Below, piece by piece: positions 1 to 64,000 of a stretch of DNA of 64,000 nucleotides. The notes under the pieces are model-generated. The model made no database searches and was not told the DNA's origin. It saw only the letters and a list, made by a program, of their open reading frames with translations. The stretch is from positions 1 to 64,000 of the forward strand of contig NZ_MKQD01000011.1 of assembly GCF_001913705.1 (NCBI RefSeq), written 5' to 3'. The stretch is from Thalassotalea sp. PP2-459. Lineage in GTDB: Bacteria; Pseudomonadota; Gammaproteobacteria; Enterobacterales; Alteromonadaceae. Position numbers and translations under genes: made by a program. The first letter of the stretch is position 1. Every line of letters starts with the position of its first letter.

Positions 1-1670
1 TAGTCCCTAACTTCGATAGCAATAAAGAAGTCAAAGGCTTTACGTCCATCCGTACGGACATCACACAACAAAAAGAAAATATAGATAATCTTGCCACAGC
101 CAAGGAACAAGCGGAGGCAGCGACAGAGGCTAAAACGCAGTTTTTGGCGACTATGAGCCATGAAATTCGAACACCAATTAATGGCGTAATAGGCATGACG
201 AACCTGCTACTTGATACATCGTTAAATAAAGAGCAGTACAGTTTTGCCAAATCTGTTAAATATAGTGCGGAATCCTTGTTGACCATCATAAATGATATTC
301 TTGATTTTTCTAAAGTTGAAGCAGGAAAGTTAGAGCTTGAGCTTCTTGAATTTGATCTAGAGTTATTTTTACATGACATTGGTAGCAGCATTGCTTTTCA
401 AGCCAATAATAAAAACCTTGAATTGATATGTCCTGCTAATCTTATTCTGAATCAGTCATTTATTGCTGATTCAGGACGTCTTCGGCAAATACTCAATAAC
501 TTAATTGGTAATGCAATTAAGTTCACCGAAAAAGGAGAGGTATCAGTATATTGCAATACACAAGAGCTTACAGAGCAATATACAAAACTTCTGTTCGAAA
601 TTAAAGATACTGGAATTGGCATCTCATCTGAGCAACAAAACAAACTTTTTGAACGTTTTAGTCAAGCTGATGGCTCTACTACCCGTAAGTACGGAGGCAC
701 TGGGTTAGGACTTTCTATCTGCAAACAGTTAGTTGGATTGATGAATGGTGAAATTGGCATGAGCAGTGTTGAAGGTAAAGGATCAATATTTTGGTTTACA
801 GTAATCGTGACTAATAGTAATTCTTTGACAGCTAATAAAACGTTTGATGGCTTAAAAAACCAAAAAATACTTGTCGTAGATGATAATGTTACTAACAGAG
901 AGTTGTTAGGGGAGATATTAACCCGGTGGCAAGTTGAGCATACTTTAGTCGATAGTGGGCAAAAAGCGCTAGAAAAGTTAACCGAAGAATACTCAAAAGG
1001 GGAACCATACAACATTGCTATTCTAGATATGCACATGCCTCAAATCGATGGTTTTACTTTAGGTACTAAAATAAAAAACGATTGTAAACTTTCTAAAGAT
1101 ACCCGTGTAATGATGTTAACCTCTCAAGGGAAAATAGGAGATGAAGATAGGTTAAAGGCCGCTGCATTTGACGGTTATCTGAATAAACCTATAGATCAAA
1201 CTAATCTTTACAATACATTAATCAAAATATCAGGAGTTAATTCTCCAGACAAAAAATTGGTAACGTCAAATAGCTCTAGAGAATATCCACAATTTGCTGC
1301 AAGAGTACTGGTTGTCGAGGATAATGCAATTAATCAAAAAGTAGCTCAAGGCTTATTGATAAAGTTTGGTTTGCAAGTTGATATAGCTGTCAATGGAGAA
1401 GAAGCATTAAAATCTTTGGAAAACCTACAATTTGATTTAGTTTTTATGGATTGTCAAATGCCAGTAATGGATGGTTATGAAGCTACTCAAAAAGTTAGGA
1501 GTTCAGAATTAAAACTACGTAAACGAAAGATTCCAATAATCGCTATGACTGCAAATTCAATGGCAGGAGATAGAGAGAAATGTCTAGCGGCTGGTATGGA
1601 CGACTTTATTTCTAAGCCTATTAATCCTAATACGGTGCAAGAAGTATTAAAACAGTGGCTACCAAAGTAA
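1..1670 (+). CDS. Hybrid sensor histidine kinase/response regulator (5' end missing)
   Basis: The frame is open from base 3, so the gene begins outside the window; the TTG at 144 is internal. The first visible residues ([10 protein letters not shown]) look like the C-terminal end of a PAS domain and are followed by a short coiled coil. The HisKA H-box (MSHEIRTP, His near base 159) is followed by a HATPase domain with N-box ([10 protein letters not shown]) and G-box (GGTGLGLSI). Two receiver domains follow: KILVVDDN with phospho-acceptor in LDMHMP, and RVLVVEDN with acceptor in MDCQMP and a final KPIN. The layout matches BarA/LuxQ-like hybrid kinases, which pass phosphate to a separate HPt protein or further domain; no HPt is seen here. 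The signal is unknown. It is convergent with the alginate-locus regulator, so a link to alginate is only positional. Family call is sure. Confidence 0.93.
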
Positions 1671-1722
1671 AATTTCAAGGCATAGCAGAAAATTTTTATT
1701 AATTGAAAAGTTTGTTTCGTAT

Positions 1723-2451
1723 TTAAGCTTGTCGTTTTATCGAGTACATGTCTCGTTTTTCGCTGCTCTCTCTTTTTATTTTTTCTAATGCTCTGGTTTC
1801 TTCAGCGTCAAATAATGTATTGATTAAACGATGAAAATGTTCATGCATGGCAGTACGAGATTTATCAGCATTTGCTGATTTTAAGGCATTATAGATGGCT
1901 CTATGTTCAGCGATTGTTTTAGCGCTGTCTTTGCTACAGACACTATCATAATCTTCGATAATTTCTTTGGAAGAAGCTCTTAAATTCCATAGGCTCTCTA
2001 CTAGGCTTTTCATTGCTTCATTACGAGTAGCGTTGGCGATAATTTTATGGAAAGCTCTGTCTGCGGCTTCCATATCTTTCCCTTTTTCCATGTCGATAAG
2101 TGTTTGATTTAATTCTTCAAGCTCTTGTTCGTTTATAGACGCTGCTGCAAGTGCGGCTACTTCGCCTTCAACAAGTGCTCTTGCTTGTGTAACTTCAAAA
2201 GCGTTGATATTTTTTAGTAAATTTGCTGATTGCTGAGATGCTAATACATAAACACCAGAGCTAGTTTTTACTTCAACCCTTCCTCTTACTTCAAGGGCAA
2301 TGATTGCTTCACGAATAGTTGGACGGCTCACATTGAAACGTTGGGCTAACTCTCTTTCAGGTGGCAATCGGCTGCCAACTGGAAAATTTCCAGAATTAAT
2401 GGAAGCTTCAATTAATTCAACAATGCTCCAAAATAACCTTTTTGCCGCCAT
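1723..2451 (-). CDS. GntR-family (FadR subfamily) transcriptional regulator, probable alginate-locus regulator
   Basis: A 242-residue regulator with an N-terminal winged helix (residues about 5-70, GntR signature GSRLPPERELAQRFNVSRP) and a C-terminal all-helical FCD effector domain (about 85-212). The FCD metal ligands are visible as Asp131, His135, His183 and His205. FadR-subfamily proteins of this type (KdgR, UxuR, ExuR) sense sugar acids, so KDG, DEH or a related uronate is the likely effector here; this is inference from family and context. FadR-type regulators bind TGGT-N3-ACCA palindromes, and matching sites lie upstream of this gene and of alginate genes nearby, suggesting repression with autoregulation. 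The ATG at 2451 is preceded by a purine-rich GGGGTAAAG. It sits at the edge of the locus and is convergent with the hybrid kinase. Confidence 0.88.
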   Translation of the reverse strand: MAAKRLFWSIVELIEASINSGNFPVGSRLPPERELAQRFNVSRPTIREAIIALEVRGRVEVKTSSGVYVLASQQSANLLKNINAFEVTQARALVEGEVAALAAASINEQELEELNQTLIDMEKGKDMEAADRAFHKIIANATRNEAMKSLVESLWNLRASSKEIIEDYDSVCSKDSAKTIAEHRAIYNALKSANADKSRTAMHEHFHRLINTLFDAEETRALEKIKRESSEKRDMYSIKRQA

Positions 2452-2863
2452 AGTTACTTTACCCCGAAAAGCGTTAAACGATAATTACCAAACTGATCTG
2501 TTCTTTATATCAAAATCAGTGACATAAGTTAAATCATTACATAACAGATCTTATTATTCAAGTGATTATCATACCAATATCATGATAATTTCGCTTTTAT
2601 TGGTAATAACCTTCTTAAGTGTGGAATAAAGTAGAATATTTAAATTATTAAGCTAGCCTCATTGTATTGTTTGTTTTATGCGGATTTTGTTTTTTATTCT
2701 TATTAATTAATATGCTTAGCTGTTTATCTTTTTTGGTAATACCAAATCATATGCTTTTAACTAGTTTTTATTGATAGGCTCAAACTAAATTAATGATGTT
2801 TATCGCTGACAAGTGGGAAAGCAGGTAAAACAGGATATTGCTAATATACCCTGTTTGTGGAGT
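2452..2863. other. 412-bp intergenic region upstream of the GntR regulator
   Basis: No gene is visible. The region is AT-rich and lies between the regulator start (2451, minus) and the 3' end of the PL7 lyase (2864). It contains one perfect 15-bp operator-like palindrome (2732-2746), a partial copy TTGGTAATAACC (2600-2611), and TTTGGTAATTATC read on the minus strand (2480-2492). Together these suggest autoregulation of the GntR gene. No convincing terminator was found after the PL7 gene. Confidence 0.6.
2732..2746. promoter_or_regulatory. Perfect palindrome, candidate GntR/FadR-type operator
   Basis: TTTGGTAATACCAAA, two 7-base arms about one central base. The half-site TGGT/ACCA with three central bases is the form bound by FadR-subfamily GntR proteins. 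The same 15-mer occurs, reverse-complemented, upstream of the second TonB receptor (27114-27128). It is about 280 bp upstream of the regulator start. Binding is inferred. Confidence 0.7.
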
Positions 2864-3907
2864 TTAAGGTTGGGTAGCTTGGCTTAACGTTAAATGCGTA
2901 AAAGTAACGCGAGTATAATCACCGTTTGCTTTATCTGTTTGCCAATCTCCGGTGCCAGAGCAGCCAGCATACCAAATACCATCGGCATCTTTTGTTGAAC
3001 ATTGATTATAAGCACCAGCTTTAAAGTAATGCCAATCACCTGTATAGCCATTAGGGTTGTCTTTGTTATCGATGTTGCCATAGGCGTCAATATTATTGGA
3101 AAGATCAATTTGATAAGTAACGGCTTTTTTATTTTTTTGGGTAAACGTTAAGTGCATTACACTGTTAAATACATTAATTTCGTAACTAAACTCTTCATTT
3201 AACTTAATACCTTTAGCTTTTGGGTCTTCGGCATTTTCCCAAGTATTTCCCCACACAGGATAGGCGATATCGGTTCTATCGGGGTTGTCTTTGGCTAAAT
3301 TTCTTTCATAGGTCCAAAATACTGATCCCGATTGATGATTTGGCCACTTTTTATAATATATTTTTATCGGCTCATTTCCCCAACCAAAGCCATTGCCTTC
3401 GGCGATTAGCGCTTTATCTTTACCAGCATGAATTTGACCAACAACAACTGAATAAGCTGGTTTTTTAGGGTGTTTAGCATTTTTAGCGACATGGTTTACT
3501 TTTAAACTCGCTGATAATTTACCGCCGAGTTGATCAAAGTATTTCGCATCAGGGTGTGCAGATAAGGCGAAATTATTGCCATATGATTTTGTATCAATTG
3601 AGGTATCCAACCCTCTGATCATTTGCCTTAATTCACTGCGGGTATTAGATGACGTTTGAGTAGTCACTGCTTTATTCGGCGAGGTAAACACTAAATGGCC
3701 AAATTGGTCCAAATAAAAATAGTCAGGGTGTTGATAGTGTTGTAGCGCCCTAGTGTCAATGGTATCTGCTTTACCATCGTTATCTTGATCGAGTGGAATG
3801 GTAATTTTCCAATGGGATAAATCAAATTTATTGGCAGGATTATTTGATGTGCTAGCACATCCTGCAAATAACAATATGAGTGAAATTTTCGTTACTGCTT
3901 TAATCAT
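2864..3907 (-). CDS. Alginate lyase, polysaccharide lyase family 7, lipoprotein
   Basis: A 347-residue protein with a lipoprotein signal peptide (FAGC, Cys17), so it is probably anchored in the outer membrane. The rest is a single PL7 beta-jelly-roll domain with all three family signatures: RSELR (90-94), QIH (158-160) and YFKAGAYNQ (294-302). His160 and Tyr300 are the expected catalytic pair for beta-elimination of alginate. The QIH rather than QVH form is usually associated with guluronate-containing substrates, so G-rich or mixed blocks are likely. The start is supported by a strong AGGAG upstream. A terminator (4065-4096) separates it from the preceding minus-strand lipoprotein gene, so it probably has its own promoter within 3908-4064. 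No clear copy of the GntR operator was found there. Confidence 0.95.
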   Translation of the reverse strand: MIKAVTKISLILLFAGCASTSNNPANKFDLSHWKITIPLDQDNDGKADTIDTRALQHYQHPDYFYLDQFGHLVFTSPNKAVTTQTSSNTRSELRQMIRGLDTSIDTKSYGNNFALSAHPDAKYFDQLGGKLSASLKVNHVAKNAKHPKKPAYSVVVGQIHAGKDKALIAEGNGFGWGNEPIKIYYKKWPNHQSGSVFWTYERNLAKDNPDRTDIAYPVWGNTWENAEDPKAKGIKLNEEFSYEINVFNSVMHLTFTQKNKKAVTYQIDLSNNIDAYGNIDNKDNPNGYTGDWHYFKAGAYNQCSTKDADGIWYAGCSGTGDWQTDKANGDYTRVTFTHLTLSQATQP

Positions 3908-4064
3908 TTAAGCACTCCTATTTTAACGTGCGCGTTTTGTTGTTGAGTATCGCTAATTGCGACATCACAACAACGAATAGCGACTTAAATTGTTGACACG
4001 ACGTTGTACTTATTTTAAATCTGTTATTGATGCTGAACAAAGTAAAAGCTGCCGTATAGTGTTA

Positions 4065-4096
4065 TAAAAAAATAGCGCTATGTAATAGCGCTATTT
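4065..4096 (-). terminator. Rho-independent terminator after the repeat lipoprotein gene
   Basis: On the minus strand a perfect 12-bp stem (AAATAGCGCTAT / ATAGCGCTATTT) with a 3-base loop runs into a T tract. It ends transcription of the gene at 4119-6368. Confidence 0.88.
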
Positions 4097-4118
4097 CAAG
4101 CTAGAGAGATAAATTAGC

Positions 4119-6368
4119 TTACTTTGCTTTTTTAGCGACTACTACTTCAGCAGAGCTAGAGTTATAAGGTGATGAGGTATTATCATCATCTAATGAACTT
4201 CCTTCAGAATAACTTTCAAAATTATCTTCGAACTGTATCACTGTTCCTTCAAGATCAGAGTAGAGTTTAACTTCATCAATAAAATAAGCAGCGTCACCTA
4301 ATGTTGAACTATTATCACCTAATTTAAAGATTACTGTTTGCACACCTGCAATAACATCGCTTAAAGATTGAGAGACTGATGCAAAGGGTTCGGTCGTTAC
4401 GCTGGTACCATCTATCGTTAAAGTTAGTAGAGGAGCAACGGTATCAGAAGCATTACTTGCATCCCATGTGATATCAACGTTGGTCCATTTATCGGCAGTA
4501 AATGGAATGGTCACGTCAACGCCTTCGTTATTTCGAATAACATAACCTGTACTTTGGATTCGTAAGTCTATAATGGCGTTACTTGTACTCGTAGATGAAC
4601 CATACAAACCAATGTAGGCATCTTTTTCTATACCAGCTTCTTTTAAGAAGGCTACGCTTAACTTACCCGCAGGAATAATATCGCTTGAAGATAGTTTATA
4701 ACGTAACTCACCAGCATCATCTGTCATGTTATCAGTAATTTTTGCTGTTAAGTTATCTGGATTTTCTGCACCACCTTCGGAACCAATTTGTGCAACAACG
4801 GTTTCAGCAGTACTAGAGTTGTATGGTGATGCTGAATTATCATCATCTAATGAATCACCTTCCATATAACTTTCGAAGTCATCTTCAAATTGAACGGTCG
4901 TACCTGCAAGATCTGAATACAATTTGAAGTTATCAATGTAGTAGGCGGCTTCACCTGTTGTTGAACTGTTGTCACCTAACTTGAATATAATTGTTTGCAC
5001 GCCGGCCACAACATCACTTAATGATTGTGATACAGAAGCAAAAGGTTCGGTGGTTACACTTGTGCCGTTAATGGTTAACGTTAATAGTGGTGCAACGGTA
5101 TCCGAAGCATTGCTTGCATCCCAGGTCATTTCAACATCAGTCCACTTATTCGCTGAAAAAGGAATAGTGATATCAACCCCTTCATTATTACGAATAACAT
5201 AACCGCTACTTTGGATACGCAAATCAATTAACGCATTGCTAGTACTGGTTGAGGAACCGTATAAACCAATGTAGGCATCTTTTTCAATACCATCTTCTTT
5301 AAGGAAGGAAACGGTAAGTTTACCTGCAGGAATAATATCACTTGATGAAAGTTTATATCTAAGTTCACCCGCATCATCAGTCATGTTATCAGTAATTTTA
5401 GCCACTTTAGTTGGAGCAAATGAAGCTACGCCCGAAATAGTGATGTTTAATTCTGCTAACGTACCGTCCGCTGAGGAAATTGAAATGGTATCGTTAATGG
5501 TGTCATTTTCATCAAGTAACGATGTGACTGTTGGGTTTGTTGTATCTAGCGTATATGTCCATTGACCATCCGTTTGAATAGAAAAAGTACCAAACGTAGT
5601 CATTGTATCTGTTTGAGCAAGCGCTGAACTTTCGCCAACATCAGCGTCAGTGATAACAACAGTACCGGTAACGCTATCTGTTTCATCATTGATAACGGCC
5701 GCTGTTAAGCCTTCAAACGTCGCTGCTGTATTTCCGGAAGCGGGAGCTACCGATTCAGAAGCTGTAGAACTGACTTCTTCACTGTAATCATCATCATCAG
5801 TGTATGTGGCCGTGACCACAATGGTTTTACCAATTTCATCATCAGTTAACGCAAGAGTGGATTCTGCTGCACCTTCTATTGCGATACCGTCTGCTAGCCA
5901 CGTATAGGTCACGTTTTGTGCATCAACGCCATTGTCGTCTGTAAGTGTTGCAGTTAGAAGCTTTCCTGATTCAAAAATACCTGATACTTCAATCATACCA
6001 TCGGCATTCATGATGATGGTGTTTGTTGCACTAGATCTTAATTTTTCTTGGTAGTTATCATTGTCGGTATATGATGCGATAACTGAAACTTGTGTGTTAA
6101 CTTGCTCTGACGTTACGGTAAATGAGCTAGTTGAAGCACCTGAAATTTCAACGTCGTTTGCTAACCAACTATAGGTAATTGTTGATGTGTCTACACCATT
6201 ACCGTCGGTAACCGATACTGTTAATGTTTCCCCTACTTTTGCTGCACCAGACAATGAGATTTGACCAAATGCATTACCCGTCTCTTTAGGTAATTCATCT
6301 GTATTACACCCCGTAACAGCCAAAGCAATCGCAGATGCCGCAATCGATTTGTTTATTAAATTTTTCAT
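4119..6368 (-). CDS. Large modular surface lipoprotein with tandem C-terminal domains, unknown function
   Basis: A 749-residue lipoprotein (VTGC, Cys21). After the anchor come two Ig-like modules of about 90 residues (33-120 and 122-208), each with a conserved Y(S/T)WLA core and an acidic YTD-rich end, then a VCBS-like cadherin-type repeat (about 212-318). Two near-copies of a roughly 204-residue domain follow (323-526 and 542-745, about 85% identical). The repeats look like a beta-sandwich of the concanavalin/LamG kind, with acidic DDDN stretches that could bind calcium, but I cannot name the family. No catalytic motif was seen. Its place between alginate lyases suggests a glycan-binding lipoprotein that holds alginate near the lyases and receptors; that is inference. 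SD AGGAT precedes the ATG. Its promoter carries an operator-like site in the -35/-10 spacer. Confidence 0.75.
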   Translation of the reverse strand: MKNLINKSIAASAIALAVTGCNTDELPKETGNAFGQISLSGAAKVGETLTVSVTDGNGVDTSTITYSWLANDVEISGASTSSFTVTSEQVNTQVSVIASYTDNDNYQEKLRSSATNTIIMNADGMIEVSGIFESGKLLTATLTDDNGVDAQNVTYTWLADGIAIEGAAESTLALTDDEIGKTIVVTATYTDDDDYSEEVSSTASESVAPASGNTAATFEGLTAAVINDETDSVTGTVVITDADVGESSALAQTDTMTTFGTFSIQTDGQWTYTLDTTNPTVTSLLDENDTINDTISISSADGTLAELNITISGVASFAPTKVAKITDNMTDDAGELRYKLSSSDIIPAGKLTVSFLKEDGIEKDAYIGLYGSSTSTSNALIDLRIQSSGYVIRNNEGVDITIPFSANKWTDVEMTWDASNASDTVAPLLTLTINGTSVTTEPFASVSQSLSDVVAGVQTIIFKLGDNSSTTGEAAYYIDNFKLYSDLAGTTVQFEDDFESYMEGDSLDDDNSASPYNSSTAETVVAQIGSEGGAENPDNLTAKITDNMTDDAGELRYKLSSSDIIPAGKLSVAFLKEAGIEKDAYIGLYGSSTSTSNAIIDLRIQSTGYVIRNNEGVDVTIPFTADKWTNVDITWDASNASDTVAPLLTLTIDGTSVTTEPFASVSQSLSDVIAGVQTVIFKLGDNSSTLGDAAYFIDEVKLYSDLEGTVIQFEDNFESYSEGSSLDDDNTSSPYNSSSAEVVVAKKAK
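4134..4745 (-). repeat. C-terminal domain copy B of the modular lipoprotein
   Basis: Encodes residues 542-745, beginning AKITDNMTDDAGELRYK. It aligns without gaps to copy A with about 29 substitutions in 204 residues. Many third-codon positions differ, so the duplication is not recent. Confidence 0.9.
4791..5402 (-). repeat. C-terminal domain copy A of the modular lipoprotein
   Basis: Encodes residues 323-526, beginning AKITDNMTDDAGELRYK. The two copies are joined by a 15-residue linker rich in Gly, Glu and Asn. Confidence 0.9.
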
Positions 6369-6390
6369 TATTATGATCCTGTTGTTTTTT

Positions 6391-6400
6391 TTGGTAAAAC
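6391..6400. promoter_or_regulatory. Operator-like half-site TTGGTAAAAC
   Basis: Lies 23-32 bp upstream of the repeat lipoprotein start. The wider 15-mer TTTTGGTAAAACAAT here also occurs, reverse-complemented, upstream of TonB receptor 1 (around 8868-8880). It resembles the 2732 palindrome with a degenerate right arm. Confidence 0.5.
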
Positions 6401-6427
6401 AATCTTGTTAATGATTTGTTTGTTTTT

Positions 6428-6455
6428 ATATTAATTTGTAAAACCATTTTGTCAA
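6428..6455 (-). promoter_or_regulatory. Predicted promoter with embedded operator for the repeat lipoprotein
   Basis: Minus-strand -35 TTGACA (6455-6450), 16-bp spacer, -10 TAATAT (6433-6428). The spacer contains TGGTTTTACAA (6446-6436), a near match to the GntR-type operator. A repressor bound there would block RNA polymerase. The ATGGTTGACAA around the -35 is shared with the TonB receptor 1 promoter. Confidence 0.55.
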
Positions 6456-6572
6456 CCATGAACTGGTGACAATTTTAATTAATCACAATTTTAGTCATGT
6501 GTATTGGCTAGGTAAGTGCTTTGTTTGCACATGATTTAAAGTACATATCTATTTAATTAGTGTGGTTATTGT

Positions 6573-7103
6573 TTATGTTTTCTTTAACTGTAAAGAGTCC
6601 AAACTTTCCCTTGCGAGATTCAACCATTTCTTTTTATATTTTTTATCAGTGGTAATAAATGAAATAAAAGTGAGTTTGCCGTTAACAGGCAAAGCATAAG
6701 TTAGATTATATTGATACTTACCAATCCCTTGAGTTTCATATTCATAGACAGCAATTTTAGTGTCTAGTCGAGTATATACTTTGTCTTTTTTCCAGTTCGC
6801 GCCTTCGCTCGATTTACGTAACATATTCGAAATATATTTATGGATCTTATTCATCGATTGCTTATTTGCCGGCGTGGGATATTGAGTAAACGTAAAGCTT
6901 ACTGTTTGATTTTTGTTATCAAACCCATAGCTTGGTGGTGTTTTTTGATTGCCATAACGCTTCTCTAACGTTGTTGAAGACATTGCGTTTAATTCTGTTG
7001 AAAGTTTAATTAATAATGTTTCATCGAAGAACTTATGCGTGTTTGTTTCTGCAGCTTGAAGATAAAAACTGAGTATCAATAACAATGGGGATAGTTTTTT
7101 CAT
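6573..7103 (-). CDS. Exported protein of unknown function in the PL7 operon
   Basis: A 176-residue protein beginning MKKLSPLLLILSFYLQA, a clear Sec signal peptide with cleavage likely near residue 17. The start at 7103 is chosen because an AGGAG lies 8 bases upstream; a longer frame from 7175 would lack this. The mature part is Lys-rich with alternating polar/hydrophobic stretches (YQYNLTYALP, FISFITTD), suggesting a mixed alpha/beta periplasmic fold, but I recognise no family. It starts 16 bp after the stop of the second PL7 gene and is almost certainly cotranscribed with it, so a role in alginate binding or periplasmic handling is plausible but unproven. Confidence 0.7.
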   Translation of the reverse strand: MKKLSPLLLILSFYLQAAETNTHKFFDETLLIKLSTELNAMSSTTLEKRYGNQKTPPSYGFDNKNQTVSFTFTQYPTPANKQSMNKIHKYISNMLRKSSEGANWKKDKVYTRLDTKIAVYEYETQGIGKYQYNLTYALPVNGKLTFISFITTDKKYKKKWLNLARESLDSLQLKKT

Positions 7104-7119
7104 GTTGTTTACTCCTGGT

Positions 7120-8514
7120 TTAATAAGTGTTGTGGTGGTTATCGATTTGGTAAAAAGTTGCTTGCACGTAGTCATGTGGATCGCCGGAATTATTTTGGTT
7201 ATACACGCCAGCTTTGAAATACATATATTGGTTACCTACATCGTAGCCACTTTGTGACATATCTACGTGCTGGTGAAATTCAGTGCCATCAGATTTGATC
7301 ACAATTACGTTAAGGTTATTACCTTGCACTTCAATGGTGTAACTAAACTTCTCATTTAGTGCGATACCGTTTGATGGGTTACTCGCGTTATTTCCTCTGC
7401 TGCCTATTAATTCGTAGTAGTAGTCATCTCCACCAAGCTTTTCATGTGCAAGGTAAATAGCGCCGTTTTGGTTCTCTGGTAATTTACGATAGTACAGCCT
7501 GACAGGCTCATCATCATTGGCATGAATCTGACCAATAATAACCCGACCTATTTGATAATTTTCGCCTGTTGTCGTAACGTGATTAACTGCTAGTTGAGCG
7601 CTTGAAGTACCATCAATGCCACCAGATTTGCTGAGATCTGAATCAGGTGCAGTTGAAAACACCCAGTTATTTTTGTTAACCCCTTGAGTATTTATACTCG
7701 TATCACCTCTACGAAGCATTTCACGCAACTCTGCCCGTACATAGCTAGTGTTGTTAGAGGTTTTATACCCTGAAACTGAAGTGGAAAATCGTAAGCCACT
7801 ATCGTGTGTTAAGGTAAAAAATCTTGGGTCATAATAGCCAGCCGCTAAATCTTGTTCTTTAATACTGTCAGATTTGCCATTGTTATCATCGTCGGTTGGA
7901 ACACTCAAATACCAATCAATTAATTCAATAGAATGCGCAGTAGTTTCTCGACATCCATAAACTTCAATTTCAAGGAGTGTGCTTGCTTGCGATACTTGAT
8001 TACCTGATAGTGCTAAGTTGATGTAAAGTGCGGTTTGCTGTTCATGTGGGCTCTGTGCTAAGTCAACAACATCTGGAATAATTGTTTGTGTTTCGCTTTC
8101 AGTAACAGTGTTTAACAATTGCCAGTTTTCATTATCTTTTGAGCTTGATATTGAAAAGAGGTTTGCATATTCGGTATTGGCCCAAGTGATGACTAACTGC
8201 TTTAATAACGCTGGTTCAGCCAAGGTTATTAAGACGTTGGTATCTAATGTATTAGGTTGCCAACTTGAGTCATTTATTTTAGAACCATCATGTAATGAAG
8301 CAATGCTTTGGGCTCCTCCTTCATAACTGATACTAGCGATATCTAGTGGGTATGATACATCACAAGTTATATCATCTATGACCGTTGGCGTTGTCGTTTG
8401 GTCTTCTTCAGGTGTTTTTGGTATTGCTTGGGTATTTTTAGCTGTAGAACTTCCTCCGCAGCTAAATAAAAAAGCTGAAGTGAATAACGTTAACAATATT
8501 TTTTGTTTTTTCAT
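7120..8514 (-). CDS. Alginate lyase PL7 lipoprotein with N-terminal discoidin-like domain
   Basis: A 464-residue lipoprotein (LFSC, Cys19). A Thr/Pro linker leads to an approximately 140-residue discoidin/CBM32-like module (about 52-188, with WQPNTL and Cys51/Cys188 that may close the domain). A PL7 catalytic domain follows (about 197-460). PL7 signatures are RAELR (260-264), QIH (329-331) and YFKAGVYNQ (432-440); His331 and Tyr438 are the expected catalytic residues. It is a surface endolyase whose extra module should bind alginate or other wall glycan. The ATG at 8514 was preferred over an upstream TTG (8535) because the lipoprotein signal starts there; the Shine-Dalgarno is weak in both cases. 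It leads an operon with the exported protein at 6573-7103 and is divergent from TonB receptor 1. Confidence 0.92.
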   Translation of the reverse strand: MKKQKILLTLFTSAFLFSCGGSSTAKNTQAIPKTPEEDQTTTPTVIDDITCDVSYPLDIASISYEGGAQSIASLHDGSKINDSSWQPNTLDTNVLITLAEPALLKQLVITWANTEYANLFSISSSKDNENWQLLNTVTESETQTIIPDVVDLAQSPHEQQTALYINLALSGNQVSQASTLLEIEVYGCRETTAHSIELIDWYLSVPTDDDNNGKSDSIKEQDLAAGYYDPRFFTLTHDSGLRFSTSVSGYKTSNNTSYVRAELREMLRRGDTSINTQGVNKNNWVFSTAPDSDLSKSGGIDGTSSAQLAVNHVTTTGENYQIGRVIIGQIHANDDEPVRLYYRKLPENQNGAIYLAHEKLGGDDYYYELIGSRGNNASNPSNGIALNEKFSYTIEVQGNNLNVIVIKSDGTEFHQHVDMSQSGYDVGNQYMYFKAGVYNQNNSGDPHDYVQATFYQIDNHHNTY

Positions 8515-8631
8515 GGGGGTCCAAGTTATCTTCAAGTTATCTCATTTTGTCATTATTACACCGCGTAATATTTAAAATGTACTGCACTGGAATATGTCAT
8601 TGTCAGTAAATTTATCGAGCGTGTATTGATT

Positions 8632-8659
8632 ATTACATTATTTAATACCAAATGGTCAA
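8632..8659 (-). promoter_or_regulatory. Predicted promoter with embedded operator for the PL7 operon
   Basis: Minus-strand -35 TTGACC (8659-8654), 16-bp spacer, -10 TGTAAT (8637-8632). The spacer carries TGGTATTAAAT (8650-8640), whose TGGTATTA is a perfect left half of the palindrome at 2732. The arrangement GGTTGAC followed by TGGT in the spacer is the same as at 6428-6455. Confidence 0.5.
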
Positions 8660-8800
8660 CCAAAAAATAAACATGGTCATCAAGTGTTCCAAGTGAATGT
8701 TTATTTTTCTGTTCAAAGTCGTAATGTTCTTCAATTATATTCACAGGCTAAAAGTAGGCTAATAAACCTAAGGTAACGTGTGTAGACCTTTATTGGTATG

Positions 8801-8810
8801 TTGGTAAAAC
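8801..8810. promoter_or_regulatory. Operator-like half-site TTGGTAAAAC
   Basis: The same decamer as at 6391-6400, midway in the divergent control region and just after another TTGGTA (8793-8798). Assigned by similarity only. Confidence 0.4.
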
Positions 8811-8867
8811 TATTTTAGTATAAGGTTCGTTTTGTTTCTTATTAATTGGTTAGTTTTTATTTTTTAA

Positions 8868-8913
8868 TTGTTTTACCAAAATGGTTGACAATTGTTTTTT
8901 ATGTTGCTTGAAT
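8868..8913 (+). promoter_or_regulatory. Predicted promoter and adjacent operator for TonB receptor 1
   Basis: TTGTTTTACCA (8868-8878) is the reverse complement of TGGTAAAACAA and is followed by -35 TTGACA (8885-8890), a 17-bp spacer and a -10-like TTGAAT (8908-8913). Predicted transcription starts near 8920, giving a leader of about 40 bases. Confidence 0.5.
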
Positions 8914-8960
8914 AATGCAATATTGAAAATTCAAAAAACTATAATTAATCGGATATATCA

Positions 8961-11900
8961 ATGGCAACTACAAATCAGTTAAATAAAATCAGCTGTGCAT
9001 TACGCAATTGGGGCAGCTATCGCAAACAGTTACTGTGTGCATCAACGTTACTTTCACTTGTGACTGTTCCTGTAAATGCTCAGGAAGAAACTGAGAAAAA
9101 AGTAGACTCTGAGGTTGAAGTCATCGAAGTTAAAGGACTTCGAGGTACGATGACACGCTCATTAAATGAGAAAAAAAATAATACTGCGATTGTTGATGCT
9201 GTGGCAGCAGCTGATTTTGGGGAATTACCAGGTTTGTCATTGTCTGATGTTATTGAAAATATTTCTGGCGCCTCTGGTCATCGATTAAAAGGCAGCCAAA
9301 ACGAAATATCTATTCGAGGTTTAGGATCTTACTGGGGCTATTCTACATTTAATGGCCGCACAATCACGAATGCAGGACCAGGTCGCGCAGTAAATTTCAA
9401 AAAATTTCCGTCTGAGCTTGTGGATAAAGTTGTCATCTATAAATCACAGCAAGCTGATTTAGTTGAAGGGGGTACGTCAGGTACGATTGATGTGAACTCT
9501 TTACGTGCAGTTGATTATGGTCAAAGTCAAACAACTGTTCAAGCAACGGGCGTTTACAATTCGTATTACCAAGATGTAGAGGGTGATGTTTCTCCGTGGG
9601 GAAGTAAGCTAGTTGTATCAACTGTACAGCAATGGGAAACTGAAAATCTAGGTGATATGGGTTTTACCTTAGGGGTTAATCATACAAATTCCGCCAACCC
9701 AGAAGAAAATTACGGTGGTAGTTCACAGATGGGGGTTTGTGCTCTTCGAGCAGCTGACGGCTCTAGTTTAATCGGTGGTAGTAACTGTGCAACAGGTCAA
9801 CAGGGTGTAAGTTCTGGCCGTGTTGGTCGCGAACCTGAATTAGGTATTGATACTGACTTAGCCGATTTTGATCAAAGCAGTATTTTTTATGTCCCGAATG
9901 ATGCCTACTGGCGTACGGGTGAAGACGAAGATATCAGAACAGGAGCTGTATTTACCTTTCAATGGGTGCCAAACGATAAACTGAATATTAACGTAGATTA
10001 TGAATATTCAGATCTTGAATATACGGAAAAACGTATGGAGTTGGCTCTTGATACGCGCCTTGATGATCTTGCGGATCATATTGTTTCAGAAGATCACACC
10101 TTACTTTACGCGACAGGCGAGGCACGTCCAACGTTACAAGGTGAAAATCGTAATCAAGTAGATGAATATCATGGTGGCGGTATCGAAGTTGAATATACCC
10201 CAACAGATGCGTTATCACTTGCGTTAGATGTTTCTTATTCTGAGTCTTATCGTTATCGTTTACGTCAACGCACAAAGTTTCGTTCAACTGAACGCTATAA
10301 TTATGCCTTAGATTTCCGTGGCCGTAATGTGCCAACTCTGACTTGGTTAGATAGTAATCGCTTGGGCCCTGATGATGCCGGCTTTGCTTCTTGGGAAGCT
10401 TTTGATGCAAGCCACATGGGTAATTTTGTTCACGACGACCATGCGTATGTTGAGTATCGTCGTGCTCATGAACATCGTAATGATGATATTCTTGCGGTTA
10501 AATTTGATGGTCAATATCAATTAGACAATCAATACTTTTCAAGTATTAAAGCAGGTATTCGTTACTCAGAAGAACATTTAGTCGATTACGTTACAAATGA
10601 TGTTTCTCTAGTCATCGCTGATGGCTCTCAAAACTATGGTGCAAGTGATAACGAAGATAATAGTTGGGATGAATTAAACCCTGAAGCGAACTCTGCACTT
10701 ATTAATGGCATTATCGATAATTGCCAAAACGATCATTCAAATAATATTCAGTTTACTGAGGAAGAAGGTGCTGGCGGCGATGCTACTCGTTATGCCACTT
10801 ATGATCATAAATGTTTTATTGGTCAAATACTTGGTCAATTACCAGGAGCGTCAGGAACTGATTTTTATGACATAGGCGAACGAGCAGATGGCCGTGATGG
10901 TGCTGATAGAGATGTAACCGAAACCATTACTGCTGCTTATGTGATGGCGAATATTGATACAGAAATAGCAGGTACTCCGGTATACGGTAATGTAGGGGTT
11001 CGGGTTGTAAAAACCGAAACGCATTCAAAAGGCTGGGGTGATAAAGTTTACATCACGTCTACCGAAGGCAACGAAGGTGATATCACCTGGAGTTCAGAGA
11101 TTAACCCGACGGGTGAGATCGAAGTCGTTAATTTAGATTCGGAATATACTGAGGTATTACCTAGCGTAAATTTAACCTTTATGGTTAATGATGCTTTTTA
11201 TGTACGTACTGCAGCGTATCGTTCAATGTCACGTTTTCAAATGAACGCAATGTCAGCAGGTGTGAGTTACGAAACCTGTGAAGATGAAGACGATACCGTC
11301 TGTGATCCAGCGACTAACACTGATTTTTCACAAGTTATTCGTAGTGGTGACGCTAGTGGTAACCACTTAGACCCATACACTGCAATGAATTACGATGTGT
11401 CATTTGAATATTATCCATCGCAAGATGCAGCCTTTACCGCCGCTTTTTACTATAAATCATTCACCGGTGGCTATGATGTTAAAACTGAATACCGCGATAT
11501 TACGGTTAATTTAGATGGCGTAGATACCATTTACCCTGATGTAGCACATCTTGTGAAACAAACATCTGAAGACGAATCTGTTATTAAGGGTGTTGAATTT
11601 ACCGGTCAAAAACATTTTGTTGAATTACCTGAACCATTCAATGGTTTAGGGGCAAAGTTTGCTTGGAACTATGCAGAGTCTGACTTTGTTACCGCAGAGC
11701 CAGCTAGTGCGGGTATTGTTCCAGATGCGAACTTATTTGGCTTCTCTAAGAATGTTGCATCGGCGTCTGTTTATTGGGAAGGCGATGACACAACGGTACG
11801 TTTATTATGGAAATATCGTTCTAAGTACCTGCAGCCGAACAGTCTACCATTCCCAGACCGCTCACACCGTTATGTACAAGATGCTTTGTATTTCAATATG

Positions 11901-12059
11901 TCGGCAAAATACAAAATCAATTCAAATGTAAGTCTTTTCTTAAAAGGACTTAACTTAACCAATGAACCACAAGTGATGACGCGAGGTAACGATACCACCA
12001 TTGCGGATTACTCACGCTCAGGCACTAAGTGGGAATTTGGCGTGAAAGCGAAGTTTTAA
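8961..12059 (+). CDS. TonB-dependent receptor, probable alginate oligosaccharide importer (receptor 1)
   Basis: A 1032-residue outer-membrane receptor. It has an N-terminal signal region ending VPVNA (cleavage near residue 40), a TonB box (EVIEVKGLRG), a plug domain (about 65-190) and a long beta-barrel ending in KWEFGVKAKF with the usual terminal Phe. The length and style match carbohydrate-specific TonB receptors of Alteromonadales, which take up oligosaccharides released by surface lyases. It shares a divergent control region with the PL7 operon and is followed by the intracellular alginate pathway genes, so alginate oligomers are the likely cargo. The hairpin after it suggests that part of transcription ends before the reductase gene. 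The Shine-Dalgarno is weak. Confidence 0.9.
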   Translation: MATTNQLNKISCALRNWGSYRKQLLCASTLLSLVTVPVNAQEETEKKVDSEVEVIEVKGLRGTMTRSLNEKKNNTAIVDAVAAADFGELPGLSLSDVIENISGASGHRLKGSQNEISIRGLGSYWGYSTFNGRTITNAGPGRAVNFKKFPSELVDKVVIYKSQQADLVEGGTSGTIDVNSLRAVDYGQSQTTVQATGVYNSYYQDVEGDVSPWGSKLVVSTVQQWETENLGDMGFTLGVNHTNSANPEENYGGSSQMGVCALRAADGSSLIGGSNCATGQQGVSSGRVGREPELGIDTDLADFDQSSIFYVPNDAYWRTGEDEDIRTGAVFTFQWVPNDKLNINVDYEYSDLEYTEKRMELALDTRLDDLADHIVSEDHTLLYATGEARPTLQGENRNQVDEYHGGGIEVEYTPTDALSLALDVSYSESYRYRLRQRTKFRSTERYNYALDFRGRNVPTLTWLDSNRLGPDDAGFASWEAFDASHMGNFVHDDHAYVEYRRAHEHRNDDILAVKFDGQYQLDNQYFSSIKAGIRYSEEHLVDYVTNDVSLVIADGSQNYGASDNEDNSWDELNPEANSALINGIIDNCQNDHSNNIQFTEEEGAGGDATRYATYDHKCFIGQILGQLPGASGTDFYDIGERADGRDGADRDVTETITAAYVMANIDTEIAGTPVYGNVGVRVVKTETHSKGWGDKVYITSTEGNEGDITWSSEINPTGEIEVVNLDSEYTEVLPSVNLTFMVNDAFYVRTAAYRSMSRFQMNAMSAGVSYETCEDEDDTVCDPATNTDFSQVIRSGDASGNHLDPYTAMNYDVSFEYYPSQDAAFTAAFYYKSFTGGYDVKTEYRDITVNLDGVDTIYPDVAHLVKQTSEDESVIKGVEFTGQKHFVELPEPFNGLGAKFAWNYAESDFVTAEPASAGIVPDANLFGFSKNVASASVYWEGDDTTVRLLWKYRSKYLQPNSLPFPDRSHRYVQDALYFNMSAKYKINSNVSLFLKGLNLTNEPQVMTRGNDTTIADYSRSGTKWEFGVKAKF

Positions 12060-12120
12060 AGAATTCTACTTAAGGTACTAAATTTGAGCAGTAGCTTAAC
12101 TACTGACAACTAAAAGCTGT

Positions 12121-12160
12121 GAGTCTCACGCAGTTAATACTCACTGAGACTCTGTTTATT
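12121..12160 (+). terminator. Hairpin after TonB receptor 1, possible terminator or attenuator
   Basis: A perfect 8-bp stem GAGTCTCA (12121-12128) / TGAGACTC (12145-12152) has a 16-base loop and a modest T-rich tail. It may separate high receptor expression from the downstream enzymes. Confidence 0.5.
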
Positions 12161-12246
12161 AATCGAAGTAAATCGCTGTGTTCCCAATGAAGAGGTAGCT
12201 CGTTATACCTCAGAAAAGTAATAGCGTAACTATTTAGGAGTTTATT

Positions 12247-13125
12247 ATGTCAAAACCAACAATTGGTTTTATCGGACTTGGCCTTATGGGCGGAAACATG
12301 GTTGAAAACTTGCAAAAAAGAGGATACCAGTTAACCGTAATGGACCTTAACAAAGATGCGGTTGCAGCGTGTGTTTCTCGTGGTGCCAATGCTGCATCAT
12401 CGGCAAAAGAGTTAGCAGAATCTAGTGATATTATCATGCTGTGCTTAACTACATCGGCTATCGTTGAAAAAGTTATCTATGCAGAAGACGGTATTCTTGC
12501 TGGTGTTAAAGAAGGTGCTGTGTTGGTTGATTTTGGTACTTCTATTCCGGCATCAACGCGTAAAATTGGCACTGACTTAGCTGCTAAAGGTGTAGGTATG
12601 GTTGATGCGCCACTTGGTCGTACACCTGCTCATGCTAAAGACGGTTTACTAAATATCATGGCGGCTGGTGATATTGATACCTTTAACAAGGTTAAGCCAG
12701 TATTAGAAGAGCAAGGTGAAAATGTTTTCCATTTAGGTGCGTTAGGCGCAGGACACACAACAAAATTAATTAATAACTTCATGGGGATGACTACCGTTTG
12801 TGCAATGTCACAAGCGTTTGCTGTAGCTGATCTTGCTGGCGTAGATCGTCAACAATTGTTTGATATTATGTCAACGGGTCCTTCAAATTCTCCGTTCATG
12901 CAGTTTTGTAAAAACTATGCCGTTGACGGTGTCAGTGACTTAGGCTTCTCAATCGCCAATGCTAATAAAGACTTAGGTTACTTCTTACAAATGGTAGATG
13001 ACTTAGGCACTGAATCTAAAATTGCTCAGGGTTCATCACAGAACTTACAAGCTGCATTTGATGCAGGTTTAGGGCAGGGCAATGTGCCAGAAATCTTTGA
13101 TTACTTTCTTAAACTTGAAAAATAA
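12247..13125 (+). CDS. HIBADH-family NAD(P) reductase, candidate DEH reductase
   Basis: A 292-residue beta-hydroxyacid dehydrogenase with Rossmann motif GLGLMGGNM (from residue 10), catalytic Lys172 in GAGHTTKLINNF, and the C-terminal helical domain of the family. In alginate degraders a member of this family (DehR type) reduces DEH (4-deoxy-L-erythro-5-hexoseulose uronate) to KDG, and the context supports that role. The substrate loop reads DAPLGRTPAHA (119-129) rather than the common DAPVSGG; the Gly-Arg-Thr form is known from sulfolactaldehyde reductase YihU, where the Arg contacts the anionic head group. Here Arg124 could hold the DEH carboxylate. An AGGAG-like site lies upstream. A second candidate DEH reductase, an SDR, lies at 22977-23723, so which enzyme is the main one is open. 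Confidence 0.82.
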   Translation: MSKPTIGFIGLGLMGGNMVENLQKRGYQLTVMDLNKDAVAACVSRGANAASSAKELAESSDIIMLCLTTSAIVEKVIYAEDGILAGVKEGAVLVDFGTSIPASTRKIGTDLAAKGVGMVDAPLGRTPAHAKDGLLNIMAAGDIDTFNKVKPVLEEQGENVFHLGALGAGHTTKLINNFMGMTTVCAMSQAFAVADLAGVDRQQLFDIMSTGPSNSPFMQFCKNYAVDGVSDLGFSIANANKDLGYFLQMVDDLGTESKIAQGSSQNLQAAFDAGLGQGNVPEIFDYFLKLEK

Positions 13126-13212
13126 TGTTGTCGTACTAACACATTAGTTAGTATTAACAAAAAATAGTAAGCTATTGATTTTAGAGGTTTTCCTTACACG
13201 ATGCTCTCTTTT

Positions 13213-13252
13213 AAGGCTTTCTCTTACAAGGAGTTGTGAAAGCCTTAGTTTT
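13213..13252 (+). terminator. Hairpin between the reductase and the PL6 lyase gene
   Basis: AAGGCTTTC (13213-13221) pairs with GAAAGCCTT (13238-13246) and is followed by AGTTTTAG. It looks like a partial terminator, so the PL6 gene may be reached by read-through or have its own promoter. A second small inverted repeat, TACTAAC/GTTAGTA, sits at about 13132-13151. Confidence 0.55.
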
Positions 13253-13287
13253 AGCCAGCAATAATAACAAAGGGTTACGGTATACAA

Positions 13288-15510
13288 ATGAAAACACTTA
13301 CAGTTACATTTCTCTCTTTTATGATCTCTTTGGGCGTAAATGCCAAAGAATATTTAGTTGATTCGCCTAAAGCATTTAAGAAAACCGTAAAACAACTTGT
13401 TGCTGGTGATACGATCAGACTAGCCAACGGTACTTGGCAAGACTTTGAAATTCTATTTACCGGCAGTGGCACAAAAGATAAACCAATCACGTTAATGGCA
13501 CAAACCAAAGGTAAAGTGATTTTATCGGGTCAATCTAATTTGCGCCTAGCTGGAGAGCATCTTGTTGTTTCTGGCTTAGTGTTTAAAAATGGCTACACAC
13601 CAAGCAGTGAAGTGATCGCATTTCGTCGAAACAAAGAAAACCTTGCCTTTCATTCACGTGTTACTGAAACGGTCATTGAAGATTATTCCAACCCTGACAA
13701 ACAAGAGTCAGATTATTGGGTAGGTTTATATGGTCAACATAACCGTTTCGATCATAACTATCTAGCAGGTAAAACCAATAAGGGTGTGACGTTAGCCGTT
13801 CGTTTGAATAGTGAAGACAGCCAACAAAATCATCATAGAATTGATCACAATTATTTTGGCCCTCGTCAAATATTAGGTTCAAATGGTGGTGAAACATTAC
13901 GCATTGGTACGAGTCATTATTCATTAGCAGATTCATTTACCGTTGTCGAAAATAACTACTTTGATCAGTGTAATGGTGAAGTGGAAATTATCTCGGTGAA
14001 ATCAGGTAAAAACTTATTAAAAAGTAATGTTTTTTATGAATCTAGAGGAACCTTAACATTACGCCATGGTAACGGTAACGTTATTGAAAATAATGTGTTT
14101 TTCGGTAATGGCGTTGATCATACTGGCGGCATACGTGTGATCAATAAAGATCAAATTGTCCGTAATAATTATCTAGAAGGTTTAACAGGGTATCGTTTTG
14201 GTAGTGGCTTTACCATTATGAATGGCGTACCAAACTCTCCTATTAATCGTTATCACCAAGTCGAAAATGCAAAAGTCAGCAATAACAGCTTTATCAATGT
14301 AGATCATATCCAGTTAGCCGCAGGCAGTGATGCTGAACGCTCTGCTGTGCCCATTAACTCTCATGTTGACAATAACCTTATTTATAATGAAAAGCAGCAG
14401 CCTTTTACTCTATTTGATGACGTATCTGGCATTAAATTTTCTAATAATATTGCCAATAAAAAGCCTGTTGAAGCACTCGCTTACGGCATTGAAAAACAAG
14501 CCATTACCCTTGAACGTGCTGCAAATGGCTTATTGTATCCACAAGGGTTATCAATCGGGGTAGATAAATCATTAACGCCAATCAGCAAGTCTCAAACTGG
14601 GCCAAGCTGGTATCCGAAAACACAAGGTATTACCGCATTTAATAGTGGTAAAGAAATTAACGTATCTCCTGCAGAAGATGCGCTTTATAACGCGATAGAG
14701 AATGCTCAAGACGGTGATGTTCTGCTTTTAGGTCAAGGCACTTATGATGCCCGTAAAATAGCAACTATTGATAAAACGCTGACTATCAAAGCAAAAAAAA
14801 CTGGTAAAGCTATTATTACCTTTGAGCGTGGCACTTTATTTGAACTTGTAGATGGTGGTAGCTTAGCGCTAAACGGTGTGAAAATTAGTGGTAAAAATAG
14901 TCCTGACTCTTCAGGTAATGTGATGATCCGCAGTAAAAAGTGGGGCATGACAAAAAATTATCGTTTAGTGATAGAAAATTCAATCATAGAGCAGTTAGAT
15001 ATTAACCACTCATTTCATGTGTTTGAGTCAGGAAAAGGTGCTTTTGCTGATGAAATTGTATTAAGAAACAATACCTTTACTAATATAACTGGCGATGTTT
15101 TACGTTTAGACAAAGAACATGAAGACTTAGGCGTCTACAATGCTGAATATGTCACGATTAAGCAGAATACCTTTAACAATGTGAAAGGTGCGCTGGTGAA
15201 ACTATACCGAGGTGGTACAGATGAAAGTACCTTTGGTCCGCATTTTACCTTAGCCAATAATGAGTTGACTTCAGTGGGTGCTGGAAAACGTAATAAAAAA
15301 GCGTCAAGCGTGTTTTTGCATGGTGTGCAGGTAACTAATATTGATACAAATGTTTTTCAAAAAAGTGCGCCAATTACCATAGAGCATACTGTTGGCGAGC
15401 CAAAAACAATGTTGCTTAATAATACCTTAAATGAAAAACCGAGCATTGTTGAATTACGCGTTGCAGGCGAACATACCGCTGAACTTCAAAATAATAAAAT
15501 CGTTAAGTAG
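13288..15510 (+). CDS. Alginate lyase, polysaccharide lyase family 6 (chondroitinase-B superfamily)
   Basis: A 740-residue secreted lyase with a signal peptide ending GVNA (residue 19). An N-terminal parallel beta-helix (about 20-400) carries the active site; a second beta-helix-like domain fills the C-terminal half, as in AlyGC-type two-domain PL6 enzymes. The catalytic Lys238 and Arg259 are 21 residues apart, and calcium ligands Glu231 and Glu233 lie 7 and 5 residues before the Lys (NGEVEIISVKSG), the same spacing as in AlyGC. The enzyme cleaves alginate by beta-elimination in the periplasm or at the cell surface; two-domain members often act exolytically on G-rich chains, so the mode here needs assay. 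It is followed 10 bp later by the PL17 gene. Confidence 0.94.
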   Translation: MKTLTVTFLSFMISLGVNAKEYLVDSPKAFKKTVKQLVAGDTIRLANGTWQDFEILFTGSGTKDKPITLMAQTKGKVILSGQSNLRLAGEHLVVSGLVFKNGYTPSSEVIAFRRNKENLAFHSRVTETVIEDYSNPDKQESDYWVGLYGQHNRFDHNYLAGKTNKGVTLAVRLNSEDSQQNHHRIDHNYFGPRQILGSNGGETLRIGTSHYSLADSFTVVENNYFDQCNGEVEIISVKSGKNLLKSNVFYESRGTLTLRHGNGNVIENNVFFGNGVDHTGGIRVINKDQIVRNNYLEGLTGYRFGSGFTIMNGVPNSPINRYHQVENAKVSNNSFINVDHIQLAAGSDAERSAVPINSHVDNNLIYNEKQQPFTLFDDVSGIKFSNNIANKKPVEALAYGIEKQAITLERAANGLLYPQGLSIGVDKSLTPISKSQTGPSWYPKTQGITAFNSGKEINVSPAEDALYNAIENAQDGDVLLLGQGTYDARKIATIDKTLTIKAKKTGKAIITFERGTLFELVDGGSLALNGVKISGKNSPDSSGNVMIRSKKWGMTKNYRLVIENSIIEQLDINHSFHVFESGKGAFADEIVLRNNTFTNITGDVLRLDKEHEDLGVYNAEYVTIKQNTFNNVKGALVKLYRGGTDESTFGPHFTLANNELTSVGAGKRNKKASSVFLHGVQVTNIDTNVFQKSAPITIEHTVGEPKTMLLNNTLNEKPSIVELRVAGEHTAELQNNKIVK

Positions 15511-15520
15511 GAAAAGAAAA

Positions 15521-17722
15521 ATGTTTTTTACCTCAACACTTAATAATGCGCTTTTAGCGGTTTTTATCTTAATATTTACTTCTACTGCACATGCAAAAAA
15601 ACATCCTAATTTAGTGGTGTCATATCAAGAGACGAAAGCGATGCGCATGGCATTAAAAGAGGATAACAGCTTTTCAGATACCTTCGCAAAAACTAAAGCG
15701 AAGGTAGACTTACAAATTAGCAAAACGATTAATGTTCCTACTCCGAAAGATTCTGGTGGTGGTTTTACACATGAACGCCATAAGAAAAATTATCAATTAA
15801 TGTATGACGCGGGGGTTGTTTTTCAATTAACCCAACAGAAACAATATGCTGAATATGTGCGTGACATGTTGTTTGCTTATGCTGATATGTACCCCAATTT
15901 ACCGTTACATCCTGCACGTCGTCAGGATAAAAACAATCCAGGTAAATTATTCTGGCAAAGTTTGAACGAAGCGGTTTGGTTGGTCTACACCTCGCAAGCT
16001 TACGATATGATAATCAGTCAGTTAACTGAGCAAGAACAAACAAGAATTGAAACTGGAATTCTAAGACCTATTGTTAAATTCTTATCTGTCGATTCAGCTG
16101 CTACCTTTAATAAAGTTCATAATCACGGCACATGGTTAACGGCTGCTGTTGGTATGACAGGTTATGTTATCGGTGAACAAGAATGGGTCGAACAAGCGTT
16201 ATATGGCTTAGATAAGTCAGGAAAAGGCGGCTTTATGCGCCAATTGGAAGCGCTTTTCTCTCCTCAAGGGTATTACAACGAAGGCCCATATTATCAGCGC
16301 TATGCTTTAATGCCTTTTGTTACATTTGCAAAAGCTATTGAAACAAATGAACCAGAAAGAAAAATATTCGAATATCGCGATGGTGTTTTACTGAAAGCAA
16401 TAAATACCACGATAGATTTGAGCTATAACGGCTTATTTTTTCCTTTAAATGATGCGATCAAAAGTAAAGGAATTGACACTATAGAGCTTGTTCAAGCGGT
16501 AACTATTGCGTACGGGCTTACCAAAGATAGTGGATTACTTGATATAGCTAGCCAGCAACAACAAATCATTTTGACGGGTGATGGTCTACAGGTTGCTAAA
16601 GCCTTAGATGCTGGTTTAGCTACTCCCTATGCGTTTACTTCTAAAGCGTTTGGTGATGGCGCCGATGGTAAACAAGGTGCATTAGTTGTGATGCGTCAAC
16701 ACACTCAAGGCGAACAAGCGTTGGTATTTAAGCCAGCTGCACAAGGGTTAGGTCATGGTCATTTTGATAAGCTAGCTTGGTTATTTTATGACAAAGGCGA
16801 AGAAATTGTTGCAGATTACGGTGCTGCACGTTTTTTAAATGTAGAAGCAAAATATGGTGGTCAGTACTTACCAGAAAATGACAGTTACGCTAAACAAACC
16901 ATTGCTCATAATACCTTGGTTGTTGATGAGAAAAGTCACTTTGATGGCGATGTTAGCGTGGGTAATAACAATCATCCAATAGTAGATTATTATGCAACCA
17001 ATACCCATGGCACTCTGAGTAAAGCGTACATTAACACCGCATATTCAGGCGTTGAATTAACCCGCATGATGGCATTAATTACTTTACCAAAAACCGATAT
17101 TTCATTAGCAGTTGATGTGTTCCATGTTGCTAGCGATAAAGCGCATCAATACGACTTACCCGTTCACTACCAAGGCCAATTAATCGATACGAATTTTGAG
17201 CGTCATGCCTATACTGAACAATTATCAGCTTTAGGTAATGCAAATGGTTATCAGCACTTGTGGTTAACAGCAACAGGCGTTGCCAATGAAGGAATTGCAA
17301 AGGTAACTTGGCTTAATGATAATGGCCGATTTTATACGCAATCAGCGATTGTTGATGGTGATACTGAAACATTATTTACGCGTACCGGCGCAAATGACCC
17401 GCTGTTTAACCTAAGAAATGAAGCCGCGTTTATTTATCGAAAAAAAGCGAGTAAACAACATACATTTGTCAGTGTTTTAGAGCCGCATGGCGAATATAAC
17501 CCTTCGAAAGAGTTTACTTTAGAAGCACAGTCGAAAGTTATCGCACTAGATTTCCACCACGAAAATAATATCTCGTTGCTAGAAATAACACTTGCTAACT
17601 CAAAACAGTATTTATTAGCGGTAAATGAAGTTGGTACAGATAAAACAGAATTTACATATAACAATAACGATTATCAACTTGATGGTCGATTTACACTTCT
17701 TAACATTACAAAGCAGCAGTAA
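15521..17722 (+). CDS. Oligoalginate lyase, polysaccharide lyase family 17
   Basis: A 733-residue exported lyase with a signal peptide ending TAHA (about residue 25). An alpha/alpha-toroid domain (about 40-360) is followed by a heparinase II/III-like beta-sheet domain. Catalytic residues expected from Alg17C are present at the same numbers: Asn201-His202 (in HNHGTW) and Tyr258 (in NEGPYYQRY). PL17 enzymes release unsaturated monouronate from the ends of oligoalginates, feeding the KdgF/DEH route. The ATG at 15521 has a GGAAAAG upstream and starts the signal peptide; the frame continues upstream to 15431 but overlaps the PL6 gene. It is cotranscribed with PL6 and with kdgF, which begins 13 bp after the stop. 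Confidence 0.94.
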   Translation: MFFTSTLNNALLAVFILIFTSTAHAKKHPNLVVSYQETKAMRMALKEDNSFSDTFAKTKAKVDLQISKTINVPTPKDSGGGFTHERHKKNYQLMYDAGVVFQLTQQKQYAEYVRDMLFAYADMYPNLPLHPARRQDKNNPGKLFWQSLNEAVWLVYTSQAYDMIISQLTEQEQTRIETGILRPIVKFLSVDSAATFNKVHNHGTWLTAAVGMTGYVIGEQEWVEQALYGLDKSGKGGFMRQLEALFSPQGYYNEGPYYQRYALMPFVTFAKAIETNEPERKIFEYRDGVLLKAINTTIDLSYNGLFFPLNDAIKSKGIDTIELVQAVTIAYGLTKDSGLLDIASQQQQIILTGDGLQVAKALDAGLATPYAFTSKAFGDGADGKQGALVVMRQHTQGEQALVFKPAAQGLGHGHFDKLAWLFYDKGEEIVADYGAARFLNVEAKYGGQYLPENDSYAKQTIAHNTLVVDEKSHFDGDVSVGNNNHPIVDYYATNTHGTLSKAYINTAYSGVELTRMMALITLPKTDISLAVDVFHVASDKAHQYDLPVHYQGQLIDTNFERHAYTEQLSALGNANGYQHLWLTATGVANEGIAKVTWLNDNGRFYTQSAIVDGDTETLFTRTGANDPLFNLRNEAAFIYRKKASKQHTFVSVLEPHGEYNPSKEFTLEAQSKVIALDFHHENNISLLEITLANSKQYLLAVNEVGTDKTEFTYNNNDYQLDGRFTLLNITKQQ

Positions 17723-17735
17723 GGCAGGAATTATT

Positions 17736-18080
17736 ATGAGCGAAAGTGCCCACTTTTCATTTGGCAACGAAACCGAAATTGAAGATATCGGTGGTGGATT
17801 AAAACGTCAAATGCTTGGCTATAACCACGAGTTAATGGCTGTTAAAATTTGGTTTGAAAAAGGGGCGATTGGCTATAATCATGCTCACCGTCATTCTCAA
17901 GTTACCTATGTTGTAGAAGGTGAATTTCATTTTAATATTGCGGGTGTAACGAAAGTTTTAAAGGCGGGCGACAGTTGTTATATCCCTCCTCATGCTGATC
18001 ACGGCGCTACTTGTCCTACAGGTGGTATTTTAATCGACACGTTTAGCCCTGCGCGTGAAGATTTTGTGGAGGATTTATAA
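17736..18080 (+). CDS. kdgF: KdgF-like cupin, unsaturated uronate ring-opening enzyme
   Basis: A 114-residue single-domain cupin. The first cupin motif (NHAHRHSQVTYVVEGEF) supplies metal ligands among His49, His51, His53 and Gln55, and the second (YIPPHADHG) supplies His89. KdgF converts the 4,5-unsaturated uronate made by PL17 into the linear keto form (DEH), a step that would otherwise be slow and spontaneous. ATG 17736 is chosen for the GCAGGAA upstream; a longer frame from 17625 lies within the PL17 gene. No signal peptide is present, so it is cytoplasmic. Its stop overlaps the ATG of the transporter gene (TAATG), indicating translational coupling. Confidence 0.9.
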   Translation: MSESAHFSFGNETEIEDIGGGLKRQMLGYNHELMAVKIWFEKGAIGYNHAHRHSQVTYVVEGEFHFNIAGVTKVLKAGDSCYIPPHADHGATCPTGGILIDTFSPAREDFVEDL

Positions 18081-19387
18081 TGAAAATTAAAGGATTACGC
18101 TGGTGGGTAATCGCGTTAATCGCGCTTGCGACTATCATTAATTACATTGATCGTCAGGCACTAAGTGTTTTATGGCCAGACATCGTGGAAGATCTTTTTC
18201 CAGAAAAATCATCGTTGGAACGCAAGCAAATATACGCGAATATTTCTATTGTCTTTGTGTTTGCTTATGCCTTTGGTCAAGCAATATTCGGCAAAATATT
18301 TGATTGGATTGGTACGCGCATCGGTTTTGTATTGTCGATAGGTGTTTGGTCATTAGCGACAATTGCTCATGCATTTGCTCAAGGTGTGCTGTCTTTTAGT
18401 ATTTTTCGAGCCATCTTAGGTGTGGCAGAGGCTGGTAATTGGCCCGGTGCTACCAAAGGTAATGCTGAATGGTTTCCAACGAAAGAACGTGCTTTAGCGC
18501 AAGGAATTTTTAATTCTGGTGCTGCTATTGGCGGTATTATTGCAATTCCATTGATTGCCTTTTTAACGGTATATTTTAGTTGGCAAATGGTGTTTGTTAT
18601 TGTTGGTGCTGTAGGCCTGTTATGGTTAGTACCTTGGTTAGTACTTGTGAAATCGCCACCGGGTTCTCATCCTTGGATTTCGGAAGAAGAAAAAGCATAT
18701 ATTTTAACGGGTCAACGTCGTTCCGACATAAGCGAAGGAAGCGAAGAGGAAGAAGAGTATAACCCGTCAACGGGGGAGCTACTTTCAAGAAAACAAAGTT
18801 GGGGCGTTATTATTGCGTCTGCTGCGATTGACCCTATTTGGTGGTTATTCGTTTTTTGGATCCCTATTTACTTGAACGAAGTTTATGCCATGGATGTTAA
18901 ATCGATTGGTATTTATGGTTGGGTGCCTTATGTAGGCGCAATGTTTGGTGCTTGGTTTGGTGGCCTATTAGCGCAAAACAGATTAAAAGCGGGTTGGAAC
19001 ACAGACAAAACGCGTAAATTAACCATCACTTTAGGTTGCTTAATTATGTTGCCTTCGTTGTTAGCAATGGCGGATCCGGGTGAACCGGTAACAGCGGTAC
19101 TTATAATGGCAGTGATTCTCTTTGGCTTTCAAACTGCCATTGGTAATGTACAAACGCTACCGAGTGATTTATTAGGGAAAAAGGCTGTTGGGACGTTAGC
19201 GGGTTTTTCTGGAATGGCGGCGAAATTAGGTGCTGTTGGTTTAACCTCTCTTGTTCCTTATTTAACTGCAGACGGTAATTATACACCAGCTTTTGTCATT
19301 GGAGCTTCGTTAGCTGTTATTGCAATGGCAGCCATTTGGATCCTGATCCCTAAAGTCGAACCATTGAAAAAAATAACCAAGGCATAA
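18080..19387 (+). CDS. MFS transporter, ACS/hexuronate family, probable uronate or DEH permease
   Basis: A 435-residue inner-membrane protein with about 12 hydrophobic segments and the ACS-family signature NYIDRQALSVLWPDI near the first helix. A charged central loop rich in Glu (around residues 215-235) divides the two halves. Relatives (ExuT-like) import hexuronates with protons; in alginate loci they are thought to carry monouronate or DEH across the inner membrane. Its start codon overlaps the kdgF stop, and the kdgK gene begins 3 bp after its stop, so the tight kdgF-MFS-kdgK-eda-fba operon supports this role. Confidence 0.88.
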   Translation: MKIKGLRWWVIALIALATIINYIDRQALSVLWPDIVEDLFPEKSSLERKQIYANISIVFVFAYAFGQAIFGKIFDWIGTRIGFVLSIGVWSLATIAHAFAQGVLSFSIFRAILGVAEAGNWPGATKGNAEWFPTKERALAQGIFNSGAAIGGIIAIPLIAFLTVYFSWQMVFVIVGAVGLLWLVPWLVLVKSPPGSHPWISEEEKAYILTGQRRSDISEGSEEEEEYNPSTGELLSRKQSWGVIIASAAIDPIWWLFVFWIPIYLNEVYAMDVKSIGIYGWVPYVGAMFGAWFGGLLAQNRLKAGWNTDKTRKLTITLGCLIMLPSLLAMADPGEPVTAVLIMAVILFGFQTAIGNVQTLPSDLLGKKAVGTLAGFSGMAAKLGAVGLTSLVPYLTADGNYTPAFVIGASLAVIAMAAIWILIPKVEPLKKITKA

Positions 19388-19390
19388 CCA

Positions 19391-20320
19391 ATGAAAAACA
19401 TTTTTTTATTCGGCGAATGTATGATTGAGTTGATGCATACCTCATCAATGACCATGAAGCAGTCGTTCGCCGGAGATGTTTTTAATACCGCAGTGTATTT
19501 AAAAAGATTGTTTCCTAACACTAATGTCAACTTAGTGACTGCCGTTGGCCAAGACCATTTTAGTGAAAACATGGTGAAGTACTTTCAAGATGAATACCTA
19601 AGTACTGATTATGTCTTTCGCTCTGAAACAAAAATTCCTGGTTTATACGCGATTCAACTTGATCAATACGGTGAACGTAGCTTCACGTATTGGCGGGACA
19701 ATTCGGCAGCTAGAACTGTGATGGACTTCATCAATGAAGACATAACGAAACAACTAAGCAAAGGGGACATCTTCTTTTTTAGTGGTATTTCATTAGGTGT
19801 CGTTCGCCCTGAGAGTCGCGATAAGTTTTGGCAATGTATTGCTGAACTTAAAGCGGCAGGTGTAAAAATTGCCTTTGACTTAAATTATCGCCCCAAGTTG
19901 TGGGCGACGAAAGCAGAGGCACAAGCCCAATTTTTACTTGCTTTTGAAGCCTCGGATATTTTACTACCTGGCGTTGATGACTTTGCAGCAATATTTGACA
20001 CTAACGATATTCACGGTGTGATCAGTTTTTTTGAGCAATATCATTATCAAGAGTTAGTGGTCAAAAATGGTGAAAAGAATGTGTATTGCTTGTCATCTAC
20101 AGGCCAAGATATTGTTGATGTTACGCCGGTTAAGCAAGTGGTGGATACTACATCAGCAGGCGACTCTTTCAATGGTGGTTACCTTGGTGCTCGTATGGCA
20201 GGACACTCTATTACGAAATCTGTTGAATTAGCCAACCAGGTGGCTGGTTTTGTCATTCAACACCCTGGTGCGATTGTTGAGTCATCAGCTTTCTCATCAC
20301 GCTTTAATTCATTTTTATAG
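19391..20320 (+). CDS. kdgK: 2-keto-3-deoxygluconate kinase (PfkB family)
   Basis: A 309-residue ribokinase-like protein with N-terminal GECMIEL, the substrate-binding FAGDVFNTAVYL and the PfkB signature DTTSAGDSFNGG, where Asp258 is the catalytic base. It phosphorylates KDG to KDPG in the cytoplasm, the step between DEH reduction and Eda. It lies between the uronate transporter and eda with gaps of 3 and 10 bp. The specificity call rests on that position and on overall similarity to KdgK; other PfkB sugar kinases would share the motifs. Confidence 0.92.
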   Translation: MKNIFLFGECMIELMHTSSMTMKQSFAGDVFNTAVYLKRLFPNTNVNLVTAVGQDHFSENMVKYFQDEYLSTDYVFRSETKIPGLYAIQLDQYGERSFTYWRDNSAARTVMDFINEDITKQLSKGDIFFFSGISLGVVRPESRDKFWQCIAELKAAGVKIAFDLNYRPKLWATKAEAQAQFLLAFEASDILLPGVDDFAAIFDTNDIHGVISFFEQYHYQELVVKNGEKNVYCLSSTGQDIVDVTPVKQVVDTTSAGDSFNGGYLGARMAGHSITKSVELANQVAGFVIQHPGAIVESSAFSSRFNSFL

Positions 20321-20330
20321 GTTTATTACC

Positions 20331-20948
20331 ATGACATCCTTTTCATCTTTGATGGGAACACAAACATTATTACCCATTATTCAAGCATCAACGCCAGAAG
20401 AAGGCGTGAGTATAGCTAAAGCTATGTCTGAAGCAGGCTTAACATTGGTAGAAGTTGTATTAAGAACGGAAGCATCTTTAGCAGCGTTAAGTGCCATTAA
20501 ATCAGCATTGCCAGAGTTGATTGTTGGTGCTGGTACAGTAACGAATAAAGATATTTTGGAAAAAGCGATTGCGGCAGGTTCAGATTTTATTATCACGCCA
20601 GCTGTTTCAGATCGATTATTAAATGATTTAGCTGATTGTAACTTGCCGGTTTTACCTGGCGTGTCGAATACCGGTGAAATTTTACTGGCACGTGAATTCG
20701 GCTACACCGAAATGAAGCTTTTTCCAGCTGAATTATCAGGTGGCGCTAAATTTTTGTCTGCAATCTCATCGGTGTTTCCTGATATTAGTTTTTGCCCAAC
20801 AGGGGGGGTAACTCTCGACAATAAACCTGATTACTTGTCACTTAACAATGTGTTTGCTGTTGGTAGTACTTGGGTTGCGAAGAAAGAGTGGGTTGAACAA
20901 GGGAATTGGCAAGCCATAACAGATGCGTGTAGTGAAGGAAATAAATAA
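20331..20948 (+). CDS. eda: KDPG aldolase
   Basis: A 205-residue class I aldolase of the KDPG/KHG family. The Schiff-base Lys129 sits in MKLFPAE and the general base Glu41 in EVVLRT, equivalent to Lys133 and Glu45 of E. coli Eda; GAGTV and CPTGGV phosphate-loop motifs are present. It splits KDPG into pyruvate and glyceraldehyde-3-phosphate. The ATG at 20331 was chosen because the longer frame from 20250 overlaps kdgK and lacks a Shine-Dalgarno; GGTTTATTACC precedes the chosen start. Confidence 0.95.
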   Translation: MTSFSSLMGTQTLLPIIQASTPEEGVSIAKAMSEAGLTLVEVVLRTEASLAALSAIKSALPELIVGAGTVTNKDILEKAIAAGSDFIITPAVSDRLLNDLADCNLPVLPGVSNTGEILLAREFGYTEMKLFPAELSGGAKFLSAISSVFPDISFCPTGGVTLDNKPDYLSLNNVFAVGSTWVAKKEWVEQGNWQAITDACSEGNK

Positions 20949-20951
20949 CTC

Positions 20952-22022
20952 ATGACAATGAAAATTGCTCCTGGCGTGATCACCGGATCGCAAGTTCAAC
21001 AAGTATTTGCTCAGGCAAAAGCAGAACAATATGCTTTACCGGCAGTAAATGTAGTAAGTACATCATCTATCAATGCGTGCTTAGAAGCTGCTGCCAAAGC
21101 TCAGTCACCGATTATTATTCAATTATCTCATGGTGGTGCAGGCTTTTTTGTTGGTAAAGGTATCAAGTTAGAAGGGCACCAAGCAGCCATTCAAGGTGCG
21201 ATAGCAGCAGCTAAATATGTTCATCAAATGGCCGAGTTCTATGGCGTAGCCGTCATGCTACATACTGATCATGCAGCGCGTAATTTATTACCTTGGATAG
21301 ACGGGTTACTTGACGCCTCTGTGTCGTTTTATGCACAAACAGGAAAGCCGCTGTTTAGCTCACACATGATTGATTTATCTGCGGAACTTTTAGAAGATAA
21401 TATTGCTGTGTGCGCCGAATATTTGGTTCGTATGAAAGCGTTAGAAATGACCTTAGAAATCGAGTTAGGCTGTACAGGTGGTGAAGAAGATGGCGTAGAT
21501 AATAGCCACCTTGATAATTCTGCGCTTTACACCCAACCAGAAGATGTTGCTTATGCTTTTGATAAATTAAGCCAAGTCAGTGAGCAATTTACCATTGCAG
21601 CTTCATTTGGCAATGTGCATGGTGTGTACAAACCGGGTAACGTGCAATTAACGCCGGTTATTTTAAAAAATTCACAAGCATATGTGGCTGAAAAATTTAA
21701 TTTATCTACTAAGCCGTTAGATTTTGTTTTTCATGGTGGCTCTGGTTCAGAGCTAAAAGATATTCGTGAATCAATAAGCTACGGTGTCGTGAAAATGAAT
21801 ATTGATACAGATACGCAATGGGCGACTTGGGCAGGGGTAAAAAATTACTATGCAACGCATCGTGATTACTTAACGTCTCAAATAGGGAACCCTGAAGGTC
21901 AAGACAAACCCAATAAAAAATATTATGACCCTCGTGTTTGGCTACGCCAAGCTGAATTAAGCATGGTAGATCGACTAGAGCAAACGTTTTCTGATCTTAA
22001 TTGTATCAATAGAAATATTTAG
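20952..22022 (+). CDS. fbaA: Class II fructose-bisphosphate aldolase
   Basis: A 356-residue metal-dependent aldolase of the class IIA (E. coli FbaA-like) type: zinc-site HTDHA, the loop ELGCTGGEEDGVDN, SFGNVHGVYKPGN, HGGSGSE and NIDTDTQWA are all intact. It condenses glyceraldehyde-3-phosphate and DHAP to fructose-1,6-bisphosphate. Being last in the kdgF-MFS-kdgK-eda operon (3 bp after eda) it probably pulls the Entner-Doudoroff triose into gluconeogenesis during growth on alginate, which yields no hexose phosphate directly. A second housekeeping fba elsewhere is likely but cannot be seen. Confidence 0.94.
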   Translation: MTMKIAPGVITGSQVQQVFAQAKAEQYALPAVNVVSTSSINACLEAAAKAQSPIIIQLSHGGAGFFVGKGIKLEGHQAAIQGAIAAAKYVHQMAEFYGVAVMLHTDHAARNLLPWIDGLLDASVSFYAQTGKPLFSSHMIDLSAELLEDNIAVCAEYLVRMKALEMTLEIELGCTGGEEDGVDNSHLDNSALYTQPEDVAYAFDKLSQVSEQFTIAASFGNVHGVYKPGNVQLTPVILKNSQAYVAEKFNLSTKPLDFVFHGGSGSELKDIRESISYGVVKMNIDTDTQWATWAGVKNYYATHRDYLTSQIGNPEGQDKPNKKYYDPRVWLRQAELSMVDRLEQTFSDLNCINRNI

Positions 22023-22102
22023 CGTGTGATTTAAGGTCAATTATGAGTGCCTGTATATGACAATTAAATTGACGGGCGCTCAACATCGATTAAGGTTATC
22101 CA

Positions 22103-22933
22103 ATGAGAAAGTCTGCAATTATCTGTTGTTTTAGTGCTTTAAGTGCCTGTGCAACGCCGCAGCATAGTAAGTGGCTGTTAGTTGATGATTTTGAACAAGG
22201 CCTCATTAATTGGCATAAAGTTGATACACAAAACAATACAAAGCCATTTATAGAAAAACCACAAGTCACAGAAATTCGACGTGAGAAAGATAATCATTAC
22301 TTAATTAAAAAGCCAGCAATAGAGGGGGTTATTGGTAACCGAAAGGCGTTGACGTTTAAAGCGTTACCCGTGCCTGTAAATGTAGGCGAAACCTTCACGT
22401 TTTATACTCGCATACAGGTGGAAGCTTTTCCAAATAATCACGCTTTTGGGTTGAGTAACTTAACGTCAGAAGAAATTATAAAAGCCGGATATAATGCTTT
22501 TGAACCAACATTAAGAGTTACTGATAAAGCAGAATCGAATGGACATAAAAATACTGGCGCATTAATGGTTAAGATATCCAGTAATGATAAGTATCGTCAA
22601 TATGATAATATTCAACATTACGCGCAAAAGCGTGATGCTAAGCCATTAGTGGCGAAGCAATGGTATCAAATTTGGTATGTAGTCAATAATGCGTTAAAAA
22701 GACACGGTGGACAAACATATCGTGTTTATGTGCAAGGTGGTGAGTTTGTCAAACAAACCTTGGTGTATGAAAAAGCTGACTTTCGTATGCAACGAGAGCA
22801 ACCGTTAATTAGCTTTTTGGCTAATTGTAATACTGGCCCACTTGAACAACCTTATGGAAATGGTGGGCTGGCATTCGATGATATTTTTATGGTTAAAGGT
22901 GTTAATTTATCAAATCCAACCAACATGCGTTAA
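22103..22933 (+). CDS. Lipoprotein with lectin-like beta-sandwich, unknown function
   Basis: A 276-residue lipoprotein (LSAC, Cys16). The mature part is rich in beta strands and opens LLVDDFEQGLINWHKVD, a typical start for concanavalin-like glycan-binding folds, and ends GLAFDDIFMVKGVNLS, where the terminal strand of such a sandwich would fall. No catalytic motif is evident and I cannot assign a named family. It follows fbaA by 80 bp and is convergent with the SDR gene. A role as a surface alginate-binding protein is a reasonable inference from position only. Confidence 0.65.
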   Translation: MRKSAIICCFSALSACATPQHSKWLLVDDFEQGLINWHKVDTQNNTKPFIEKPQVTEIRREKDNHYLIKKPAIEGVIGNRKALTFKALPVPVNVGETFTFYTRIQVEAFPNNHAFGLSNLTSEEIIKAGYNAFEPTLRVTDKAESNGHKNTGALMVKISSNDKYRQYDNIQHYAQKRDAKPLVAKQWYQIWYVVNNALKRHGGQTYRVYVQGGEFVKQTLVYEKADFRMQREQPLISFLANCNTGPLEQPYGNGGLAFDDIFMVKGVNLSNPTNMR

Positions 22934-22976
22934 TTTGATAAAAACACCAGCTTTTTTGCTACCATTCTAACAAATG

Positions 22977-23723
22977 CTATGAGAATAAAATTCCACCATT
23001 AATATCAACACAGTTTCCAGTCATGTAACTAGCGTTTTGGCTTGAAAGGAACGTTACCAATTTAGCCACTTCATCTGCCTGTCCTTCTCGTTTAATGGCG
23101 GTAGCGTTGGCGACATTTTCACGTACATCGTCTTTAGTAAACGTATCATGAAACCCAGTACTTATCATGCCTGGGCAGACACAATTAACTCTAATATCTG
23201 GCCCTAATTCTTTCGCTAAACCTCGGGTAAATGACATCACAGCACCTTTTGATGTTGCATAGGCTACAGCACCAGGTCCACCAGCGTCTCGGCCTGCTTG
23301 AGAGGCAAAGGTGATAATAGAGCTACCAGCAGGCATATGTGGGATACATGCTTTTGCCATCATAAATAATGAGGTCAAATTCACTGACATAACGTTATTC
23401 CAGTGTTCAAGGGACATTTCACTGAATTTTACGCGATCTATTAGTCCGCCTGATACGTGCACTAATGTATCAATACGACCATAAGTGTCAACAGCCTGCT
23501 GAACAACGAGGTTGACTGCCTCAGGTTGTGTTAAATCCGCTTTTATCGCGATGGCTTCACTACCGAGCTGTGTGATTTCATCAACAACTTGCATTGCACT
23601 GTCTTTACTTGAATGATAGGTAAATAGAATTTTTGTCCCTTGTTTGGCAAAATCAATTGCACAGGCTTTACCAATATCTCTACCGCCGCCAGTAATGACG
23701 ACCACCTTGCGACCATCAGACAT
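22977..23723 (-). CDS. Short-chain dehydrogenase/reductase, candidate DEH reductase
   Basis: A 248-residue classical SDR with cofactor motif TGGGRDIG (11-18), NVNLTS-type structural Asn (VMSVNLTS, Asn115) and catalytic Ser141, Tyr155 and Lys159 (YATSK). SDRs such as A1-R of Sphingomonas and FlRed reduce DEH to KDG, and the position inside the alginate locus suggests the same; a general 3-oxoacyl reductase role cannot be excluded from sequence. The start is the ATG at 23723, with AAGGAA 5 bases upstream; the frame extends to 23759 but that part lies within an inserted repeat element whose left end is only 17 bp upstream of the start. Its original promoter may therefore have been displaced. Confidence 0.85.
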   Translation of the reverse strand: MSDGRKVVVITGGGRDIGKACAIDFAKQGTKILFTYHSSKDSAMQVVDEITQLGSEAIAIKADLTQPEAVNLVVQQAVDTYGRIDTLVHVSGGLIDRVKFSEMSLEHWNNVMSVNLTSLFMMAKACIPHMPAGSSIITFASQAGRDAGGPGAVAYATSKGAVMSFTRGLAKELGPDIRVNCVCPGMISTGFHDTFTKDDVRENVANATAIKREGQADEVAKLVTFLSSQNASYMTGNCVDINGGILFS

Positions 23724-23740
23724 AAATATTTCCTTAATTA

Positions 23741-24005
23741 GAGCGTGTTGATCTTTCAAGTTTGTTTTTGCAGCAATTTGTTTGGTATTTATACAAGGAA
23801 GAGCTTGTGCCGTGTAGTTATTCTACTCAAATCAAGCGATAACATAGTAGAAATGCCAAATAGGTGCTGCCCGAAGGGGTCAACTAAACGCCTCCTGCTC
23901 TTTGTTACTTGAATTAACCATAGAATGACTATGCAAGAATCCAAGTGCCGCGATCAGAAGGCGTTTACCTTGAACAAAACTCAAACAACAAAGATCAACA
24001 CGCTC
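23741..24005. mobile_element. 265-bp MITE-like element with 16-bp terminal inverted repeats and TA flanks
   Basis: The ends are a perfect inverted repeat of 16 bp (GAGCGTGTTGATCTTT at 23741-23756 and its complement at 23990-24005), each flanked by TA (23739-23740, 24006-24007). TA duplication is the mark of IS630/Tc1-mariner-type transposition. The inside holds two further long inverted pairs (23770-23794 with 23847-23870; 23886-23900 with 23952-23966), so the whole element can fold on itself. It contains no ORF of note and is non-autonomous. It sits directly upstream of the SDR gene's ribosome binding site. Confidence 0.82.
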
Positions 24006-24051
24006 TAGTGAAGTAAAAAATAAATGATGTTAATAATTTGAGCACTGCTAT

Positions 24052-24079
24052 AAAAAAGGCCTTCTTGTTGAAGGCCTTT
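24052..24079 (-). terminator. Rho-independent terminator after TonB receptor 2
   Basis: Minus-strand stem AAAGGCCTTC / GAAGGCCTTT (10 bp, 5-base loop) followed by a T run, 14 bp after the receptor stop codon. Confidence 0.9.
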
Positions 24080-24092
24080 ACATTCGTTTTAT

Positions 24093-27077
24093 TTAGAATT
24101 TATAACTTGCACCGAAAGTAATACGGCGGTCTGTTAAACCTTGGTAGCATAATAGTGCGCCTTCACTGACACATGATTGCTTAATGTCAGATTTAGTAAG
24201 GTTTACAGCTTCAATGCCAATATTTAATTGCTCATTAACATTGTAGTTTATGCTTGCATTAAGTTGTCCTCTGTCTTCTTGTACTACAGGAAAACCCCAT
24301 GGGAAGCTACTTGTACTACCGAAATCTGTAGAACGATATGCTTCACGCCATGTGTAACGCATTCTGGCAGAAAGGTCATATTTTTCGTAATACAAAGTGA
24401 AGTTGTATGCGTTTTCAGATAAATCGATTAGCGATTGTTTTGCTGACACCTCAATATCACTGATACCTGTCGTTGCTGCAAATACTGCATTTGCTCTACT
24501 TGTAGCGCTATCTACAGATTCACCACCAGAGAACTTTTGAATGGTATAGTTAGCAAGGAAGCCAAAACCAGATGCCCAACCAAGTTCTTCTTCAAAGCTT
24601 GAAAGGTCATATTGAATGGCCATTTCAATACCTTCTTGTGTTGTTTCAGCAGTATCATTAATGGTTGTTGACCAAGGTACACAAACACCTACACCACCAC
24701 TAGGGCCAAATACATTAACGTCAGCAATTGGGTTCCAAGTACCGCCTTGTTCACAATCTGGACCTGTTGTGTCGCGATAGCCGGTATTTGGATCTTCAAA
24801 AGGATCTTCTTGTTGACCAACATGTAAGTCTTTACGGGTTTTATGGAAATAACCAATACTAATCACACTAGATTCAGCAAAATACCAATCTGCTGAGAGA
24901 TCAAAAGAAGTGACTTCTTCTGGCTCTAACCCTGGATTACCGACCGAAACAGCTGGATTTGGACTAGTGCTATAGGTTACAGATGTTGATAGGTCATTAA
25001 AGTTAGGACGACGAATGTCTTTACCCCATGAGGCGCGCATCATAACATCTTCGGTGAGATCTGCTACTAAGTTTACCCGTGGTAGCAAGAAGTCATAGTT
25101 ACCTTTCTTGGTTTCTTGCGTAACAACACTATTGCCATTTGCATCTTCAGTAATTGAATTACCTAAAGATTCTATATCGGTTTCAATATAACGAAGACCA
25201 AAGTTACCGCGAATGTAGTCAGTTTCAAAATTTAACTGAGCGTAAAGAGCACTAGTGGTTTCTTCAATATCAAAAAATGCACTAACACCTGAGGTTGGTT
25301 CGTTTAATGGATTTGAACCGCCATGTGCTTGAATAGCTGAAGCTAATGTTTCAAAGACATAATCAGGATCAGAGGCCACTAACTCAGGATCTACAATTAA
25401 ATAGTCTTTAACAAATAAATCGCGACCATCAGCATCACCAAAGTTACTTGGTCCTGCTGTTAAAATGTCAGCAAATAGAGATCCTCTCGGGCTGTCATCC
25501 ATTGAGCGCAGGCCAAGATTTGACCGAACTTGATCTGTCATACTGCTTGCTTTGCTGTAACGAATACCAAAATCTATCGATGAGATAGCGTTCCAATATA
25601 GGTCATAAGTAAAGTCAGCACGAAATGCATCTTCTGTATTTTCAGTTTGATCATTCGCAATTTGTACGTCACGAAGCACCACATTTTCTGGATTAAGCAT
25701 ATCAGCAACGGTTGGTGCATGATCAGCGCCGTAAGCAATGCCGAAAGCCAATGAACCACCCGTTAAATCATATGCAAAAGGAACGCTGTTATCATTTGAA
25801 CCACCGGCATCTAATGGTGCATTTGGATTGATAAAGTTTAATGTAGTATTGATCCGTGGGTTGGTCGAATCTGAACGTGATGTTGAAAGCTCAACTTTCG
25901 CAAATAAGCTTTCACCTTGCCATTCGCCACCAATACTGAAGATTTCACTTTTGGTAACACGTGAATTCGTATCACCTGAAAAACGTAAATTCGGATCATC
26001 ATCGTCATCTGCTAAGTCTACAGGTATGATGCCTTTTACTGCGGCTTGAATACTGCCTAAATCAACGCCATCAAGGGTACCAAAATTAACCATCTCAAAA
26101 TCACTTGGTATTGAGATGTTATTTAGACTACTAACACCTGAAGCTTGTACTCTGGTACTTTCTTCTTTTCTGTCTTGATCGTTAATAACGGCATCAAACC
26201 AAAACCGAGTGTTTGCAGTTGGTGCCCATTCTAAGGTACCCACTAGGTTGAGTGTTTCATATTCATAATTGTCTTGATCTTGGTTTAAAAATTGAATAGG
26301 TAAGAAATCAAAATCTTGTGCACTTGCTGCTCCACTGTCCGCAGCGATAATATTGTCACGATCGGCACGAGGACGAAATGCTGATACATCTTGCTCTGCG
26401 TAACTTGCACTGATAACAATTCCTACTTTACCGTTGTCAGTATCCCAGTTGTCGCCAAAAGTGCCCGAAAGTCTTGGTTGGACTCCGTCAGTTGAAAGGC
26501 TGCTGTCTTCACCTTGAACTCTAAATGCCGCTAATGTTTCATCAAGTTGAAGTGGACGAATTGTTCTTAAGTTGATTGTTCCACCAACTGAACCTTCAAC
26601 GGTTTTTGCTTCTGGCGCTTTAATAATCTCAACACCTGCAATAATTGAAGCAGAAACATCTTCAAAGTTAATACCGCTTCGACCTGCACCAGAACCAACG
26701 GTAGAAACGCCATTAATTTCCGTGCGGTTTGCATTAGTACCGCGTATCTGCACACCCGTACCAACACCAGCCGAACGTGTAATTTGAATACCGGTAACAT
26801 TCTCAAGCACTTCAGCTAAGTTTTGATCAGGTAACTTACCAATATCTTCAGCTTCAATTATTTCGACTAAACTGTCTGCTGAACGTTTTTGTGCTAATGC
26901 ACTCGCTAATGAACTTCTAATACCTGTTACTTCAATAACTTCGACTTGATCAGCTTTCGATTGCTGTTCACTTTCTTCTGCTTGAACTGGTACTGTTAGC
27001 ATTGCAGCTAAAGCTGCACCATAAAGAGGTAAGTTGCGTTTCTGGCGTATTACCGCACTTATACCGTTAAGTTTCAT
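24093..27077 (-). CDS. TonB-dependent receptor (receptor 2)
   Basis: A 994-residue outer-membrane receptor with a signal sequence ending VPVQA, TonB box (QVEVIEVTGIRSS), a plug domain (IEAEDIGKLPDQNLAEVLENVTGIQI is split here across about residues 75-100) and a beta-barrel ending in RRITFGASYKF. The plug sequence is of the carbohydrate-type TonB receptor common in Alteromonadales. The ATG at 27077 is preferred because GGGAG lies six bases upstream. Its promoter region has a perfect GntR-type operator and two near copies, tying it to the alginate regulon more firmly than position alone. It may take a different oligomer size or M/G composition than receptor 1. Confidence 0.9.
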   Translation of the reverse strand: MKLNGISAVIRQKRNLPLYGAALAAMLTVPVQAEESEQQSKADQVEVIEVTGIRSSLASALAQKRSADSLVEIIEAEDIGKLPDQNLAEVLENVTGIQITRSAGVGTGVQIRGTNANRTEINGVSTVGSGAGRSGINFEDVSASIIAGVEIIKAPEAKTVEGSVGGTINLRTIRPLQLDETLAAFRVQGEDSSLSTDGVQPRLSGTFGDNWDTDNGKVGIVISASYAEQDVSAFRPRADRDNIIAADSGAASAQDFDFLPIQFLNQDQDNYEYETLNLVGTLEWAPTANTRFWFDAVINDQDRKEESTRVQASGVSSLNNISIPSDFEMVNFGTLDGVDLGSIQAAVKGIIPVDLADDDDDPNLRFSGDTNSRVTKSEIFSIGGEWQGESLFAKVELSTSRSDSTNPRINTTLNFINPNAPLDAGGSNDNSVPFAYDLTGGSLAFGIAYGADHAPTVADMLNPENVVLRDVQIANDQTENTEDAFRADFTYDLYWNAISSIDFGIRYSKASSMTDQVRSNLGLRSMDDSPRGSLFADILTAGPSNFGDADGRDLFVKDYLIVDPELVASDPDYVFETLASAIQAHGGSNPLNEPTSGVSAFFDIEETTSALYAQLNFETDYIRGNFGLRYIETDIESLGNSITEDANGNSVVTQETKKGNYDFLLPRVNLVADLTEDVMMRASWGKDIRRPNFNDLSTSVTYSTSPNPAVSVGNPGLEPEEVTSFDLSADWYFAESSVISIGYFHKTRKDLHVGQQEDPFEDPNTGYRDTTGPDCEQGGTWNPIADVNVFGPSGGVGVCVPWSTTINDTAETTQEGIEMAIQYDLSSFEEELGWASGFGFLANYTIQKFSGGESVDSATSRANAVFAATTGISDIEVSAKQSLIDLSENAYNFTLYYEKYDLSARMRYTWREAYRSTDFGSTSSFPWGFPVVQEDRGQLNASINYNVNEQLNIGIEAVNLTKSDIKQSCVSEGALLCYQGLTDRRITFGASYKF

Positions 27078-27113
27078 CATTGTCTCCCACAAATTCTTTA
27101 TATTTATAATTTT

Positions 27114-27128
27114 TTTGGTATTACCAAA
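27114..27128. promoter_or_regulatory. Perfect operator palindrome in the leader of TonB receptor 2
   Basis: TTTGGTATTACCAAA, the exact reverse complement of the 15-mer at 2732-2746. It lies downstream of the predicted promoter (27161-27189) and about 37 bp before the start codon, a position suited to repression. Confidence 0.72.
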
Positions 27129-27160
27129 GAGGTGTTTGTTTTTAAATCCTCTGGCTATAT

Positions 27161-27189
27161 TTTATAGTTCAAATAGTAACCAATAACAA
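27161..27189 (-). promoter_or_regulatory. Predicted promoter of TonB receptor 2
   Basis: Minus-strand -35 TTGTTA (27189-27184), 17-bp spacer, -10 TATAAA (27166-27161). It is bracketed by operator-like sites at 27114-27128 and 27216-27227. Confidence 0.5.
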
Positions 27190-27215
27190 GGGGTATTTTT
27201 TAGTTGTTTTTGTTA

Positions 27216-27227
27216 TTGGTATTACAA
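27216..27227. promoter_or_regulatory. Operator-like site TTGGTATTACAA
   Basis: Differs from the inner 12 bases of the 27114 palindrome at one base of the right half. It lies just upstream of the predicted -35. Confidence 0.5.
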
Positions 27228-27405
27228 TGTGGCTATACATTATGGGTGGTAAGTCTTAGCTTAAAATCATTTTTTTTATTTATATGTGTTATTAGGTTTT
27301 GATTATAGTTAGCGAGGAAAGAGGTGTTAACAAAAGTGAGAAGTTGCAGTTGGTCTATCAATTATAGTAAGAAGGATTAGAGACTATATTGTTTAATGAT
27401 AAGTT

Positions 27406-27417
27406 TTGGCATTACCA
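27406..27417. promoter_or_regulatory. Operator-like site TTGGCATTACCA
   Basis: One mismatch from TTGGTATTACCA. It lies about 330 bp upstream of the receptor start. The rest of 27130-27460 has no gene. Confidence 0.4.
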
Positions 27418-27462
27418 TTTAGTCGTTTTACTGTTAATTATACTGATAAAGTGAGAACTAAA

Positions 27463-27488
27463 ATGCCGTTCACTAATGAGAACGGCAT
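27463..27488 (-). terminator. Rho-independent terminator of the PstS-like/porin/MCP unit
   Basis: Minus-strand stem ATGCCGTTC / GAACGGCAT with an 8-base loop, followed by TTTTAGTT, 37 bp after the stop at 27526. Confidence 0.82.
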
Positions 27489-27525
27489 GATGTTTTATTT
27501 TGTTAAAATGTACGTGAAAGGCTAT

Positions 27526-27936
27526 TTATTGTACAACTTTAACCGAGTCGTTTACTTTTTCACTTGAGATATAACCGATAGCATTAGGGTTTGCAGCTAC
27601 AAATGCGATTATTTCATCATCTGATGATAACTCTTTAGGTGGTTTTCCTTTGCCTGTAAAGATGAGTTTCGACCAATAGGCCTTCATTTGCGATTTATTT
27701 TTACCAATAAGCTTATCTTCAAACTCTTTACGAACACCATTACCATATTTGGTGTTAACAGGCTCAACAGAATTACCATTGGCGTAGGATTTATTTTTCC
27801 CTAAAAATATTCGACTGATATCGTTCTCGCTGATCTCACTCGTGTTATTCGGATTTACAATGACAGCAACATCGCCCAAGGAGGAAAAACTTAAGATTGA
27901 TAAATAAACAACTATACTTGTTTTTAATAATTTCAT
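27526..27936 (-). CDS. Small PstS-like periplasmic protein
   Basis: A 136-residue protein with a signal peptide (about residues 1-21, SFSSLGD). The mature part (ISENDISRIFLGKNKSYANG, then NPNAIGYISSEKV) matches the N-terminal lobe of phosphate-binding PstS-like proteins, which are normally twice as long. Such short forms are common in marine gammaproteobacteria and are often annotated as phosphate ABC transporter substrate-binding protein; whether it binds phosphate is uncertain because only one lobe is present. It is the last gene of a minus-strand unit with a porin (10 bp upstream) and a chemoreceptor, so it may be a ligand carrier for either. Confidence 0.78.
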   Translation of the reverse strand: MKLLKTSIVVYLSILSFSSLGDVAVIVNPNNTSEISENDISRIFLGKNKSYANGNSVEPVNTKYGNGVRKEFEDKLIGKNKSQMKAYWSKLIFTGKGKPPKELSSDDEIIAFVAANPNAIGYISSEKVNDSVKVVQ

Positions 27937-27946
27937 TGTTGTCTCC

Positions 27947-29086
27947 TTAAAAAACCGTTACTAATGCCATACGGAATAATCCTGCATCATAACTACTATC
28001 AGTTTCATTTTCAAAATCGGTATATTCAAATTTTACGGCGGCAGAATCATGGAAGTCATAACGTACGCCAAACGTTAAATAATTTTCTTTTGATATTTGA
28101 TTGGTTATTATTTCTTCTGTAGTCCCTTTGAGAAAATCAAGCGTAGGGGCAATACCATAAGGTACACCTGAAGTGTAGTTGGGCATTGCGTTGTCATCTT
28201 TACCGTAGGTTAAGTGTAATAAAACACGATCAAACTGGTATCCCGTCATTACATAATATGACTCTTCTTCTACAAGCGGTGAGTTGTCAATGTCTAAGTT
28301 GGTATATTCGCCAACAATTTGAAGATTATCAAAATGCATTTGAAAGCCGAATTCCAGAAATGAAGCATCATCTTCCGCAATATTAGTTTGTTGAGCAATG
28401 TCATTAAACCCTGCTTGTTGCCACCCTGCTGATAAAGTTTGTAAGTCTGTTAAGGGTATAGACACGTCTGCAACAAAATAACTGGCTCTAAGGGTTAACC
28501 AATCGTATACGAAAGTAGATGACAGGCCTGTAAGGCCGGTAATATCTGGTTTAACCTGCTGACCAAATGCTTCAATGTCATCGGTATTTCTGCCATAGAT
28601 GCCATGAAATGTAGCGTCTACGTTACCAAAAGATGTTGTGTAAATACCACCAAGCCCATCGAAAGTATCAAAAATTAAATCGTACACACCTTTCGGAGGA
28701 GAAATCCACGGGTAAGCATATGATACATCTAAATAATCAGAATACATGTAAAAGGGGGCGCGTTGTCTACCCGCAAGAATCCGAAACTCGTCTGAAGCAT
28801 CATAACTCACATAAGCCCATTTAAATTCTGGATCCCAATCATCAGCGCCTTTTGCTGTTAATTGAAGTGTTACACCTAAGCCGTTGTCTAAATCACTTGA
28901 TGCTTGTAAGGCAAATAATGAGCCTTGTTTAAAATCAAGGTTATCATCAAAGTTATAAAGTTGATCTTTACTCGATGTAGTCATGCCGCCTACAACAGAA
29001 GCAAATCCATTAAAGGTAATATCTGCATGTGCTGCTGACGAAGTTAAGGCACTTAACGTAGCCAAACATATGAATGTTTTTTTCAT
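27947..29086 (-). CDS. Outer-membrane porin-like beta-barrel protein
   Basis: A 379-residue protein with a signal peptide ending AAHA and a mature N-terminus DITFNGFASVVGG typical of Alteromonadales porins. Alternating strands run to the C-terminal MALVTVF with a terminal Phe for BAM recognition. The motif FRILAGRQRAPFYMYSDYLDVSYAYPW is conserved in style with trimeric porins, but substrate cannot be read from sequence. It is placed between a chemoreceptor and a PstS-like protein, so phosphate or another anion is one possibility. Confidence 0.82.
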   Translation of the reverse strand: MKKTFICLATLSALTSSAAHADITFNGFASVVGGMTTSSKDQLYNFDDNLDFKQGSLFALQASSDLDNGLGVTLQLTAKGADDWDPEFKWAYVSYDASDEFRILAGRQRAPFYMYSDYLDVSYAYPWISPPKGVYDLIFDTFDGLGGIYTTSFGNVDATFHGIYGRNTDDIEAFGQQVKPDITGLTGLSSTFVYDWLTLRASYFVADVSIPLTDLQTLSAGWQQAGFNDIAQQTNIAEDDASFLEFGFQMHFDNLQIVGEYTNLDIDNSPLVEEESYYVMTGYQFDRVLLHLTYGKDDNAMPNYTSGVPYGIAPTLDFLKGTTEEIITNQISKENYLTFGVRYDFHDSAAVKFEYTDFENETDSSYDAGLFRMALVTVF

Positions 29087-29110
29087 AATGATTTCCTATG
29101 GTATTGCGCA

Positions 29111-30730
29111 CTACACTTTAAATTGTAGTGCTATTTCTTCAAGTTTTGACGCAAGGTTGGTTAACTCATCACTGACAGAGGCAATTTCAGTGGTTGCATT
29201 AGAGGCATCTTGTGCACATTGTTGAATATCATCAACGTGTTCAACCATTACGGTTGAAATGGAAGTTTGCTGTTGGGTTGAATTGGCAATTTGATCATTC
29301 ATTTGCGAAATAATATTTATTGCTTCTGTTATTTCTAATAGACTATTTCCTGCTTGATTGGCACTGTTAACACTACTTTCCACACCGGTAATTGATGTTT
29401 CCATGGTATTCACCGCATTGCGTGCTGCGCTTTGTAGCTGCTCAATCATTTGGTTAATTTGTTCAGTCGATTCTTGCGTACGTGAAGCTAACCCTCTCAC
29501 TTCGTCAGCAACTACAGCAAACCCTCGGCCTTGTTCACCAGCCCTTGCCGCTTCAATAGCGGCGTTTAGCGCTAAAAGATTCGTTTGTTCAGCAATGCCC
29601 TTAATTACATCAAGCACTACATTGACTTTATTGGTATCTTCATTGAGTTGATTAATAATTTCAGAAGATTCTTTTATCACGTCAGACAACTGCCTTATTT
29701 CTATCACTGTTTGATCGACAACATTTTTGCCGTTTTCTGCCTCCGAATTGGCATTTTGTGCAGATGTTACAGCATCAGCAGCATTTGATGTGATGGTATT
29801 AACACTATGACTCATTTCTTCTACGGATGATTTCGACGCAGAAATACTGTCGTTTTGTCGATTAAAAGAATTAATGGTTTCATTAGATAGTCGCTGAATA
29901 TTATTGGCGGTATTTGCAAGAGGTACCGCAGTGTCTACTACGCGTTTTATTACTCCCTGTAATTTTTCAATAAAATTATTAAACCAAAAAACCAAGTCAC
30001 CAATTTCATCTTGGCTGTTAGTTTTTAAGCGAACGGTTAAGTCACCGTTATCTTGAGCAATATTTTTTAGTGAGGCGATCACATTTTTCAAGCTGTTACT
30101 GATAGATGAAGTAATTGGAATTGCAACGCTAAATAATACAAGTATAGTGATTATTCCAATGGTAATCCCAATAGTGACAGTAGAAGAAACCTTGCTATTG
30201 ACGGATTCGAAGGCCTCGTTAAATGCTTTATTTTTACTGCTTTTGAATGCTTGTAATTTAGTTTGTAAGGTATTTAATTTATCTGCCATTGCTGATGAGC
30301 GTGCGCCTAACGTTTCAAAGTCCATACTGCCATCAACCATTTCACTTGATAAGGTAAATGCCTGTTGGTAATAATCTTCGAAATCGCTAATCAGTTGCTT
30401 GATGGTTGATGAATGAGCTGGATCAAGGCTAGCTGTTTGTTTAACGTTTTGTCGAAAGTCATCAGCATAGCCGTTGGCGGTTTCCAGCATTTCTTGCTCA
30501 CCCATAGTAACGGCATTGCCTAATGTTTCTTTTATTTTATCTAGGTGGTTTAAAGCATACTTAGAAGACTCTAAATATTTATATTCAATGGCATAAGCGC
30601 GTTCAAGTTGATTCACAATTTGCGACATCGCCGTCATACTGGTGATTAAATAAATTAAAAAACCTATCGTGCCTACAATTGGAATCGTGAGAATTTTGAA
30701 TCGAATCGATAGTTTATTTAGTACAAACAT
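29111..30730 (-). CDS. Methyl-accepting chemotaxis protein
   Basis: A 539-residue chemoreceptor with TM1 (about 12-33), a periplasmic helical sensor of about 150 residues, TM2 (about 184-206), HAMP (about 208-260) and a cytoplasmic signalling domain. The hairpin tip is intact ([21 protein letters not shown]). The sensor domain is helical and short, of the four-helix-bundle kind, without a Cache or PAS signature, so it may bind a ligand directly or sense a periplasmic binding protein. It lies 24 bp upstream of the porin gene on the same strand and is probably cotranscribed with it and the PstS-like gene. Confidence 0.93.
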
Positions 30731-30865
30731 TAAATTTATTTTCCATAGTTAATAGCGAATATATCGCCTTATATAGTTGATTGTAGTAGCCATTTTAAAA
30801 AATGCGAATGATGCGCACTTTTTTTAATACAATTATAATATCTTTTAAAAGAAGAGCTTCAATAC

Positions 30866-31117
30866 ATGGCAAAACCTAATACGAAAGGACCGAGCAGAAC
30901 AGTTGATATTTCTTGTGCTGCTTGTCAGTGCAAATTATTTAAATACAGAAAAGGCGGAAAAGGAGCACTAATAAAGTGTTTTACGGAACGAATCGCTCAA
31001 GATCATACCGAAAAGTTAGGTGAATGCCCTCAATGCCATCAAACGTTTGCAAGAGAAGCGTTAATTCGAGGAGTACCCGCACTTAAAATGATTGGCAATA
31101 AGGTTCGTTTCAAATAG
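30866..31117 (+). CDS. Small zinc-ribbon protein, unknown function
   Basis: An 83-residue basic protein with two Cys pairs (CAAC at 17-20 and CPQC at 54-57) that would form a zinc ribbon; an extra Cys22 and Cys38 lie between. No signal peptide or other domain is seen, so it is probably cytoplasmic. Ribbons of this size often bind nucleic acid or a protein partner, but the function is unknown. It stands alone, with AGAAGAGC upstream, divergent from the chemoreceptor gene. Confidence 0.78.
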   Translation: MAKPNTKGPSRTVDISCAACQCKLFKYRKGGKGALIKCFTERIAQDHTEKLGECPQCHQTFAREALIRGVPALKMIGNKVRFK

Positions 31118-31226
31118 CGGTTGATATGTTTATTGAAATGGTTGATGAATTATTTAATGATTACCATCATGTGAGAATATCGCTACACTAACTTAATGAA
31201 CATTAACCATTTAAAAGCGCAAACCG

Positions 31227-31973
31227 ATGATCATTCAAAAAAATGTTATTGATATAAATACGGCTACAGGGCCTATGCGAACTTATATTTATCGCCCACA
31301 AGCTGGCGGCAAGTATCCTAGCATTATTTTTTATTCTGAAATTTTTCAACAAACAGCGCCGATTGCCAGAACGGCAGCGATTATGGCCGGTCATGGCTTT
31401 GTTGTTTTAGTACCGGAAGTCTTTCACGAATTAAACCCGCTAGGAACAGTGCTCGGTTATGACGATGAAGGCAAGGATAAGGGAAATAATGATAAATGGG
31501 CAAAGCCGTTAGAAAGCCATGACACAGATACCAAGGCGTTGGTGGAATTTATAAATCAGCAAACCTATTGTACCGGGGCTATAGGTACAATGGGCGTGTG
31601 TATTGGTGGTCATTTAGCTTACCGTGCGGCATTAAATAGTAAGGTATTCTCTGCGGTGTGTTTATATGCAACCGATATTCATTCAAATACGCTTCCTTGC
31701 GAAGAGCATAATGATTCATTAACGCGTACGCCTGATATAAAAGGTGAGTTAATGATGATTTGGGGTAAACAAGACCCACATGTACCTGACGAAGGTAGAA
31801 TGAAGATACACAAAAAGTTACTTAATTCAGCCAATACGTTCACCTGGCATGAATTTAATGCACAACACGCGTTTATGCGTGATGAAGGCGACAGATACGA
31901 TCCTGCGTTAGCATTACGTGTTAATGGAATGTCAGTAGAGTTTTTTAATCGAACACTAACAAAAACAGCATAA
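31227..31973 (+). CDS. Dienelactone hydrolase family protein
   Basis: A 248-residue alpha/beta-hydrolase with the DLH nucleophile elbow GVCIGG (Cys125) and triad members Asp183 (KQDPH) and His214 (NAQHAF). The Cys nucleophile and length are typical of carboxymethylenebutenolidase relatives, but most family members act on unknown esters or lactones and there is no aromatic-degradation context here. No signal peptide is present. It is a single gene ahead of lolC. Confidence 0.85.
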   Translation: MIIQKNVIDINTATGPMRTYIYRPQAGGKYPSIIFYSEIFQQTAPIARTAAIMAGHGFVVLVPEVFHELNPLGTVLGYDDEGKDKGNNDKWAKPLESHDTDTKALVEFINQQTYCTGAIGTMGVCIGGHLAYRAALNSKVFSAVCLYATDIHSNTLPCEEHNDSLTRTPDIKGELMMIWGKQDPHVPDEGRMKIHKKLLNSANTFTWHEFNAQHAFMRDEGDRYDPALALRVNGMSVEFFNRTLTKTA

Positions 31974-32047
31974 TAGGCGTTATTAACTCAGCGTTTGTTA
32001 TGTTATGCTTGGCTGATTCAAATAGCTTAATTTAGCATAGAAAAATA

Positions 32048-33274
32048 ATGTTTCAGCCGGTTAGTTTCTTTATCGGACTTCGTTATAGCAGAAGTCGCCA
32101 GCGTTCAGGCTTTGTTTCCTTTATTACTTTTTTCTCTATTGTGGGTATTTTACTGGGCGTCAGCGCGCTCATTACGGTAGTTTCTGTAATGAATGGTTTT
32201 GAAGGGGAATTAAAAAAACGTATTTTAGGTATTGTGCCGCATGTGTTGGTCAGTGAAAATAATCAGCCGATGAATCATTGGCGCGATTTACACACGAAAC
32301 TTTCCACACTTGAACACGTCACTCATGTCACTCCAATTATTGAAACAGAAGCGTTAGTGTTATCCAATAAAACGCTGCGTGGCGTGCTGTTACAAGGTAT
32401 TGAACCTAATGAAGAAAGAAATAATATTGTTTTCAATCATATGGTTGCAGGGCAGTTAAGTTATCTAACCAATCAAAAGTACTCCGTTATTCTTGGCCAA
32501 TCATTAGCACAAAAGTTATCTGTTTCAATGGGGGATACCATTCGTGTTGTGGTACCCGAAAAAACCTTATTCACCCCCATGGGACGCATTCCAGTACAAC
32601 GCACGTTTACCATTAGTGGTATTTTTAATATGCGCTCACAAGTAGATGATTGGGTTATTTATATTCATCGTCGAGATGCTAGTAAGTTACTGCGCTATCC
32701 TGCAGATTCCATTAGCCATTTACGTTTATACTTAGATGACGCTTTTGCTGCTGATTCTCTGGTTGAAGCTAACCAAAACGACTTTTCAAACTACCAATTT
32801 AGTACATGGCGTTCAACGCAGGGTACGTTATTTTCGGCTGTTAGTATGGAAAAAAACATGATGTGGCTAATGCTAAGTTTAATTATAGCTGTTGCTGCCT
32901 TCAATATTGTTTCTGCGTTAGTAATGGTTGTAATTGATAAACAAGGAGAAATCGCTATTTTACAAACCTTTGGTATGGATAGAAGCGGTATTATCAAGAT
33001 TTTTATGGCGCAAGGGCTTATTAATGGTGTTTGGGGCGTTATGTTGGGTACCATTTTCGGGGTGATATTAACGTTAAATTTAAATAACCTGATAACGTAT
33101 TTTAATATTAATATGTTTGGTAGTGGTTTCTCGCAGTCTCTACCTATTAACATGCAGTTGAGTGATATTTTTATGATTTCTTTCACGGCATTAGCGATGA
33201 GTTTCATTGCAACGCTATACCCTGCCTATCGTGCATCACTTACCCAGCCTGCGGAGGTACTTCGTAATGAGTAA
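32048..33274 (+). CDS. lolC: Lipoprotein-releasing ABC transporter permease LolC
   Basis: A 408-residue inner-membrane protein with four TM segments (one near residues 24-50, three in the last 140 residues) around a large periplasmic domain. N-terminal [23 protein letters not shown] and the C-terminal FtsX-like segment are characteristic. With LolD and LolE it extracts outer-membrane lipoproteins and hands them to LolA. The assignment C rather than E rests on first place in the operon. It overlaps lolD by 8 bases. The many lipoproteins in the alginate locus would be clients. Confidence 0.93.
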
Positions 33275-33962
33275 TGGTTTGATTTGTAAACAACTTACTA
33301 AAGTTTACCAACAAGGAACAATGGAAACTTCTGTATTACAGGGGGTTGATCTTACTGTTGCATCTGGTGAGTTATTAGCGATAGTAGGTAGCTCTGGCAG
33401 TGGCAAGAGTACGCTTTTGCATTTGGCCGGTGGGTTAGATAGCCCTAGTTCAGGACAAGTATTTATCAATGGCACTGACATTCATACATTAAGCGAGAAA
33501 AAGAAAGCAAAGTTTAGAAATCAACATATTGGTTTTATTTATCAGTTTCACCACCTAATGATGGAGTTTTCCGCGTTAGAAAATGTGGCAATGCCATTGT
33601 TGATCCGAGGCCTACAGGAAAATGAAGCTGAGAAGTTAGCCTCTGAAATGTTAGCGCAAGTAGGATTGTCTCATCGTTTAGCACATCGTCCTTCAGAATT
33701 ATCGGGTGGAGAAAGACAACGGGTTGCGATTGCTCGGGCTTTAGTGACAAAGCCGGCATTAGTGTTGGCCGATGAACCAACGGGTAATTTAGACTTCGAT
33801 ACTGCTGAGCAAATTTATCAACTGTTGAAAACGCTCAATCGCACATTAAATACCAGCTTCATTATTGTTACACATGATTTAACCTTGGCAGCAAAAATGG
33901 ATAGACAAATTAAATTAGATCATGGTGTGCTTGTTAATGTAGAAGAGCTAGTCGATGGCTAA
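33267..33962 (+). CDS. lolD: Lipoprotein-releasing ABC transporter ATPase LolD
   Basis: A 231-residue ABC ATPase with Walker [10 protein letters not shown], signature [15 protein letters not shown], Walker [12 protein letters not shown] and switch His (VTHD). It energises lipoprotein release by LolC/LolE. The start at ATG 33267 overlaps the lolC end by 8 bases; a longer frame from 33207 would run into lolC and is not favoured. Confidence 0.95.
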
Positions 33963-35211
33963 ATCACTCAGTTATTTTTTAGCAAGACGCTATATCAGCC
34001 AGAAAAAAAATAGTGGTTTTGCCTCTTTTATTTCTGCATCATCAACCATTGGAATAGCGCTTGGCGTTGCCATCTTAATTTTGGTGTTAAGTGCTATGAA
34101 TGGGTTTGAAAGGGCATTAGCGCAACATTTATTATCTGTGGTTCCCCATGCAGAACTTGTTAGCGTCAATGAACCGATAAATCATTGGCAACAGCAAGTA
34201 AATAATGCCAATCAACAACCAAATGTTGTGGCTGCAGCTCCGTTAATAAAAGTACAAGGAATGTTGCAACATAAAGATAAGTTAAAGGGCGTAGAGTTAA
34301 GTGGCGTTGATGTACAACTGGAACAGCAAGTCTCGGCAATTTCACATCATATGGTCGATGGTGATTGGCAACATTTATTAAAAGAAAACAGCATTATTAT
34401 TGGACAAGCCACTGCTGATAAATTAGGTGTGAAAGTCGGTGAGCAGTTACAAATTCTATTGCCGCCTATGCGTCAAGAAGTGCAAGTAAAACGTCAATTT
34501 AATGCGATGAGCAAACGCAATGCTACTGTCGTTGGAATATTTAAGTTTGGTGGTGAGATAGATGCACAACAAGCGTATATTTCGCTATCTCAAGGTCAGG
34601 ATATTATGCACTATGAGTCTCATCAGGTGCAGAGTATTCGCTTAACGGTTGAGCAAGTATTCGATGCGGCGAAAGTTGCAAAGCAAGTTGCTTATAAAAC
34701 AGATGCTTATGTGTATATTTATGATTGGACCTATTCTCAAGGGCATTTATATAACGATATTCAACTTGTCAGAATGGTGATGTTTATTGTCTTAGTGCTT
34801 GTGATTGCGGTAGCAAGTTTTAATATTGTTTCAACCTTGATTATGGCCGTAAACGATAAAAAAAGTGATATCGCAATTTTAAAAACCATGGGCGCGCGTT
34901 CTCAAACCATTATGATGACATTTATACTACAGGGGTTAAGGAATGGACTTGTTGGTACCTTCATTGGTGGTATTGTCGGCACAGTACTCGCGCTAAATTT
35001 AACTGACATTGCGCGAATTTTAGAATCTTTTTTTGGCGCTAAGTTATTATCAGGCGATGTATACTTTGTCGATTATTTACCGACAGAAGTGAATAGTGCT
35101 GACATCTATCTAACTGTTTGCACGGCGTTGTTGCTAACGTTAGTGGCTACTGTTTACCCCGCATGGCGAGCAACGAAAATTGATCCTGCCCAAGTGTTGG
35201 GCCAAGTATAA
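33955..35211 (+). CDS. lolE: Lipoprotein-releasing ABC transporter permease LolE
   Basis: A 418-residue paralogue of LolC with the same four-TM FtsX-like layout (N-terminal [21 protein letters not shown]-terminal [18 protein letters not shown]). Its start overlaps lolD by 8 bases. It closes the lolCDE operon. In Pseudomonas the next genes are DUF2062 and comEC; here the stress-response block intervenes. Confidence 0.93.
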
Positions 35212-35237
35212 GTTCGTCAATGGATCTGCTTCTAAGG

Positions 35238-35267
35238 TGATCTTTATCCTTTATTAAGACGTAACGG
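35238..35267 (+). promoter_or_regulatory. Predicted ECF-sigma promoter for DUF2878-CHI-DUF3833
   Basis: -35 TGATCT (35238-35243), 18-bp spacer ending CG, -10 TAACGG (35262-35267), 28 bp before the DUF2878 ATG. It matches the other promoters at 37762, 37959 and 38589. Confidence 0.68.
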
Positions 35268-35295
35268 TAATTAATATCACCAATTTTTTACCGTT

Positions 35296-35793
35296 ATGTT
35301 GATCCACTTTATCTTGTTTAATTTACTATGGTTGGCGTTAGTCATTTACGGCAATGCTGCAATAATCTTAGCTTTACTTTGGTTGGGTGCTTTTGCATGG
35401 CACAAGAAACTGACGAGGCATGAATTTTATTTAGCTGCTGTTATCACCTTTCTCGGGATTAGTATAGATAACATTTTAACTGTCTTAGGCATCTTTAGAT
35501 TCCCTAACGAAACATTTATTCCTTATTGGCTAATAGTACTTTGGGCATGCTTTAGTTGTCTTTTATTGCGAGCGCCACAACAACTCAAAACGACTCGTTG
35601 GTTACAGGTAACGCTACCCATGTTCTTTGCGCCCTTAAGCTATTTTGTCGGCTTTCAGTTATCAGCCGTCAAGTTTGCTTGGGGTGTACTACCGACGATG
35701 TTATTGCTGTCTGTTATTTGGCCATTATTTATCATGTTAGCGTTCTCGTTAGAAAACTATTTGCTTGACAAGGAGCGTCACCGTGTCAGCTAA
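35296..35793 (+). CDS. DUF2878 inner-membrane protein
   Basis: A 165-residue, strongly hydrophobic protein with five or six predicted TM helices and no obvious active site. The family (DUF2878) is uncharacterised but recurs in Proteobacteria beside chalcone-isomerase-like, DUF3833, cyclopropane-synthase and ChrR genes, which is the case here. It begins the three-gene unit; its end overlaps the next gene by 11 bases. A role in a membrane lipid or envelope stress process is inferred from that company. Confidence 0.8.
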   Translation: MLIHFILFNLLWLALVIYGNAAIILALLWLGAFAWHKKLTRHEFYLAAVITFLGISIDNILTVLGIFRFPNETFIPYWLIVLWACFSCLLLRAPQQLKTTRWLQVTLPMFFAPLSYFVGFQLSAVKFAWGVLPTMLLLSVIWPLFIMLAFSLENYLLDKERHRVS

Positions 35794-36304
35794 ATCTATC
35801 GTATTTCTATGCTTATTAATGATGAGTACGGCACAAGCTAATCTATTGGCTATCAACAAGATTAAATCAGAATTAACACAAGTTGGTAAGGCGACCTTCT
35901 CATTCATGTTTTGGGATATTTATGAAAGTAAACTTTATACACAAGACGGGAGTTACAGCACAACTTCAAACCAACCTTTATTGCTGGACATTCATTATTT
36001 GAAAGATATTACACGGGATGATTTACTCGAAAATACCGTAGAGCAATGGCAATACTTAGGTTTTACAAAGGAGCAGTATGGTAAGTATCTTGATACTTTG
36101 CGTGTTCTTTGGCCAAACATTGAGAAGGGTGATTCCTTAGCTTTGCTTTATGCCAATAATCAAAGTCATTTTTATTTTAATGGTGAATTACTTGGCACAA
36201 TAGAAGATACAAAATTTGCAGAGGTATTTCTTGCAATATGGCTTTCTGAAAAAACAAGTCAGCCAGCACTTCGCAAACGTCTAATAGGAGAAATCAATGA
36301 ATAA
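35783..36304 (+). CDS. Exported chalcone-isomerase-like protein
   Basis: A 173-residue protein with a signal peptide (core SIVFLCLLMMSTAQA) and a CHI-like fold seen in the motif set FMFWDIYESKLYTQDG, PLLLDIHYLKDI and ANNQSHFYFNGELLGTIED. Bacterial CHI-like domains lack flavonoid substrates; eukaryotic relatives (FAP) bind fatty acids, so lipid binding is a fair guess. The start chosen is GTG 35783, because AAGGAG lies 7 bases upstream; the TTG at 35765 would have no good site. It overlaps DUF2878 by 11 and DUF3833 by 8 bases, so the three are translationally coupled. Confidence 0.82.
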   Translation: MSAKSIVFLCLLMMSTAQANLLAINKIKSELTQVGKATFSFMFWDIYESKLYTQDGSYSTTSNQPLLLDIHYLKDITRDDLLENTVEQWQYLGFTKEQYGKYLDTLRVLWPNIEKGDSLALLYANNQSHFYFNGELLGTIEDTKFAEVFLAIWLSEKTSQPALRKRLIGEINE

Positions 36305-36839
36305 TGTATTAACGTCTTTAGTCATTGCCACTTGTTTAATCGGTTGCAGCAGTGATGTGAGTGATTATCGAAATACCTCACCTAAATTAGACATTAAAAG
36401 CTATTTTTCGGGCAAGCTCGTGGGTTGGGGCATGGTTAATAAGTACAACAATAAAGTATCACGTCGATTCTGCGTTGAAATTATTGGCACTTGGCTGGGT
36501 AATAAAGGTGAACTTGATGAAACGTTTTATTTTTTAGATGGTGAAGTGTCTAAGCGTGTTTGGCAACTTAACCTTGAAGCTAATGGTAAATATAATGGTC
36601 AAGCCCATGATGTAATAGGCACTGCTAAAGGGCAACAAGTTGGTATGGCGTTTAATTGGCAATATGAGCTCGATATTCCGATTGATAACGATGTGATCCG
36701 GTTCTCAATGGATGACTGGATGTATCAATTAGATGACAATCGCGTGATGAATAAAACTGCCATGAATAAGTACGGAATAACGGTTGCACATATAACGTTA
36801 TTTTTCGATAAGTCTGTTCAACAGTGCTCTAATCGCTAA
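36297..36839 (+). CDS. DUF3833 family lipoprotein
   Basis: A 180-residue lipoprotein (IGCSS, Cys17). The mature domain (DIKSYFSGKLVGWGMV, then FDKSVQQC at the end) is typical of DUF3833, a family of unknown function with a lipocalin-like strand pattern. It overlaps the CHI-like gene by 8 bases. Its 3' end overlaps the convergent epimerase gene by 11 bases, with no terminator between them, so antisense interference is possible. Confidence 0.82.
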   Translation: MNNVLTSLVIATCLIGCSSDVSDYRNTSPKLDIKSYFSGKLVGWGMVNKYNNKVSRRFCVEIIGTWLGNKGELDETFYFLDGEVSKRVWQLNLEANGKYNGQAHDVIGTAKGQQVGMAFNWQYELDIPIDNDVIRFSMDDWMYQLDDNRVMNKTAMNKYGITVAHITLFFDKSVQQCSNR

Positions 36840-37731
36840 GTAAATCCAGTAACGCGCTGTTTAGTTGCGAATACTCAAATTGAAACCCATTGGCCAATAA
36901 TTTCTTGGGCACAACGTTTTGACCGTGGATAAATAAGTCTGACATTTCACCAAAAATAAGCTTCAACACAAAACTAGGAGTTGTAAATATGCATGGGCGA
37001 GATAGTTGTTTTGCTAGTGTTTCACTAAATACTTGATTAGTGACGGCATTCGGTGCTGTCATATTTACTGCACCGTTAATAGCTTTTTGCTCCATTAAAT
37101 AGATAATTGCGTTAACCATATCGTCAATGTGTATCCAGCTCATGACTTGTTCGCCGCTGGCAAACTTTCCACCTAAACCAAGCTTAAATGGTAGTAACAT
37201 TTTGTTAAGAGCACCCGCAGTTGTAGAAAGAACAATGCCTGTTCTTAACAGACATACACGCGTAGACGATGATTGTGCCTTTAACGCAATGTCTTCCCAC
37301 TGTTTGCAGATCTCATGTGAAAACTCTGGATAGTATTGCGTAAAGGTTTCATCTATTTGATAATTTCCTTGCCTGCCATAAATGCCTACGGCACTGCCAG
37401 ACAGTAATGTGTGAGGTGGTGTTTCACTTTGTTGGATGAGTTCAACAATTTTACCGGTCAAATCCCATCTGCTATGACAAATCTTTTGTTTTTGGCTCGT
37501 TGTCCATCGTTTATCAGCAATGGGTTCTCCTGCAAGGTTAATAACAATATCTGTTTGATCGATTAGCGTTTGATTAAGGCTAGTTATAAGATTAATTGCG
37601 CTACCTAAGCGAGCAGTGGCGTTATCAGGTGAGCGAGTTAACACTGAGATCTGATTGTCTTGATCAGATAATAATTGCTTTATCAGGACTTGTCCTATCA
37701 AGCCTGTTCCACCTGTCATTAATATTCGCAC
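36829..37731 (-). CDS. TIGR01777-family NAD(P)-binding epimerase-like protein
   Basis: A 300-residue SDR-fold protein (YfcH/SDR39U1 type) with TGGTGLIG near the N-terminus, NLAGEPIADKRW and SGSAVGIYG, and the C-terminal DUF1731-like region (LLANGFQFEYSQL). The substrate is unknown for the family. It is divergent from the LON-domain gene and has its own predicted ECF-sigma promoter (37762-37791), placing it in the photo-oxidative stress regulon. Confidence 0.88.
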   Translation of the reverse strand: MRILMTGGTGLIGQVLIKQLLSDQDNQISVLTRSPDNATARLGSAINLITSLNQTLIDQTDIVINLAGEPIADKRWTTSQKQKICHSRWDLTGKIVELIQQSETPPHTLLSGSAVGIYGRQGNYQIDETFTQYYPEFSHEICKQWEDIALKAQSSSTRVCLLRTGIVLSTTAGALNKMLLPFKLGLGGKFASGEQVMSWIHIDDMVNAIIYLMEQKAINGAVNMTAPNAVTNQVFSETLAKQLSRPCIFTTPSFVLKLIFGEMSDLFIHGQNVVPKKLLANGFQFEYSQLNSALLDLLSD

Positions 37732-37761
37732 TGTTTATCACCCATGAACTAAATAACTTAA

Positions 37762-37791
37762 TTAATACGTGTATTTTCTAAGTGTAGATCA
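37762..37791 (-). promoter_or_regulatory. Predicted ECF-sigma promoter for the TIGR01777 gene
   Basis: Read on the minus strand: -35 TGATCT (37791-37786), 18-bp spacer ending CG, -10 TATTAA (37767-37762), 30 bp before the ATG at 37731. Confidence 0.66.
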
Positions 37792-37826
37792 CTTAAAAAC
37801 TTTTATATTTTTTAACGATAATAATT

Positions 37827-37855
37827 TGATCCAATTCAAAAACTTGCCGTAGTAC
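37827..37855 (+). promoter_or_regulatory. Weak second ECF-like promoter candidate
   Basis: TGATCC (37827-37832), 17-bp spacer ending CG, then TAGTAC. The spacer is one base shorter than in the other four and a closer match exists downstream, so it may be chance. Confidence 0.3.
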
Positions 37856-37958
37856 TTTGCGACCTATGTGAGAGAAGGAATTGACAAGTGAATTATATTT
37901 TCACTGAGTATTTATAAAATATGCATGTTAATTTTTCTTTAATTTAGGTACTTTTTTG

Positions 37959-37988
37959 TGATCAAAACCTAAGGTAGTTACGTAATAA
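37959..37988 (+). promoter_or_regulatory. Predicted ECF-sigma promoter for the LON-domain gene
   Basis: -35 TGATCA (37959-37964), 18-bp spacer ending CG, -10 TAATAA (37983-37988), 27 bp before the ATG. Confidence 0.65.
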
Positions 37989-38015
37989 CTACAAAGACAT
38001 CAATAAAAGATATTA

Positions 38016-38576
38016 ATGAAGTTACCAATATTTCCACTGCCTGTATTTCTGCTACCACAAGGAATTACACGGTTACGCATTTTTGAACAACGCTATTTAA
38101 AGATGGTGAAATTGGCAATCAAAGAGCATGGCTTTGCCATTTTGTCGACGGTTAGTGGCGAGCATAAAGGTGTGGAAAATTGGGCGAGCTGGGTTGATAT
38201 TATTAATTTTGATCAAGATAAACATGGCGTGTTAACGATTGATGTTAAATGTAAGTCAATCGTTTCAGTCTCGGAACTTTCAGAAGATAAATACAAATTA
38301 AAGTACGCCGATATTGTTCCTCAAAATCATTGGCCTGAAGAACGTTATGATGACGTAACAAACAGGTTGTCACAATCATTGTTAAAAATATTTGAAGAAA
38401 ATAACTTACTGAGTGATCTCTATCAATCTGGTTTTAATGACAATGCTAATTGGATAATGTCGCGTTGGGTAGAGTTGCTACCGATCACACTTGAGGAAAA
38501 AATGATATTTGCTCAACAAAACTCTTATCCAATGGCGAAGCAATTTATTGCAAATATTGTCTTAGTAGAAAAATAA
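38016..38576 (+). CDS. LON N-terminal-domain (substrate-binding) protein
   Basis: A 186-residue protein made of only the Lon substrate-binding domain, with the typical start LPIFPLPVFLLPQGITRLRIFEQRYL. No ATPase or Ser-Lys protease part is present. Stand-alone LON-domain proteins are common but poorly understood; near ChrR a role in recognising damaged proteins or in stress signalling is possible but unproven. It lies between two ECF-type promoters and is followed by the sigma gene. Confidence 0.87.
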   Translation: MKLPIFPLPVFLLPQGITRLRIFEQRYLKMVKLAIKEHGFAILSTVSGEHKGVENWASWVDIINFDQDKHGVLTIDVKCKSIVSVSELSEDKYKLKYADIVPQNHWPEERYDDVTNRLSQSLLKIFEENNLLSDLYQSGFNDNANWIMSRWVELLPITLEEKMIFAQQNSYPMAKQFIANIVLVEK

Positions 38577-38588
38577 ATTAACGTTGAG

Positions 38589-38618
38589 TGATCCAGTCAC
38601 TTAATTGCTGCGTATTGG
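38589..38618 (+). promoter_or_regulatory. Predicted autoregulated promoter of the sigma-chrR operon
   Basis: -35 TGATCC (38589-38594), 18-bp spacer ending CG, -10 TATTGG (38613-38618), 30 bp before the sigma start. The -35 equals the Rhodobacter sigma-E consensus. Confidence 0.72.
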
Positions 38619-38648
38619 CTATTATATATATTCTTGGAAGTATTAAAG

Positions 38649-39275
38649 ATGGTTACAGGGCAAATAAGCTTGTCAGTTACAGCTTCAAGTGTTAAACCTA
38701 AAGCTATGATCGATTCAACTGAACATCAACAGTTAAGTCAATGGCTTATATCTGTTGCAAATCATCGAGACAAAGCGGCATTTAGCGAACTGTTTAAGTT
38801 TTTTGCCCCTAAAATTTTGCGTATCGCTAAAAACAAAATTGGTAGTGAAGCGCAAGCAAGTGAAATAGTGCAAGAGACCATGTCTAATATTTGGCGTAAA
38901 GCTCACTTATTTGACGCCCAAAAAGGAGCACCCACGACGTGGGTATATACGGTAATGCGAAATGTTACCTTTGACATGCTGAGAAAAGTTAAAAGTAACC
39001 GTGAAGATACCTTAAGCGATGACATTTGGCCATTAGCTGAACAGTCAGCATCAGAAGATGAACCGTTTGAAGATCATCTCGCACAAAATAACATATTGTC
39101 TGTTATAGAAACACTTCCTGAAAATCAGCAGCAAGTGATTAAAGGCTTTTACTTTATGGAGATGTCGCAAGAGCAACTTGCCAATCACCTTGGTTTACCT
39201 TTAGGCACAATAAAATCACGACTACGCCTAGCCTTAGCGAAACTAAAGGCGCAGTTAGGAGAACACCATGATTAA
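38649..39275 (+). CDS. ECF-family RNA polymerase sigma factor, singlet-oxygen type (RpoE/SigE of ChrR pairs)
   Basis: A 208-residue ECF sigma factor with region 2 (about 45-112, FSELFKFFAPKILRIAKNK and TWVYTVMRNVTFDMLR) and region 4 (about 150-203, LPENQQQVIKGFYFMEMSQEQLA). It is cotranscribed with, and overlaps by 8 bases, its ChrR-type anti-sigma gene. Relatives respond to singlet oxygen and organic peroxides. ATG 38649 has GGAAG 8 bases upstream; an upstream in-frame TTG is less likely. Its own promoter has the regulon motif, so it is probably autoregulated. Confidence 0.92.
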   Translation: MVTGQISLSVTASSVKPKAMIDSTEHQQLSQWLISVANHRDKAAFSELFKFFAPKILRIAKNKIGSEAQASEIVQETMSNIWRKAHLFDAQKGAPTTWVYTVMRNVTFDMLRKVKSNREDTLSDDIWPLAEQSASEDEPFEDHLAQNNILSVIETLPENQQQVIKGFYFMEMSQEQLANHLGLPLGTIKSRLRLALAKLKAQLGEHHD

Positions 39276-39948
39276 GCATCATCCTACCTTTGAAATGTTA
39301 ACTGCCTATGTGGCAGGAGAGTTACTGGCATCACTGGCTGCTGGTATTAGCATTCACGCGGATAAATGCGAGAAATGTAAAAAACAGATTAGCCTATTAA
39401 CTGAGCAATTGGCGGAAGTGAGTTTTGATCATGATCAGGATTTATTAAACATTGATCAATTAAGTAATCAAAACGCTATATCAGTTGATTTTGAGCAAAT
39501 GATCAACAATATTTGTGAAGATGACAGTATAACAATAGCTAAACCCGTTGAAGCAAAAACGATAACGTTACGCGACACAACATATGAACTACCCAGAGCT
39601 ATACAAAATATGGAAATAACCAATACCGCTAGTATTGGTAAGCTTTCACGGGCCAGAGTAATGTTGGATGAAGGTGAAATTCATACAAGCTTAGTGCACA
39701 TTGAGCCAGGCGGTGGCGTGCCCATGCATACACATAATGGCTTTGAACTTACTGTATTGGTTGAAGGTAGCTTTACTGATGAAATGGGTGAGTATTTTCC
39801 AGGCGACTTTATTATGCTTGATGGTCAGCACGAACATAACCCAGTGTCGGCTCAAGGGTGTTTGTGTTATACGGTAGCCAATGCACCGCAAAAATTTACA
39901 CAAGGGATTAATAAATTGCTTAACCCTATTGGTAACTTTATTTATTAA
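39268..39948 (+). CDS. chrR: ChrR-family zinc anti-sigma factor with cupin domain
   Basis: A 226-residue anti-sigma factor. The N-terminal anti-sigma domain has zinc ligands His5, His30, Cys34 and Cys37, one residue off the Rhodobacter numbering (6, 31, 35, 38). The C-terminal cupin (about 125-215) has His154, His156, Glu160 and His190, with spacing like ChrR's second metal site, and a Cys-x-Cys at 198/200. In the model system, singlet oxygen makes ChrR release sigma, allowing proteolysis. The DUF523 gene follows 11 bp after its stop. Confidence 0.92.
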   Translation: MIKHHPTFEMLTAYVAGELLASLAAGISIHADKCEKCKKQISLLTEQLAEVSFDHDQDLLNIDQLSNQNAISVDFEQMINNICEDDSITIAKPVEAKTITLRDTTYELPRAIQNMEITNTASIGKLSRARVMLDEGEIHTSLVHIEPGGGVPMHTHNGFELTVLVEGSFTDEMGEYFPGDFIMLDGQHEHNPVSAQGCLCYTVANAPQKFTQGINKLLNPIGNFIY

Positions 39949-39959
39949 CAGGTGAAATT

Positions 39960-40919
39960 ATGCATAGTTCATTTGATAAAAAAGACATTACAGTTGGAAT
40001 AAGCGCTTGTATTGCTGGTGAAAAAGTTCGTTTTGATGCGAGTAATAAACCTTCAAATTTCTGTATGAAAGAATTGGCGCAACACGTCACTTTTAAAACA
40101 TTTTGCCCTGAAGTTGCTATTGGTTTACCTGTACCTAGGCCTACGATCAGGTTAATTGAAAAAGATAATGTTATCAAAGTGGCAAGACCTGATGGTAGTG
40201 GAGATGTGACAGAAGCATTATCAGCATATGGCAAAAAAATCGCTAAATTTGCGGATAGCTTTAGTGGCTTTATTTTTTGTGCCAAAAGCCCAAGTTGCGG
40301 TATGGAGCGTGTAAAAATTTACTCACCTGAAGGTAATCCACTTCCTGCTACTGGGGTGGGGGCTTTTGCCGAGCAGATTATGGCGGCAAATCCATTGTTA
40401 CCGTGTGAAGAAAATGGTCGTTTAAACGATCCAATAATTAAAGAAAACTTTGTTGCTAGAGTTTTTGCTTATAAGCATTGGCAGTCATTGGTTGAATCAG
40501 GGTTAACAAAACACAAGCTAACAACATTTCATAGTGAATATAAATATACGGTGATGAGTCATGATCTTGTTGCCTATAAAAAGCTAGGGCAATTACTTGC
40601 TAGCAATGAACTGCCTATCGAAGAGCTTGCACAACAATATATTACGGGCTTAATGGCAGCCTTGAGAATCAAAGCAACGCGAAAAAACCATGCAAATACG
40701 TTGTCGCATATTCAAGGTTATTTTTCAAAGCACCTTTCGCCAGAGCAAAGGCAAGAACTTTGTCAGCAAATCGAAGCGTTTCGCACTGGTTTAGTGCCAC
40801 TTTTCGTGCCTTTAACCTTGATAAAGCATTATTTATTGTCACACCCCAAGTCGTATCTGGCTAAGCAGACTTATTTAAACCCGTACCCAGAAAGTTTAAA
40901 GCTACGCTACGGCTATTAA
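39960..40919 (+). CDS. DUF523/DUF1722 protein (YbgA-like)
   Basis: A 319-residue two-domain protein: an N-terminal DUF523 (about 8-150) with conserved Cys positions (ISACIAGEKVRFD, FCPEVAIG, CAKSPSCG) that suggest a thiol or metal centre, and a C-terminal DUF1722 (about 175-310). This fusion is very often found beside photolyase genes, as here (phr 83 bp downstream). Its biochemical role is unknown. Its distance from chrR suggests one transcription unit with sigma and chrR. Confidence 0.88.
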   Translation: MHSSFDKKDITVGISACIAGEKVRFDASNKPSNFCMKELAQHVTFKTFCPEVAIGLPVPRPTIRLIEKDNVIKVARPDGSGDVTEALSAYGKKIAKFADSFSGFIFCAKSPSCGMERVKIYSPEGNPLPATGVGAFAEQIMAANPLLPCEENGRLNDPIIKENFVARVFAYKHWQSLVESGLTKHKLTTFHSEYKYTVMSHDLVAYKKLGQLLASNELPIEELAQQYITGLMAALRIKATRKNHANTLSHIQGYFSKHLSPEQRQELCQQIEAFRTGLVPLFVPLTLIKHYLLSHPKSYLAKQTYLNPYPESLKLRYGY

Positions 40920-40929
40920 TTTAACCTAT

Positions 40930-40959
40930 ATCGATGAAGACTACATGGTCTTTGTCGAT
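40930..40959 (+). promoter_or_regulatory. Hairpin before the photolyase gene, possible attenuator
   Basis: Stem ATCGATGAAGAC / GTCTTTGTCGAT, 12 bp with two G-U pairs and a 6-base loop, followed by ATTCATTTCTTT. The T-rich tail is interrupted, so termination would be weak. Confidence 0.4.
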
Positions 40960-41002
40960 ATTCATTTCTTTGATTAACATACATTTTGGCATATGAGACG
41001 TT

Positions 41003-42403
41003 ATGCAAATACTTTGGTTTAGAAACGACTTACGCGTGCATGATAATCCAGCTTTGCACCATTTTTTAATGCATTATCAATCCGGCGATCGGGCTATTTA
41101 TTTGTTAACGCCAGCTCAATGGCACCAACATCACTGGTCGCGTATTAAAATTGATTTGATTAAACGACACGTAGCGTTACTGAGCAAACAGTTAAATGAA
41201 CTAGGTGTGCAATTAGAGGTTTATCACGTTGATGACTTTGAACAACAAGTTGAGTTTATTATCAATGAAAATGAACAAGGCTCTGCAATTCATTTTATTG
41301 CAAATGAAGAACTTGAGATTAACGAAAGACAGCGGGATGAAAAATTAAAAAGTAAGGGGGTAACATTAACGTTATTTGAAGCAGACGTTATTGTTAGTAA
41401 AGGGAAAGTACTTAATCAAACGGGTGAAATGTTTAAAGTGTTCACCCCTTTTAAGCGTGCTTGGTTACGTCATGTAAAAAATGATGGTGTTGAATATTTG
41501 GGCAAACCAGACAAGCGAACAACTGCCATTGAAATTAATGATGAACCAGTCAACCATGCAAATAACGACGTTTTACAGGGTGACAACTCGTCGTCGCAAT
41601 GGCCATTAATTGATGAAGTTGAAGCGCATACTATTCCTGCCTTTTTTGCTAACAAACATGACCAATATCATGAATTTCGAGATATACCTTCCATCAAAGG
41701 CACATCAGGTCTATCACCCTATTTAGCTATCGGCGCGTTAAGCCCAAGGTATTTACTACAATTAATTTTGAACAAACATCCAGATTTATTAACTGCGCAT
41801 GATAGTCCTGCGTTTTCATGGCTTAATGAACTCATTTGGCGCGACTTCTATCGTCATCTGTTGCATCATTTTCCTAAACTGTGTCGGCATAAAATGTTTA
41901 ATGATAAATATGCAAACATTACTTGGCCGTATGATAAAGCGAAATTTGATGCGTGGTGTTTAGGACAAACGGGTTACCCCATTGTTGATGCTGCGATGCG
42001 TCAACTCAATCAAACTGGCTGGATGCATAATCGCTTGAGAATGGTCGTTGCGAGTTTTCTCACTAAACATTTATTAATTGATTGGCGACTAGGTGAACAA
42101 TACTTTATGTCAAAATTAATTGATGGTGATCTTGCTGCAAATAATGGTGGCTGGCAATGGGCAGCGAGCACAGGGTGTGATGCGCAGCCGTACTTTAGAA
42201 TTTTTAATCCGATCCGACAAGGGGAAAGATTTGATCCTAAAGGTGAGTTTGTACGTAAGTATTTACCAGAGCTTGATAAAGTGCCTGACAAGCATGTTCA
42301 CTTTCCGCATAGTTATATGAAGTCTCATTCTGATATAGCTTATTGGCCGGCAATTGTTGATCATAAAGTGGCGAGAGAACAAGCGCTAGCATTTTATCGA
42401 TAA
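41003..42403 (+). CDS. phrB: Deoxyribodipyrimidine photolyase (class I CPD)
   Basis: A 466-residue flavoprotein with an N-terminal antenna domain (LWFRNDLRVHDNPAL) and a C-terminal FAD/catalytic domain. The signatures are WLNELIWRDFYRHLL, TGWMHNRLRM and NNGGWQWAASTG. The Asn-Gly-Gly-Trp segment and the Trp electron-transfer positions fit CPD photolyase rather than 6-4 or cryptochrome-DASH. It repairs UV-induced pyrimidine dimers using blue light. It is in a block under photo-oxidative sigma control; no sigma-type promoter lies just upstream, so it is probably read from the sigma-chrR promoter. Confidence 0.95.
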   Translation: MQILWFRNDLRVHDNPALHHFLMHYQSGDRAIYLLTPAQWHQHHWSRIKIDLIKRHVALLSKQLNELGVQLEVYHVDDFEQQVEFIINENEQGSAIHFIANEELEINERQRDEKLKSKGVTLTLFEADVIVSKGKVLNQTGEMFKVFTPFKRAWLRHVKNDGVEYLGKPDKRTTAIEINDEPVNHANNDVLQGDNSSSQWPLIDEVEAHTIPAFFANKHDQYHEFRDIPSIKGTSGLSPYLAIGALSPRYLLQLILNKHPDLLTAHDSPAFSWLNELIWRDFYRHLLHHFPKLCRHKMFNDKYANITWPYDKAKFDAWCLGQTGYPIVDAAMRQLNQTGWMHNRLRMVVASFLTKHLLIDWRLGEQYFMSKLIDGDLAANNGGWQWAASTGCDAQPYFRIFNPIRQGERFDPKGEFVRKYLPELDKVPDKHVHFPHSYMKSHSDIAYWPAIVDHKVAREQALAFYR

Positions 42404-42437
42404 ACGAATTTTATAGAGCAGCATCTGGGGACTCATT

Positions 42438-42914
42438 TTGCGACGACATATTGAGCAAGTATCTGAACATGGTATAGAACAGAGACCAGCGTGGTTGGTA
42501 AACTTCTGTGATACCTATCAATCTCTTTCTGCGGATAGTTCTTTTGAAGAGCTCGCACTAATCTATCACCATGATGTTGCTTTTATTGACCCTATGCACG
42601 AAATAAATGGCTTGGTTAATTTGACAAAATACTTTAGCGAACTCTACGAAAACGTAGCATATTGCCAATTTAAGATTACCCAATCTTTCTATCAACATCA
42701 GCATGCCGCTGTGTACTGGTCGATGACTTATCAACATACAAAGCTAAATAGCGGCAAGCCGATTGTCGTTGAAGGGCATTCCTACTTAGAAGCAAAGGGA
42801 GGGAAAGTTATTTACCATCGAGATTATCTCGATTTAGGTCAAATGCTGTACCAACATGTTCCTATTCTAGGACGAATTATTTCTTGGCTAAAAGCGCGGA
42901 TAAAAACAGTATGA
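42438..42914 (+). CDS. NTF2/SnoaL-like protein
   Basis: A 158-residue protein of the nuclear transport factor 2 (cone-shaped alpha+beta) fold: WLVNFCDTYQSLS start helix, FIDPMHEINGLVNLTKYFSELY, and strand pairs ending HSYLEAKGGKVIYHRDYLD. Members recur in ChrR-linked operons but their reaction is unknown; some NTF2 folds are enzymes, others ligand binders. The start is TTG (42438) with GGGG upstream. Its end overlaps the SDR start by four bases (ATGA). Confidence 0.8.
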   Translation: MRRHIEQVSEHGIEQRPAWLVNFCDTYQSLSADSSFEELALIYHHDVAFIDPMHEINGLVNLTKYFSELYENVAYCQFKITQSFYQHQHAAVYWSMTYQHTKLNSGKPIVVEGHSYLEAKGGKVIYHRDYLDLGQMLYQHVPILGRIISWLKARIKTV

Positions 42915-43627
42915 ACATTGACAAAAATGTACTAATTACCGGTGCTACTTCAGGTATCGGAGCAGCGCTATTTGCTCTTTTCAGTAAACACGGTCACACC
43001 CTGTATCCATGTGGCCGCAATGAAGAAAAGCTTCGAGAGCTTAAGGAACATTCTACTAGGTGTCAGCCTTTATCGTTTGACATTAATGAAATCGAGCAAG
43101 TGAACCTAGCGGCGAGTCAGGTAGATGCAATCGATATACTGATATTAAATGCGGGCGATTGTGCTTATATTGATGATGCTATGGCATTTGATGCCGCTAA
43201 TTTTGCGCGCATTATCAATACCAATTTAACGTCATTAGGTAATGTGTTAGCTGCGTTTTTGCCAAAAATGAACAAGGGTGGACAAGTGGTATTTGTCAGT
43301 TCAGCGGCAACATTATTACCGTTTCCTAAAGCTGAAGCCTATGGCGCATCAAAAGCAGGAATAAATTATCTGGCAAACAGTTTGAGAATTGATCTTGAAA
43401 AATACCAAATCGGTGTAAGTTTAGTGCATCCAGGCTTTGTTGAAACCCCCTTAACCGATAGAAATACCTTTGACATGCCTTTTATACTTTCAGCTTCAGA
43501 AGCTGCTCAACGCATCTATAAAGGTGTTATGAAGAAAAAACAATACATACATTTTCCCAGAAGATTAACATGGCTATTAAAAGTACTTGCTTTTATGCCT
43601 CAATTTTTAAGACATCGTTTGATGTAA
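42911..43627 (+). CDS. Short-chain dehydrogenase in the ChrR-linked operon
   Basis: A 238-residue classical SDR with TGATSGIG near residue 11, catalytic Ser (VSSAATL), Tyr and Lys (YGASKAG). The substrate is unknown; in this operon a fatty-acid or lipid substrate is likely. ATG 42911 overlaps the preceding stop, so a longer frame from 42884 was not used. Confidence 0.88.
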   Translation: MNIDKNVLITGATSGIGAALFALFSKHGHTLYPCGRNEEKLRELKEHSTRCQPLSFDINEIEQVNLAASQVDAIDILILNAGDCAYIDDAMAFDAANFARIINTNLTSLGNVLAAFLPKMNKGGQVVFVSSAATLLPFPKAEAYGASKAGINYLANSLRIDLEKYQIGVSLVHPGFVETPLTDRNTFDMPFILSASEAAQRIYKGVMKKKQYIHFPRRLTWLLKVLAFMPQFLRHRLM

Positions 43628-43641
43628 ATAGGTAATGACTA

Positions 43642-44910
43642 ATGAAGCGTATAGCAGTTATTGGCGCAGGCATATCAGGTTTAACCGCAGCACATTTATT
43701 GTCTAAAAAACACAATGTTAGTGTTTTTGAAAGCCAAACTAATATTGGTGGGCACACGGCGACTGTTGATGTAACCGTTGCGGGAAAATCATATGCAATC
43801 GATACCGGTTTTATTGTTTTTAATAATAAAACCTACCCAAATTTTTTAGCTTTACTCGCAAGCATTGGTGTTGATAAACAAGCCACTGAAATGAGCTTTT
43901 CAGTGCATAATTGTCATACAGGGCTAGAATACAATGGCCATACCTTAGCAACACTTTTTGCGCAGAAGCGAAATATATTGAACCCCAAGTTTTGGCGTTT
44001 AATATTCGATATATTGCGTTTTAATAAACTCTGTAAAGCTGTCTTTCAGCAACAAGATATCTCTGAACATGAAACCTTAGGCGGTTTCTTGCAACAAAAT
44101 GACTTTAATCAATATTTTGCAGAGCATTATATTTTACCCATGGGGGCGGCGATTTGGTCGAGCTCATTGGAACAAATGGAACAGTTTCAACTGCGTTTCT
44201 TTATTCAATTTTTCTATAACCATGGTTTGTTAAATGTGACAGATAGGCCTCAGTGGTATGTAATTCCCAAAGGTTCTAGAAATTACCTCGCGCCTTTAAT
44301 CGCACCCTTTAAAGATAGTATTACTGTAGATGCAGAAATATGTTCAGTGCAACGACATGACGATGGCGTAACCTTGGTTTTTGAAGATAAATCTGAACAG
44401 ATATTTGACGACGTAGTGTTTGCTTGCCATTCAGATCAGGCTCTTGCGTTACTAGATGCACCAACACCGGCAGAAAGGGAAATACTTTCAGCGATGCCTT
44501 ATGCGGCCAATTCAGTGGTGTTGCATACTGATGAAACATTGTTACCAGTGCGCAAGAAGGCTTGGGCAAGTTGGAATTATCAATTAAGTGATAACCGAAC
44601 AAAACCTGCAAGCGTTACCTATAACATGAATATATTGCAGGGATTAGACACTGAACATACATTTTGCGTGACGCTTAATCAAAAAGCAGCAATCGCCCCA
44701 GAAAAAATACTCAGAGAATTTACGTATCATCACCCTGTATTTTCTGTGCAATCGTTGGAAGCACAGCAACGACGTAGCGAAGTATGTGGTGTTGGCAACA
44801 CGCATTTTTGTGGAGCCTATTGGTATAATGGCTTTCATGAAGATGGCGTAAGAAGTGCGCTTGATGTTGCTGCTAGGTTTGATTGCTTTTTATCAGAAGA
44901 CAGCGAATGA
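43642..44910 (+). CDS. FAD-dependent amine-oxidase-like oxidoreductase
   Basis: A 422-residue flavoprotein with an N-terminal dinucleotide motif (AVIGAGISGLTAAHLL), GGHTATVDV and a C-terminal region (CGAYWYNGFHEDGVRSA) typical of the NAD/FAD-binding proteins that accompany cyclopropane-synthase genes. The family may desaturate or oxidise acyl chains. It overlaps the DUF1365 gene by four bases. Confidence 0.9.
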   Translation: MKRIAVIGAGISGLTAAHLLSKKHNVSVFESQTNIGGHTATVDVTVAGKSYAIDTGFIVFNNKTYPNFLALLASIGVDKQATEMSFSVHNCHTGLEYNGHTLATLFAQKRNILNPKFWRLIFDILRFNKLCKAVFQQQDISEHETLGGFLQQNDFNQYFAEHYILPMGAAIWSSSLEQMEQFQLRFFIQFFYNHGLLNVTDRPQWYVIPKGSRNYLAPLIAPFKDSITVDAEICSVQRHDDGVTLVFEDKSEQIFDDVVFACHSDQALALLDAPTPAEREILSAMPYAANSVVLHTDETLLPVRKKAWASWNYQLSDNRTKPASVTYNMNILQGLDTEHTFCVTLNQKAAIAPEKILREFTYHHPVFSVQSLEAQQRRSEVCGVGNTHFCGAYWYNGFHEDGVRSALDVAARFDCFLSEDSE

Positions 44911-45683
44911 AAACGCACACGTTTACCCCGTTAAACTCCTATGTTTATGTTGGAAGTATTCAGCACAGAAGGTTTACGCCAAAGCGGCATCAATTTTCTT
45001 ATCGCTTGTATATGCTTGCACTCAATGTCGATAAGCTTGAGCAAGCGTTTTCAGCCTCACGTTTACTCGGTAAAAAGTGGTGGCAGCCAATAAGATTTGT
45101 TGAAAAAGATTACCTAGCAGGTGAACCAGGATCTCTTAAGGTACGTATTATAGATAAAGTGAGGGCACTGGGTGGTACGTCTACTATCTCGCAAGTTGTG
45201 ATGCTCGTTCAAGCAAGAAGCTTTGGCATTTACTTTAGTCCAGCAAATTTTTATTTTTGTTACGACGATTATGGGCAATGCCGCTATATGTTAGCGGAAG
45301 TGAGTAATACACCATGGAATGAACGCCATTATTACTTGGTTGACTTACAAGGTAAAAAGATCAACGAAAAAGCATTTCATGTCTCGCCCTTTATGGATTT
45401 AGACATGCACTATTTATGGCAAGTTAAGCCCCCAGAACATATGGACGATAATTTGTTGATCCATATAGAAAACAGAAAAATGAATCAAGGTGATAAGTTA
45501 AAAGTATTTGATGCCCATTTAAGGTTGAAGAAACAACCCTTAGCAGCAAAAACATTAATGAAAACCTGGTGTCAATTGCCAGCGATGTCTTTGTCAATTG
45601 TAACGGGCATTTATTGGCAAGCATTAAAGTTATTTTTAAAAAAAATACCGTTTGTTTCTTATCAGCAGAAAAAAAGATTATAG
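44907..45683 (+). CDS. DUF1365 family protein
   Basis: A 258-residue protein of DUF1365, with SIQHRRFTPKRHQFSYRLYM start and the block FYFCYDD, NTPWNERHYYLVD and FHVSPFMDLDMHYLW. The function is unknown, but the family is tightly tied to cyclopropane-fatty-acid-synthase-like and FAD oxidoreductase genes. It overlaps the FAD gene by four bases and precedes the methyltransferase gene by 15 bp. Confidence 0.92.
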   Translation: MKTHTFTPLNSYVYVGSIQHRRFTPKRHQFSYRLYMLALNVDKLEQAFSASRLLGKKWWQPIRFVEKDYLAGEPGSLKVRIIDKVRALGGTSTISQVVMLVQARSFGIYFSPANFYFCYDDYGQCRYMLAEVSNTPWNERHYYLVDLQGKKINEKAFHVSPFMDLDMHYLWQVKPPEHMDDNLLIHIENRKMNQGDKLKVFDAHLRLKKQPLAAKTLMKTWCQLPAMSLSIVTGIYWQALKLFLKKIPFVSYQQKKRL

Positions 45684-45698
45684 CAGTAGGAGCTTAGT

Positions 45699-46931
45699 GT
45701 GGAGCAACTTGTAGAAAGTAAGGTTAAAGAGCCAGCAGAAACTTGGATAAACAAACGTTGTCGTGATCTAGTGTTTTCAGTATTAGACAAAATTCAGTTC
45801 GGTTGTATTGAAATTATTCAAGGTTCTTCTACCTATAGGTTTCCAGAGAATCGAACCAACTCTGAAAGTATTACTGGCACCATTGTTGTTCATGATACAT
45901 CGACTTATCGTGACTTCGTTCGTGGTGGTAGCATAGGTGCTGCAGAAGCTTTTATTGATGGAAAATGGAGCTCACCAAACCTCACAAAAGTAATACAAAT
46001 TTTTGCTCGTGCACAGCAACTGACAGATGAACTTGAGAAAAATGCTTCTTGGCTTGGTAAGTTAAAAAATGCGATTTATCACCGTTTTAATCGAAACAGT
46101 CAACAAGGCTCAAAACGCAACATTCTTGCACACTACGATTTGGGTAACGAACTCTACTCACGCTTTTTAGATCCAGAAATGGTTTATTCCGCCGCTATTT
46201 ATCCATCCGAAAAGGCAAGCTTAGCGGAAGCACAAAAACACAAATTAGATACTATTTGTCAACGACTGTCATTGCACGAAACTGACCACTTGTTAGAAAT
46301 AGGTACAGGGTGGGGCGGATTAGCCGTTCATGCGGCAATGCATTATGGCTGTAAAGTCACCACAACAACTATCTCTGATGCACAGCACGCATACGCGACA
46401 GAAAAGATAAAGGCATTAGGTTTAGAAGATCGTATTACTTTATTGAAAGAAGATTACCGTATGCTAACCGGTGAATACGATAAACTCGTGTCGATAGAAA
46501 TGATAGAAGCTGTTGGCTATGATTACCTACCGAGCTTCTTTCAACAGTGTCACGCTCGGTTGAAACCAGGCGGTAAATTGCTGATACAGTCGATAACTAT
46601 TGCTGATCAGCGCTTTGATTATTATCGAAAGAATGTTGATTTTATTCAACGATACATTTTCCCAGGAGGTTTTTTACCTTCAATTAATGAGCTAACAAAG
46701 CAACTGACCAAGCATACGTCGTTGGTGATGGAAGAGTTGCATGATATAGGGCTACATTATGCAAAAACGTTAGCAGATTGGCGTAAAGCTTTTTTAAAGG
46801 CTTGGCCAGAACTATCCACCTTAGGTTATGACGAAGAATTCAAACGCTTATGGCTGTATTATTTTGCTTATTGTGAAGGCGCGTTTATTGAGCGCTCAAC
46901 AAGTACCGTGCATTTGATTGCAAGAAAATAA
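45699..46931 (+). CDS. Cyclopropane-fatty-acid-synthase-like SAM methyltransferase
   Basis: A 410-residue enzyme with the SAM-binding motif LLEIGTGWGGLAVHAA, an upstream lipid-binding region and CFA-family signatures (YSAAIYPSEKASLAEAQKHK, FIQRYIFPGGFLPS). It adds a methylene or methyl group to unsaturated acyl chains in membrane lipids. Homologues in the Rhodobacter sigma-E regulon are linked to singlet-oxygen response and to methylated or furan fatty acids, so the product may not be a plain cyclopropane. The start is GTG (45699) with TAGGAG upstream. A bidirectional terminator follows. Confidence 0.9.
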   Translation: MEQLVESKVKEPAETWINKRCRDLVFSVLDKIQFGCIEIIQGSSTYRFPENRTNSESITGTIVVHDTSTYRDFVRGGSIGAAEAFIDGKWSSPNLTKVIQIFARAQQLTDELEKNASWLGKLKNAIYHRFNRNSQQGSKRNILAHYDLGNELYSRFLDPEMVYSAAIYPSEKASLAEAQKHKLDTICQRLSLHETDHLLEIGTGWGGLAVHAAMHYGCKVTTTTISDAQHAYATEKIKALGLEDRITLLKEDYRMLTGEYDKLVSIEMIEAVGYDYLPSFFQQCHARLKPGGKLLIQSITIADQRFDYYRKNVDFIQRYIFPGGFLPSINELTKQLTKHTSLVMEELHDIGLHYAKTLADWRKAFLKAWPELSTLGYDEEFKRLWLYYFAYCEGAFIERSTSTVHLIARK

Positions 46932-46943
46932 CTACGGCTCCCA

Positions 46944-46967
46944 AAAGCGGTTATTGTTAACCGCTTT
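46944..46967. terminator. Bidirectional terminator between the methyltransferase and DUF2062 genes
   Basis: Perfect 10-bp stem AAAGCGGTTA / TAACCGCTTT with a TTGT loop. It serves both convergent genes. Confidence 0.75.
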
Positions 46968-46972
46968 ATCAA

Positions 46973-47482
46973 TCACCTTTTCATGCGTTTTTTCCACGCT
47001 TTATTCACGGAATAACGCCAAAGGCCGTGAATACCAAAATAGCCAATTAAAGAAAATAATATCGATAGTACTGCGCAGCCGAGTAAAAATGACGGGCCTA
47101 TGGTTGAAACGCTGTCAACAACCCATTGCCAGCTTGGAACAAACGCAAAAGCTTGCTCTTGTTTGCCTAAAATCCACGTACCTACCACATAACAAAAATA
47201 AAAAATTGCCGGCATGGTGACAGGGTTGGTGATCCACACTAACGCGATAGATAGCGGTAAATTTGCATGTACTATAATAGCTAAGCCTGCTGCTAACACC
47301 ATTTGAAAAGGAATAGGAATAAAAGCGCAAAATAGGCCTACAGCAAACGCTTTAGCGACAGAACGACGATTTAGATGCCATAGATTACCGTTGTGAAGTA
47401 AGTCGCCAAAGATCTGCAAATGCTTATTTGCTTTGATTTTTTGATGATCTGGCAGCAGCTTTTTAATCGTTTTCTTAGGCAT
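46973..47482 (-). CDS. DUF2062 inner-membrane protein
   Basis: A 169-residue protein with a basic N-terminus and two or three TM helices (core FCAFIPIPFQMVLAAGLAIIV, TNPVTMPAIFYFCYVVG). The family usually lies between lolE and comEC, which supports orthology even though here it is on the minus strand, divergent from comEC by 37 bp. The function is unknown. Confidence 0.85.
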   Translation of the reverse strand: MPKKTIKKLLPDHQKIKANKHLQIFGDLLHNGNLWHLNRRSVAKAFAVGLFCAFIPIPFQMVLAAGLAIIVHANLPLSIALVWITNPVTMPAIFYFCYVVGTWILGKQEQAFAFVPSWQWVVDSVSTIGPSFLLGCAVLSILFSLIGYFGIHGLWRYSVNKAWKKRMKR

Positions 47483-47519
47483 GGACGTCTAATTTATCAA
47501 GTTAAGGATTTCAATCACG

Positions 47520-49856
47520 ATGGATCGTTGGTTATCGTCATTTCTCATAGGGGCGCTATTGTCACTTTTTTTACCAATAGTGCCAAGTTTATTTTATGTG
47601 CTTTTGTTTACGCTTTTAAGTCTAATTGTTGGTATTTTTTTGACAAATAAAAGCCTAGCTTGCTTTTGTTTGGGAATTGCATGGTTACTTTATCATGGCG
47701 CCCAGTATGAAGACATATGGCAGAATAATAATATTTCAACTGAGTTATTACATAAAGCGTCTTATACAGTAATTGGTGAGGTGCTTAGTATTCCTCAAAT
47801 CAAGAAAAAAACTCAACGCTTTAATTTTTCAATAACACAATTTTCTGGGCAAGTGCTTAATCAGCCGATTAATGTAAGGCTTAGTTGGAAAAGTCATAAA
47901 AATGGGTTGAAACAAGGGCAAAAGTGGCGATTAAAAATAAAAATAAAACCGGCGCATGGGTTTGCCAACGAAGGCGGTTTTCATTACCAAACGTGGTTAA
48001 GACAACATAATATTCATGCAACAGGGTATGTAATTAAAGGGGTAGAGTCGAGTACATCGAAAGTTAGTGTCAGACAACGTCTTTATGAACATTATCAAAG
48101 TTTGTTACCAACACATCAAAACAATGCTTTATTACTAGCGTTAACCTTTGGTTTAAAACATCAAATATCAGAGGCACAGTGGCAGGTGCTCAATGCAACA
48201 GCTGCACAGCATTTAATTGCGATTTCAGGGTTGCATTTAGGGGTTGTTGCCATGTTGAGTTACGGGTTTAGTAAGTTAATACTGCGTTTACTATCATTAA
48301 TAGTTCTCAGTTCTTCGCGAATTTCGAAAACATTAACGGTTAGTTCACAAGTGCTGTTTATTACCTTATTGACTCTTATTTTTGTAACATCTTACGCCTA
48401 CATAGCTGGTTTTTCACAACCCACAATTCGTGCGGCAATTATGCTGATTATTTTGTGGTGTGCAAAACTATTAGCGACAAAATTTACCGCGACAAGGTTA
48501 ATTCTGTTAACGATGTTTATGGTCGTTTTGTTTTCTCCTTTTAGTCTTTTATCTGCGAGCTTTTGGTTATCCATTTCAGCAGTAAGCACCATTTTGTTAT
48601 TTATTTGGCGTTATAAAAAGCATGTTAAATCTGATCATAATTCGATTTTTACTCGGTATTTTCACGTGGTACTGTATGCCTTGAGCTTTCAAGGCTTTTT
48701 AATTTTTACACTTTTGCCTTTAACGTCTTCTATGCAGTATCAAGTGTCGTTAGTTGCTATCTTTGCCAACATCATAGCGGTGCCATGGGTGAGTTTAGTG
48801 TGTGTACCGCTCACATTATTTTCTGTAATTGCCAGTGTTATCAATGAAACTAGCGCAACTGTATTAATCTCGTTAGCACAATTAAGTTTAACCGTGTTGT
48901 GGCAGTGGCTTGATGGCGTTGCAAAGCTGTCATGGGCAAGCGTATCAATAGATCATACAACATGGTTAACATTGTCAGTGTTGGTGGTTGTGAGCGTAAT
49001 ACTACTATTGGTTACTTTTCAAAAACGGATATTTATCTACTCGGTGTGTGGCGTTTCGTTGATGTTAACCGGTTTTGCATATGTAAATAATAAGCCAAGC
49101 AGAAACTCGGTTTGGCTTGTCGATATACTTGATGTTGGTCAGGGCTTATCTGTGGTAATTCGCACAAATGAGCAAACGATTGTTTATGATACTGGCGCAA
49201 CTTATCCAAGTGGTTTTTCGATGGCTAAGTCAGTGATTAAGCCTTATTTAAATTATGAAGGGATTTCTATTATTGATTTGTTAATCATCAGTCATGATGA
49301 TAATGATCATGCTAGCGGTCAAGCATTCCTTGAAACGCACCTTCAAGTAAACGAATTAATGTTTAATCATAAAAAGCAATATACCTCATGCTTAATAGGT
49401 GAAATTAAAAAAATTGGCCGGTTAACTTTTGAAGTATTACACCCTACAGAACGTCAAGCTGATCATAACGATGACTCCTGTGTTGTGAGAATCTCTGATG
49501 ATAAGTTTAGTGTGTTATTGACAGGGGACATTTCAAAAAAAGTTGAGCAAGCATTAGTTGATAATTATAGAGAAAAATTAAACTCAGATGTATTAGTTGC
49601 ACCACATCATGGGTCAAAAACGTCTTCTTCACAGTCTTTTATTCAAGCAGTGTCACCAAAGCAGGTTGTTTTTAGCGCTGGCTTTTTAAATCGCTGGAAT
49701 ATGCCTCATCAAGATGTTGTTCGTCGTTATCATCAATTTAACATTAAAACATATACTACTGCCACACACGGGAGGGTGAGAGTAATTGTTTCGCCTGAGG
49801 ACTATCAAATGCAAACTTACCGAGAAGCACATTGGCCATTCTGGTTTGCTAATTAA
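47520..49856 (+). CDS. comEC: ComEC/Rec2 DNA-uptake channel protein
   Basis: A 778-residue membrane protein: N-terminal DUF4131-like region, the Competence core (about 220-490) with many TM helices, and a C-terminal metallo-beta-lactamase-like domain with SHDDNDHASG and APHHGSKTS motifs. It forms the inner-membrane channel for single-stranded DNA in natural transformation. It begins the comEC-msbA-lpxK-ycaR-kdsB run in the conserved gammaproteobacterial order. Confidence 0.93.
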   Translation: MDRWLSSFLIGALLSLFLPIVPSLFYVLLFTLLSLIVGIFLTNKSLACFCLGIAWLLYHGAQYEDIWQNNNISTELLHKASYTVIGEVLSIPQIKKKTQRFNFSITQFSGQVLNQPINVRLSWKSHKNGLKQGQKWRLKIKIKPAHGFANEGGFHYQTWLRQHNIHATGYVIKGVESSTSKVSVRQRLYEHYQSLLPTHQNNALLLALTFGLKHQISEAQWQVLNATAAQHLIAISGLHLGVVAMLSYGFSKLILRLLSLIVLSSSRISKTLTVSSQVLFITLLTLIFVTSYAYIAGFSQPTIRAAIMLIILWCAKLLATKFTATRLILLTMFMVVLFSPFSLLSASFWLSISAVSTILLFIWRYKKHVKSDHNSIFTRYFHVVLYALSFQGFLIFTLLPLTSSMQYQVSLVAIFANIIAVPWVSLVCVPLTLFSVIASVINETSATVLISLAQLSLTVLWQWLDGVAKLSWASVSIDHTTWLTLSVLVVVSVILLLVTFQKRIFIYSVCGVSLMLTGFAYVNNKPSRNSVWLVDILDVGQGLSVVIRTNEQTIVYDTGATYPSGFSMAKSVIKPYLNYEGISIIDLLIISHDDNDHASGQAFLETHLQVNELMFNHKKQYTSCLIGEIKKIGRLTFEVLHPTERQADHNDDSCVVRISDDKFSVLLTGDISKKVEQALVDNYREKLNSDVLVAPHHGSKTSSSQSFIQAVSPKQVVFSAGFLNRWNMPHQDVVRRYHQFNIKTYTTATHGRVRVIVSPEDYQMQTYREAHWPFWFAN

Positions 49857-49910
49857 TATTCAGGCCTCCTTTGCAGATGAACTTTGTGATGTTAATGATT
49901 AAATCAAAGC

Positions 49911-49939
49911 TTGGTTGGTGTTCTATAACAAGCTAGAAT
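49911..49939 (+). promoter_or_regulatory. Predicted sigma-70 promoter for msbA-lpxK-ycaR-kdsB
   Basis: -35 TTGGTT (49911-49916), 17-bp spacer, -10 TAGAAT (49934-49939), 34 bp before the msbA ATG. Confidence 0.5.
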
Positions 49940-49973
49940 AGTTAGGATTGAATTTAATTGATAAGAGTAGTAA

Positions 49974-51752
49974 ATGTCGACGTCGACAGAAAGCGAGCCG
50001 TTACAAAACGCCCCGGAAGATAACCAAGATAAAACTTGGCAAAACTTTAAACGGTTAATGGGGCACACGAAACAGTATAAAACCGCAGGTATTTTTTCAA
50101 TTATTTGCATGCTTGGCTATGCCAGTATAGATGTGTACTTTCTTTCAAAACTTCCGGCATTAATAGATGAAGGCCTATCGGGGAAGAACTCTGAGTTTAT
50201 GAAGTGGGCACCTTTGTTTGTTATTGTGTGTTTTATTATTCGTGGTATTTGCCATTTTCTCAGTAACTACTGCTTAGCGTGGGTAGGTAATAATGTTGTC
50301 GCTGATTTACGTCAATCTATGTTTAGTCACATAATGGCGATGCCGGTAACCTTTCATGACAAAACCTCAACCGGCACCTTAATTTCCAAGCTGACATTCG
50401 ATACTGAACAAGTGTTGCAGGCTACCAGTAAATCGTTATTAACGATTGTACAACAAGGTGGGCTTGTTATTGGTTTATTGGTGTTAATGTTTTGGCAAAG
50501 CTGGCAGTTGTCGGCAATATTTTTGGTGATCACACCAATCATCGCGTTTATTGTTACATACGTTTCAAAGCGTTTTCGCACGGTGAGTAAGAATATTCAA
50601 GATTCCATGGGTGAAGTTACGCGTACTGCTGAGCAAACCTTTAATGGCCATAAAGTAGTATTAACCTTCGATGGCAAACATCGAGAAGATGAACGTTTTG
50701 CAGAAATAAATAAAAATAACCGCCAACAACGTATGAAAATGGTAGCAACTAAATCAGCAAGTGTACCGTTTATTCAAATTATTGCTTCCTTTGCGTTAGC
50801 GTTTGTTCTATACGTTGCCACTCTAGATGGTGTGGTCGATAACATTTCTGCCGGTGTTTTCATGGGGGTGGTTACCTACATGACAATGTTACTTAGACCT
50901 TTAAAATTATTGACTAATGTAAATAGCGAATTTCAAAAGGGAATGGCAGCCAGTAACAGTATTTTTGGCTTATTAGATGAAGCACTTGAACAAGACACAG
51001 GAACAATCCCATTAAAACGTGCTACTGGAGAACTTCGTTTTGATCACGTAAATTTTTTATACCCAGGAGACGATAAGCTCGCGTTAACTGACGTTAACTT
51101 TCACGTTAATGCAGGAGAAACAGTAGCGCTTGTTGGTCGTTCTGGCAGCGGAAAATCAACAGCCAGTTCTTTGTTATTACGTTTTTATCAAGCTACACAA
51201 GGACAAGTGTTGCTAGATGGGCATAATGTGATTGATTATCAACTGAATGACCTTCGAAAACAATTTTCATATGTTTCACAGCAGGTGGTATTATTCAATG
51301 ATAGCCTAGCCAATAATATTGCTTATGGTCGTCCAGAAGCGAGCGAAGCAGAAATTATTGAAGCTGCCCGTAAAGCACATGTTCTCGAGTTTGCTGAACA
51401 ATTACCAGAAGGTTTACATACAAACATTGGTGATAACGGCGCACTTTTATCCGGTGGTCAACGCCAACGTGTCGCTATCGCGCGTGCATTACTCTGTGAT
51501 TCACCCATTTTAGTGCTTGATGAAGCAACCAGTGCGCTCGACACTGAATCGGAGCGCCATATTCAAGATGCGTTAAATGCGTTACAAGAAAATCGAACGT
51601 CTATCGTTATTGCTCATCGTTTATCTACCATTGAAAATGCTGATAAAATTATTGTTATGGAACAAGGTAAGATTGTCGAGCAAGGTGACCATAAAACATT
51701 ACTTGCCGCCGATGGTGCTTATGCACAGTTACATAAGTTTCAATTTGGATAA
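49974..51752 (+). CDS. msbA: Lipid A export ABC transporter MsbA
   Basis: A 592-residue half-transporter with six TM helices (about 30-320) and a C-terminal ATPase carrying Walker A GRSGSGKST, signature [16 protein letters not shown], Walker B ILVLDEATSALD and a switch His. It flips core-lipid A across the inner membrane. lpxK follows 9 bp later. It is slightly longer than E. coli MsbA (582) owing to an N-terminal tail. Confidence 0.95.
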   Translation: MSTSTESEPLQNAPEDNQDKTWQNFKRLMGHTKQYKTAGIFSIICMLGYASIDVYFLSKLPALIDEGLSGKNSEFMKWAPLFVIVCFIIRGICHFLSNYCLAWVGNNVVADLRQSMFSHIMAMPVTFHDKTSTGTLISKLTFDTEQVLQATSKSLLTIVQQGGLVIGLLVLMFWQSWQLSAIFLVITPIIAFIVTYVSKRFRTVSKNIQDSMGEVTRTAEQTFNGHKVVLTFDGKHREDERFAEINKNNRQQRMKMVATKSASVPFIQIIASFALAFVLYVATLDGVVDNISAGVFMGVVTYMTMLLRPLKLLTNVNSEFQKGMAASNSIFGLLDEALEQDTGTIPLKRATGELRFDHVNFLYPGDDKLALTDVNFHVNAGETVALVGRSGSGKSTASSLLLRFYQATQGQVLLDGHNVIDYQLNDLRKQFSYVSQQVVLFNDSLANNIAYGRPEASEAEIIEAARKAHVLEFAEQLPEGLHTNIGDNGALLSGGQRQRVAIARALLCDSPILVLDEATSALDTESERHIQDALNALQENRTSIVIAHRLSTIENADKIIVMEQGKIVEQGDHKTLLAADGAYAQLHKFQFG

Positions 51753-51761
51753 CCGTTAATC

Positions 51762-52802
51762 ATGCGATTAATTGAAAAGGTATGGTTTCATCAACATCCA
51801 GCACGTTATTTATTGGTACCGATATTACTACCGATTTCAGCGTTATTTTGGTTGATTAGCAGTGTTAGGCGGTTAAGCTTTCGTTATGGTTTGTTAACGC
51901 AAACTAAGCCGAGTTTACCTGTGGTGGTCGTGGGTAATATTGGTGTAGGAGGCAATGGTAAAACTCCTGTGGTGCTATGGCTTGTTGAATGTTTGAAAGC
52001 ACATAATATTAACGTAGGTGTTATTAGCCGCGGGTATGGCGCAAAGGCGCCTTATTATCCTTATGTTGTGAATGAACAAAGTGATGCGACTATGGTAGGC
52101 GATGAACCGATGATGATTTTTAATCGTCATCAAATACCTGTTGTCGTTGACAGTGATCGTAATGCAGCAATTGAACAGTTAAAAACGATGTCAGTAGAAC
52201 TGGTGATTAGTGATGACGGTTTACAGCATTATAAAATGGCACGGGATCTTGAGCTTATCATTGTCGATGGCAAGCGGTTATTCGGTAATGGTTTATTATT
52301 ACCTGCAGGGCCTTTACGAGAAACAACAAGACGCTTAAAAGCGGTTGATCATGTGATCGTTAATGGAAATTCAACACCATTAAGTTGCGAAGATACGCCA
52401 CAACATGTGATGACATTAAAAGCAAAACACCTGATAAATGTTGCGACGAATGAAAAAGTCACGCTTGCTGATTTTCTTTTAGGATCAGCTCAAGTAAACG
52501 CTTGTGCAGGCATTGGCTCGCCAGAGCGTTTTTTTACCCTGTTATCTACATTAGGTTTCTCGGTTATAAAACAAAAGTCTTTTAATGATCATCATGACTT
52601 TCAACGAAGAGATTTCGGTGATTTTGAACAGAATATGCCTTTGTTAATGACTGAAAAAGATGCAGTTAAATGTCAATTATTTGCAGATAATAATTGGTGG
52701 TATTTACCGGTAGATGCGGAATTTAATGAGCTATCTGCTAAAACGTTAATAGAATCATTGCTCACTTTAGTCAGTAATGAACGAGAACAAAAAGAAGAGT
52801 AA
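51762..52802 (+). CDS. lpxK: Tetraacyldisaccharide 4'-kinase
   Basis: A 346-residue membrane-associated kinase with an N-terminal TM helix and P-loop [12 protein letters not shown], then the LpxK block [15 protein letters not shown]. It adds the 4'-phosphate to the lipid A precursor at the cytoplasmic face. It sits between msbA and ycaR, the standard order. Confidence 0.95.
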
Positions 52803-52806
52803 TAAT

Positions 52807-52992
52807 ATGGCTTTTGATATTAAATTGATGGAAATTCTTGCTTGTCCTGTTTGTAAAGGTAAGTTGCAGTATAAAAAAGATCAACAAGAGCTTTGGTGTA
52901 ATTTTGACAAGCTTGCCTTCGGTATTGAAAAAGGCATACCTGTTCTGTTAGAAAGTGAAGCGCGCCGACTCAGTGAAGACGAACGTAATTAA
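52807..52992 (+). CDS. ycaR: Trm112/YcaR-family small zinc protein
   Basis: A 61-residue protein with CPVC at the N-terminus and the family block [24 protein letters not shown] 52807 is chosen since a longer frame overlaps lpxK. The second Cys pair is reduced to a single Cys (LWCNFDK), as in E. coli YcaR. Its job is unclear, but it is nearly always beside kdsB. Confidence 0.92.
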
Positions 52993-53005
52993 TACGGAGC
53001 TAAAT

Positions 53006-53776
53006 ATGTCATTTGTGGTAGTTATTCCAGCCCGTTTTGAATCTTCTCGTTTACCTGGCAAAGTATTAGCCGATATTCACGGTAAGCCAATGATTCAGTG
53101 GGTTGTTGAAAAAGCGGTAAAAAGTGGTGCAGAAAAAGTGATTGTCGCTACCGACAATCAGCAGGTTGCCAAGGTAGTTGAAGGCTTTGGTGGCGAAGTG
53201 TGCTTAACTCGAGCTGATCATCAATCAGGTACAGAAAGATTGGCTGAAGTAGTTGAGAAGTACCAATTTGAGCCAGAGCAAGTCGTTGTCAATGTGCAAG
53301 GAGATGAACCTTTCATCCCGCCAGAAAATATTGCACAAGTGGCAAGTAATCTTGCTAACCAACAAAAAGCAAAAATGGCGACACTGGCTGTACACATTAC
53401 TGATGCTGAAGAAGCCTTTAATCCGAATGCAGTGAAAGTGCTAATGGATAAGCAAGGATATGCTTTATATTTTAGTCGAGCGACAATCCCATACGATAGA
53501 GAGCGCTTTTTAACCGCTAAAGATACAACAACTGTCGGAGATTATTATTTACGCCATATTGGTATTTACGCGTACCGAGCTAGTTTTATCAATGAATATA
53601 TTCAATGGCCAGCAAGTGAACTAGAGCAAATTGAATCGTTAGAGCAATTACGCGTATTGTGGCAAGGTGAAAAAATTCATGTTGCTGTAGCACAAAGCCG
53701 CTTGCCAGTAGAAGGTGTTGATACCCCAGAAGACTTAGCTAAGGCAATTGCCTTTGCGGCACAGATAACAGTATAG
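53006..53776 (+). CDS. kdsB: CMP-KDO synthetase (3-deoxy-manno-octulosonate cytidylyltransferase)
   Basis: A 256-residue nucleotidyltransferase with [15 protein letters not shown] at the start, [11 protein letters not shown] and [12 protein letters not shown]. It activates KDO for lipopolysaccharide assembly. ATG 53006 follows an ACGGAGC site; an upstream in-frame start at 52955 lies in ycaR. A strong terminator follows. Confidence 0.96.
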
Positions 53777-53784
53777 TGTGTATG

Positions 53785-53806
53785 AGCCCGCAACGCGGGC
53801 TTTTTT
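53785..53806 (+). terminator. Rho-independent terminator after kdsB
   Basis: AGCCCGC-AAC-GCGGGCT stem followed by TTTTTT. The T tract overlaps the stop codon of the convergent rnhA gene. Confidence 0.92.
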
Positions 53807-54575
53807 AGCCAGAAGGCATTGCTAGAATGGAAGTGATGTTCAGTGCCTTTTCGTAGGTTACAAAGCTTTTTTGTTTTGTCATTCTTGCATAAACAGCCAT
53901 GCGATCTGCTAATTCATTACCTTCAATATTTGCGTGACCTTTAACGTGGCTAACAATAACTTGTTGTTTGATTTGCTGATATAACTCAAAGCATGCTTTG
54001 ATTATTTCTGGATTCTTGATTGGTTGACCATCTGCTTTTTTCCACCCCTTGCGTTGCCAGCCTGATGCCCACTTAGTAATACAATCTATTGAGTAGCGAG
54101 AATCACTTAATACCTCGATACGCATCTCGCTGTTTTTTTGTAAATACTGCTGCGCAAGTTTAAATGACTCAAGCAAACCTAGGAGCTCTGCAGTGTTATT
54201 TGTACCGTTAGCATCATATAAACCATACCAAAGCTGAGTTAGCTTGCTTTTTTGATAAACAGCTATGCCTGTACCAGCTTGGCCTGGGTTAGGTGAACAA
54301 GCACCGTCACTATAAATTTGAATGTCAGCGTTTACGCCATGAGCATTAGTGTTCAACGTGTTTTCTGGTTTAGTGCTCGGTTTTTTTTGTGTTAATGAGC
54401 GTTTAGTTAGCGCTTTTGTATAACTTTCTTTAAATGCTTTTTCTGCATCATCTTTCGTAGTGAACCCCATATATTGGGCATCTGCTCTGCCTGAGGTTAA
54501 CTGCTGTACTTCTGGCCAATTATCAAAAACACCTGTTTTTGTACCTTTCCAAATGACGTAATATTTTTTTGCCAT
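53805..54575 (-). CDS. rnhA: Ribonuclease HI with N-terminal viroplasmin (hybrid-binding) domain
   Basis: A 256-residue protein: a hybrid-binding domain (about 4-50, YYVIWKGTKTGVFDNW) and an RNase H domain (about 85-235). The metal-binding acidic residues are visible in IYSDGACSPNPG, NTAELLGLLES, LSDSRYSID and GNELADRMA. It degrades RNA in RNA-DNA hybrids. The N-terminal domain is unlike E. coli RnhA and more like eukaryotic RNase H1. It follows lgt by 5 bp and so is probably cotranscribed with it. Confidence 0.93.
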   Translation of the reverse strand: MAKKYYVIWKGTKTGVFDNWPEVQQLTSGRADAQYMGFTTKDDAEKAFKESYTKALTKRSLTQKKPSTKPENTLNTNAHGVNADIQIYSDGACSPNPGQAGTGIAVYQKSKLTQLWYGLYDANGTNNTAELLGLLESFKLAQQYLQKNSEMRIEVLSDSRYSIDCITKWASGWQRKGWKKADGQPIKNPEIIKACFELYQQIKQQVIVSHVKGHANIEGNELADRMAVYARMTKQKSFVTYEKALNITSILAMPSG

Positions 54576-54580
54576 AAAAT

Positions 54581-55375
54581 TTATTTTTTACCTGTAATGG
54601 CTGAAGTTTGCTTTGCACGTAGAAATAATAATACGCCAACGAAAAAGAACGGAATACTTAACATTTGTCCGGTATTTAACGCGGACTCTAGCGTATAAGA
54701 GGCTTGCTGTTGTTTAAAAAACTCAATAACAAAGCGAGCACTAAAAGTCAGTATTAAAAATAAACCGAGTAAAGCGCCAACACGCTCTTTAATAGCAGTA
54801 CTTCGATAAAGTAATGTTAATACAACGGCAATTAACAAATAAGCGATCGCTTCATAAAGTTGTGCCGGATGACGTGCTAAGGTGTCAACTCGTTCGAAAA
54901 TAATGGCCCAAGGCACATCACTTGGGTGGCCTAAAATTTCTGAATTTACAAAATTCGCTGAACGAACGAATATACCAAAAACAGCGGTTGCAATAGCTAA
55001 CCTATCAAGTAGCCATAGCGTATTGATGTGATGGCGCTTGCAAAATAACCAGGTACCTATGATGGCACCGAGTCCACCACCATGACTGGCTAAGCCGCCT
55101 TCCCAAATCGCCAATATTTTTAATGGATTAGCAAAGTAAAAATTAGGATCATAGAAGAAACAATGACCGAGCCTTGCACCAATAATAATGCCTAGTACCA
55201 CATACATTAATAAATTGTCTAAGGTATCTACATTTTTATTCTCTAGGGTGAATACCCATTTCATATAATACAAACCAGCAAAAATTGCGCTGGCAAATAA
55301 TGCACCGTACCAATGTATAGTGACAGGGCCAAGTGAGAATAATATGGGATCGACGTTCCAAACAAAATGTGACAC
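54581..55375 (-). CDS. lgt: Prolipoprotein diacylglyceryl transferase, divergent form
   Basis: A 264-residue membrane enzyme with about seven TM helices. The expected residues are present: His98 (GGLASHGG), Arg138, Asn141, Glu146 and Gly149 (RSANFVNSEILG), and a C-terminal ARFVIEFFKQ that supplies the second Arg/Glu pair. It attaches diacylglycerol to the lipobox Cys of lipoproteins. The sequence style (NFVNSEILGHPSDVPWAI, RHPAQLYEA) is closer to Bacteroidota-type Lgt than to E. coli, and the usual RxGNF Gly is Ala140. A second, standard lgt next to thyA may exist outside the window. Confidence 0.9.
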   Translation of the reverse strand: MSHFVWNVDPILFSLGPVTIHWYGALFASAIFAGLYYMKWVFTLENKNVDTLDNLLMYVVLGIIIGARLGHCFFYDPNFYFANPLKILAIWEGGLASHGGGLGAIIGTWLFCKRHHINTLWLLDRLAIATAVFGIFVRSANFVNSEILGHPSDVPWAIIFERVDTLARHPAQLYEAIAYLLIAVVLTLLYRSTAIKERVGALLGLFLILTFSARFVIEFFKQQQASYTLESALNTGQMLSIPFFFVGVLLFLRAKQTSAITGKK

Positions 55376-55540
55376 AGGTTAACCTTCTTGTGGAAAATTG
55401 CTGGCGCTAATATATCAGTCTATTGATAAATTGTGCAGGATAAATTGCCGTTTTATGTAAGAAAACCACAGTATACGTACTTATTTTGCGCTAACTTCAT
55501 GTTATATTGAGGGCATGCAAGATTTAATATATATAAATTT

Positions 55541-56455
55541 ATGAAAAACGTACACTTAGCGCAAACACCATACACCACTTCTCGGTTAATTTATGGTTGT
55601 ATGCGCATATGCGGTGATAACTCACAGGAAGCACGTAACAAAGGGAAACGTGCTATACATGCAGCTATTGAATCAGGTTACAACCACTTTGACCATGCTG
55701 ATATATACGGCGGTGGTGAAAGTGAACGTTTATTTGGCGAAGTGATAAAAGCGACACCTGCATTACGAGATGATTTAATTATTACGTCAAAAGCGGGTAT
55801 TCGTCCGAAAAAAGAAAATGAATATGCACCAACGCGATATGATTTTAGTAAGCAGTATCTCTTAGATGCTGTTGAAGGTTCATTATCGCGTTTAAATGTT
55901 GATTATTTAGATCTTTTCTTATTGCATCGTCCGGATTTTTTAATGGATGTGCATGAAGTAGCAGAAACGTTTGCGTTACTGAAGGCTTCTGGCAAAGTAA
56001 AACACTTCGGTGTCAGTAACTTCTTACCGTCGCAAGTTGAAATGTTGCGTTCTGTGATGTCTATGCCGTTAGTGGCAAATCAAGTTGAAATCAATGTTCA
56101 TAACATTGATACTTTGCTAAATGGCACCTTAGATCAATGTCAACAACATCAAATAGCACCTATTGCTTGGTGTCCTTTAGGTGGTGTGGCCTACCCAGCA
56201 TGGGGAAATACCTTTACGACAAAGGATGAGCAACGTATTGAACACGAATTAAAGCAACAAGCTGAAAAATATCAATGTCACCCTTGGCAAGTGATCTTAG
56301 CTTGGTTAGTAAAACACCCAGCTCAAATATTGCCTATTATTGGTTCGACAACGCCTGAGCGAATTGAAGCTGCAAAGGTGTCGTTAATGCTCGATTATTG
56401 TCGTGAAGATTGGTATCGCTTGTTTGAAGCGAGAAATGGGCAGTCAGTACCTTAG
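55541..56455 (+). CDS. Aldo/keto reductase (YdhF-like)
   Basis: A 304-residue TIM-barrel reductase with the catalytic tetrad Asp51, Tyr56, Lys84 and His129 (HADIYGGGESE, TSKAGI, LLHRPD). It reduces aldehydes or ketones with NADPH; the physiological substrate is unknown. A MarR regulator follows 9 bp later and may control it. No clear Shine-Dalgarno is seen. Confidence 0.9.
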   Translation: MKNVHLAQTPYTTSRLIYGCMRICGDNSQEARNKGKRAIHAAIESGYNHFDHADIYGGGESERLFGEVIKATPALRDDLIITSKAGIRPKKENEYAPTRYDFSKQYLLDAVEGSLSRLNVDYLDLFLLHRPDFLMDVHEVAETFALLKASGKVKHFGVSNFLPSQVEMLRSVMSMPLVANQVEINVHNIDTLLNGTLDQCQQHQIAPIAWCPLGGVAYPAWGNTFTTKDEQRIEHELKQQAEKYQCHPWQVILAWLVKHPAQILPIIGSTTPERIEAAKVSLMLDYCREDWYRLFEARNGQSVP

Positions 56456-56464
56456 GGGAGCCAT

Positions 56465-57046
56465 ATGATCAAATCATCGGCACGGCGTTTAGCGTTCCAA
56501 CTTACCACTGAGCACAAGGAACCACTTGATCTTACTAATCATTTACCGTTTCAAATTGCGGTAGTGAGTAACCTGCTTGCGCTTAATAGAGACTGGAAAA
56601 TTCGTAACTTATCTGATCTTGATCCGCGAGAAATGCGGGTATTACTTAATATTGGTTCTTACATGCCAATTAAGTCAGCCGATATTGCGTATCAATCTCG
56701 CCTTGACTCTTATACCGTTTCCCGAGCGGTAAAAAAATTACTTTCATTAGACTTGATAGAATCGCAGCCTGATCAACATAAAAAGAATGTGAAAAACCTT
56801 GTGTTGAATGAGCGAGGATTAACGATATACAAACATGTAACAGCGGCGATGGATGAACGTAGTAAGCAATTAGAAAGTGTATTAACGGAAGAAGAAAAAG
56901 CATCTTTTTATCAAATGTTAGCCAAAATTGAAGATAAAGCTGAACAGTTACTCGCAGAGCAAGCAAAAGAGTTGATTGCACAAGGAGAAGACGCACCAGC
57001 AGATCAAAAAGAGCTTATAAGGTGGCGTAAGAAAAGCAAAAGCTAA
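56465..57046 (+). CDS. MarR-family transcriptional regulator
   Basis: A 193-residue winged-helix regulator with DNA-recognition region IAYQSRLDSYTVSRAVKKLLSLDLIESQPD and flanking dimer helices; a long charged C-terminal tail (about 150-193) is unusual. The signal is unknown. SD GGGGAG precedes the ATG. It is cotranscribed with the aldo/keto reductase and convergent with the LysR gene. Confidence 0.88.
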   Translation: MIKSSARRLAFQLTTEHKEPLDLTNHLPFQIAVVSNLLALNRDWKIRNLSDLDPREMRVLLNIGSYMPIKSADIAYQSRLDSYTVSRAVKKLLSLDLIESQPDQHKKNVKNLVLNERGLTIYKHVTAAMDERSKQLESVLTEEEKASFYQMLAKIEDKAEQLLAEQAKELIAQGEDAPADQKELIRWRKKSKS

Positions 57047-57078
57047 ACGCTCTTTCTGTAGCAAACATTATTGTTGCG

Positions 57079-57954
57079 TTATTGAAAGCGTGAATACTCC
57101 CCAGAAAATACGCCTTTTTGTGCGGTTAATACTTCTTTGATATAACCTCGGCATTGATTAATCTTTGCCGAGGTTCTTAAATCTTGATGATGTAAAATCC
57201 ACACGGCAAAATCTGAAAGTGGCACATCGACAGGCAGCCTCACTACCTTTTCATCTTGCACAATATCAGGTATGAAACATGGCATTCTAGCTATACCAAA
57301 ACCAGCTCTAACAGCTTGATGCATCGCATATAAGTCATCTACGCGCATGATGACTTTGGGGTTTTTAAAATATTGTGTTGTCCAAGTAGGAAGGTTCGAT
57401 TCACTGCCCCATATTATTACTGGCGTATAATCATGTTGAGCCAAGTCTTCACGTTGATAAAGGCCGTGTTGAATATGGGTGATTTTAGTACCAATAAGAT
57501 AATCGGGGGGGGTTGCGGTGACACGTACTGCTAAATCAGCCTCTCTATTCGCCATATTTCGTAACCCTTTACTCACCAGTAGGTTAAAAGTAATTCCAGG
57601 GTGTTGGTCGGAAAATAATTTAAGAGGCTCAGCCATTAAAAACATAAACATGTCGTTTGGCATTGTTAAGTTAATAGTGCCTTCTAATCTGGCATCTTGC
57701 CCTAGTAATATGCGAGCAGCTTGATGGGTTTTATCTTGTAATTGCTGAACAATTTCAAAGATAGATGCGCCAGCCTCTGTTAGTTGATAGCCATACTGTG
57801 TGCGTTCAAATAATTTTACCCCATGCGCAACTTCCATTGCTTGTACCCTTCGCGATACCGTTGAATGATTAACGCCTAACGAAGTAGCAGCTTTGGAGTA
57901 ACTTCCTGTTTCAGCAACGGCTCCAAAAAATCTAAAGTCATCCCAGTTGTGCAT
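57079..57954 (-). CDS. LysR-family transcriptional regulator
   Basis: A 291-residue regulator with an N-terminal HTH (about 1-60, FFGAVAETGSYSKAATSLGV) and a periplasmic-binding-like effector domain. It is divergent, 90 bp apart, from the NTF2-like/tautomerase/GST operon and most likely controls it and itself from that gap, which has T-N11-A type stretches but no clean palindrome that I can assign. Confidence 0.9.
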   Translation of the reverse strand: MHNWDDFRFFGAVAETGSYSKAATSLGVNHSTVSRRVQAMEVAHGVKLFERTQYGYQLTEAGASIFEIVQQLQDKTHQAARILLGQDARLEGTINLTMPNDMFMFLMAEPLKLFSDQHPGITFNLLVSKGLRNMANREADLAVRVTATPPDYLIGTKITHIQHGLYQREDLAQHDYTPVIIWGSESNLPTWTTQYFKNPKVIMRVDDLYAMHQAVRAGFGIARMPCFIPDIVQDEKVVRLPVDVPLSDFAVWILHHQDLRTSAKINQCRGYIKEVLTAQKGVFSGEYSRFQ

Positions 57955-58044
57955 TTTTGCAAACTCAATGTGTGTTTATTGTGAATTTATCAGTAGTCTG
58001 ATGTTTTGTAAACTACGCCTATTACTGAAACAGGAGATAAACAC

Positions 58045-58422
58045 ATGGATAATATCAGTGCGATAAAGCAACAAATTAACAAATATTTTGACGGGTTATA
58101 TCACGCAGATGTTTCGAGATTAGCGCAAGTATTTCATCGAAATGCCCGTTATACCAGTATCACGGACGGAGCGCTCATTCATTTATCAATGCCAGAGTAT
58201 TTCGCGAATGTAGAAAAACGTCAATCACCTTCAAGTAAAGAACAAGTAAGGCAAGATCGTATTCTCACTATCGACGTAGTTGGCAACCAAACCGCCTTAG
58301 CTAAAGTGCAGTGTGTTATTTCGCCTAAGTACTTCACCGATTTTTTAAGTTTTATCTACCTTGATAATCAATGGCAAATCATTAGCAAGGTATTTCATTA
58401 TCAACTAACACCGTTTAAATAA
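58045..58422 (+). CDS. NTF2-like (lumazine-binding-like) protein
   Basis: A 125-residue protein with the SnoaL-like pattern INKYFDGLYHADVSRLAQVFHRNARYTSI and a C-terminal strand pair (LSFIYLDNQWQIISKVFHYQ). Members bind small ligands or catalyse simple isomerisations. SD AGGAG precedes it. It is the first gene of a three-gene operon under the divergent LysR protein. Confidence 0.82.
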   Translation: MDNISAIKQQINKYFDGLYHADVSRLAQVFHRNARYTSITDGALIHLSMPEYFANVEKRQSPSSKEQVRQDRILTIDVVGNQTALAKVQCVISPKYFTDFLSFIYLDNQWQIISKVFHYQLTPFK

Positions 58423-58446
58423 TGTTGTAACCACAGGAGAAAGGCC

Positions 58447-58653
58447 ATGCCTTATGTAAAAATACAAGTTACCGATGAAGGGGTAACGAACAGACAAAAA
58501 CAACGTTTGATTGCACAAACGACCGCAATGTTATCTGAAGTGCTAGATAAAGAACCGGCAACTACATTTGTTGTCATTGAAGAAGTTCCATTAGATAACT
58601 GGGGAATTTCAGGACTGCCGGTGAGCGAGTTTCGCCGCACAGCAAATAGCTAA
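58447..58653 (+). CDS. 4-oxalocrotonate tautomerase family protein
   Basis: A 68-residue protein starting Met-Pro, so Pro1 is free after Met removal and acts as the catalytic base; Arg and FVVIEEVP strand features match the 4-OT fold. It would tautomerise a keto/enol substrate. SD AGGAG. It is in an operon with the NTF2-like and GST genes. Confidence 0.87.
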   Translation: MPYVKIQVTDEGVTNRQKQRLIAQTTAMLSEVLDKEPATTFVVIEEVPLDNWGISGLPVSEFRRTANS

Positions 58654-58675
58654 TTTACTCTAATAGGAGATAACT

Positions 58676-59293
58676 ATGTATACACTTGTTACGTTACCAG
58701 GGACCTGCTCAACAGGCATTCATGTACTATTAAATATATTGGATATTAAGGCTGAAGTTGTTCACCGAGATAAGGTACCTAACTACCAACAGATAGTACC
58801 TACAAATCAAGTGCCGGCATTAATCAATGGCGATCTTGTGCTAACCGAAGGTTCAGCGATTGTTTTGTACTTACTTGATAAACATCAAATAACCTTTACT
58901 AGTGAGCAAGAAAAAAATACGTTTAATCAATGGTTAATGTTTAATTACGCCACGTTACATCCTGCTTATAGTAAACTCTTTACTACAGCTTCTGTAATGA
59001 CGGATAGTGAAGAAAAAACAGTGTATTTAAGACAGCTTGCTGAAAATGTTGCTAGACTTTGGCAGATTATTGATAACAGGTTGGCACAACAGCAATATCT
59101 TACTGGTAATTCTGTAACTGTTATAGATTATCTATTAGCGATTTATGCTAATTGGGGTAATTATTTCCCAGAGTTAACTATCCCTTTAGGTGATAATGTA
59201 AAGAATTTAGTTGCTGATTTAACTCAGCATAAAGTTTTTGTTGACGCTTTTGAGCAGGAAGGCGCAAGCTTTAACTTACCTAAAGGTGCATAA
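58676..59293 (+). CDS. Glutathione S-transferase family protein
   Basis: A 205-residue GST with an N-terminal thioredoxin-like domain (about 1-78, LPGTCSTGIHVLLN, VPALINGDLVLTEGSAIVLYL) and an all-helical C-terminal domain. The Cys-Ser-Thr near the N-terminus suggests a beta/omega-like class that uses Cys or Ser rather than Tyr. It probably detoxifies electrophiles. It is the last gene of the LysR-linked operon; a bidirectional terminator follows. Confidence 0.9.
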   Translation: MYTLVTLPGTCSTGIHVLLNILDIKAEVVHRDKVPNYQQIVPTNQVPALINGDLVLTEGSAIVLYLLDKHQITFTSEQEKNTFNQWLMFNYATLHPAYSKLFTTASVMTDSEEKTVYLRQLAENVARLWQIIDNRLAQQQYLTGNSVTVIDYLLAIYANWGNYFPELTIPLGDNVKNLVADLTQHKVFVDAFEQEGASFNLPKGA

Positions 59294-59295
59294 TG

Positions 59296-59331
59296 TATTG
59301 ACCTTGTAAGTAAATTCTTGCAAGGTCAATA
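59296..59331. terminator. Bidirectional terminator between the GST and MFS genes
   Basis: TATTGACCTTG (59296-59306) pairs perfectly with CAAGGTCAATA (59321-59331). T tracts are weak on both sides. Confidence 0.68.
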
Positions 59332-59335
59332 AACG

Positions 59336-60577
59336 TTAAAGTGCTTTTTGACGGTAATATTTAATGCTTAATAGCAGTAAAATAACGATAAACGGCAAAC
59401 TTGATGTAACAACTCCAGCCCAACCAAATTGGTATAGTACGACTCCGGCTAACAACGATGCGCTTGCTTGACAGCCAAAAATAACAAAATCATTGAATGC
59501 TTGTACCTTATGTTTTTCATCTTCATGATAACTTCTAGGAAGCAATGACGTTCCGGTAAGGAATAAAAAGTTCCAACCAACGCCTAACAATAATAAAGCC
59601 CACCAATAGTGAATAACTTGCATGCCAGAATAAGCGATAACTGCAACCACCGCATATAACAAGGTACCAATAAGCATCAGGTGTTTTAAGCCTATTTTCT
59701 TCACTAACCAACCCGTAAATAATGACGGAACAAACATGGCAGCAATGTGTGATTGGATAACCCATTTGGTATCAAGCAACGAATGGCCATGCATATGATG
59801 CATACTTATGGGAGTGGCAGTCATTAAATAACTCATCAACGCAAAACCAATGGCAGCACTGAGCATTGCAATAATAAATATAGGTTGCTTGATAATGTCT
59901 TTCATCGCACGACCACTTCTTTTACCTGTATTAATAATGGGTTTTGCACCATCAAACTGTGTAAATATTATCATTGCTATCACTAATAATACGGCAATAA
60001 AAGCAAAGGACCCCGTATAGCCGTGTGGTGATGAAATCCAGTCTTTGGCTGTTACTGCAATTTCAGGGCCTAAGAATGCTGAAAATATACCACTGAGCAT
60101 CAGTACTGATAACATGGAAGGAACATCTTCTTGATTTTTAGTACTTTCAATCGCAGCAAAACGTAGTTGCTGCACAAAAGCAGCGCAAAAGCCTAGTGAC
60201 AGAGCGGCAAGGCTAAATAATGTAAAACTTGCTATTTGGGTGGCGATCATCGCCAAGGTGCAACCGATTAAACCTAGAGAAAAACCAAAGAGTGTTGCCG
60301 TTTTTCGTCCAAGCTTTTTAGCTAACATTGCCGCTGGTATCGCAGCTGTTGCGACACCTACTATCATTAACGTGATAGGTAAGGTGGCTAGTGATTTATC
60401 TGTCGTTAACTCAGATGATAAAATGCCGCCAATAAAAACGATCACGGGTGATGAAGCCATGACTAATGGCTGAATAATGAAAAGTAGGAAAATATTGTGT
60501 GGAAGTGTTAACCATTTTTTCAAGATAAATGCGGTGGTGATTAACAACACAAGCGTAATAACTACATTAGATAACAT
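59336..60577 (-). CDS. MFS transporter
   Basis: A 413-residue permease with about 12 TM helices and a MFS loop KKLGRKTATLFG after helix 2. It is of the drug-exporter kind by general look, but substrate is unknown. It is convergent with the GST gene and divergent from recR. It takes the place that dnaX and ebfC often have upstream of recR. Confidence 0.88.
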   Translation of the reverse strand: MLSNVVITLVLLITTAFILKKWLTLPHNIFLLFIIQPLVMASSPVIVFIGGILSSELTTDKSLATLPITLMIVGVATAAIPAAMLAKKLGRKTATLFGFSLGLIGCTLAMIATQIASFTLFSLAALSLGFCAAFVQQLRFAAIESTKNQEDVPSMLSVLMLSGIFSAFLGPEIAVTAKDWISSPHGYTGSFAFIAVLLVIAMIIFTQFDGAKPIINTGKRSGRAMKDIIKQPIFIIAMLSAAIGFALMSYLMTATPISMHHMHGHSLLDTKWVIQSHIAAMFVPSLFTGWLVKKIGLKHLMLIGTLLYAVVAVIAYSGMQVIHYWWALLLLGVGWNFLFLTGTSLLPRSYHEDEKHKVQAFNDFVIFGCQASASLLAGVVLYQFGWAGVVTSSLPFIVILLLLSIKYYRQKAL

Positions 60578-60775
60578 AAAAAATCTCTGGGTTTATAAGC
60601 GTTTAATAGGATCAAAAGACAAACGCATAGCAAGCTAAATCTCTGTTTAGGGCGAATGATTTTATCGTTGATATTAAGGTAAATTCTTATCAGTAGATAG
60701 AAAAATATCATATATAATTTTAACTTTTCTTGCTGAGTGGTTAGACTAGCGAAAATTGCTTTTCGTTAACTGTGT

Positions 60776-61378
60776 ATGAAATTTAGTCCTTTGGTACAAG
60801 AATTAATAACCGCATTGAAATATTTACCAGGTGTAGGTGCAAAGTCTGCTCAACGTATGGCGTTTCAACTACTTGAACGCAATAGAGTAGGCGGTAAGAA
60901 ATTAGCCGATGTATTGCACCAAGCAATGGAGCATGTACAACATTGCCAACAATGCCGGAATTTTACCGAGCAAAATATTTGCGATATATGTGCGAGTTCA
61001 AAACGACAAGATCGTGGTCAATTATGTGTAGTAGAGTCGCCCGCAGATGTTATTGCTATTGAACAAACGGGTGAATTTAACGGGGTTTATTTTATTTTAA
61101 TGGGCCATTTATCGCCACTTGATGGAATTGGCCCAGAAGATCTAAAACTCGAGGTATTAGAAACACAACTAGCGACACAGCAATACAATGAATTAATTCT
61201 CGCGACAAACCCCACTGTTGAAGGTGAAGCGACTGCGCATTATGTTGCTGAGTTAGCCAGAAAATATCAAGTAAGTATTTCGCGTATTGCGCATGGTGTT
61301 CCTGTTGGTGGCGAATTAGAGTACGTTGATGGAAATACATTATCGCACGCATTTTCAGGTCGTAAAAATTACCAATAG
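60776..61378 (+). CDS. recR: Recombination mediator RecR
   Basis: A 200-residue protein with a helix-hairpin-helix start ([17 protein letters not shown]), a C4 zinc finger (CQQCRNF through CDIC), a TOPRIM domain (about 80-175, [12 protein letters not shown]) and a C-terminal Walker-like end. It works with RecO and RecF to load RecA at gaps. It starts at 60776, but the Shine-Dalgarno is poor. Confidence 0.95.
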
Positions 61379-61399
61379 CAAGGTGCTAGTTGTACCGAA

Positions 61400-61432
61400 A
61401 GCATGGTTAATCGTTATTCTGCTAACCATGCT
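61400..61432. terminator. Hairpin between recR and the STAS-like gene
   Basis: AGCATGGTTA (61400-61409) pairs with TAACCATGCT (61423-61432), and it overlaps the last codons of the convergent STAS gene. It probably ends recR transcription. Confidence 0.55.
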
Positions 61433-61794
61433 AACGCTTTAGCTGGATCAGTAAAGTGCTTAACTTCTCCTGTTACAAACCAATTGCTCAATTTAGAAAC
61501 CGACTCTAGCCAGTCTTTATCACCATAAATAGCTACTTTTCTAAATTCGTTGTTGTGCTTTAAACCAAAAACTAAATCATCCCAAGCAGCTCGTACCTCC
61601 CACCCTTCAAATGCTGACGCATCAATAAAAGCGTCGATGTTCGGTGAAACAACTTTGGCGAGTGCTGATTCAACAATGGGAATAATGGCTTGGTAGTCTT
61701 CATGGGTTAATTTTCCTGTGAGTTTTAATGAAATAAAGAAGTCATTGTTCGTGCGTTCAAGCCCTATTGTCATGCCGTTTGAAAGTGATGTCAT
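61414..61794 (-). CDS. SpoIIAA-like (STAS-fold) protein
   Basis: A 126-residue protein of the SpoIIAA-like family (PF11964 type), with FFISLKLTGKLTHEDYQ and the block DAFIDASAFEGWEVRAAWDDLVFGLKHNNEFRKVAI. These are common stand-alone STAS/CRAL-TRIO-like domains of unknown role. SD AAAGGTAGG. It is inverted between recR and htpG, which are adjacent in many gammaproteobacteria. Confidence 0.9.
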   Translation of the reverse strand: MTSLSNGMTIGLERTNNDFFISLKLTGKLTHEDYQAIIPIVESALAKVVSPNIDAFIDASAFEGWEVRAAWDDLVFGLKHNNEFRKVAIYGDKDWLESVSKLSNWFVTGEVKHFTDPAKALAWLAE

Positions 61795-62131
61795 GATACC
61801 TACCTTTCTGTTAATTGTTGAAAATATTAACGCTTACTTTGAGTGTAACACTAAATCGACAACCTGCTAAAAAGAGTGAAAACTTAGTAAAGTCGCTGAG
61901 GATAATTGGTTTTATCTTTCAGAGTGTACTGGCTTTGTTTTTTATCTTTAACGATAAAGCTACCGCTTATCGTGCCATGATATTGTGGGTAGTAATGGTT
62001 CATTGATAAATAAATTTTCTGAATATATTTTTTGTGCTTGATTTTATTTTCGCTATCCCCATATCTGCTCTATCAAGAGGCGTTGTCCTCATTAACACCA
62101 ATAACAGATAGTAAGATAGGAGATAGCTCGA
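61795..62131. other. 337-bp intergenic region upstream of htpG
   Basis: It contains the sigma-32 promoter (62037-62064) and a Shine-Dalgarno TAGGAG before htpG. A 63-codon open frame (61815-62006, TTG start, one hydrophobic stretch) has no Shine-Dalgarno and no recognisable family; I judge it unlikely to be a gene. Confidence 0.6.
62037..62064 (+). promoter_or_regulatory. Heat-shock (sigma-32) promoter of htpG
   Basis: CTTGATT (62037-62043), 13-bp spacer, CCCCATAT (62057-62064), close to the E. coli RpoH consensus CTTGAAA-N13-CCCCATNT. The start codon is 68 bp downstream. Confidence 0.85.
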
Positions 62132-64000
62132 ATGTCTGATGCAGGTCAACCAGAAGTTCATGGCTTTCAAACTGAAGTAAAACAACTTCTTCAATTAATG
62201 ATTCATTCTTTGTATTCAAACAAAGAGATTTTTTTGCGTGAATTAGTATCAAATGCGGCAGATGCTTCCGATAAGCTTAGATTTGAAGCATTAAAAAATG
62301 CTGATTTATATGAAGGTGATGGCGATTTACGCGTTCGCGTAAGTGCTGATAAAGAGAATAATACGGTTACTATTTCAGATAACGGTATTGGTATGACTCA
62401 AGAGCAAGTCATTGAGCATTTAGGGACAATTGCAAAATCAGGCACCGCTGAATTCTTTTCTAAACTGTCTGGTGACCAAGCTTCTGATTCACAATTAATC
62501 GGTCAGTTTGGTGTTGGTTTTTATTCAGCTTTTATTGTTGCTGACAAAGTAACCGTTCGTTCAAGAGCAGCTGGTGCTAATGCTGATGAAGCTGTTGAAT
62601 GGCAAAGTGAAGGCGAAGGCCAGTTTACGACGCGTCAAATTGAAAAATCGAATCGTGGTACCGATATCATTCTTCATTTAAAAGAAGATGAAAAAGAGTT
62701 TTTAGATGACTGGCGCTTACGTTCAATTGTGACAAAGTATTCAGATCACATCTCAATCTCTGTTGAAATGCTAACACCAGAAGTACCTGCTGTTGAGGCG
62801 CAAGATGAAGTAAAAGATGATGAAGGTAATGTGGTAACGCCGGCGGTTGAAGCTAAAGATGCGGTTCCAGCGAAATGGGAAGCGGTTAATAAAGCAACAG
62901 CACTTTGGACACGTGAAAAAGCAGACGTTACCGAAGAAGAGTACAAAGAGTTCTACAAGCATGTGTCGCATGATTTTGCCGATCCATTACTTTGGGAACA
63001 CAGTAAAGTAGAGGGTAATACTGAATATACCTCGTTACTTTACATCCCAAGTAAAGCCCCGTTCGATATGTATAACCGCGAAAAACAACACGGTTTGAAA
63101 CTCTATGTTCAACGTGTTTTTATTATGGACGATGCAGAGCAATTCATGCCAACGTATCTTCGTTTTGTGAAGGGTTTACTTGATTCGAACGATTTACCGT
63201 TAAATGTATCTCGTGAAATCTTACAAGATAACAAAGTAACACAAGCGATCCGTAAAGGTTGTACTAAGCGTGTGTTAAAAATGTTAGAGAAGTTCGGTAA
63301 AAAAGATAAAGAACAATATCAAGCTTTTTGGAATGAGTTCGGTCAAGTATTAAAAGAAGGCCCAGCAGAGGACATGGGCAACAAAGAGGCTATCGCTAAG
63401 TTGTTGCGTTTCGCGTCAACACATGAAGATTCTTCAGTACAAAATGTGTCTTTACCAGAATACATTGAACGTATGAAAGAAGGCCAAGACAAGATTTACT
63501 ATGTTGTTGCAGACAGTTTTGAAGCGGCGAAAAATAGCCCGCATTTAGAAGTGTTCCGTAAAAAAGGTATTGAAGTGTTATTGCTTTCTGATCGTATCGA
63601 TGAGTGGTTAGTGAGTCATTTAACCGAGTTTGATGAAAAGCAATTGCAATCCGTTGCTCGCGGTGGTGTTGATTTAAGTGATTTAGACGATGAAGAATCT
63701 AAAGAACAACAAGAAAAGCTTGAAAAAGAGTTTGACTCTGTGGTTAAGCGCATGCAAGAAGCGCTAGGCGATAAAGTTAAAGAAGTGAAAATTTCTAATC
63801 GCTTGACAGATTCTCCTGCGGTTATCGTGACGGCTGAAGATGACATGAGTATTCAGATGCAGAAATTGATGGCGCAAGTTGGTCAAGAAGTGCCCGATGT
63901 AAAACCAATTTTTGAAATTAATGCTGAACATGATCTCGTGAAGCATGTGGCTGATGAAGCAGACGATGATAAATTTAACCAATGGGTTGATGTATTATTT
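62132..64000 (+). CDS. htpG: Chaperone HtpG (Hsp90), 3' end missing
   Basis: The frame runs 623 codons from ATG 62132 to the window edge without a stop; the usual length is about 625-640, so little is missing. The N-terminal GHKL ATPase domain has [19 protein letters not shown] and [11 protein letters not shown]. The middle domain carries WLLSRIV-like and [16 protein letters not shown] motifs (about 345-365), and the C-terminal dimerisation domain is truncated. An acidic insertion (about residues 210-250, with [11 protein letters not shown]) lies between the N and middle domains. It is a heat-shock chaperone under the sigma-32 promoter upstream. Confidence 0.95.

Follow-up and report, generated by a model that had tools for sequence, protein, structure and literature searches.

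A putative ECF11-type promoter embedded in the photolyase gene of a gammaproteobacterial RpoE-ChrR regulon

The region described here, part of a 64-kb window (the whole stretch of DNA that was analysed), very probably represents the light/singlet-oxygen regulon of an ECF11 (RpoE-ChrR) system in a gammaproteobacterium, in which four intergenic promoters are joined by a fifth, embedded in the photolyase gene. The fifth match is what is new here, the sigma and LON promoters being already known from Shewanella. Judging from codon usage at this site, it is likely that in many genera a stress promoter lies in the photolyase reading frame, where it would dictate silent codons and narrow one residue to amino acids whose codons start with A.

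Genes and motif matches in the window

The predicted genes and sites of the region are as follows.

35238..35263, +, predicted ECF11-type promoter TGATC-N17-CGTA before DUF2878-CHI-DUF3833 (exact match)
35296..35793, +, DUF2878 gene (Pfam PF11086)
35765..36304, +, chalcone-isomerase-like gene (CHI), ORF as listed, start codon uncertain (PF16036)
36297..36839, +, DUF3833 gene (Pfam PF12915)
36829..37731, -, TIGR01777 family oxidoreductase gene (TIGR01777, 345.5 bits, cut-off 207.35)
37766..37791, -, predicted ECF11-type promoter before the TIGR01777 gene (exact match)
37827..37851, +, TGATC-N16-CGTA, probable orphan promoter of a fasciclin-domain gene (motif match)
37959..37984, +, predicted ECF11-type promoter before the LON-domain gene (exact match)
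38016..38576, +, stand-alone LON substrate-binding-domain gene (Pfam PF02190)
38589..38614, +, predicted ECF11-type promoter before sigma-chrR, autoregulation (exact match)
38649..39275, +, ECF sigma factor gene (PF04542 and PF04545/PF08281, regions 2 and 4; NF009178, 317.5 bits, cut-off 301)
39268..39948, +, ChrR anti-sigma gene (TIGR02451, 151.1 bits, cut-off 124.5; Cupin_7)
39960..40919, +, 2-thiouracil desulfurase/DUF1722 gene (PF04463, PF08349)
41003..42403, +, photolyase gene with the putative embedded promoter (PF00875, PF03441; NF007955 above cut-off)
42232..42257, +, putative ECF11-type promoter embedded in the photolyase ORF (exact match, relatives, codon invariance)
42438..42914, +, SnoaL/NTF2-like gene, first behind the embedded site, TTG start as listed (PF12680)
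42884..43627, +, short-chain dehydrogenase gene (PF00106)
43642..44910, +, flavin amine-oxidase-like gene, UfaD-like by domain and place (PF01593)
44907..45683, +, DUF1365 gene, UfaO-like by domain (PF07103)
45699..46931, +, cyclopropane-synthase-like methyltransferase gene, UfaM-like by domain and place (PF02353)

By its predicted proteins, the locus has the composition of an ECF11 (RpoE-ChrR) system: a sigma factor with regions 2 and 4 is neighboured by a cupin-type zinc anti-sigma factor, and the ChrR translation carries HxxxCxxC as HADKCEKC and HxHxxxE as HTHNGFE. ECF11 core targets are also found in the window by domain, namely the photolyase and genes of the furan-fatty-acid type.

The motif TGATC-N17-CGTA (N19 before TA) has five exact matches in the 64 kb, against a mean of 0.31 and a maximum of 3 in 100 dinucleotide shuffles of the window; four of them lie between predicted genes. 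When one mismatch is allowed, 15 matches are found against a mean of 9.44, and 6 of 100 shuffles reach 15, so that the exact form of the motif alone stands out. The four sites of the original prediction are real, being exact occurrences of TGATC...CGTA at 35238-35263 (+), 37766-37791 (-), 37959-37984 (+) and 38589-38614 (+), and several of their particulars have been revised. Their spacer, given as N18 before TA, is N17 before CGTA, and none of the four is among the 12 window matches to TGATC-N18-TA (chance mean 7.94; 8 of 100 shuffles reach 12); TGATC-N16-CGTA, proposed for a genome scan, matches the window solely at 37827-37851, a site missing from that list. Both patterns were dropped because neither describes the four sites. 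The minus-strand site had been placed at 37762, and the start codons (35296 ATG, 37731 GTG on the minus strand, 38016 ATG and 38649 ATG) lie 31-34 nt from CGTA rather than 27-30 bp. As a complete set the four promoters fell short, the fifth exact match at 42232-42257 having been overlooked.

Nor is the CG at the end of the spacer a lineage-specific feature, as had been proposed, since published motifs from Rhodobacter, Shewanella, Vibrio and P. syringae all include it: the Pos19 promoter of R. sphaeroides is given as TGATCC(N15)GCGTA (PMC5036791), the sigmaE-ChrR motif of V. cholerae as TGATC-N16-18-CGTAW (PMC5241685), the ChIP-seq consensus of PSPTO_1043/1042 in P. syringae as TGATCCn16CGTA (PMC5507510), and the same promoter, TGATC-N17-CGTA, is reported for the sigma (SO_1986) and Lon-domain (SO_1987) genes of Shewanella oneidensis (PMC4336711).

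Conservation of the intergenic promoters

Conservation was counted over 41 loci with motif spacings of N16-18 accepted; of the 66 further genomes with the sigma, 40 supplied the sigma regions of relatives. With the window included, the motif is found upstream of sigma in 33 of 41 loci (25 with N17, 8 with N16), of the LON gene in 23 of 36 and of TIGR01777 in 5 of 5, its spacing being close to constant before all three, whereas for eight further genes in these clusters the count is 0 of 213. The proposal that one signal ties all four units together is supported for sigma, LON and TIGR01777; for DUF2878-CHI-DUF3833 the case is weaker, with the motif in 2 of 12 loci (the window and one other). 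All four intergenic promoters are kept in G529, a genome of the same genus; in G528 the TIGR01777 promoter is kept and that of DUF2878-CHI-DUF3833 is absent. On these counts, the sites before sigma, LON and TIGR01777 show the pattern expected of conserved ECF11 (RpoE-ChrR) promoters. In G529 an N17 form of the 37827 site precedes a multi-FAS1 gene. Relatives have a fasciclin-domain gene at this place which is missing from the present genome, and 37827-37851 is probably its orphaned promoter.

Activity of the four intergenic promoters would be expected by analogy with Shewanella and others. In Shewanella, chrR and SO_1987 are reported to go up upon sigma expression, and start sites have been mapped for rpoE2 and pgpD in the RpoE2 system (PMC4336711).

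The match within the photolyase gene

The fifth match spans the stretch of the photolyase ORF that encodes FDPKGEFVR-K, and 180 bp separate it from the genes of the furan-fatty-acid type that follow. The embedded motif is present in 50 of 54 photolyases that precede those genes in sigma genomes, in 1 of 7 in genomes without sigma, and in 5 of 68 elsewhere, a class whose sigma status is known for all but 46 of the 68 rows. By genus the values are 25/28, 1/5 and 4/46, in which codes and names are mixed, so that genera may be counted twice. Duplicates (L149, L162 and L222) were removed before this count, which also drops loci whose best photolyase match is below 36% identity (L127 and L147) and those without a photolyase match (L144, L145 and photolyase-free sigma regions); downstream DNA was insufficient in 3 of 132 loci (L131, L164 and L226), and one set of relatives was limited to the 80 best matches among at least 593. 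A search for the peptide pattern ([FY]DPxGx[FY][IVM]R or close, with the next codon not T-starting) gave 62 places, 19 in sigma-region stretches (window included), 40 fetched and 3 left out (G031 and the second places of G057 and G135). For 14 named genomes the sigma label was set by whether ChrR exceeded its cut-off; by sigma match alone the genome of L168 (3.9e-23) would pass 1e-20, which leaves the 50/54 and 1/7 classes unchanged.

Exact motifs are missing from four adjacent loci with sigma (L121, L141, L172 and L185), L121 and L185 being one base off, and the one sigma-less genome retaining the motif is that of L109. The motif also occurs in five photolyases that are not in this arrangement (L112, L137, L167, L168 and L190); at L112 sigma is present and NTF2 follows the photolyase, and a FAD-type gene was not found. 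Four relatives beyond the 50/54 count (L270-L273) all have the motif, and it is absent from G308 and G253, two class genomes with FAD behind the photolyase, taken here irrespective of sigma status. Where NTF2 stands behind chrR or DUF1722 with no photolyase in between, the motif lies directly upstream of it in 4 of 5 loci (L080, L082, L084 and L086; not L085). For NTF2 genes divergent from LON an exact site precedes NTF2 in 0 of 4 loci (L101-L104; in L104 the only site is that before sigma) and in 1 of 3 further ones (L277; not L274 or L276).

A DNA-level constraint acts on the photolyase codons at this site. Among 105 conserved degenerate columns in 53 rows, the three most codon-invariant are those of the motif, i.e. 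GAT in 53/53, CGT in 51/53 and TTT in 50/52, where locus codon usage predicts the TTT/GAT/CGT combination in 7.5 of 53. The codon after the Arg begins with A in 50 of 53, across K, T, I, M, N, S and R, and only one other variable column among 239, a D/E column, exceeds it in first-base constancy. In a set of 34 members, which was defined less strictly (it includes L109, without sigma, and L112, without a FAD-type gene, and omits L128, L129, L141 and the partial L146), 11 other conserved Arg columns show CGT in at most 15 of 34. In Thalassomonas and Enterovibrio the peptide is altered (Gly to Ala and Gly to Val, respectively) and the DNA motif is intact. Two spacer wobble positions showed no difference between the photolyase groups.

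The motif could be a coincidence, with the preferred codons of FDPxGxF[IV]R-K simply spelling TGATC-N17-CGTA in related sequences. The peptide is common in photolyases and TTTGATCC is frequent elsewhere too, the five photolyases outside the arrangement have the motif, and loci with the arrangement group together on the tree, which offers only 9 independent pairs, an underpowered number (5.0 the same way, 0.6 opposite and 3.4 ties; median p 0.125). In addition, part of the contrast between groups is at the protein level, because the peptide is less conserved in outside photolyases (Pro codon in 54/75, vs 52/53 in the arrangement). However, all columns share one tree, yet near-invariance is limited to the motif codons; the residue after the Arg varies among unlike amino acids with a common first base A; and the motif is missing from 6 of 7 adjacent loci without sigma. 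Moreover, among the places fitting the peptide pattern in 369 class genomes, only those of the window and G006 have the motif. We therefore regard coincidence as unlikely.

It seems very unlikely that the codon constraint is real yet has a function other than driving the next genes, for instance in an RNA structure, a protein-binding site or a small RNA derived from the 3' end. In favour of this reading, the evidence consists of sequence conservation, and 180 bp lie between the site and the first gene; on the other side, the constrained bases are the -35 and -10 elements of the sigma factor with the spacing of its own promoter, and the constraint tracks sigma and the following genes. With the same bases and spacing conserved at the photolyase site beyond the need of the protein, we infer that the embedded site is an ECF11 promoter within an enzyme gene, its promoter activity being deduced from the DNA constraint.

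Known systems, proposed mechanism and further candidates

The system resembles Shewanella oneidensis RpoE2-ChrR, whose reported targets are sigma, the Lon-domain gene, the ybgA-phrB-cfa genes and a periplasmic glutathione peroxidase; TIGR01777 is not among the regulon-table entries noted from that source (PMC4336711). Unlike here, that account treats SO_3386-SO_3374 as one operon, and the parts available do not mention a promoter inside the photolyase gene (PMC4336711). Likewise, the genes from sigma to the cyclopropane synthase might form a single operon read from the sigma promoter, which we consider possible though doubtful, and which is compatible with an embedded promoter. The genes share one strand with mostly tight spacing, as the one-operon view of Dai et al. 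would have it, whereas the embedded site is under selection and, both in the window and in some relatives, hairpins lie between DUF1722 and the photolyase, a weak point because terminator-like matches in the region number 10 vs 9.7 in shuffles.

Rhodobacter sphaeroides sigmaE-ChrR likewise has the sigma/ChrR pair, and UfaM/UfaD/UfaO in its regulon; its gene arrangement differs, and a LON-domain neighbour goes unmentioned in the parts of those reports available (PMC6852236, PMC5036791, PMC7380195). Vibrio cholerae has a like motif and blue-light control through ChrR, with no discussion of an embedded promoter in the available text (PMC5241685). In Pseudomonas syringae the ECF11 promoter of phrB lies within the upstream ORF PSPTO_1122, is active and serves phrB, whereas here the site is inside the photolyase gene and faces later genes; codon-level constraint across genera is a further feature that sets the present site apart (PMC5507510). 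Intragenic sites that look like promoters are difficult to interpret; in that species 54 of 87 motif-bearing ChIP peaks were intragenic, and its authors advise caution (PMC5507510).

In the mechanism that we propose, inactivation of ChrR would free the sigma factor, which would then read the TGATC-N17-CGTA promoters of its own operon, the LON gene, TIGR01777 and DUF2878-CHI-DUF3833, as well as the fifth promoter, close to the 3' end of the photolyase ORF. The latter would start a transcript for the NTF2-SDR-UfaD-UfaO-UfaM-like genes, making furan-fatty-acid synthesis switchable apart from the long sigma transcript. If true, a separate conserved promoter would allow this arm to be switched independently of the sigma operon, and the site would be a bacterial case of dual-use codons with built-in natural controls, as it is mostly missing where sigma is absent or furan-fatty-acid-type genes do not follow. 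A promoter imprint can thus be carried in a protein alignment, and such a codon-level signature offers a means of telling functional intragenic promoters from noise.

In the whole genome there are 38 exact matches to TGATC-N17-CGTA, vs 21 for the reversed pattern in a control pooling coding and non-coding DNA; 29 fall inside ORFs of at least 60 aa and 9 outside, the window accounting for 4 of the latter, with its minus-strand site at 37766 judged separately. The matches were not taken as one regulon, since merely 9 of 38 are intergenic. Candidates before mtnN (L001, 107 bp) and at L007 (195 bp) were unconvincing, that of ferrochelatase (L021) falls within the gene upstream, and for a CHI promoter in other genera conservation was too low for a claim, as 13 of 36 loci have the motif before the gene. 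With the present genome counted, the exact motif recurs in relatives before genes for a glutathione peroxidase (6 of 16), a lipoprotein (5 of 10) and a DCC1-like protein (2 of 16).

The motif and the known ECF11 regulon

Pfam and NCBIfam matches place in the region, in order, genes for DUF2878, a chalcone-isomerase-like protein (CHI), DUF3833, TIGR01777, a stand-alone LON substrate-binding domain, an ECF sigma factor and ChrR, followed by a 2-thiouracil desulfurase/DUF1722 protein, a photolyase, a SnoaL/NTF2-like protein (NTF2), an SDR, an amine-oxidase-like protein (the FAD-type gene), DUF1365 and a cyclopropane-synthase-like methyltransferase. According to the available parts of two reports, Rhodobacter UfaO, which contains DUF1365, makes furan fatty acids together with UfaM and UfaD (PMC7380195), and the core regulon comprises ~8 genes, rpoE-chrR and furan-fatty-acid genes among them (PMC6852236). 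Judged by domains and place, three genes of the window are putative UfaD-, UfaO- and UfaM-like genes.

Four ECF promoters of the form TGATC-N18-TA had been predicted here, and all four sites are present, as exact copies of TGATC-N17-CGTA.

Motif sites and the LON-domain gene in the window
35238-35263, plus strand, exact TGATC-N17-CGTA
37766-37791, minus strand, exact TGATC-N17-CGTA
37827-37851, TGATC-N16-CGTA, counterpart of an N17 site in the same-genus genome G529
37959-37984, plus strand, exact TGATC-N17-CGTA
38016-38576, stand-alone LON-domain gene beside sigma-chrR, found in 36 loci
38589-38614, plus strand, exact TGATC-N17-CGTA
42232-42257, plus strand, exact TGATC-N17-CGTA, within the photolyase ORF (41003-42403)

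The predicted spacing was one off: TGATC-N18-TA is near chance (12 matches, shuffle mean 7.94) and includes none of the four sites, and the sole window match to the proposed TGATC-N16-CGTA scan is the other site, at 37827. TGATC-N17-CGTA has five matches in the window versus a mean of 0.31 in shuffles (maximum 3); with one mismatch permitted the excess is slight (15 versus 9.44). The whole genome holds 38 exact matches versus 21 for the reversed pattern, nine of the 38 lying outside ORFs, four of these in the window. At the four reported sites CGTA lies 31-34 nt before the start codon. Nor is the CG a lineage-specific feature, as had been proposed, since the same motif with CG is printed, in the available text, for the Pos19 promoter of R. 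sphaeroides (PMC5036791) and for S. oneidensis (PMC4336711), V. cholerae (PMC5241685) and P. syringae (PMC5507510). The S. oneidensis report further states that sigma expression raised chrR and the Lon-domain gene, and maps the sigma's start site (PMC4336711). Thus the motif was already known from these sources, as were the promoters of sigma and LON, and the original prediction, apart from spacing and CG, was mostly correct in its reading of a known regulon; the members added here are TIGR01777 and the placement of DUF2878-CHI-DUF3833. No role for the LON-domain gene beside sigma-chrR was seen in the printed parts consulted; as a guess, its protein might be an adaptor through which ChrR or oxidised proteins are degraded.

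The sigma was searched in 148 genomes of the order, 67 of which (own included) match at E <= 1e-20. Sigma-region stretches from 40 of the other 66, together with the window, gave 41 loci, in which TGATC-N16-18-CGTA was scored <=200 bp upstream of each gene. A single signal for the four gene sets holds for sigma (33/41 loci, 25 with N17 and 8 with N16; 8 without an exact site), LON (23/36; 13 without) and TIGR01777 (5/5), but is weak for DUF2878 (2/12); CHI has the motif in 1/22. Eight other cluster genes have it in 0/213 (ChrR 41, DUF1722 20, photolyase 19, SDR 28, FAD 28, DUF1365 28, cyclopropane synthase 28 and DUF3833 21). The same-genus genome G529 keeps all four reported sites, G527 those of LON and sigma (its contig ends before the other two), and G528 those of TIGR01777, LON and sigma, the DUF2878 site being absent. 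In G529 the N17 counterpart of 37827-37851 precedes a fasciclin-domain gene between TIGR01777 and LON; in the window only 284 bp separate these two genes and the fasciclin-domain gene is missing, so that 37827-37851 probably either persists as a relic or gives LON a second start.

A conserved site within the photolyase gene

NTF2 carries the motif upstream in 13/28 loci, which led to the fifth site, a predicted embedded promoter and the new part of this analysis. It encodes F-D-P-K-G-E-F-V-R-K within the photolyase, 180 bp before the NTF2-like gene, and recurs at the equivalent photolyase position in relatives' maps. The DNA pattern listed 62 peptide-fitting places in the 148 order genomes; in 369 class genomes, such places carry the motif only in the window and in genome G006. 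Photolyase regions were fetched for 40 places, plus 80 named ones (the best 80 of at least 593), and 132 distinct photolyases were counted, 3 of them unclassable; adjacency was defined as a FAD-type gene <=2 kb downstream, and sigma or ChrR searches gave sigma status for unlinked cases. The exact motif is present in 50/54 photolyases with a FAD-type gene behind and sigma in the genome, versus 5/68 without a FAD-type gene behind (Fisher p ~1.6e-23, kinship ignored) and 1/7 with the FAD-type gene in genomes without sigma (p 2.5e-5, kinship ignored). Four more relatives with the arrangement (L270-L273), outside the 132, all have the site.

Several cases run against the association. Loci L121, L141, L172 and L185 have sigma and the genes without the exact motif (one base off in L121 and L185). 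L109 retains the motif with sigma and ChrR both absent, and in L137, L167, L168 and L190 it occurs outside the arrangement. L112 has the motif with NTF2 behind, and no FAD-type gene was found there. The FAD-type gene was found in 113 class genomes; possible further exceptions are two of these outside the order, G308 and G253, in which it lies by coordinates <=2 kb behind a pattern-fitting photolyase lacking the motif. On a photolyase tree with the motif columns removed, the supported branches yielded nine independent pairs, 5.0 for, 0.6 against and 3.4 tied (median p 0.125), a direction that fits, with too little power in nine pairs.

Codon constraint at the embedded site

The site is constrained at the codon level, and the constraint is linked to sigma and to the downstream genes. 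Among 105 conserved degenerate-codon columns in 53 full-length photolyases of the first class (sigma plus FAD-type gene), the motif supplies the three with the least codon variation, GAT (53/53), CGT (51/53) and TTT (50/52), the next column reaching 45/53; as all columns share one ancestry, this contrast is not due to relatedness. Locus codon usage predicts the three together in 7.5/53, and in an earlier 34-member set CGT occupied at most 15/34 in each of 11 other conserved Arg columns. At the motif's columns other photolyases have CGT in 23/75 and GAT in 39/75, a group contrast that lies partly at the protein level, since the peptide's Pro is less constant there (54/75); two spacer wobble positions show no group difference (p = 0.54 and 1).

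The codon following Arg has A as its first base in 50/53 despite varied residues (K 34, T 5, R 5, I 3, M 2, N 2, S 1, L 1), and of 239 variable columns just one, a D/E column, exceeds it in first-base constancy; in the remaining photolyases A is first in 18/75, with R, Q or H as the residue in 51/75. In Thalassomonas (Gly to Ala) and Enterovibrio (Gly to Val) the peptide is altered and the DNA motif intact.

Predicted transcripts and further candidate members

Freed sigma would bind the embedded site, giving a transcript with a leader of ~170 nt over the photolyase 3' end that would continue into NTF2-SDR-FAD-DUF1365-methyltransferase. Where NTF2 follows chrR or DUF1722 with no intervening photolyase, the motif lies immediately before NTF2 in 4/5 loci; where NTF2 is divergent from LON, an exact site precedes it in 0/4 loci of one set and 1/3 of another, so that the rule fails for that arrangement. 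In P. syringae, according to the available text, an ECF11 promoter that lies within a neighbouring ORF is active (PMC5507510). For the photolyase treated here, no report of an internal or embedded promoter came up among titles and abstract openings, with partial journal coverage, whether the searches were general, aimed at such a promoter or aimed at the DUFs together with ChrR.

Our guess is that the sigma transcript is partly terminated in the DUF1722-photolyase gap. Eleven of 13 such gaps were folded (two were too short); by eye, stable hairpins differing in sequence occur in the window and several relatives, other relatives being without, and a terminator scan of the region gave no excess (10 matches versus 9.7 in shuffles). 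The window's gap holds a 15-pair hairpin with a T-rich tail at 40928-40961, and unrelated hairpins lie there in some relatives.

Elsewhere, a glutathione peroxidase gene (L015/L228), whose product by eye likely has a signal peptide, carries an intergenic motif, exact in 6/16 genomes; the available text on Shewanella lists the periplasmic glutathione peroxidase pgpD as an RpoE2 target (PMC4336711). A small lipoprotein-like gene without a Pfam match (L028/L260), with the motif upstream in 5/10 genomes (own included), is a candidate regulon member. Upstream of a DCC1-like thiol-disulfide oxidoreductase gene (L008/L244) the motif is exact in 2/16 and one base off in several more. Finally, where CHI lies behind the cyclopropane synthase, TGATC-N16-18-CGTA precedes CHI in 13/36 loci, in nine of them inside an open frame (L077, L079, L081, L088, L093, L108, L110, L111, L174), possibly a second embedded promoter; in five of these nine the site overlaps a DUF2878 match.
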